From: a virus
Length of the DNA stretch: 23,256 bases
Virus record (IMG/VR): IMGVR_UViG_3300031801_000022
Location: 1 to 23,256 of that record
Strand: one strand, 5' to 3'
The notes below the pieces were generated by a model. That model searched no databases and had not been told where the DNA came from. It worked only from the letters and a program-made list of their open reading frames with translations. The position numbers and the translations under genes were made by a program. Of this stretch, positions 1 to 23,256 are shown one piece after another. Each line of letters starts with the position of its first letter. The stretch's first letter is position 1.

Positions 1-48
1 GAAGTCTATGGTTAACTTACTCACGCTGTCAATTCCAATTTTCGTCAT
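1..48 (-). CDS. Hypothetical protein, N-terminal fragment cut by window edge
   Basis: Only the first 16 codons are in the window (MTKIGIDSVSKLTIDF). The start is supported by a good ribosome site, AGGAAATAACC, directly before the ATG at 48-46. The site overlaps the stop codon (TAG, 60-58) of the gene upstream, so the two are probably translated in series from one leftward transcript. No function can be given from so short a piece. Confidence 0.5.
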   Translation of the reverse strand, partial: MTKIGIDSVSKLTIDF

Positions 49-57
49 GGTTATTTC

Positions 58-444
58 CTAAGTGTAATATGTTCCACAAATTACTGCTTCATCATATCTA
101 TCGTGGGAAGCTGGTAGATACTTGATAACTATTCCTGAGAAAAAACTGTCTGATAAATAACCATCCCAGTCTATCGCCCAATTTGGTCGTGGTGATATCC
201 ACGGTCCAATACCCCAGCTTGTAAACTCATGTAATGGATATATCCAACTTTTAAAACGCACGTAATTTTCCGTTTTGTCGCAGAGTTCCTCCTTTCTTTT
301 TTCAGTCAAATCTTCTTCGGATCGAATTAAATCTAGTTCGATTAACTCAGGAATCGTTAAATCCCAAACATACAAAATATCGCGTGGTACGTGATTGGTT
401 TTAATCGTTACTTCAACAGCATATTTGGATGGGCTATTAGTCAT
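58..444 (-). CDS. Hypothetical early protein, 128 aa
   Basis: I do not recognise this family. The product is 128 residues and rich in aromatics and acidic residues; a Trp/Pro-rich stretch (WGIGPWISPRPNWAIDWDG, about residues 77-95) is its most distinctive part. No signal peptide or membrane segment is seen. The ATG overlaps the stop of the upstream gene by four bases (ATGA at 444-441) and its own ribosome site is weak, which points to translational coupling. It belongs to the leftward cluster of small early-type genes, which in phages often act on the host, but nothing here shows that directly. Confidence 0.7.
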   Translation of the reverse strand: MTNSPSKYAVEVTIKTNHVPRDILYVWDLTIPELIELDLIRSEEDLTEKRKEELCDKTENYVRFKSWIYPLHEFTSWGIGPWISPRPNWAIDWDGYLSDSFFSGIVIKYLPASHDRYDEAVICGTYYT

Positions 445-752
445 TTGTTCTTTGCTTTCTTGTGTTGAAATCTATAAATACGGGAATATTTCTTAGGGGT
501 CCACTTTTCAAAACATTCTTTACAAGTGGGATCGTGTAAGGCCTCTTCTAGATTACGTAGTACACTTTCATGAGGCATTAAATAGGGTTTTTCACAAGTT
601 GGACATAAAATAACATCCATATCGCTATTGTCAATTGCTTCCTGGAGAATACGCCCTTCCTGAAATATAAGGTCTAATAATGGTTGGCCTCCCGCGGAGA
701 AACATACTGGTGCTTTAGTTTTTTGTAAATGAGGGGTTTCTATAATCTGCAT
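441..752 (-). CDS. Hypothetical zinc-ribbon-like protein, 103 aa
   Basis: Two CxxC pairs (CPTC at residues 50-53 and CKEC at 77-80) are spaced by 23 residues, the pattern of a zinc ribbon or treble-clef metal site. The C-terminus (from about residue 86) is basic, with repeated Lys/Arg, so binding to nucleic acid or to a host transcription factor is a reasonable inference but not shown. The start at 752 has AAAGGAAA about 12 bases upstream. It overlaps the next gene by four bases. A fifth Cys (residue 17) lies outside the pairs. Family not recognised. Confidence 0.75.
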   Translation of the reverse strand: MQIIETPHLQKTKAPVCFSAGGQPLLDLIFQEGRILQEAIDNSDMDVILCPTCEKPYLMPHESVLRNLEEALHDPTCKECFEKWTPKKYSRIYRFQHKKAKNK

Positions 753-793
753 GTAATTCTGGTTTCCTTTCGCTGGAGATAGAGTAACTGATT

Positions 794-815
794 GCAGACC
801 ATGCTACTGGTCTGC
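794..815. repeat. 7-bp inverted repeat between leftward genes
   Basis: GCAGACC and GGTCTGC pair perfectly around an 8-base loop. On the leftward transcript it lies between the 129-aa gene and the zinc-ribbon-like gene, in the leader of the latter. No T-run follows on the minus strand, so it is not a standard terminator; it could be a processing or pausing hairpin, or an operator. Confidence 0.4.
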
Positions 816-870
816 TGTCGGACACTCTTTTTCTTTCATTTATCGTGGCGACGACGATTTGCAGGCAAGG

Positions 871-1260
871 TCAATACATTCTTTTCCAGCTCCTTCCACA
901 GCGGTGGAAATTGAACACTTCTAGCAGTAGTTCTTTATCTTTTCCTGTTATAACACGGCACGCACTATCAAACCAATCCGAAAACCAATATTCAACCCGA
1001 GTTATCCGGTCTTTTTCTGGATCCTCTGAATTGTAATAAAATCGGTACTCTGATGCGGGGCCACCCCAACTAATCTGGTAGCGCCAGTAATTGTCGGAAT
1101 CTACATAATCGAACGATAGGTGGTACGCTAAAAAACTGCCTAGATCGTCTACGTATTCTTCGCCTTTCTGGAATGCTTCCCATAATAGACGGAGATCATC
1201 GAGTGAAGATACTAATTCGTCGTCTATTCTTTCTTGACAAGTGGGTTGCGTTTTGGCCAT
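871..1260 (-). CDS. Hypothetical early protein, 129 aa
   Basis: Family not recognised. The ATG at 1260 (protein begins MAKTQPTCQ) is preferred over an upstream in-frame TTG at 1275 because AAAAGGAACC stands directly before it. The product is acidic and very rich in Tyr, Trp and Phe between residues 48 and 95 (for example YWRYQISWGG and YRFYYNSEDP), with a basic end. It looks like a small soluble protein. It follows a terminator-like hairpin (1308-1358), so it may be read from its own start or by read-through. No catalytic motif is visible. Confidence 0.7.
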   Translation of the reverse strand: MAKTQPTCQERIDDELVSSLDDLRLLWEAFQKGEEYVDDLGSFLAYHLSFDYVDSDNYWRYQISWGGPASEYRFYYNSEDPEKDRITRVEYWFSDWFDSACRVITGKDKELLLEVFNFHRCGRSWKRMY

Positions 1261-1307
1261 ATGGTTCCTTTTCAAAAAGATGGTAGTGGAAAATAAAATC
1301 GATAATA

Positions 1308-1358
1308 AACGGTCTATTGCTGGAAGAAAAACGTGGCATGATGTAGCAATAGACCGTT
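1308..1358 (-). terminator. Probable leftward terminator, 14-bp stem
   Basis: Bases 1308-1321 and 1345-1358 form a perfect 14-bp inverted repeat (core CGGTCTATTGCT / AGCAATAGACCG) around 23 bases. On the minus strand the stem is followed by TTTATTATCGATTTTATTTT, a broken T-tract. It lies in the gap between the 150-aa gene and the 129-aa gene. The long loop and interrupted T-tract make it imperfect; an operator is the alternative. Confidence 0.5.
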
Positions 1359-1390
1359 CGATATAAATTCTATCTTTCTTTCTGGAATAT

Positions 1391-1843
1391 CTACCCTAGT
1401 TTCTTCCCACGATCTATTTCTCTTTGTTCCTTTCTATAGTTTTCATATTTGAGAAGTAGTTTTTCATGGTCTTTTCGTTCCTTTCTCTCACAAGCTAAAA
1501 TCCACGAAACGCACTGCCAAACAATATTATCTGGTTCTGTATTCCAATCTTTATGGTCTACGCCGCATTCGGACTGTTTGATGTTCTCGAAAAAATCCAG
1601 ATATGGATTCTTATCAAAGAAGTAGGTCAGTTGGCCTCTAATCATTAGCATATCCGCATTCGGGTTTAATCTTTGCAATTCTGGACCATAAACTTTGGCT
1701 TCGGCATCCCAACTACCCTGGTTATAAAAGCCTGCAAAAAAGTCGTCCTTGTGCCCTATTAAATCTACTGGTACGGTAATTTCGATCTTGAAAATATCCT
1801 TATGGAACACATTATAGCCAAAAACTTCGATTTCTGTTTCCAT
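1391..1843 (-). CDS. Hypothetical protein, 150 aa, long paralogue of a tandem pair
   Basis: Family not recognised. It shares most of its core with the gene immediately upstream: the M-TEIE-FG start, a KIEITVP-type stretch, QGSWD, YGPELQRLNP and a VSWILA-ER motif occur in both in the same order. This copy has two insertions (about residues 32-40 and 73-97) and a 28-residue charged helical tail (from about 119) absent from the short copy. AGGAAAAC precedes the ATG. The two copies are also close at DNA level over 1482-1560 and 1892-1970, which indicates a fairly recent duplication. Confidence 0.75.
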   Translation of the reverse strand: METEIEVFGYNVFHKDIFKIEITVPVDLIGHKDDFFAGFYNQGSWDAEAKVYGPELQRLNPNADMLMIRGQLTYFFDKNPYLDFFENIKQSECGVDHKDWNTEPDNIVWQCVSWILACERKERKDHEKLLLKYENYRKEQREIDRGKKLG

Positions 1844-1878
1844 GGTAATTGTTTTCCTATATTCGTGGCGTAGTAGGA

Positions 1879-2154
1879 TTAGGATTTACGGTCCTTTCTC
1901 TCAAAAGCTAAAATCCACGAAACGTATTGCCAAACAATATCATCTGGTGCTGTGTTCCAATTTTTATCCAGACCTAGTTCAGCTAGTTCTACTCGAATCT
2001 TTATCATATCCGCATCCGGGTTTAATCTTTGCAATTCTGGACCGTAAAATTCTGCATCATCATCCCAACTACCCTGGTGGCCCATTAAATCTGCTGGTAC
2101 GGTAATTTCGATACTGAAAAAGCTACCGCCAAAATATTCGATTTCTGTTGTCAT
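1879..2154 (-). CDS. Hypothetical protein, 91 aa, short paralogue of a tandem pair
   Basis: Short member of the duplicated pair. It keeps the shared core (TEIE-FG, SIEITVPADL, YGPELQRLNPDADM, DIVWQ-VSWILAFER) and ends right after it, lacking the charged tail of the 150-aa copy. The ribosome site GGGAG lies nine bases before the ATG and overlaps the end of the 124-aa gene upstream. No membrane segment or catalytic motif is seen. It could be the ancestral compact form, or a trimmed duplicate whose larger sister has diverged. Confidence 0.75.
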   Translation of the reverse strand: MTTEIEYFGGSFFSIEITVPADLMGHQGSWDDDAEFYGPELQRLNPDADMIKIRVELAELGLDKNWNTAPDDIVWQYVSWILAFERKDRKS

Positions 2155-2163
2155 GGTTTCTCC

Positions 2164-2538
2164 CTATCCTTGTTTACGTTGACGCCACCAAAAAGATGCT
2201 TGCCCAGCTTTTTTCGCTTTCTCGTATCGCTTGGCAAGCGTGGTTTCCCTAAAGAGAATACAAGCTTGGACAGATTTTTTTATGGCCTGAAATGGCTCGA
2301 TATCTATGATATTTTTTCGTTGATTGTATGCTTGTAAAGCATGGAGTTGGTCTAGGGTTTTCTGGAGTTGTTTTTTTCCAGTAACGTAAACCTTCTCGTT
2401 TTTACAGTCGGAAAACAGTCTGTTGATATCTTTACAGAGGTTTTCTAAGGTTATAGCCTGCGTTTTTACCAATTCTAGGTGTTCTGGAGGATAATTGATT
2501 CGTTTACGATGGAATTCCTGCATTTGGTACTTGTCCAT
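2164..2538 (-). CDS. Hypothetical basic helical protein, 124 aa
   Basis: Family not recognised. The product is basic and predicted mostly helical, with a heptad-like stretch around residues 28-70 (ENLCKDINRLF then KKQLQKTLDQLHALQAYNQ) and a strongly basic C-terminus (AKRYEKAKKAG ... WWRQRKQG). This would fit a small nucleic-acid-binding or coiled-coil protein, by inference only. The start at 2538 has AGGAAAC in front of it. It is the first gene behind a recognisable promoter (-10 TATAAT at 2586-2591), so it likely heads its own leftward unit with the two paralogues below it. Confidence 0.7.
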   Translation of the reverse strand: MDKYQMQEFHRKRINYPPEHLELVKTQAITLENLCKDINRLFSDCKNEKVYVTGKKQLQKTLDQLHALQAYNQRKNIIDIEPFQAIKKSVQACILFRETTLAKRYEKAKKAGQASFWWRQRKQG

Positions 2539-2560
2539 TTGTGTTTCCTAGCTAGAAATT

Positions 2561-2600
2561 GGACTTGGTTTGGTGTCTATGTGAAATTATAGCCAAGTCC
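2561..2600. repeat. Inverted repeat framing the -10 box: candidate operator
   Basis: GGACTTGG (2561-2568) and CCAAGTCC (2593-2600) are perfect inverted arms with centres 32 bp apart, about three helical turns. One arm sits in the -35/-10 spacer of the leftward promoter at 2586-2613 and the other just past its expected start site, the geometry of a repressor site. Confidence 0.45.
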
Positions 2601-2613
2601 ATTGGAAATACAA
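2586..2613 (-). promoter_or_regulatory. Leftward sigma70-like promoter
   Basis: On the minus strand, TTGTAT (2613-2608), a 16-bp spacer and a consensus TATAAT (2591-2586). The expected start near 2579 leaves a leader of about 40 bases before the ATG at 2538. Arms of an inverted repeat overlap it. Confidence 0.55.
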
Positions 2614-2791
2614 GGTAAAATTGCTTAGATTCCCTATAAAATAAGGATGAAAGCCCAGTCGAAGTGTTGGGATAGGTCAAAGCGTATGCTATTAAAAATT
2701 GAAGTGATTTTTTAGAGTAAAGAAAGAAACTCATAAAGAATCACCACACTTTGACCACCCACGACACTTGGCTGGCACCAAATGACCAGTT

Positions 2792-2890
2792 TTATATGGT
2801 TGAATCATTGGTTTCATTGATGGTTTCCAGGGTTTCGTAGAAACTATTTAGATCGATTTCATAATCTTCAGTAATCTGGTCTTTTGTCAT
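2792..2890 (-). CDS. Acidic microprotein, 32 aa
   Basis: A short reading frame begins with ATG at 2890 behind the strong site AAGGAAAATACC and ends with TAA at 2792. The product (MTKDQITEDYEIDLNSFYET then LETINETNDSTI) is acidic and probably helical, with no Cys and no membrane segment. Its start context matches that of its leftward neighbours (GGAAA, A-rich gap, ACC before ATG), the main reason to accept it. It lies between a terminator hairpin (2929-2958) and the promoter of the 124-aa gene. Function unknown; very small acidic phage proteins are sometimes host-enzyme inhibitors or DNA mimics, which is speculation here. Confidence 0.5.
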   Translation of the reverse strand: MTKDQITEDYEIDLNSFYETLETINETNDSTI

Positions 2891-2928
2891 GGTATTTTCC
2901 TTTTCCAGTGGTGCCGATAAAGTCTACG

Positions 2929-2958
2929 AAAAAGGCCAGTCTAAGTACTGGCCTTTTT
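2929..2958. terminator. Bidirectional intrinsic terminator
   Basis: AAAAAGGCCAGT (2929-2940) and ACTGGCCTTTTT (2947-2958) form a perfect 12-bp stem with a 6-base loop, with A/T runs on both sides so it can act on either strand. It separates the repeat-rich gap (2959-3308) from the microprotein gene. Confidence 0.8.
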
Positions 2959-2998
2959 GGGAGTCTTTATATTATGGTTTATTTGTGTGGTTTTATGC

Positions 2999-3056
2999 TG
3001 TCTGGTGCCCTTTTCCGGTTAAATAGGGTTGTCTGGTGCCCTTTTCCGGTTAAATA
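2999..3056. repeat. 27-bp direct repeat, two copies
   Basis: Two identical 27-bp copies (2999-3025 and 3030-3056, period 31) begin TGTCTGGTGCCC and end CGGTTAAATA. Three shorter TCTGGTG motifs follow up to about 3105. Together with the T-run and 9-bp repeats they fill a 350-bp gap without genes. Confidence 0.85.
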
Positions 3057-3145
3057 AAAAAATAGGTTTCTGGTGCCTTGTGTGGTTTTCTGGTGTCTGG
3101 TGTCCTTCCGCGGTTTCCCGGGGCTTTCCGGGAAAAAATTTTACA

Positions 3146-3181
<36 letters not shown>

Positions 3182-3187
3182 CGTGGC

Positions 3188-3259
3188 TATATTACCTATA
3201 TTACCTATATTACCTATATTATCTATTTTACCTATATTACCTATTTTACCTATTTTACC
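3188..3259. repeat. Eight tandem 9-bp repeats
   Basis: TATATTACC and variants (TATTTTACC, TATATTATC) are repeated eight times in unbroken 9-bp register. The tract starts six bases after the T-run. No ribosome site or credible gene uses it; reading frames across it are a by-product of the repeat. Confidence 0.85.
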
Positions 3260-3263
3260 CAAT

Positions 3264-3295
3264 CCCCCCAATCTACCATTTGGCAGACCGGGGGG
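3264..3295. repeat. C6/G6 hairpin at the end of the repeat tract
   Basis: CCCCCC (3264-3269) and GGGGGG (3290-3295) can pair around 20 bases; CTTTT follows on the plus strand. It lies 14 bases beyond the stop of the 67-aa leftward gene and may help end that transcript, though no T-run follows on the minus strand. Confidence 0.4.
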
Positions 3296-3308
3296 CTTTT
3301 AGGTATCA

Positions 3309-3512
3309 CTAAGTCAACCAGATTATCTCACCCCATTCCTCACTTGTCTCGCTTTCTAGTTGGCCCTTGTAAAATTCAGTACGGGCAAGCCGTCTATTAA
3401 ACTCTTCGTAAAAATCATACAAGCCAGACGTATTGGGGGTGTAGCTGATCTTGGAGTGCGGTTTGTGTAATACTTCACCTTTTAGAATGCGGGCTCTTAG
3501 CTTTCCACTCAT
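3309..3512 (-). CDS. Hypothetical protein, 67 aa
   Basis: Family not recognised. The start at 3512 (MSGKLRARIL) is chosen because AAGGGAAAAC precedes it; a longer in-frame version to 3788 would run through the promoter and leader described at 3521-3597 and across the next gene, so it is rejected. The N-terminus is basic, the C-terminus acidic and Trp-containing. It is preceded by its own promoter module, nearly the same as that of the 79-aa gene, so the two are probably co-regulated although transcribed separately. Confidence 0.7.
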   Translation of the reverse strand: MSGKLRARILKGEVLHKPHSKISYTPNTSGLYDFYEEFNRRLARTEFYKGQLESETSEEWGEIIWLT

Positions 3513-3520
3513 TTGTTTTC

Positions 3521-3597
3521 CCTTGTAAAATTTGAAACAGTAAAAGCGATACGTGCACGATAGACTATAGCGGATTGCCTTGCAAGGGCAAAACCAA
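3521..3597 (-). promoter_or_regulatory. Leftward promoter-leader module, copy A
   Basis: On the minus strand, TTGCAA (3585-3580), a 17-bp spacer and TATCGT (3562-3557). An 8-bp palindrome, CGTGCACG (3552-3559), overlaps the -10 box and would suit a repressor. The leader (3521-3555) matches that of copy B with one mismatch in 35 bases. It drives the 67-aa gene. Confidence 0.6.
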
Positions 3598-3600
3598 GAT

Positions 3601-3840
3601 TTATTTGATGGGGGGAGAGTAGTTTCCTCGGTATCCGAAAAAAGTTGTAGGTTGATAGTTTCTAGAAAGCTTATTTCCGTCCCGTTCCATATTAACCAGA
3701 ATCTTGGCGAGCCGTTTGTTGATTTTTCGGATTTCATCGTCGATCCGGTAATAGGCTCGGCTCGTTTGCATGGGTTGTAGTTTGACAATTCGATTCATCA
3801 GCAGCTGAGAGTGCCTAAAAACAGGCGTTAGCTTGCTCAT
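3601..3840 (-). CDS. Hypothetical basic protein, 79 aa
   Basis: Family not recognised. The start at 3840 (MSKLTPVFRH) has AAGGGGAAAAA directly before it; the longer frame to 3963 would cross the promoter and is rejected. The product is strongly basic with a central helical stretch (RIDDEIRKINKRLAKILVN, about residues 32-50), so binding to nucleic acid is plausible but unproven. It shares its N-terminal pattern (MS-KL) and its whole promoter-leader with the 67-aa gene downstream; the proteins otherwise show no clear similarity, which suggests that the control module rather than the coding part was copied. Confidence 0.7.
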   Translation of the reverse strand: MSKLTPVFRHSQLLMNRIVKLQPMQTSRAYYRIDDEIRKINKRLAKILVNMERDGNKLSRNYQPTTFFGYRGNYSPPIK

Positions 3841-3847
3841 TTTTTCC

Positions 3848-3925
3848 CCTTGTAAAATTTGAAACAGTAAAAGTGATACGTGTAAAATACACCATATCAA
3901 ATTGCCTGTCAACCGTGAAACCAAG
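3848..3925 (-). promoter_or_regulatory. Leftward promoter-leader module, copy B
   Basis: On the minus strand, consensus TTGACA (3912-3907), a 17-bp spacer and TATTTT (3889-3884). The inverted repeat GTGTA-AAA-TACAC (3880-3892) covers the -10 box, as the palindrome does in copy A. The leader (3848-3882) is nearly identical to that of copy A 327 bp away. It drives the 79-aa gene. Confidence 0.7.
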
Positions 3926-3981
3926 AAATTCAAAAAAATAATTTCCAGGTTACCGATTCGCATGACTGCCCCATTCTAGAA

Positions 3982-4668
3982 TTATGTGTTAGCGTTCGCG
4001 GCCATTAGCTGCTCTGTTACCAGCTCCGCCAGTTGTTCAGATTCGTCGATCACCTCCTCATCTACTTCGTCGGTTGCCTCTTCCTCCTCTTCATCGATTG
4101 CTTCAAAATGCTCCGTTTCGATTTTGTCGACCAGGTCAGGGACCAATGCGTGGATAGATAAATCGCAATTAGTCAGTCTCTTCCAGGTTGCCGCGTAGGC
4201 TTGCTTGTCCCATCCATCTAATGGGGTAGTTTTAAGACTACCGTCATCATTCGTGGCCAGCGCTTGGCAATAACGCTCAACCGCGGAATACGTGATAGAC
4301 TCAACGTGCTGCATTCCAGCCACGTACGTACAGACTTCGCCAAACCTAAGCTGATTTCCAAAATAGACCGGGATACCATTGCGAAGAAAAACTAAAGCCT
4401 TCCTTTTTGGGCCCTTTTTTTTGTTCGATATCCCAAAGTATAAATCGGCCTGTTCGCGAAACCAGTGCACAGGTTGCTCCGATAGTTCGGTATTGTCGAT
4501 CCTGATGATTACAGCCCGCCCATTTTTGCGGGTTATCTGCGCCAGGGTCTGAATGCCAACGTTTTCCGCCGCAAGAAAATTCGCGGCACATAAACGAGTA
4601 AATTCCCGCTCGTTCTTAAATAACATTGTGCTACCGTCGAGGGTAGCTAGATAGGGTACGGTTGCCAT
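3982..4668 (-). CDS. Hypothetical protein with acidic tail, 228 aa, beside the putative origin
   Basis: This is the first leftward gene after the divergent control region. Family not recognised. Visible parts: a mixed globular region (residues 1-180) with a basic patch (KKKGPKRK, 83-90), then a strongly acidic stretch (about 184-217) before a short Ala/Asn end. A basic core with an acidic tail is common in single-strand-binding proteins and other DNA-associated proteins, and the position next to the iteron-like array would suit a replication or regulatory protein, but I see no winged-helix, OB or other named motif. Start: AAGGAAAAG lies eight bases before the ATG. The 5' leader carries a chain of hairpins (4713-4858), so expression may be controlled at RNA level. 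Confidence 0.8.
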   Translation of the reverse strand: MATVPYLATLDGSTMLFKNEREFTRLCAANFLAAENVGIQTLAQITRKNGRAVIIRIDNTELSEQPVHWFREQADLYFGISNKKKGPKRKALVFLRNGIPVYFGNQLRFGEVCTYVAGMQHVESITYSAVERYCQALATNDDGSLKTTPLDGWDKQAYAATWKRLTNCDLSIHALVPDLVDKIETEHFEAIDEEEEEATDEVDEEVIDESEQLAELVTEQLMAANANT

Positions 4669-4712
4669 TTTGTCTTTTCCTTATAAAAAAAACGAATGGC
4701 AGTCATGCGAAC

Positions 4713-4858
4713 CGGGAACCCGGTGTTCCCGACATAGGCGGCGGTATGAACCCGCATACGTTGCTCATGCAAGCCCCCGTGCTATAGGGGGTAGCCTTGG
4801 ATGGCTAGGTTGGAGCAATGTACCTACGGCCGATCTATTATCTAGCCCGCCTTTCGGC
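4713..4858 (-). other. Chain of hairpins in leader of the 228-aa gene; candidate structured RNA
   Basis: Six simple hairpins follow each other: CGGGAA/TTCCCG with a 7-base loop (4713-4731), GTATG/CATAC (4744-4759), TTGC/GCAA (4761-4772), CCCCC/GGGGG (4774-4791), TAGGT/ACCTA (4806-4826), and GCC/GGC (4849-4858), whose loop reads GAAA on the minus strand, a GNRA tetraloop. The stretch is richer in GC than its surroundings and contains no supported gene. Orientation is inferred from the GNRA loop and from its position just before the leftward ATG at 4668. It does not fold as a tRNA and I do not recognise a riboswitch. Confidence 0.4.
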
Positions 4859-4979
4859 TCTTCGGCTGGCCAACGTTTGACCAGCGGTATGGGCTGTGAT
4901 CGACTACAGAGGCAGTAGACCATAGTATCGGCCATCGGTCAAGCCCGTGGACACAAAAAAGCCAATTTATTTTTGAGCG

Positions 4980-5034
4980 TTTGTCCACTAGTCGCGTGTA
5001 TAGCATAGTGGGGATTTGTTCACTAGTCGCATGT
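4980..5034. repeat. 20-bp imperfect direct repeat
   Basis: TTTGTCCACTAGTCGCGTGT (4980-4999) and TTTGTTCACTAGTCGCATGT (5015-5034) differ at two positions and are 35 bp apart. They lie just left of the 28-bp palindrome and are probably protein-binding sites. Confidence 0.7.
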
Positions 5035-5041
5035 TCACCAT

Positions 5042-5069
5042 CCAATTTTATGTCATGACATAAAATTGG
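5042..5069. repeat. 28-bp perfect palindrome
   Basis: A perfect 14+14 palindrome centred on TGTCA|TGACA, with outer arms CCAATTTTA and TAAAATTGG. It marks the left end of the 16-bp repeat array and contains the same TGACA core; the 12-bp palindrome ATGTCATGACAT (5209-5220) closes the right end. Confidence 0.9.
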
Positions 5070-5070
5070 T

Positions 5071-5219
5071 TGTCATAAACCTGTCATGTCATAAACCTGT
5101 CATGTCAGATTCATGGCCTGACATTTTTATGGCCTGACACATTTATGGTGTGACACATTTATGGTGTGACACATTTATGGTGTGACACATTTATGGTGTG
5201 ACACATTTATGTCATGACA
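5071..5219. repeat. Iteron-like array of 16-bp units, candidate replication origin
   Basis: Units start at 5071, 5087, 5103, 5119, 5135, 5151, 5167, 5183, 5199 and 5215, always 16 bp apart. The first two are TGTCATAAACCTGTCA; from 5135 four are TGACACATTTATGGTG; the others are variants. The left units carry the inverse of the right-hand motif (ATAAACC against GGTTTAT), so orientation flips within one register. An A8T8 tract and AT-rich DNA follow directly. Iterons beside an AT-rich stretch are typical of theta-type origins; an operator or partition site is the alternative. Confidence 0.7.
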
Positions 5220-5240
5220 TTTTTCCGCCCCCTAGGTAAG

Positions 5241-5390
5241 CTAAAAAAAATTTTTTTTAAAATCCCTAAATACCCATTTATAAATTAATTTTTCATTTTA
5301 TAGAAAAAGAGGTTTATAAAAAGGAGTCTCTTTAAAACCCCCTAAAAGGAGTCTCTTTAAAACCACCTTATAAATCTTTCCATTCGGCCA
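5241..5390. other. AT-rich stretch with A8T8 tract
   Basis: Starts with A8T8 (5243-5258), an intrinsically bent or easily opened sequence, and stays AT-rich to about 5390. No gene is present. Next to the 16-bp array it could serve as a DNA-unwinding element. Confidence 0.45.
5319..5364. repeat. 21-bp direct repeat in AT-rich stretch
   Basis: Two identical 21-bp copies (5319-5339 and 5344-5364, period 25) built on AAAAGGAGTCTCTTTAAAAC. Probably binding sites; AGGAGTCTC resembles a ribosome site but no reading frame follows at the right distance. Confidence 0.75.
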
Positions 5391-5568
5391 GCGGGCCAAT
5401 CCACAAATAAGTTGCATGAACCCCCACCCCCAAATGCCGCAGACGGGTCCCTCCTGGGTCTCCGCCACATCAACCCTTCACCGGTCGTTTGTGGGCTACT
5501 ATGCTGGCAGATGCGACAGGGGAGGCCCTCTGCGAGACCAATTTTAAAAAATCCAAAAATAATTCCCC
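5391..5568. other. GC-rich gene-free stretch before rightward promoters
   Basis: The stretch has no supported gene. It has several inverted arms: CCACAAA (5401-5407) with TTTGTGG (5488-5494), GGTCTC (5457-5462) with GAGACC (5534-5539), and AGGG/CCCT around 5517-5529. It lies upstream of both rightward promoters, so it is not their leader. It may be a leftward RNA or a protein-binding region; no known RNA is recognised. Confidence 0.35.
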
Positions 5569-5596
5569 TTGACTATCTAAACTTCGTGTGTAAAAT
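5569..5596 (+). promoter_or_regulatory. Rightward promoter P1 (upstream)
   Basis: TTGACT (5569-5574), a 16-bp spacer and TAAAAT (5591-5596). First of two tandem promoters before the long rightward gene block. Confidence 0.55.
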
Positions 5597-5600
5597 GTAC

Positions 5601-5629
5601 TTGACGTGGAGTAGGGCCTCTTCTATTAT
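5601..5629 (+). promoter_or_regulatory. Rightward promoter P2 (downstream)
   Basis: TTGACG (5601-5606), a 17-bp spacer and TATTAT (5624-5629). The expected start near 5635-5637 is only 3-5 bases before the ATG at 5640, so the first message would be almost leaderless. Confidence 0.6.
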
Positions 5630-5639
5630 AGGCTATACG

Positions 5640-5813
5640 ATGATGTATGATCCAGTAAAGCAAGTGGTATTTCTTAGCATATCTAGTCTAGTGCTGACCA
5701 TTGGCATAGGATTGTTTTTATGGCTAGAACCCTCTTCAGAAATAGCAGTCCCAGAGTGCAATTGTGTGTATTTTGATGGCGGAGTAGATAAACATAATGC
5801 CATATCCAGATGA
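5640..5813 (+). CDS. Small membrane protein, 57 aa
   Basis: The frame is open further upstream, to 5412, but both tandem promoters and a GC-rich non-coding stretch lie there, so the ATG at 5640 (or 5643) is the likely start. The protein has one hydrophobic segment (about residues 9-28) followed by a short tail with a Cys pair (ECNC). No Shine-Dalgarno site is seen; a nearly leaderless message from P2 would explain that. The last 17 bases overlap the next gene. Its position, first in the rightward block, suggests a membrane role during infection, but nothing more can be claimed. It may also not be translated. Confidence 0.35.
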   Translation: MMYDPVKQVVFLSISSLVLTIGIGLFLWLEPSSEIAVPECNCVYFDGGVDKHNAISR

Positions 5814-6936
5814 TGTTAGTGTATTCTTACACGAGCTGGATGACGATATATGGAATGATGCCAGTACTGTATTTAAATTCCTATACGCTAATATAGGGAA
5901 CAGTGCTTCACATGCAGACTCCAAAGTATTAGATATTAATGTTTCAGGCACGAGCTTACTAGATTTAGGAGTAGAAGGTCGTTTAGGGATAAATGGAGAA
6001 GCTAATATCCTATCTACGTTTAGTGTTACTCAATTAGGTGATGATGAGGGTATTAGATTAGATCACGCAAGTGAGGTTGGTACATTAGATATAGATAGTG
6101 CTGGTACACTTAGATTAGCAAACACTGATGATTTAGTATTAGAAGCTACTGCTGCCGCTATATTGACTTTAGGAACCAATAGTGTACTTCCAGCTAACAA
6201 TACTGTTGTAATAGGAAGTTCTAGTAGTCCTATTGCTGATGTTTGGGCGGATAATTTCCATGCTATATTTGGCATAGAGATTAGGTCTGGAGTAGATATT
6301 ACTTTTCAGACTAATGGCGCTAATGATCTAGGGACTGATGCCTTAAGAGCTGGAGTATTGTACAGTACTTACCTAGATTTATCTGGGCATTTATTTTTTA
6401 GGACGAATAATACCAGCGATATAGGAACTGCTCCTTTAAGAGCGGCGACTATATACTGTACTGATTTAAATGTTACTAATATACCTTCTTGGGCTTCTTC
6501 TGATCATAGGTATTTAGGAAGAGATGAGATTGGACCATTAACTGGTTCGGTTTCTATAAACTTCGATACAGGAAGCTACTTTAATAAAAATGGCGATCTA
6601 ACTGGCAATGTAACAATGGGGGCTATGTCTAAAACTTCTACAGGATGGTGTACTTTGGCAGTACAGCAAACTTCTGGAGGTGGATTTACTATAGATTGGG
6701 CTAGTGCTGGCATAACTCCTTTGCCCCCACAACCATTTTCAGGTAATCAGGAAGTAACTAGATATGATCTTTATTTTGATGAAGATTATGGTTGGACTTG
6801 GGATTTTAACGCTGGTATTAGTTCTGGTATCCCGGAAACTTCAGAACCGATCTTAACCCCGAGTGGTAGAAGTTTCAATGATAAACGAGCTAAAGGGAAT
6901 ATAATCAGAGATATTTCCTATCAGATAATTGCATAG
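5797..6936 (+). CDS. Tail fibre-like protein, 379 aa
   Basis: The body is low-complexity beta-rich sequence typical of phage fibre shafts. A motif of about 15 residues with the pattern [IL]G[ST]-x-LR-x-x-x-[IV]Y is seen around 139-154, 178-192 and 209-223 (for example LGTDALRAGVLYS and IGTAPLRAATIYC); such repeats form trimeric beta-structure in known fibres. A Gly/Trp-rich region (about 280-335) forms the distal part. A role in host contact is inferred. The start ATG at 5797 has only a distant GGAG. The next gene shares the same shaft motif, so the two are probably related parts of one adsorption apparatus. An anchor or a short fibre are both possible. Confidence 0.7.
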   Translation: MPYPDDVSVFLHELDDDIWNDASTVFKFLYANIGNSASHADSKVLDINVSGTSLLDLGVEGRLGINGEANILSTFSVTQLGDDEGIRLDHASEVGTLDIDSAGTLRLANTDDLVLEATAAAILTLGTNSVLPANNTVVIGSSSSPIADVWADNFHAIFGIEIRSGVDITFQTNGANDLGTDALRAGVLYSTYLDLSGHLFFRTNNTSDIGTAPLRAATIYCTDLNVTNIPSWASSDHRYLGRDEIGPLTGSVSINFDTGSYFNKNGDLTGNVTMGAMSKTSTGWCTLAVQQTSGGGFTIDWASAGITPLPPQPFSGNQEVTRYDLYFDEDYGWTWDFNAGISSGIPETSEPILTPSGRSFNDKRAKGNIIRDISYQIIA

Positions 6937-6972
6937 GTGCGGATTAACTATTTTTTTCAGTAATGAAAACTT

Positions 6973-9900
6973 ATGACTTTAACGAATAATCTTACTACCA
7001 CGGGCTCCCCCGCCCTTCCAGCTATTATATACAAAAATGGCAGTTTTTTATCAACTGCTAATACTGGTGCTGCTACCGAAACAATGGTAGTAAAGGCTAA
7101 TTTTACCGAATTGCATATAAGAGTAACTTGGCCTACTGTTGGATCGGAAACTAGATTACATTGTTGGTATAGAAAAACTGGAGATGCTGAATGGGCATTT
7201 GGTGCCGATTTAGATTTACTGTCTATAGGAACTGGTGAGTTTATTGGCGTTATTGGCAATCTAGTTCCAGGACAGGAATATGATGTTCTAGCCTGGACTG
7301 GAACAACTGAGATAGCTTATAATTCTGCTGAAGCTACTAGAAAACCATTAGTAGTAGATCGAGATTTAACGATAACTGATGAAGTTTATGTTAAACCTGG
7401 AGCAACTGGAACTGGAACATTTGACGATCCAGCTGATTTAGGAGCTAGTGTCGCTGCATTTTCATCTGGTGAGCGGATACAGGTATTACCTGGAGATTAT
7501 AGAAATGTTACTTCTTCTGGCGATGTAAACGCAGACAATATCGCTTTAGTAGCTTATGACGAAAATAATAGGCCCCGTATATTTGGGGATTTTTCCTTTC
7601 CAGGGATGAGCTGGTCAGCTCATGGAGCTATTACTGGGGCATGGGAAACCTCCATAGGTGGTACTGATCAACCGTTTATTGATACAGCTCATGTTAATAC
7701 TGTAGATGGATATGTACTTCCTCATTGCTATGATGATGATGAATTAATTGATGCACCGGCTGGTTTTCGATTAAAAACTGGTCCTATTCTTGTAGTAAAA
7801 TTGCATGATCATTCTGATCCAGGGGTAACTGGGATTTCTATATCTCATAACCAGCGGTTACTAAAGAATATTGGTAGCAACACTGTTATAAAAAATATTG
7901 ATTTTTATAATTTTGGTCGGCATAGTTCTACAGCTATTTTCAGGGGTGATGCTGACACCACAGATTTTACTATTGAAGATTGCACCTTTACAAATTGTAA
8001 GCTAGCAGCTCAATTTACTAATTCTACTAGAATTCATATTAATAGATGTAGATGCACTGGAAGATATGAGTTTAATACTTGGGATCAAGCTAAAGGAACA
8101 GATGTTACTGCTACTAAAGCTATGGGCGATGGAAATAGCTTTTCCTTTGAAACTGATTGTAGTCAAGTAGTAGTAGAAGATGTGGTATATGATGGGGGAA
8201 TGGATGGGATAAAACTAACTGGCGGAAGTCTTCCAGGATCAGTATTTCACCATGCCATTAGTATTTTACGTTTACGTACACAACGAATGCTGGATGATTC
8301 TATTTCAGTAGGGTCACATAGTTGTGGAGTATTAATAGAAGATATTGAGTGTTTGGAGTGTGCTAATCTTGTAGCTTTAGCTGATTTTACTGTTGGCCCA
8401 GTTTGGATTGTACAGGGAGTTGGTACTGGTATTAAGTTTAGAAATAGAATTTCTAATGGGGCATTTATAGACGATCTTGATTCTACGTCTTCAGAAATGT
8501 TTAAATATGGTAGTGATTCTACTACTGCTGTAAGAGGAATTGTAAGAGCTTATTTCTGTACTGGTTTGTGCGATACGCCTAATCCAGACATAGGAGATTA
8601 TCGAGGTGATAATCTTCAAACTAATGTTAGTCCAGATGGTGTTGAAGTAATTAACTGTATTGTTGCTAGTCCAGAAGATTTAGTACATTTTTCAGGGGTG
8701 ACTACTAATGTATTGAGAGAGAACAATTTCTATTGGCCAACTGATTCAACACGAGCAGATACTGCTAAGTATAGTGAAGGTGGTGCTTATTCAAATGATT
8801 TAGCTGATTGGGTAGCTGATAGTGGATTTGATGGAGCTACTGATGTTAGGATTGGTCAATCACCTAGTTTAGAAGGTGATCCTAAGTTAGATGCAGCTTA
8901 TTTTCCGCTAGATGACAGTCCTTGTAAAGGTACTGCTCAGTCTATTCGTGGATTTTCCTATATTGGAAGTAATATAGGTGGAAGACAACCAGCAAGAGTT
9001 AGAGCTGCTACTATTCCAGTAATTGGAAAGACTGTAGTAGATCATGCCGTTGGTGCAGAAATAAAGATTATTTCTCCTAGTGACCTGATATTAGCTTCTT
9101 CTTCCAGAAATGTAATAATCAATAGTGGGGAAGACATAGAAGCATTAAGGTTAGATAAAGATCAAGATGCACATTTTGCAAATGAAGTTTTTTGTGAGGA
9201 CTTAACAGTTACTAATCCACCTTGGGGAAGTGGTTCAGTGGATATATCTGGAACCCCTGCTGTTAACCAAGTAGTGTTTTGGCTAGATAGTGATACTATT
9301 AAGGGTGATTCTAATTTAATCTGGGACGGAACTAATCGGAAGTTAAAGTTAACAGAAGACAGCAATACTAATTCGGATAAAGCGGTTTTAACCCTAGCTA
9401 AACTTCCTGAGGACCTTGGAGCGAGTTCAAATAATGAAGACCTTGGTGAAATAACTTTTTCTGGCTGGGGTGGTAGTACAGAAATACAAGGAGCTAGAAT
9501 CTTATTTGAAGCTGATGAATCTTGGAGCGAATCAACAGCTCGAACTAATATGTTTATTGGTTTAACTCCAGCAGGTGCAACAGAACCAGTGGATGTTTTG
9601 TTTTTAGAATCTACTGGTAATTTTGGCTTGGGTGCTGCTCCAGGTACTGGGTCTAGTATGCTGTTATTGCAACGGTCTGATGAGTTTTTCTTTAGACTGG
9701 CCTGCCATTCAAATACCTCGGCTGATTCTGGAAGAATTAAATTTGAGAAATTTCCTGATGACGGTTTAACTATGACTACGGGGGAAGAGATTGGTAATCT
9801 TCGTTGGGAAGGTGACGATGGAACTGCTAGCGGTTTAGCGGCGGAGATATTCGTTAAATCAGGGGGTACATGGGCAGTTGGCGACCATCCATCTACAATG

Positions 9901-10824
9901 GAATTTTGGACTACTCCAGATGCTAGTGCTACTATTACAAAACAATTAGAAATTGATTTGAGTGGTGATGTAGTTGCTACTAATGATGTACACATGCAAA
10001 ATCTTCGGTTTGACGAAACCGGTGCGCGGCAGGCAATCATCGAAGCGTCTTACCTAACTTACAATATTAACGGCGGTACAAGATGGCATATGGATTATTC
10101 TGGACATTTTAGGCCAGAAACTGATTCTTTAGTTAATTTAGGTGCAAGCTATGCTCGTATAGCCACTATTTGGTTAGATGTTATAAATGACAATATAGAT
10201 CTTAGTGGCGCTCAAGATAGTATTCATATTCATAGAGGTTCTTCAAACGAACAAAATATTTATCTTTATAATGATGCTACAAATTTAGCAAGTGATTATG
10301 AAAGATTTAGAATTGATTGGACTGATACAGCTAATGTATGTACTCTTGGCACGCATACAGTAGGGGGTTCAACCCGTAGTTTTGTCTTTAAACGTGGTTC
10401 GAGTTCTTATCTTGGTTTTTATTCAGCAGGGATTGAAACTTCCGTAGATATTTACCCTGATGCTGATGGTAGTGCTGATTTAGGAACTTCAGCATTGTTT
10501 TTTGGAACAGGGTATATTGACTCTATAACCCACGGAACAAATGCTGCTATTACAGCTAGTGTTACGCAAACTCAAGGTCAGGCACCTCAAACTGTTGATG
10601 TGATTGAGGTTTCTGTGTGCGCTAATGCTAATGACGTTATTACAATTCGTTCAGCTGAAGCTGGAGCGTTTCATTTTATTAAAAATAATGGGGCTCAAAC
10701 TTTGCAGATATTCCCGGCGAGTGGAGATAATATCAACGGCACCGGAGTTAATTCTTCAGTAACTCTAGCTGCTGGTTCATCTGTGAAGTATTATGCAATA
10801 GACGCGACGAACTGGTGCTCTTAA
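6973..10824 (+). CDS. Large tail spike/fibre with FN3-like and beta-helix regions, 1283 aa
   Basis: Regions in order, by pattern only: an N-terminal FN3-like beta-sandwich (about 35-125); a right-handed parallel beta-helix similar to pectate-lyase-type spike domains (about 135-675), starting at ITDEVYVKPGATGTGTF and rich in short turns of the type IEDCTFTNC; linker and shaft regions with two LESTGNFGLG/LEIDLSGDV-type knots (about 740-1010); shaft repeats also found in the preceding fibre (NLGASYARIATIW near 1055, DLGTSALFFGTGY near 1169); and a C-terminal beta-domain ending W-C-S. Beta-helix spikes bind and often cleave surface polysaccharide, so a receptor-binding or depolymerase role is inferred. 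Active-site residues cannot be assigned. The ribosome site is weak. Confidence 0.75.
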   Translation: MTLTNNLTTTGSPALPAIIYKNGSFLSTANTGAATETMVVKANFTELHIRVTWPTVGSETRLHCWYRKTGDAEWAFGADLDLLSIGTGEFIGVIGNLVPGQEYDVLAWTGTTEIAYNSAEATRKPLVVDRDLTITDEVYVKPGATGTGTFDDPADLGASVAAFSSGERIQVLPGDYRNVTSSGDVNADNIALVAYDENNRPRIFGDFSFPGMSWSAHGAITGAWETSIGGTDQPFIDTAHVNTVDGYVLPHCYDDDELIDAPAGFRLKTGPILVVKLHDHSDPGVTGISISHNQRLLKNIGSNTVIKNIDFYNFGRHSSTAIFRGDADTTDFTIEDCTFTNCKLAAQFTNSTRIHINRCRCTGRYEFNTWDQAKGTDVTATKAMGDGNSFSFETDCSQVVVEDVVYDGGMDGIKLTGGSLPGSVFHHAISILRLRTQRMLDDSISVGSHSCGVLIEDIECLECANLVALADFTVGPVWIVQGVGTGIKFRNRISNGAFIDDLDSTSSEMFKYGSDSTTAVRGIVRAYFCTGLCDTPNPDIGDYRGDNLQTNVSPDGVEVINCIVASPEDLVHFSGVTTNVLRENNFYWPTDSTRADTAKYSEGGAYSNDLADWVADSGFDGATDVRIGQSPSLEGDPKLDAAYFPLDDSPCKGTAQSIRGFSYIGSNIGGRQPARVRAATIPVIGKTVVDHAVGAEIKIISPSDLILASSSRNVIINSGEDIEALRLDKDQDAHFANEVFCEDLTVTNPPWGSGSVDISGTPAVNQVVFWLDSDTIKGDSNLIWDGTNRKLKLTEDSNTNSDKAVLTLAKLPEDLGASSNNEDLGEITFSGWGGSTEIQGARILFEADESWSESTARTNMFIGLTPAGATEPVDVLFLESTGNFGLGAAPGTGSSMLLLQRSDEFFFRLACHSNTSADSGRIKFEKFPDDGLTMTTGEEIGNLRWEGDDGTASGLAAEIFVKSGGTWAVGDHPSTMEFWTTPDASATITKQLEIDLSGDVVATNDVHMQNLRFDETGARQAIIEASYLTYNINGGTRWHMDYSGHFRPETDSLVNLGASYARIATIWLDVINDNIDLSGAQDSIHIHRGSSNEQNIYLYNDATNLASDYERFRIDWTDTANVCTLGTHTVGGSTRSFVFKRGSSSYLGFYSAGIETSVDIYPDADGSADLGTSALFFGTGYIDSITHGTNAAITASVTQTQGQAPQTVDVIEVSVCANANDVITIRSAEAGAFHFIKNNGAQTLQIFPASGDNINGTGVNSSVTLAAGSSVKYYAIDATNWCS

Positions 10825-10837
10825 AGGAATATGAATT

Positions 10838-11215
10838 ATGTCAGCTCATGATCTTCCTAGATTACTGGAAGATAGAACCCCACAAGTAACTCAGTATGAA
10901 AGAGTTGCTAGACGATTAACAGCTATTGGTAATAGCACATTTGAAACTCTTTATAATAAGTATTATAGCGCTAGAGTTGAACTTTGGAATATTGATGGGT
11001 GGGAAGTATCTGATGCACAATTAACAATTGATGCACTAGGTGATCAAGCGATTCTTAGTTTTGCTCTTAATACAAAACTTGGTAACTTGTTAAATGAATT
11101 ACGTCCGGGGACTATTCCAGTGGAAGATTTAGCAACTCCAGTGACTTATGATGTTAAAACTGGAAGTATTGTTTTAGATGTAAATGGTGTATATCCAGGA
11201 CCAGTAGTAAGCTAG
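10838..11215 (+). CDS. Hypothetical virion-associated protein, 125 aa
   Basis: Family not recognised. The start has AAGGA about nine bases upstream. The product has a helical N-terminal half (ERVARRLTAIGNSTFETLYNKYYSA pattern, about 21-45) and a beta-rich C-terminus with Gly/Pro turns. It follows the large spike by 13 bases and begins a run of small genes (10838-14113) that probably encode tail or fibre accessory proteins. A chaperone for the spike or a connecting protein would both fit; neither is shown. Confidence 0.65.
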   Translation: MSAHDLPRLLEDRTPQVTQYERVARRLTAIGNSTFETLYNKYYSARVELWNIDGWEVSDAQLTIDALGDQAILSFALNTKLGNLLNELRPGTIPVEDLATPVTYDVKTGSIVLDVNGVYPGPVVS

Positions 11216-11228
11216 TTTAGGAGTAATG

Positions 11229-11465
11229 ATGCTTCAACTTTCTTTGACAGCAGAAGAAGCCCAACAATTAATTAATCTACTTGATTTAGCAGTTAAGTCT
11301 GGAGGATTACAGGTATCTGGCCCTGCTTTAAGTATAGCAGCAAAGTTATCTAAAGAGATGAATTCTTCCCCTGAAGATAATGGGCAGAAATTGCCTCCTG
11401 ATCATAGACAAGAAGTTCCTCATGAACGAGAAAGACAGGAGAAGCGTTTTTCAAATAATAGATGA
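11229..11465 (+). CDS. Small helical protein, 78 aa
   Basis: TAGGAGTA stands two bases before a first ATG (11226) and five before a second (11229); the second gives normal spacing. The N-terminal part (LTAEEAQQLINLLDLAVKSG, about 6-25) is a compact helical pattern that I know from small uncharacterised phage proteins, but without a known function. The C-terminal third is charged and probably disordered. It overlaps the next gene by four bases (ATGA at 11462). Confidence 0.65.
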   Translation: MLQLSLTAEEAQQLINLLDLAVKSGGLQVSGPALSIAAKLSKEMNSSPEDNGQKLPPDHRQEVPHERERQEKRFSNNR

Positions 11466-11680
11466 TTACTCTTTCTAAGTATATTAAAGCAAGAGATGGG
11501 AAGTTTATAAAGGATCGAATTGGTCAGTTTATAAAGACTGGTACCTTTGTTTTATCAGATGTAAGTAGAGATTATCGATTAAATTGTTTAGAAGATGTGA
11601 ATTATTTACTTTGCGCACCAGAAGATATAAATAAGAAACTTTTTATTCCAGAAGTGATTGATTCTAAATTGGTAGACTGA
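11462..11680 (+). CDS. Hypothetical protein, 72 aa
   Basis: Family not recognised. It is basic in the first 25 residues with an internal near-repeat (KARDGKFIKDRIGQFIKTG) and acidic after that, with two Cys. It overlaps its neighbours on both sides by a few bases (ATGA at 11462; stop shared with the next start at 11680), so it is a genuine member of the operon. Confidence 0.6.
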   Translation: MITLSKYIKARDGKFIKDRIGQFIKTGTFVLSDVSRDYRLNCLEDVNYLLCAPEDINKKLFIPEVIDSKLVD

Positions 11681-12006
11681 TGGGCGTAGAAATTGCAATT
11701 AAAAAGATTGGTGCTTATGGACCTAGAATTAGAGTTCAAGCAATTCATCCTGTAAGTTTTGAAGTTATTGATTTAACAGGTACAACTGGTCATAAGATTA
11801 ATTTTAGGCATGTAGATTCAGCAACTGTTGTTATTGAAACAGCAATATTGGAAAATGATGAAGCTGGGGACCCGACATTTATTGTTTATCAGTTAACTTC
11901 TGGAGATTTAGATACAGTAGGTATTTGGTTTTTTGAAGGGGAATACACACGTGCGGGTGCTCCTTATAAAACAGATAATGGGCAAATTTTAGTTAAGGCT
12001 TTATGA
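11680..12006 (+). CDS. Beta-sandwich virion protein, BppU-N-like, 108 aa
   Basis: The pattern of this protein, a strand ending in IDLTGTTGHKINF, then alternating strands and a late G-W-F-EGEYT segment, resembles the small Ig-like domain found at the N-terminus of some phage baseplate upper or fibre-attachment proteins. This is a fold-level impression and needs a profile search. As a single 108-residue domain next to the fibre genes it could be a baseplate or fibre adaptor. It starts on the last base of the previous stop and overlaps the next start (ATGATG at 12003). Confidence 0.55.
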   Translation: MGVEIAIKKIGAYGPRIRVQAIHPVSFEVIDLTGTTGHKINFRHVDSATVVIETAILENDEAGDPTFIVYQLTSGDLDTVGIWFFEGEYTRAGAPYKTDNGQILVKAL

Positions 12007-12488
12007 TGTCAACTATTGAGGCTAATCTTGCAATTGCGATTTCTGATGAATTAAAAGAATTAGCTGAATCGTCAGCTGCTAGACCTAATCCAAAGAAGTT
12101 TGACACAGAAAAAGAGAATTTATCTAAGCCTATAAAAATAGAAGCTAAAAAAGAGCTTTCTTCCAGCATTAAATCAGCTGAAAAACAAATTCAAAATGGA
12201 AGACTTAAAATTGCTCAACAAGTAGAGCTAATTAAGAAAGCTGCTTTAGAAAGTCTTATTGGTTCAGATGGACAAGATTATGATGTATTAGTTGATTGGC
12301 TAGGGGCACTGCGTAAAAAAGAATTAAGATTGTATCTTGATTTTATCAAGCATATTCTTCCTAAATCACAGGAAATTGATCATAGATCACTGGATACAGA
12401 AACAAAAGCTCCTCTTATTATTGCGATCAATAACCATCCTAGTATGGCTGGTAATCCCCAAGAAGTTTTAGAAGCAAAGGTTGGGTAG
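12003..12488 (+). CDS. Hypothetical helical protein, 161 aa; weak small-terminase candidate
   Basis: The protein is nearly all helical and Lys/Glu-rich: a disordered N-terminus (to about 45), a long helix (about 48-85) and a compact helical part with WLGALRKKELRLYLDFIKHI then LPKSQEID (about 98-125), ending in a short beta-like tail (APLIIAINN). The motif of a helix followed by LPK and a hydrophobic tail is seen in the C-terminal part of some small terminase subunits. However, it lacks an obvious N-terminal helix-turn-helix and lies 4.3 kb before TerL. I therefore list it as hypothetical. Overlaps the previous gene by four bases. Confidence 0.6.
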   Translation: MMSTIEANLAIAISDELKELAESSAARPNPKKFDTEKENLSKPIKIEAKKELSSSIKSAEKQIQNGRLKIAQQVELIKKAALESLIGSDGQDYDVLVDWLGALRKKELRLYLDFIKHILPKSQEIDHRSLDTETKAPLIIAINNHPSMAGNPQEVLEAKVG

Positions 12489-12893
12489 ATGACCATTAAT
12501 GCAGTGTATTTTCAGGAAGTGGATGTTGAAGGCTTTGGATTTAGTGCAACTAAATCTTTATCAGGAGCCCAAATTTGTACTATGGATATTCTTGATTCTG
12601 AGTATGAAGGAGCAGATTATCCTTTGGAAATGTTTGTATATGAAGATGATCCAGGTGGATTTGTTGGTATGTCTGAAGGAGACGCTTCTACTACAATTAC
12701 ACTTGAAACAAACAATGCTTCTGTTCCAATAGATTCTTTTACTATCACTTCTTTGAAACCATTTATTTATGTTAAAGATGCAGGATTTGATGACCCGTTT
12801 ACTGGGGCAGTAACAAAAGGGTTTTTAACTAGTAGTGATGATAGTTTAAATATTAAAGCTATTATTGGGGTTAACTTAAATACAGCCTACTAA
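12489..12893 (+). CDS. Hypothetical structural protein, 134 aa
   Basis: Family not recognised. It starts immediately after the stop of the previous gene, probably by translational coupling since no strong ribosome site is visible. The product is acidic and beta-rich with many Ser/Thr/Gly, few charged helices and no Cys-rich motif except one Cys. It shares its start (MTIN) and general beta-rich character with the next gene, and both end in a similar hydrophobic strand (IIGVNLNTAY and VVGYTA), so they may be diverged paralogues. Probably a virion or fibre-tip protein. Confidence 0.6.
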   Translation: MTINAVYFQEVDVEGFGFSATKSLSGAQICTMDILDSEYEGADYPLEMFVYEDDPGGFVGMSEGDASTTITLETNNASVPIDSFTITSLKPFIYVKDAGFDDPFTGAVTKGFLTSSDDSLNIKAIIGVNLNTAY

Positions 12894-12912
12894 TTAATAG
12901 AATTTATGGATT

Positions 12913-13305
12913 ATGACGATTAATATTTCAGCAACTAAACGGTTGCAGGTTGGTACGACTATTGTTGGGGGATTATACGTAGAAGTTGTTGAATCAGTTT
13001 TTAAGTTCACATGCAATATTCCTGGTTCGGCTGATAATCTGGTAAAAAATATTCAGGACATTCATACAGCGAATTTAAAGTTTTTTTCAATTTATTCTTC
13101 AGGCGATATTAATATTTATACTAATGATCCATCAACAGGATCTCCAGATGATAGTTTTCTTATGAAACTTGATTTGCCACTAGTTTGGGGCAATAGTTTT
13201 TCTTTTGAATCTGTTCCAATTGGTACAAATATCACTGCGTTATATTTTACTAATCCATCTACTACAGTTGTTACTGTTAAAGTTGTTGTTGGATATACAG
13301 CATAG
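12913..13305 (+). CDS. Hypothetical structural protein, 130 aa
   Basis: Family not recognised. A beta-rich protein with alternating hydrophobic residues, a central FFSIYSSGDINIYTND segment and a C-terminal strand set (TVVTVKVVVGYTA). The sequence resembles small jelly-roll or Ig-like virion proteins in style only. It may be a paralogue of the gene before it. The ribosome site (ATGGATT) is weak; the 19-base gap before it holds nothing else. Confidence 0.6.
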   Translation: MTINISATKRLQVGTTIVGGLYVEVVESVFKFTCNIPGSADNLVKNIQDIHTANLKFFSIYSSGDINIYTNDPSTGSPDDSFLMKLDLPLVWGNSFSFESVPIGTNITALYFTNPSTTVVTVKVVVGYTA

Positions 13306-13316
13306 GAAAGTACTGC

Positions 13317-13607
13317 ATGAGTTTTGACCCTACTAAACTGGTTGATTACGGAATTGCAGGCGGGATTGTTTTATTAGCAATTTCTATTTTTTTTCCAAAC
13401 TTGGCAGGAAAACTAAAGCAAGCGCTCTTTTCAGTTAGTATGACAAAAGCCACAGTCTCTTCTACTTCTAGACGTTTAAAATTTTGGGAACAGCTGTATA
13501 TTAGTTGTGATTCTCTTTGTTGCGAGGAGTTAAATAAAAAACTTGATGAAATAGCCCCTTTATTAGTTCAACATGAGCCAAAGGACAAAGAAGAGGCTAA
13601 AATATGA
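13317..13607 (+). CDS. Single-pass membrane protein, 96 aa
   Basis: One clear membrane segment (about residues 12-29, IAGGIVLLAISIFF core) follows a short N-terminus. The remaining 65 residues are soluble with a basic patch (SRRLKFWEQL), three Cys (64, 68, 69) and an acidic end. AGGAAAG precedes the start. It overlaps the next gene by four bases. In this position, at the upstream edge of the lysis-like group, it might be a lysis accessory protein, but similar one-pass proteins also occur in virions. I do not recognise a family. Confidence 0.6.
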   Translation: MSFDPTKLVDYGIAGGIVLLAISIFFPNLAGKLKQALFSVSMTKATVSSTSRRLKFWEQLYISCDSLCCEELNKKLDEIAPLLVQHEPKDKEEAKI

Positions 13608-14113
13608 GCAAAGGAAAAAAATTAGCTGTGTTAGGAGCTTTAGTAGCAGCTTACCTTTCCAGGGGAGGCTACCTCACCAGTTTTAAAAATAAGATTGATA
13701 ATTCACCTATTAAAGTTGTTACTCCAGATGGAGATGAGAATCTTTCAGTTTTAATTTTTAAAGAGCCTGTTGCTGTCATTAAAGCTAAAGTAGAACCAAT
13801 TAGAGGTGCATTAAGTGAAGGAGCAGTTGTTAAAGAGATGTTACTGGATGTAGCTTATTTTTATCACGAATTTGCTTCAATTGTTCGGCGAGATGTTAAT
13901 CATATAGTTACAAATCAACAGTTTGCTCATTATCAAGCTTTAGCTTTGGAGTTAGCTTTTTCTGGAAAGACTACACCAGGTATTGGGGAAATGATAGAAG
14001 TTTTTCTCCAGGAAGAAACTGGTTTAGAGCCAGATACTGAGATAAATAAAGTAGTTATTCCTCAAATGCTCGATGCAATTGCATGGGCCGCATACGAGGG
14101 AACAAAGTTGTGA
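13604..14113 (+). CDS. Hypothetical protein with hydrophobic N-terminus, 169 aa
   Basis: A basic start (MSKGKKL) followed by a short hydrophobic stretch (AVLGALVAAYL, 8-18) looks like a signal anchor or weak signal peptide; no lipobox. The remainder is mixed with several amphipathic helices (about 75-125) and a hydrophobic C-terminus. Family not recognised. It overlaps the preceding gene by four bases and shares a GTGA with the cysteine peptidase start, which shows coupled translation. It could be exported together with the peptidase, or be part of the virion. Confidence 0.6.
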   Translation: MSKGKKLAVLGALVAAYLSRGGYLTSFKNKIDNSPIKVVTPDGDENLSVLIFKEPVAVIKAKVEPIRGALSEGAVVKEMLLDVAYFYHEFASIVRRDVNHIVTNQQFAHYQALALELAFSGKTTPGIGEMIEVFLQEETGLEPDTEINKVVIPQMLDAIAWAAYEGTKL

Positions 14114-15114
14114 CTACTCTCCAAGATTATAAAGAAGGTAGGAAAGTTGGCGTCCATGTAGATAGTTCGCTTTGTTCGCCAATTCAAAGAAGTGATTTGG
14201 CAGCAAAGAAAGCAGACTTTTTCTACAATGTAGAAGAGTCTCCTTTTTTTGCAGATAAAGCACCCCATCTTCAGGATACAGTTAAAAAGAATACAGTGTA
14301 TTTACCTTTTGCAAAGTATACAGCAATAGATTCAGATGCTGGGCATGGAGCACAGAAAGATTCTGATTGTTTTTCGTGGTCTACTAGGTTGATGTTGGAT
14401 ATTAATAGACTTAATCAAGGCTTATTCGGGGAAGGTAGAAAAGAACAGTATATTGAATCTTCTGCAACTTGCTTAATTTACGGGATGCGGGGTGGTTGCG
14501 GAAAAGGAATGACAGTTTATGATGTCATAAAGTCATTTAAGGGGGGTTTACTGTTGGAAAAAGAATATAATACAAATGAAGGTAAGCATTATAATTTTGA
14601 ACGCTATGTTGATTATTATCGTTTAGGAGTTAGTAAATGGTGTAGAAGTGGGCCACCATCTGATCTTTTAGAGCAAACTAGAAAAGTTAAAATAGGTGAT
14701 TATGCTATTGCTTCAGATATGGATGAGATTGATGCAAATTTAGCTAATGGTAGAACATGGTCTTGTGGTTCTGGAATTGGGGTTTCTTCAAAAAGAGACG
14801 AGCATGGGGTTAGTAGATTAAAAGGTGGTTGGGCTCATGCAATGGCAATTATTGGGGTTTTACTTTGGGATTGGGTTATTGAAGTATACGGTGAAGCGGT
14901 ATATATTTGGGATCAAAGTTGGGGAAATTGGAATACAGGTGTTTATCCAGAATGGGCTAAAAAATTAGGGATTAAATTACCACAAGGATATTTTTTATTA
15001 CGAAAATCAGATACATGGAAAGCTGTTAAAGCTAAGCAGTGCGTTACTGTTAGTTCGGTTGAAGGTTTTCCGAAATTAAAAATGCCAAACCTAGGTGCGA
15101 AAGGGAGAATCTGA
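14110..15114 (+). CDS. Papain-like (C1-type) cysteine peptidase, 334 aa
   Basis: The three hallmark regions of papain-fold peptidases are in order: a Gln-Cys region (QKDSDCFSWS, with Q82 and likely nucleophile C87), a His region (GGWAHAMAIIG, H243), and a SWG region (IWDQSWGNWNTG, 267-278) where the family normally has Asn-Ser-Trp-Gly; here Gln269 stands at the Asn position. Length suits a full catalytic domain with an N-terminal extension of about 75 residues. The GTG at 14110 is preferred to the ATG at 14083 because GAGGG precedes it and it makes a GTGA overlap with the previous stop. No signal peptide is visible. It may cut peptidoglycan cross-links, a virion protein, or a host protein; placement before the lysis-like genes favours the first. 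Confidence 0.7.
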   Translation: MTTLQDYKEGRKVGVHVDSSLCSPIQRSDLAAKKADFFYNVEESPFFADKAPHLQDTVKKNTVYLPFAKYTAIDSDAGHGAQKDSDCFSWSTRLMLDINRLNQGLFGEGRKEQYIESSATCLIYGMRGGCGKGMTVYDVIKSFKGGLLLEKEYNTNEGKHYNFERYVDYYRLGVSKWCRSGPPSDLLEQTRKVKIGDYAIASDMDEIDANLANGRTWSCGSGIGVSSKRDEHGVSRLKGGWAHAMAIIGVLLWDWVIEVYGEAVYIWDQSWGNWNTGVYPEWAKKLGIKLPQGYFLLRKSDTWKAVKAKQCVTVSSVEGFPKLKMPNLGAKGRI

Positions 15115-15576
15115 ATGAAAAATTTTTATTGGTTTTGTTTATTGTTGGTTGGGGTTTCTTTTTGTGGGTGTGTTGCAGACGGGGATAAACAGTCTATTTT
15201 CAGTAAAGAGTTTGCATCTTTAACTGAATCTCGTTTAGTTCATCATCTGGCGTATAATCAAACAGAGGAAGATAGGCAAACTAGCTTAATTCATTTAACT
15301 ACTTTGAAGAGGCCAAGGATAGCTTGTTTTGGTGGAGTTTGTCAGAATCCTCAACGACAAGTTAAACTAATTTCAGGTGTAGAATCAGAATTTCAGGAAA
15401 TTCAGGTAGAAGAAGCACAAGAAGAAATTCAAGAAGAACCACAAGTATATGGTGAACAGCAAACTTATTCAGCTGAAAGTTATGGGAGTGTAGGATCGAG
15501 TTTTACTTATTCTTCTGAAAAATATCGTAGTGGAGGTTGGTTTTCTAGAATTCGGGCTCGTAGGTTGTCCAGATAG
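15115..15576 (+). CDS. Putative lipoprotein, 153 aa (outer spanin-like?)
   Basis: The N-terminus is a typical export signal: MKN, a hydrophobic core (FYWFCLLLVGVSF), then Cys-Gly-Cys with C19 as likely lipidation site, although the lipobox is imperfect (Phe at -3, Cys at -2). The mature part has a Gln/Glu-rich helical stretch (about 94-120) and a Ser/Tyr/Gly-rich end with basic residues. Placed between a peptidase and holin-like genes, it might be an outer spanin component. The length is larger than most o-spanins, and no partner of the usual inner-spanin form is evident. The start directly follows the peptidase stop with AGGGAG eight bases upstream. Confidence 0.5.
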   Translation: MKNFYWFCLLLVGVSFCGCVADGDKQSIFSKEFASLTESRLVHHLAYNQTEEDRQTSLIHLTTLKRPRIACFGGVCQNPQRQVKLISGVESEFQEIQVEEAQEEIQEEPQVYGEQQTYSAESYGSVGSSFTYSSEKYRSGGWFSRIRARRLSR

Positions 15577-15681
15577 GTTGAACTAGAGGAATCTTGATTG
15601 TTTGATCAGCCCATATAGAGTTTGTCGAGATTTTGGGGTATGATTGGACACAATTTTTTTAGGGTTGTGTAATGTGGTTAT

Positions 15682-16017
15682 ATGGTAAAAGAATCAGGAT
15701 TTTGTATAAGTTATTTAATAGGTGTTTGGTTACTAGCAAGTAGTTCTCTAGAACTTGGATATGCAGTAGCTCTTGAACTTACCATTTTAATATCTTTGAT
15801 TTGTAGTGGACTGGATAATCTTGGGCGGTATGGGAAGGTTAAATGGTATACTGTAGCGAATAAAATGGGCTTTTCGGTTTTAGCAAGTTTACTTTGTTTT
15901 ACTGCCTATACTTTAAAATGGCCACCTAATCCGTTTGTAGTTGTTTCTTGCGGATGTGTAGGACTACTTGGAAAAGAGTTTATACTAAAAATCGTGAAGA
16001 ATACTTTTGAAAAATGA
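15682..16017 (+). CDS. Holin-like membrane protein, 111 aa
   Basis: Three to four hydrophobic segments (about 7-24, 27-42, 60-78 and 83-98) and a short basic end (KIVKNTFEK) give the size and layout of phage holins with several membrane passes. The last segment plus GLLGKEFILKI is reminiscent of holin C-termini. Holins oligomerise in the inner membrane and set the time of lysis. The ATG at 15682 has no strong ribosome site, so a start further in cannot be excluded. It overlaps the PAS-domain gene by four bases. A virion or superinfection-exclusion membrane protein is the alternative. Confidence 0.5.
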   Translation: MVKESGFCISYLIGVWLLASSSLELGYAVALELTILISLICSGLDNLGRYGKVKWYTVANKMGFSVLASLLCFTAYTLKWPPNPFVVVSCGCVGLLGKEFILKIVKNTFEK

Positions 16018-16556
16018 CTAAAACAACGCGGGATTTAATTGTTGAAGGTCTGTACAAATTACTGTTTGTTGGAGTAATTACATTTGGGATGGTTTATAGT
16101 GTTCGTTATGCTTTTCCAGATGGGTTAGCTCCTAAAGATGTTCAAAAAAATGTAGAGATTGTTGATGGAAAAATTGAAGCCCTAAAGAATTGTATTTCTA
16201 CTCGGTTAGACTTCATAAAAGACGTTGTTATTGTTGATGAGGGAAATATTATTAGGAAATGGCCTCATTATCTTGAACATTTAACAGGTTACTCTTCTGA
16301 TGATGTTCTTGGAACGAGTGTTGAGTTTTTAGTCCCAATTGATAAACGCGAGGACCATTTAACTGCATTTAGTGATTTTTTTGCGCGTAAAATCGGTGAT
16401 ACTTCATTAGTTTTTTGCACAATTGAGACTAAAGAAGGAGCAGTACTTCCACTTAAAGTTATTAATGTTCTTAGAGAACACGCGGGAATTCGGTATGTTT
16501 GTTCAACTGTTTATGATCCTCAACAATTAACAATTTGTGATCAACAGGAACTATAA
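16014..16556 (+). CDS. Membrane-anchored PAS-domain protein, 180 aa
   Basis: Three parts are visible: one membrane segment (about 13-30) after a basic N-terminus; a helical linker (about 41-68) like the signal helix of sensor proteins; and a PAS domain (about 66-170). The PAS part shows the classic run VVIVDEGNIIRKWPHYLEHL then TGYSSDDVLGTSVEFLVPID and KREDHLTAFSDFF, followed by the closing strands (LVFCTIETKEGAVLPLKVINVL). PAS domains sense ligands, redox state or light and mediate dimerisation; no kinase, cyclase or DNA-binding output is attached. It overlaps the holin-like gene by four bases and is followed by a second holin-like gene. By charge rule the PAS domain would be outside the cytoplasm, but this is uncertain. 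A lysis regulator is the inference; simple capture of a host sensor fragment is the alternative. Confidence 0.75.
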   Translation: MTKTTRDLIVEGLYKLLFVGVITFGMVYSVRYAFPDGLAPKDVQKNVEIVDGKIEALKNCISTRLDFIKDVVIVDEGNIIRKWPHYLEHLTGYSSDDVLGTSVEFLVPIDKREDHLTAFSDFFARKIGDTSLVFCTIETKEGAVLPLKVINVLREHAGIRYVCSTVYDPQQLTICDQQEL

Positions 16557-16557
16557 T

Positions 16558-16770
16558 ATGGTTGACTGGTTTAAAAGTGAAACTGTTTTGTTTGGCCTGT
16601 TAGTTACTTTACTTCCATTTTTAGAGCAGTTATTAGACACAAGTTATCTTCAGGAGTATCCTCAGATTATTTCTGTTATTGGAGTTTTAATTTGGTTTTT
16701 GAGAAAAGGCACTACTAAAGAATTAAGGATGCCCTTTCAGAAAAATCCTAAAAAAGGTCGTTATTTGTAA
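16558..16770 (+). CDS. Two-pass holin or antiholin-like protein, 70 aa
   Basis: The ATG at 16558 is preferred to an upstream GTG (16537) because CAGGA lies eight bases before it. The protein has two hydrophobic segments (about 7-24 and 36-50) and a strongly basic tail (RKGTTKELRMPFQKNPKKG). The pattern of SETVLFGLLVTLLPFLEQLL, a short loop, then VIGVLIWFLRKGTTKE resembles small holin-like proteins that lie next to lysis or packaging genes in many phages. It starts one base after the PAS stop and overlaps TerL by one base. It could be the holin partner or antagonist of the 111-aa protein. Confidence 0.5.
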   Translation: MVDWFKSETVLFGLLVTLLPFLEQLLDTSYLQEYPQIISVIGVLIWFLRKGTTKELRMPFQKNPKKGRYL

Positions 16771-18113
16771 TGCCTGTTGCAGAAGAATTTTATGAAATTG
16801 AAACTTTACTGGAAGAAGCAGTTGAGAAAGAGGATTGTGTAGATAGTGAGGGGCCTAAGTGGGGCGATTTTATTAGTGAAGATGATAGATCAAAAGGAAA
16901 ATATTACCCACTACATCAATATCAAGCAAATATTTATTATTCAGAAGCAAGGTTTATTGCTGCTATAGCAGGTACTGGGGGAGGTAAAACAGCTATTGGT
17001 CCTTTGTGGGTGGCTAAAATTATTAATGGAATGAGGTCTAAAGGGTACGAGAAACCTATTATGGGTTTGGTTGTTGCTCCTACATATAAAGTGTTAGCTA
17101 GAGCAACTGTGCCAATGCTCGTTGACACGTTTAAAGGGACTAATTTAGAAGGTAGGTATTTAGAATCTAGATCGTTTTATGAACTGCCTCCACATAATGG
17201 GCGCGAAGGGGGAAAGATTTGGTGCCAAGGAGCTGATAATCCTGGAGGGCTAGAAGGTGGGCAATTCGATTTTTGTTGGGGTGATGAAGCTGGTCAGTTT
17301 AAGAAAATGGTTTGGTCAGCTATACAAGGTCGTCTAGGAGCTAAAGAATCTCCGTGTTTACTTACTACTACTCCTTACATTAAAAACTGGTTATTTACTG
17401 ATTTTTATAAACAGTTTACTTTAGGTGATCCTGATTATTATGTCCAGCAATGGAGCTCAGTTGAAAATCCGATTTATTCTCAGCGGGAGTACGATAGAGC
17501 AAAACGGACAATGAACCGTGCTTTAGGGGCAATGAGGTATGATGGCCAATTTTCTGTTATGGCTGGAGCAGTTTATCCTACGATAGATGATTGCACAGTT
17601 AAATTAACAAAAGATGAAATAGAGGATTTACTTTCAGAAGATGATGGAAAATTTTATGGTGGAATTGACTTTGGCTGGAACGATCCTTTTTGTGCTCTAT
17701 GCGGTTATCTTGATAGTGCAGATATTTTGTGGGTTTGGTGGGAACGGTATTTAACAAAAACAATGATAGAGGACCATGCAGAAGCTTTACCAAAGTTTAC
17801 TAATAAAGGTATTCGTTGGTATTGTGAACATCAGCCAGAATTAGTTAGGAAATTAAGAAAAGGTGGGCATACTTGTTTACCGGCTATAAAAGCTATTCTT
17901 CCAGGAATAGAAGCTGTTAATGCTAGAATGCTTACTGGAAGATTAAAGATCGTTGAGAATTCTTGCCCAGCTATACTAGCAGAAGCTCAACTTTATTCTT
18001 TTCCAGAAGATGAAGAAGCATCTGGAGGAGATAAGCCTATTGATAATTTTAATCATGCAATGGATGCTTTGCGTTATATGATTTTCGGTATAGATGGTAA
18101 ACGGGCAGCTTAA
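16770..18113 (+). CDS. terL: Terminase large subunit, 447 aa
   Basis: The motor that pumps DNA into the capsid and cuts it. The ATPase domain (about 40-260) has a Walker A motif GTGGGKT (68-74), a Walker B region DFCWGDEA (167-174, catalytic E173) and a coupling motif LLTTTPY (197-203). The nuclease domain (about 290-447) begins with GGIDFGWNDP (D300 as a metal ligand) and ends with DNFNHAMDALRYMIFG (425-440), with D425 or D432 as a candidate ligand. Length is normal for the family. It begins on the last base of the preceding stop. I do not see a certain small subunit beside it. Confidence 0.93.
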   Translation: MPVAEEFYEIETLLEEAVEKEDCVDSEGPKWGDFISEDDRSKGKYYPLHQYQANIYYSEARFIAAIAGTGGGKTAIGPLWVAKIINGMRSKGYEKPIMGLVVAPTYKVLARATVPMLVDTFKGTNLEGRYLESRSFYELPPHNGREGGKIWCQGADNPGGLEGGQFDFCWGDEAGQFKKMVWSAIQGRLGAKESPCLLTTTPYIKNWLFTDFYKQFTLGDPDYYVQQWSSVENPIYSQREYDRAKRTMNRALGAMRYDGQFSVMAGAVYPTIDDCTVKLTKDEIEDLLSEDDGKFYGGIDFGWNDPFCALCGYLDSADILWVWWERYLTKTMIEDHAEALPKFTNKGIRWYCEHQPELVRKLRKGGHTCLPAIKAILPGIEAVNARMLTGRLKIVENSCPAILAEAQLYSFPEDEEASGGDKPIDNFNHAMDALRYMIFGIDGKRAA

Positions 18114-18123
18114 GGAGTTTAAA

Positions 18124-18420
18124 ATGGGAAGAAGACGAGATAGAAGAATTGAAGAGAGAAGAGGGAAGGCTTTGAGAGTTGTTCTTTCTAGACAAGAAAG
18201 AAAGCTTAAAAGCGATGGAAAAATTAAAGAAGCAAATGAAATTTCAGAAGTTTTAGACGACAATACTTTGTTTGCTGTTGTTGTTGACGAAACTTTTAAT
18301 ATGCTTATCCCAAAGAGTGATGACGAAAATACTCCTTGGGCAGATTTTTTTGAACGGATTATTAAAGCTCTTCCTGAAATTTTAAAGTTTATTGCTGGCC
18401 TAATAAAGATGTTTATTTAA
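18124..18420 (+). CDS. Hypothetical protein, 98 aa, basic N-terminus and hydrophobic end
   Basis: AAGGAG seven bases before the ATG at 18124 decides the start; an earlier in-frame codon (18094) lies inside TerL. The N-terminus is extremely basic (GRRRDRRIEERRGKALR), the middle mixed, and the C-terminal 25 residues form a hydrophobic or amphipathic helix (FERIIKALPEILKFIAGLIKMF). Such a layout could bind nucleic acid and membrane or a protein partner. Family not recognised; it sits between TerL and portal where small head-related genes occur. Confidence 0.65.
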   Translation: MGRRRDRRIEERRGKALRVVLSRQERKLKSDGKIKEANEISEVLDDNTLFAVVVDETFNMLIPKSDDENTPWADFFERIIKALPEILKFIAGLIKMFI

Positions 18421-18435
18421 TGGAAAAGTTTATTT

Positions 18436-18621
18436 ATGGATACAGCAGAGTTTGAACATGCTGGTGGAGAGTATTTTCCAGTAAAAGCTAATAGGAAAAA
18501 GGTAGAACGGATTAAGTTTGATCGAGAAGAAGAGGGGATTAATATGAAAGATATTCTTTTGCAAGTAGGGCAAGATCAATGGCTTTCATTAGATAATCCC
18601 TATTTATGGGACGTATTTTAA
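18436..18621 (+). CDS. Hypothetical protein, 61 aa
   Basis: Small charged protein between the 98-aa gene and the portal; its TAA directly precedes the portal GTG. The ribosome site is weak (GGAAAAG about 11 bases upstream). The sequence has a Glu/Lys-rich middle (KKVERIKFDREEEG) and an aromatic end (NPYLWDVF). No family recognised. It may be translated mainly to couple the portal. Confidence 0.5.
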   Translation: MDTAEFEHAGGEYFPVKANRKKVERIKFDREEEGINMKDILLQVGQDQWLSLDNPYLWDVF

Positions 18622-19956
18622 GTGGAATCTACATTTAAAAAAATTGGTGAATTATCTGATCCTTTTACAGGGGACGGGCAATACGACCAGACTTACGCGG
18701 ATCATTATAAAACTCAGCAATACCCTAATATTTCTGATTTACTCAATGCTTATAAACGGATTAATTTTGCCTGTGCAAATATTAATGCGAATGGGTGTGC
18801 GGGCCATGAGTTAAAATTGTTTGTAAAGACAAGATCGTCTGACAAAAAGACAGTTCTTAATACAGCTAAGGTAGGAGATAATAAACAGGACTTTCTGCGT
18901 CAAGAATTTGAGATTAAGGATAGTGAGGTTATTGAGGAAGTTATTGAGCATCCAGTTTTAGTTTTACTTAAAGAAGTTAATGATCAGCCATTTTTGAATA
19001 GCTACACTTTAAAAGCTTTGACGTTTCTGTATTTTGATATTGCTAGTGCAGCTTATTGGTGGGTAGATATTGATAAATTCTTAAATAGACCTAAGAATAT
19101 TTGGATTCTTCCTAGTCAGCATGTATTGCCTAAAAGAGAATCTGGGTCTGATAAGATAGTAGATTATTATGAGTATGTAAATGGGGATAAGGTTAAACGC
19201 TATTCTCCAGAAGAGATTATTCAATTTATTCCATTAGGAGTTAAGAATCCTTATTTAGAGGGAATTGGTTCTGCGGAAGGGTCATACGAAGCAAGTTTGC
19301 TTTCTAATAAGCTAGCTTCTATGACCAGTCATTTATTAGATAATGATGGTAGACCAGATATTTTGTATTCTCCTAAAGAAGGAATTGGGGCAGCTGAAGC
19401 TACTGGTTTAGAAAAACGTTTGAATCAAAAGTATAGCCAAGGTAGAAGCGGTGGTTGGCATGTAGCAGATGAGCCAGCAGATATTAAACCGATGAATTAT
19501 CCTCCTAGGGATATTGCTAGGTTAGATATAAACGAGCAGGCTAAAATAGAAATCTGTAATGCTTATTCTGTTCCAGTAGCATTCCTTGATAATAGGAATA
19601 TTAGTAGAGAGACAATTTTTGGTGCTTTAACCCTCCATGCTATTTTTGGAATTAAACCTAGGTTAGGGATTTACGCTGAAACATTAAATAAACGACTAAT
19701 TCCGTTTTACGATGAATCAGGTAGATTATTTTTTGGATACGATGATCCTGTACCGGAAGATAAAGAAGCGAAATTAGCTGAAGTTACTCGGCAAATTGAA
19801 GTTGGTATGATTGAACCAAATGAAGGTCGTAAGAAGTATAACTTGCCTCCACATTCTGATCCAGAAGCTAGTAGGCTTAAAAGAATTAACGCGCCTGGTT
19901 TAAGCGGAGCAGGTCCACGTCAAGCTTCTAGAGAGAGTGGAGAGGCCGAAAAGTAA
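18622..19956 (+). CDS. Portal protein, HK97 type, 444 aa
   Basis: Forms the twelve-subunit ring at the capsid vertex through which DNA passes. The family resemblance is clear: an N-terminal beta-rich wing, the YYEYVNGDKVKRYSPEEIIQF segment (near 175-195, hallmark of portals), and a C-terminal helical stem and crown with AKIEICNAYSVPVAFLDN followed by ETIFGALTLHAIFGIKPRLG (about 306-345). Length fits siphovirus-type portals. It begins with GTG directly after the previous stop; the ribosome site is weak, so coupling is likely. The tail is short and ends overlapping the gp10-like gene by one base. Confidence 0.88.
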   Translation: MESTFKKIGELSDPFTGDGQYDQTYADHYKTQQYPNISDLLNAYKRINFACANINANGCAGHELKLFVKTRSSDKKTVLNTAKVGDNKQDFLRQEFEIKDSEVIEEVIEHPVLVLLKEVNDQPFLNSYTLKALTFLYFDIASAAYWWVDIDKFLNRPKNIWILPSQHVLPKRESGSDKIVDYYEYVNGDKVKRYSPEEIIQFIPLGVKNPYLEGIGSAEGSYEASLLSNKLASMTSHLLDNDGRPDILYSPKEGIGAAEATGLEKRLNQKYSQGRSGGWHVADEPADIKPMNYPPRDIARLDINEQAKIEICNAYSVPVAFLDNRNISRETIFGALTLHAIFGIKPRLGIYAETLNKRLIPFYDESGRLFFGYDDPVPEDKEAKLAEVTRQIEVGMIEPNEGRKKYNLPPHSDPEASRLKRINAPGLSGAGPRQASRESGEAEK

Positions 19957-20432
19957 TGGCAGCATTTTTAACATGGCGGGGAGAGAGGGTTAGAGACCGG
20001 ATTTTTAAAGTCTTGGAGCGCAAAAATAGACAAGTAACTAAACTCCTAAGGAAACAGATTGAAGAGGCATTAGAGCGGAAAGGTTGGGGTTCTGATCCAG
20101 CAGGAAAAAGGGGCAAGAGAATAAGGCGCCGACATTCAGATAGCGGGGAGGTTCCCTACAAACAAACAGGAAATTATGCTAAGAGTATACGGACTGAAGT
20201 GGATACTCGTGGCGACCAAATTATAGCGTCGGTTTTTACAGATGTTCCATATTCACAAACATTAGAATTTGGTGGTTCTTTTCAGATGGACCAAAATAAT
20301 AAAAAGTATAGTAAAATCCGGCTTGTTAATCCATTTAGAAGCCCAATCATTATTACTCCTAGACCAGTTTGGATGCCAGTTCTTAGAGCTAATATATTCA
20401 GTTACAAATACCAGGAAATATTCGATAAGTAA
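19956..20432 (+). CDS. HK97-gp10-like protein, 158 aa
   Basis: The family pattern is visible: VPYKQTGNYAKSIRTEV (66-82), then YSQTLEFGG (99-107) and TPRPVWMPVLRA (134-145), which correspond to the conserved TG-L-SI, Y---LEFG and PRP-M-PAL elements. Members act at the head-tail junction or tail end during morphogenesis. A long basic helix (about 8-60) is unusual in length. Its position between portal and protease is unusual; the gene normally follows the capsid gene with other connector genes. The ATG overlaps the portal stop (TAATG). Confidence 0.7.
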   Translation: MAAFLTWRGERVRDRIFKVLERKNRQVTKLLRKQIEEALERKGWGSDPAGKRGKRIRRRHSDSGEVPYKQTGNYAKSIRTEVDTRGDQIIASVFTDVPYSQTLEFGGSFQMDQNNKKYSKIRLVNPFRSPIIITPRPVWMPVLRANIFSYKYQEIFDK

Positions 20433-20441
20433 GGAATAAGT

Positions 20442-21308
20442 ATGGCTACTTTTAATAAAATGTTTGGTGAATGTACTGGCGCATTTGGTTTTCCTATGAG
20501 AGAAATTGAAGCTAGGAAATTAGATGAACAAATTTCAAAGGAAAGTGATGTAGAATTAGTTCATTTTAGGAAAGAGTGTAGACAGTTTGAATGTTTTATT
20601 GAGAAAGAACACGCTGACGTTTCTATTATTACTGATTCTTCTGTGGATAAAACCAGGGAAGTTATGGATATCGAGTCAATTAGTTTTGAGGTATTTAAAG
20701 GGAATCCTCAAGTTGCTTATGCTCATAATTATAAAATTCCTCCAATTGGTCGTTCTTTGTGGCAAAAGTATTTTAAGACTTTCGATGGATTTAAGGCAAA
20801 AACAAAATATTACGATCGCCCAGAAAACCATCGAAAAGAGGTGGAGTGGTTTCCAGATTATATCTATGAGCTAGTTAAAAGTGGAAATCTTCCTGGAAAG
20901 AGTATTGGGGGAGTAGCTAAAAAAAGAGAGGTTACTGAAGAAGACCTTAAAAAGAATCCCCATTGGAAAGAAGCAAGAGTAGTTCGGTATGATTCAAAAG
21001 TTTATGAATACAGTGTTGTAGGTATTCCAACAAATAATAATGCAGAAGTTGAACTTGTTGCAAAAGGGCTAGTTAATATGGAAGACAGTATTCTTGAAAA
21101 TGCTTTTCCAACATTAGCCGAAGTAGTTTTTGATTTGCGTAAGAGCACTGAACCGGTAGAAATTCCATTTATTAAAGACGTAGTTACATCTGCTGAATAT
21201 GAAGAGGAATTTTCTGTTAGTTTACAAAGAGAGCTTGAAGGTCTCCATAAGAGTGTACCCGAGCTAATAGACAAGGCATTAAAGCGTTTACTAGGTAAAG
21301 TAGCATAG
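20442..21308 (+). CDS. Prohead maturation protease, HK97/U35 type, 288 aa
   Basis: Cleaves the capsid protein (and itself) after prohead assembly. The conserved blocks are YAHNYKIPPIGRS (93-105, catalytic H95), GNLPGKSIGGVAK (148-160, nucleophile S154) and YEYSVVGIPTNNNAEV (188-203). Length is above the usual 180-220 residues because of a C-terminal extension (about 210-288) of helical, charged sequence that may serve as an internal scaffold. The start has AAGGAATAAG upstream. It immediately precedes the capsid gene, the standard order for HK97-type heads. Confidence 0.88.
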   Translation: MATFNKMFGECTGAFGFPMREIEARKLDEQISKESDVELVHFRKECRQFECFIEKEHADVSIITDSSVDKTREVMDIESISFEVFKGNPQVAYAHNYKIPPIGRSLWQKYFKTFDGFKAKTKYYDRPENHRKEVEWFPDYIYELVKSGNLPGKSIGGVAKKREVTEEDLKKNPHWKEARVVRYDSKVYEYSVVGIPTNNNAEVELVAKGLVNMEDSILENAFPTLAEVVFDLRKSTEPVEIPFIKDVVTSAEYEEEFSVSLQRELEGLHKSVPELIDKALKRLLGKVA

Positions 21309-21361
21309 TTTTAAACTAGCCAATACCAATAACTAATTACCAATTAATTTGGAGTTTTATT

Positions 21362-22747
21362 ATGAAGATGTGGGTAAAGTTTAGTCAAGATTATGTTTCC
21401 AAAGGCAAAATTGAAGGAGAGGAAACTTCTTTTAAGAAAGGTAACGTTTACGAGATAGACGAGATAATTGCAAAATCTCTTATTGATCTTGGGCTTTCTG
21501 AAAGGACTGATGAGCCGAAAATTGATAATATAATTGAGAAAACTCGAAATGAGTATTTTCAAGGAATGCAGGATACGGTTGAAGAGAGTGTAATTAAGGC
21601 TTTTAAAGGCATTGGCGAAGGGACCATGACAATCCCTGCTGTTGCTGTTGATCATGAACTTGAAAAGATGCATGGTTTTGAAAGTGAAGCGCACTTTTCT
21701 GAAGCAGTTGTTAAAGCTGGACGAGAAACTAATCCTGTAGTTGATGAAAGATTACTTCAAAAAGCCCCATCTGGTCAGAATACTCTAGATGATGCTGAGG
21801 GCGGTTTTCTTATTCCAGAAACGATTAGTAACCGGATTTTGATCCAGAATCGTGATGCTGAAGAAATTGATTTCTTTGGTATGGCTGGAGATAAGCAGAC
21901 CACATCTGGCAATAATATGCGGGTTAAACGTCGAACTGAAACATCTAGGAAGGATGGTTTTGGGCGGCATGGTGATATGGTTTCTTATTGGAAGGGTGAA
22001 GCTGACCAATTTGAGAAGAGTGTAATTACTTGGGATGAACATACGCTGGAGCTCCATAAATTGACAGCTCTTGCATATGTTACTGATGAGCAAATGGAAG
22101 ATTCATTTGTCAATATGGGTAGTCAGTTTACTACTCTAGCTAGGCAAGCGATTTTCTGGAAGCGAAATCAGGCTATGTTTACTGGAACTGGTGCTGGGAT
22201 GCCTTTGGGTTTTCATAATGCTCCAGCTACTATTTTAGTTTTAGAAAAGAGTGGCCAAGCAAACGGCACAATATTGCATGAGAATATTGTTAATATGTAT
22301 CATGCAATGTTGCCTGAAATGCGCGGATCTGCCGTTTGGTACGCTCATGATAATGTTATTAAGTTGTTGCAGTATGTCAATTTTAATGATGAAGCAACTT
22401 CTAATGCTATTCATCCAGTCTATCTTCCGCCAGGAGGAATTAGTAATTCTCCTTATGGTAGTCTTATGGGTCGTCCAGTTGTTCCTACTGAGTTTTGCCC
22501 AGATTTAGGTTCAAGTGGTGATATTAATTTTGTTAATTTCGCTGCTTATTCTACTTTGGTAAAACAGGGTAGAGGAGCTGGTGTTTCGCGTGCTAGTAGT
22601 ATTCATGTTCGTTTTCTTTTTGGTGAAACTGCTTTTAGGTTTCATTATCGTTGTGATGCTCGGCCATTGTGGAAGGGTCCAATTGAAGATTTGAATGGAA
22701 CAACTAAACGGAGTCCTTTCGTCATGCTAGAAGAAAGGGTATCGTAG
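21362..22747 (+). CDS. Major capsid protein, HK97 fold, 461 aa
   Basis: Main shell subunit. The mature-type sequence begins near residue 140 (AEGGFLIPETISNRIL), the usual start of the HK97 fold after protease removal of the delta domain, and shows the WDEHTLELHKLTALAYVTDEQ (E-loop and spine region, near 220-240), GTGAGMPLGFHNAP and FRFHYRCDARP elements of the family. The N-terminal 130 residues are longer than needed and begin with a compact segment (VKFSQDYVSKGKIEGEETSF then KKGNVYEIDEIIAKSLIDLG, about 5-44) that resembles small stand-alone phage head proteins. TTGGAG precedes the ATG. Confidence 0.9.
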   Translation: MKMWVKFSQDYVSKGKIEGEETSFKKGNVYEIDEIIAKSLIDLGLSERTDEPKIDNIIEKTRNEYFQGMQDTVEESVIKAFKGIGEGTMTIPAVAVDHELEKMHGFESEAHFSEAVVKAGRETNPVVDERLLQKAPSGQNTLDDAEGGFLIPETISNRILIQNRDAEEIDFFGMAGDKQTTSGNNMRVKRRTETSRKDGFGRHGDMVSYWKGEADQFEKSVITWDEHTLELHKLTALAYVTDEQMEDSFVNMGSQFTTLARQAIFWKRNQAMFTGTGAGMPLGFHNAPATILVLEKSGQANGTILHENIVNMYHAMLPEMRGSAVWYAHDNVIKLLQYVNFNDEATSNAIHPVYLPPGGISNSPYGSLMGRPVVPTEFCPDLGSSGDINFVNFAAYSTLVKQGRGAGVSRASSIHVRFLFGETAFRFHYRCDARPLWKGPIEDLNGTTKRSPFVMLEERVS

Positions 22748-22798
22748 ACTCCTGTTTTTGAGGTTTTTCTGAAACTAATTTGAAATGAGGATATGAAG

Positions 22799-23256
22799 AT
22801 GAAGACTGTCCAAAGAGAAAAACGAGTAATGCTTGTTAAACCCCATGATAGTAATGCTGGTGCAGTTACAAGTGGTTGGGTAGATATGTCTCAGTACCAA
22901 CATTTAACTATCCATATTCTTTGTGGAGTTATTGGTGGAGATTTTGCTATCACTTTAGATCAAGCTAAAGATAATGCAGCAGGCAGCACTAAAACTCTTG
23001 GTTTTACTACTATTTACCAAGCTGATAATAGTGATGCTACATTAACAAATAGGGATAAATTTGCAGCAGTTGCTGTTGCGAATGATTCTCATCTTGTAGT
23101 AGCTTCTACAGATGATGAGTTTCAGCTAATAATTGAGATTGATTCTGCATCATTGGATAGAGCTAATGATTTTACTCATGTATCATTAGCTCTTGCTGAT
23201 CCAGGAGCTGAAAGTTTTGTTGCAGCTGTTGGTGAGTGCAAGATGGGTCCAGCAGG
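22799..23256 (+). CDS. Head-associated structural protein, C-terminus outside window
   Basis: An open frame of at least 152 codons runs off the end of the window. Two in-frame ATGs exist (22793 and 22799); GAGG ends two bases before the first and eight before the second, so the second is preferred. The product begins MKTVQREKRVMLVKP and is beta-rich with a W-D-S-YQHLTIHI segment and a GGDFAITLDQAKD segment, a pattern I associate with small phage head-surface or connector proteins without a named family. Position right after the capsid gene suits a decoration or connector protein; not proven. Confidence 0.65.
   Translation, partial: MKTVQREKRVMLVKPHDSNAGAVTSGWVDMSQYQHLTIHILCGVIGGDFAITLDQAKDNAAGSTKTLGFTTIYQADNSDATLTNRDKFAAVAVANDSHLVVASTDDEFQLIIEIDSASLDRANDFTHVSLALADPGAESFVAAVGECKMGPA

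Follow-up and report, generated by a model that had tools for sequence, protein, structure and literature searches.

A ten-site 16-bp repeat array at a divergent gene junction of a tailed phage: a candidate replication origin

Introduction

The origin of satellite phage P4 is read by its own primase: the available text of PMC4234260 describes the alpha protein as a Toprim primase that binds the origin repeats through a winged helix. In the P4 record, the origin (9086-9809) lies between leftward and rightward genes, alpha (4636-6969) belongs to the leftward block more than 2 kb away, and the annotated type 1 repeats occur in both orientations. Iteron-type theta origins, such as F ori2/RepE and those of Paracoccus plasmids, combine direct repeats, inverted copies or repeats and an AT-rich neighbour, as far as the accessible parts of two sources describe them (PMC13028717, PMC3832669). 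The Paracoccus iterons measure 16 bp and are separated by 5-bp spacers, and other plasmids carry inverted partial iterons (PMC3832669). The Vibrio satellite PLE, a RepA_N system, has a repeat-bearing noncoding origin between divergent operons, according to the portion of PMC7145576 available to us. In phage lambda, tandem initiator sites (four iterons) form an ori that lies within gene O, as reported in the available parts of PMC11447400 and PMC6022878.

Here, we describe an array in a window of 23,256 bases (the whole stretch of DNA analysed; IMG/VR record IMGVR_UViG_3300031801_000022, positions 1 to 23,256). The locus resembles that of P4 in lying at a divergent junction and carrying repeats of both orientations, with the primase farther along the leftward block. 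It differs in that P4 repeats are 8-10 bp long, follow one another at 10-11 bp steps and are accompanied by a second repeat type, whereas the step here is 16 bp; the present phage also has a separate PolA. With iteron-type theta origins, it shares direct repeats, inverted copies and an AT-rich neighbour, and it departs from them in its 16-bp step (against ~21-22 bp), in its two opposed blocks and in having, among the proteins and DNA scanned, neither a Rep family protein nor a DnaA-box cluster. The likeness to PLE is one of layout (repeats in noncoding DNA between divergent operons), and no RepA_N protein was seen in the present phage. Tandem initiator sites recall lambda, from which the locus differs in lying in noncoding DNA, well away from the primase-helicase gene.

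The first-pass annotation of the window had called the 16-bp period unusual. The period does look unusual beside the 21-bp Paracoccus step (PMC3832669), though the annotated P4 origin sites are more closely spaced still. PMC7117683 was considered as a case of 16-bp iterons in opposite orientations and set aside; its available text describes 22-bp iterons and a 16-bp stem-loop. Among open-licence papers, titles and the opening lines of abstracts named no phage with opposed or 16-bp iterons between divergent genes.

Genomes and gene layout

The window is part of a tailed phage, with matches to portal (3.8e-26), capsid (1.3e-34) and terminase proteins. It is contained whole, at 99.83% identity (5 mismatches, 2 gaps), in IMGVR_UViG_3300031803_000001 (G001; 48,660 bases). 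The ends of G001 overlap by 189 bases with one mismatch, indicating a circular genome of about 48,471 bases. All whole-genome statements refer to G001, reverse-complemented to the window orientation. G002, a further record of this phage, has no match to the array and appears, from the positions of its terminase and primase-helicase, to cover a different part of the genome.

The plus strand of G001 carries the genes between ~31 kb and, past the circle point, 11.5 kb; the minus strand carries those from 11.6 to 30.0 kb. All 33 genes used to the right of the array are on the plus strand and all 25 to the left on the minus strand, with two small plus-strand ORFs of the left arm treated as spurious, a low-complexity one of 78 aa and one of 82 aa that lies in GC-rich noncoding DNA. 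The array occupies the largest inter-ORF gap of G001 (461 bp as listed), at the junction of these divergent blocks. The left block opens with a gene for a 228-aa protein and ends with an SNF2 helicase, a Holliday-junction-resolvase-like protein, an exonuclease, Sak4, PolA (PHROG match, 6e-98) and a primase-helicase of 684 aa; the right block consists of structural genes. Two adjacent and similar small genes of the left block (window 1391-1843 and 1879-2154) represent a local duplication.

Bulk scanning covered 55 proteins, with E-value limits of 0.001 for PHROGs and 0.01 for Pfam. PHROGs was also searched with the six main replication proteins, five of which were run against Pfam as well, and with the product of a 159-aa gene, for which it was the sole database. 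The scans took in ORFs of 60 aa or more other than a 1019-aa ORF and the two judged spurious. Within this scope, no integrase, ParA, ParM, TubZ, ParB, protelomerase or repressor/activator family was recognised, and no Rep/initiator family scored above its cut-off. Many of the families matched by the phage proteins are of no known function, so that, with this scope, absence of an integrase, partition, Rep or repressor protein means absence of a recognised one. The phage is probably lytic.

The surroundings of the array include the following features.

3982..4668, minus strand: gene for the 228-aa protein with an acidic C-terminal tail, first of the leftward block, a candidate binder
4669..4960, minus strand: GC-rich noncoding stretch upstream of the 228-aa gene
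5569-5596 and 5601-5629, plus strand: two sigma-70-like promoter matches facing the structural block

The sigma-70-like matches start about 350-400 bp past the array, in numbers no higher for the region than in shuffles, and the same search revealed no leftward promoter there. DnaA boxes form no cluster: 46 window matches were found at up to one mismatch against 62 expected, none of them between 3888 and 5586, the nearest to the right of the array being a single exact match at 5587-5595. As minus-strand RNA, the GC-rich stretch 4669-4960 folds better than 200 of 200 shuffles (z -3.72), and as plus-strand RNA it reaches z -1.98, with 6 of 200 shuffles equally good. Rfam gave no family for it; the three matches of the Rfam search lie far under their gathering scores and were taken as chance.

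Structure of the array

The array and its caps comprise the following elements; a strand is given where one applies.

5071..5219: lattice of ten TGWCA sites at an exact 16-bp step
5042..5069: left cap, a 28-bp perfect palindrome, CCAATTTTATGTCATGACATAAAATTGG, identical in G001
5074..5105, plus strand: two forward 16-bp units, CATAAACCTGTCATGT
5103..5115, minus strand: degenerate inverted 13-mer at the orientation switch, with 2 mismatches to CATAAANNTGTCA; dyad centre 5102.5
5116..5211, minus strand: six inverted 16-bp units, CATAAAAATGTCAGGC, CATAAATGTGTCAGGC and four CATAAATGTGTCACAC
5209..5220: right cap, a 12-bp palindrome, ATGTCATGACAT
5215..5227, minus strand: degenerate last inverted 13-mer, 2 mismatches
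5241..5325: AT-rich stretch of 85 bp, 83.5% A+T, a candidate unwinding element
5243..5258: A8T8 tract, within an 18-bp palindrome at 5242-5259

These elements bear out the anatomy that the first-pass annotation had drawn: a ten-unit 16-bp lattice, 28-bp and 12-bp palindromes with a common core, a motif orientation that switches partway, an A8T8 tract and AT-rich DNA after the array. The TGWCA sites start at 5071, 5087, 5103 and so on to 5215. The exact 13-mer CATAAANNTGTCA occurs eight times in the window, forward at 5074 and 5090 and inverted at 5119, 5135, 5151, 5167, 5183 and 5199. Refining that description, the 13-mers are symmetric about 5102.5, and the left units contain TGTCA twice, which lets TGWCA stay in register through the change of orientation. 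Among the four main unit types (degenerate units excluded), only 5 of the 16 columns vary, and units of both orientations share the 11 core bases. In G001, the core TGTCATGACA, common to both caps, is found twice, each time within the array; the exact 13-mer is likewise limited to the array in G001, with a single one-mismatch copy at 20,663. By simple arithmetic, 16 bp is about 1.5 helical turns, placing neighbouring sites on roughly opposite faces of the helix. Two 27-bp repeats (81%) lie to the left of the array, at 4980-5041.

Against 200 dinucleotide-preserving shuffles of the window, the order of the array is exceptional. The longest run of TGWCA at a fixed spacing of 5-60 bp counts 10 sites, compared with 3 in one shuffle, 2 in 193 and 1 in six, and the longest palindrome measures 28 bp against a shuffle maximum of 22 bp (one of 200). 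Eight exact matches to the 13-mer compare with 0.01 expected in the window. At up to two mismatches, the 13-mer is not above chance (15 matches against 11.95 expected, a number reached by 23 of 100 shuffles), and two of the degenerate matches sit on the lattice, those at 5103-5115 and 5215-5227. The array is confirmed as real, highly ordered and beyond chance.

Comparison of the first 8 kb of the window with G001 revealed internal differences only in the length of a T run (3 bp) and in two array units (32 bp). G001 has exactly two units fewer, within the inverted block (5116..5211), so that the blocks hold two forward and six inverted units in the window and two forward and four inverted in G001. 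Array units are gained or lost whole between otherwise near-identical genomes, in one event here, and this two-unit difference may be an assembly effect.

DNA stability around the array

The AT-rich right flank is among the least stable duplexes of G001. Its rank is second with windows of 60 or 80 bp, fourth with 40 or 100 bp and sixth with 150 bp; at 200 bp it falls outside the six least stable windows. Its least stable 80-bp window starts at ~5242 (G001 position 30583 in window coordinates). On the right side of the AT-rich DNA, two tandem 25-bp repeats (96%) occupy 5319-5368.

A second array, at window 3152-3259, is also noncoding and consists of eight 9-bp units (CTATATTAC on the plus strand) beside a T run, of 30 in the window and 27 in G001. 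It overlaps the genome's least stable 80-bp window and is a rival candidate for the origin. Outside the window, a 32-bp perfect palindrome lies beside small ORFs at 24582-24613 of the G001 reverse complement.

Strand composition

The GC-skew profile that the first-pass annotation proposed as a check offers no support for a bidirectional origin. After detrending, the curve of raw cumulative GC skew reaches its lowest point on the circle at G001 30,926 (window ~5585), ~360 bp to the right of the array, at the promoter-like matches and outside the array itself. We infer that the main sources of this minimum are the first codon positions, with coding-strand skews of 0.43 and 0.28, and the third positions of plus-strand genes. 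As a codon artefact, with fourfold-degenerate sites showing no strand switch at the array, the minimum was rejected as origin support.

Fourfold-degenerate sites were counted in 58 of 65 ORFs, the seven others being small, dubious or end-lying. Read on the plus strand, the 33 plus genes have G 394 against C 271 and T 1846 against A 1275, and the 25 minus genes have G 278 against C 196 (p 1.9e-4) and T 783 against A 671 (p 0.0036), with sites treated as independent. The plus strand is therefore rich in G and T in both arms, whatever the gene direction. When the genome is divided into 4-kb bins, 11 of the 12 full bins have more G than C and all 12 have more T than A, one of them by a single site; the last, partial bin has 14 sites. 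Intergenic DNA also has more G than C (517 against 459 in the left arm, 222 against 124 in the right), and the 938 intergenic bp around the array depart from this bias (G 196, C 224). Coding-strand bias has opposite signs in the plus and minus gene sets, which excludes a codon preference common to all genes as the source of the uniform bias. Such a bias suits one-way forks, by unidirectional theta or rolling-circle replication, or another strand-specific process. Its genome-wide extent suggests one-way replication. Initiation at the array is compatible with it, whereas bidirectional replication from the array over the long term is disfavoured. More generally, phages with divergent gene blocks can show a raw GC-skew minimum that arises from codon composition, and such minima call for caution.

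Candidate binding proteins

The 228-aa protein, encoded nearest to the array on its left side, had no informative match in PHROGs, Pfam, NCBIfam, PDB sequences or tblastn searches of phage and plasmid records; its one NCBIfam match, ArlH, had an E-value of 0.0025 and 17.6 bits against a cut-off of 215. Its gene has 48.6% GC, compared with 31-40% in most G001 genes, and may be a recent arrival. A 23-bp inverted repeat (21/23) flanks the gene, at window 3948-3970 and 4698-4720. AlphaFold models made without an alignment were unusable for both candidate proteins (mean pLDDT 39.4 for the 228-aa and 33.1 for the 684-aa protein).

The 684-aa protein, encoded ~16.4 kb from the array, weakly but consistently matches a Zn ribbon (1.8e-4), Toprim_2 (3.2e-3) and a generic AAA domain (0.015), all under curated cut-offs, NCBIfam dnaG (2e-10, also below the curated cut-off) and the PHROG DNA primase (7e-10). 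The start of its ATPase part matches NCBIfam orc1/cdc6 at 0.0057 (15.6 bits against a cut-off of 181). Its last 95 residues match TrmB (8.9e-4), TFIIE_alpha (1.2e-3) and PadR (4.4e-3), all below curated cut-offs, families that we take to be winged-helix by fold; among PDB sequences, this C-terminal part found one chain, of the MarR family, at E 0.42. As the binder of the array, we favour the 684-aa Toprim-AAA primase-helicase, which would use its winged-helix-like C-terminus, and place the 228-aa protein second.

Homology to P4 alpha was not detected: the best BLASTP E-values were 0.26 for the whole 684-aa protein and 0.092 for its C-terminal 95 residues, neither over the matching domain, and tblastn of the protein against phage records found six records, none of them P4. 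The shared layout and the absent homology roughly cancel in their effect on the odds of an origin and its rivals. The present system may operate like that of P4 without being an established member of it.

Relatives and pattern searches

A search for the unit in related phages, another check proposed at the outset, returned no related phage with a matching array, and no array-bearing relative was found beyond the two near-identical genomes. The terminase search gave 32 loci, two of them from this phage. Among the 30 other records, 15, mostly fragments, were searched for the 228-aa and 684-aa proteins, and none has either. In seven terminase relatives that were read, structural genes are common and an SNF2 helicase occurs in one (22% identity, 4e-16); none of the seven, four of them inspected in part, has a comparable 16-bp lattice. 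Short tandem repeats of other kinds are present, of 22 bp in G015 and of 11/21 bp in G016. Capsid-matched Bradyrhizobium and Streptomyces phages were compared by their gene tables.

A 14-base pattern proved too loose, giving at least 119 stretches, with one match in each of the 80 listed. A strict two-unit pattern gave nine stretches in genomes and two in IMG/VR, one of the latter being this phage; among the other ten, those from Lachnospiraceae (L167) and Phormidesmis (L170) continue as 16-bp repeats with a drifting core and eight do not. Four TGWCA sites at 16-bp steps were found in 30 IMG/VR stretches, including this phage, and by eye, 8-bp repeats account for ~11 of the other 29, the remainder being 16-bp repeats of other kinds. 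Around 14 of the four-site stretches, 62 ORFs were found, of which 47 were scanned and eight also run against Pfam. The 25 of 35 families listed include terminases, integrases and one primase and no initiator, and none of these listed families was matched by more than 2 of the 47 ORFs. In an unrelated viral contig (L139:8820-9127), TGACACAAATGTCATA repeats whose cores are palindromic form a 16-bp array; two neighbouring ORFs have no clear Pfam family.

Interpretation of the array

Our best reading, offered tentatively, is that the array is an iteron-type phage replication origin, as the first-pass annotation had proposed. The ordered array with an exact 13-mer confined to this locus in G001, the largest intergenic gap, the unstable AT-rich flank, the divergent junction, the replication genes and the P4 and PLE layouts suit that claim. 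Regularly spaced direct repeats with adjacent, easily opened DNA are found, as in iteron origins, and a known-family initiator and DnaA boxes are not among the features recognised; DnaA boxes occur in many, not all, iteron-type origins. The claim is weakened by the lack of a neutral strand switch, of a recognised initiator in the scanned proteins and of a related array in the relatives searched, by the distance of the primase-helicase gene and the absent homology of its product to P4 alpha, by winged-helix matches below cut-off, by a raw skew minimum outside the array, by the rank of the AT-rich flank at 200 bp and by the rival second array.

Alternatively, the row and its palindromes could form a multi-site operator, on which a regulator would control leftward (replication) and rightward (structural) transcription with no role in replication start. 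The position between divergent blocks, palindromes whose shared core fits a dimeric regulator, the rightward sigma-70-like matches at 5569-5629 and a strand bias that offers no origin support all speak for an operator, a strong rival that we nevertheless rate as less likely than an origin: the promoter-like matches lie ~350 bp beyond the array and are no commoner than in shuffles, the exact site is absent elsewhere in the genome, no repressor or activator family was recognised among the 55 proteins scanned (all of 60 aa or more), and ten evenly spaced sites are a large number for an operator. A neutral or structural minisatellite, in which slippage-grown repeats bind no protein, is favoured by a unit number that differs by two between near-identical genomes, and by the 29 other IMG/VR stretches with four TGWCA on a 16-bp lattice, around 14 of which no listed gene family was matched by more than 2 of the 47 ORFs scanned. 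Slippage has difficulty with palindromes that share the core of the array, and the restriction of unit changes to five of 16 columns, with 11 core bases kept, is only weakly unlikely under it (about 0.15 by a rough hand estimate), so that we consider a minisatellite improbable.

Two further readings draw on the same repeats and palindromes. ParR-, TubR- and omega-type centromeres typically consist of short sites, both direct and inverted, lined up at a single locus, as seen here; a partition site of a plasmid-like prophage is nonetheless very unlikely, since the proteins scanned include no recognised ParA, ParM, TubZ or ParB, and thus no partner NTPase gene, and no integrase or repressor. Perfect palindromes and repeats also occur in pac/cos and telomere-resolution sites, but the large terminase gene is 11.5 kb off, no protelomerase family was seen among the 55 proteins, and the array is internal to the G001 assembly, whose overlapping ends lie elsewhere, leaving a packaging start or telomere-resolution site with a slimmer chance than a centromere. 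Every other explanation, taken jointly, has a small probability, barely above that of a centromere.

If the array is an iteron-type origin, the row of directly repeated iterons at 16-bp steps and the two same-core palindromes would be binding sites, onto which a phage protein would load cooperatively. The AT-rich DNA to the right of the array would then open, and the phage PolA and the primase-helicase would be recruited to it, with forks moving mainly rightward. The primase-helicase may read the array through its winged-helix-like C-terminal part, as alpha does in P4, and the palindromes could serve as dimer sites for autoregulation. In a bolder version, which we rate as quite improbable and below a minisatellite, adjacent 16-bp iterons within the opposed blocks would face opposite sides of the helix, and the protein that recognises them through its winged helix would be a Toprim primase-helicase with no sequence relationship to P4 alpha. 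The unequal blocks would set a one-way fork, and this inequality would explain the uniform strand bias of the whole genome.

Biological implications

To our knowledge, the origins of most environmental phages with their own PolA and primase are not known. If the array is an origin, it would join a P4-like layout and primase-helicase architecture to a phage with its own polymerase, in a compact element of 200 bp.
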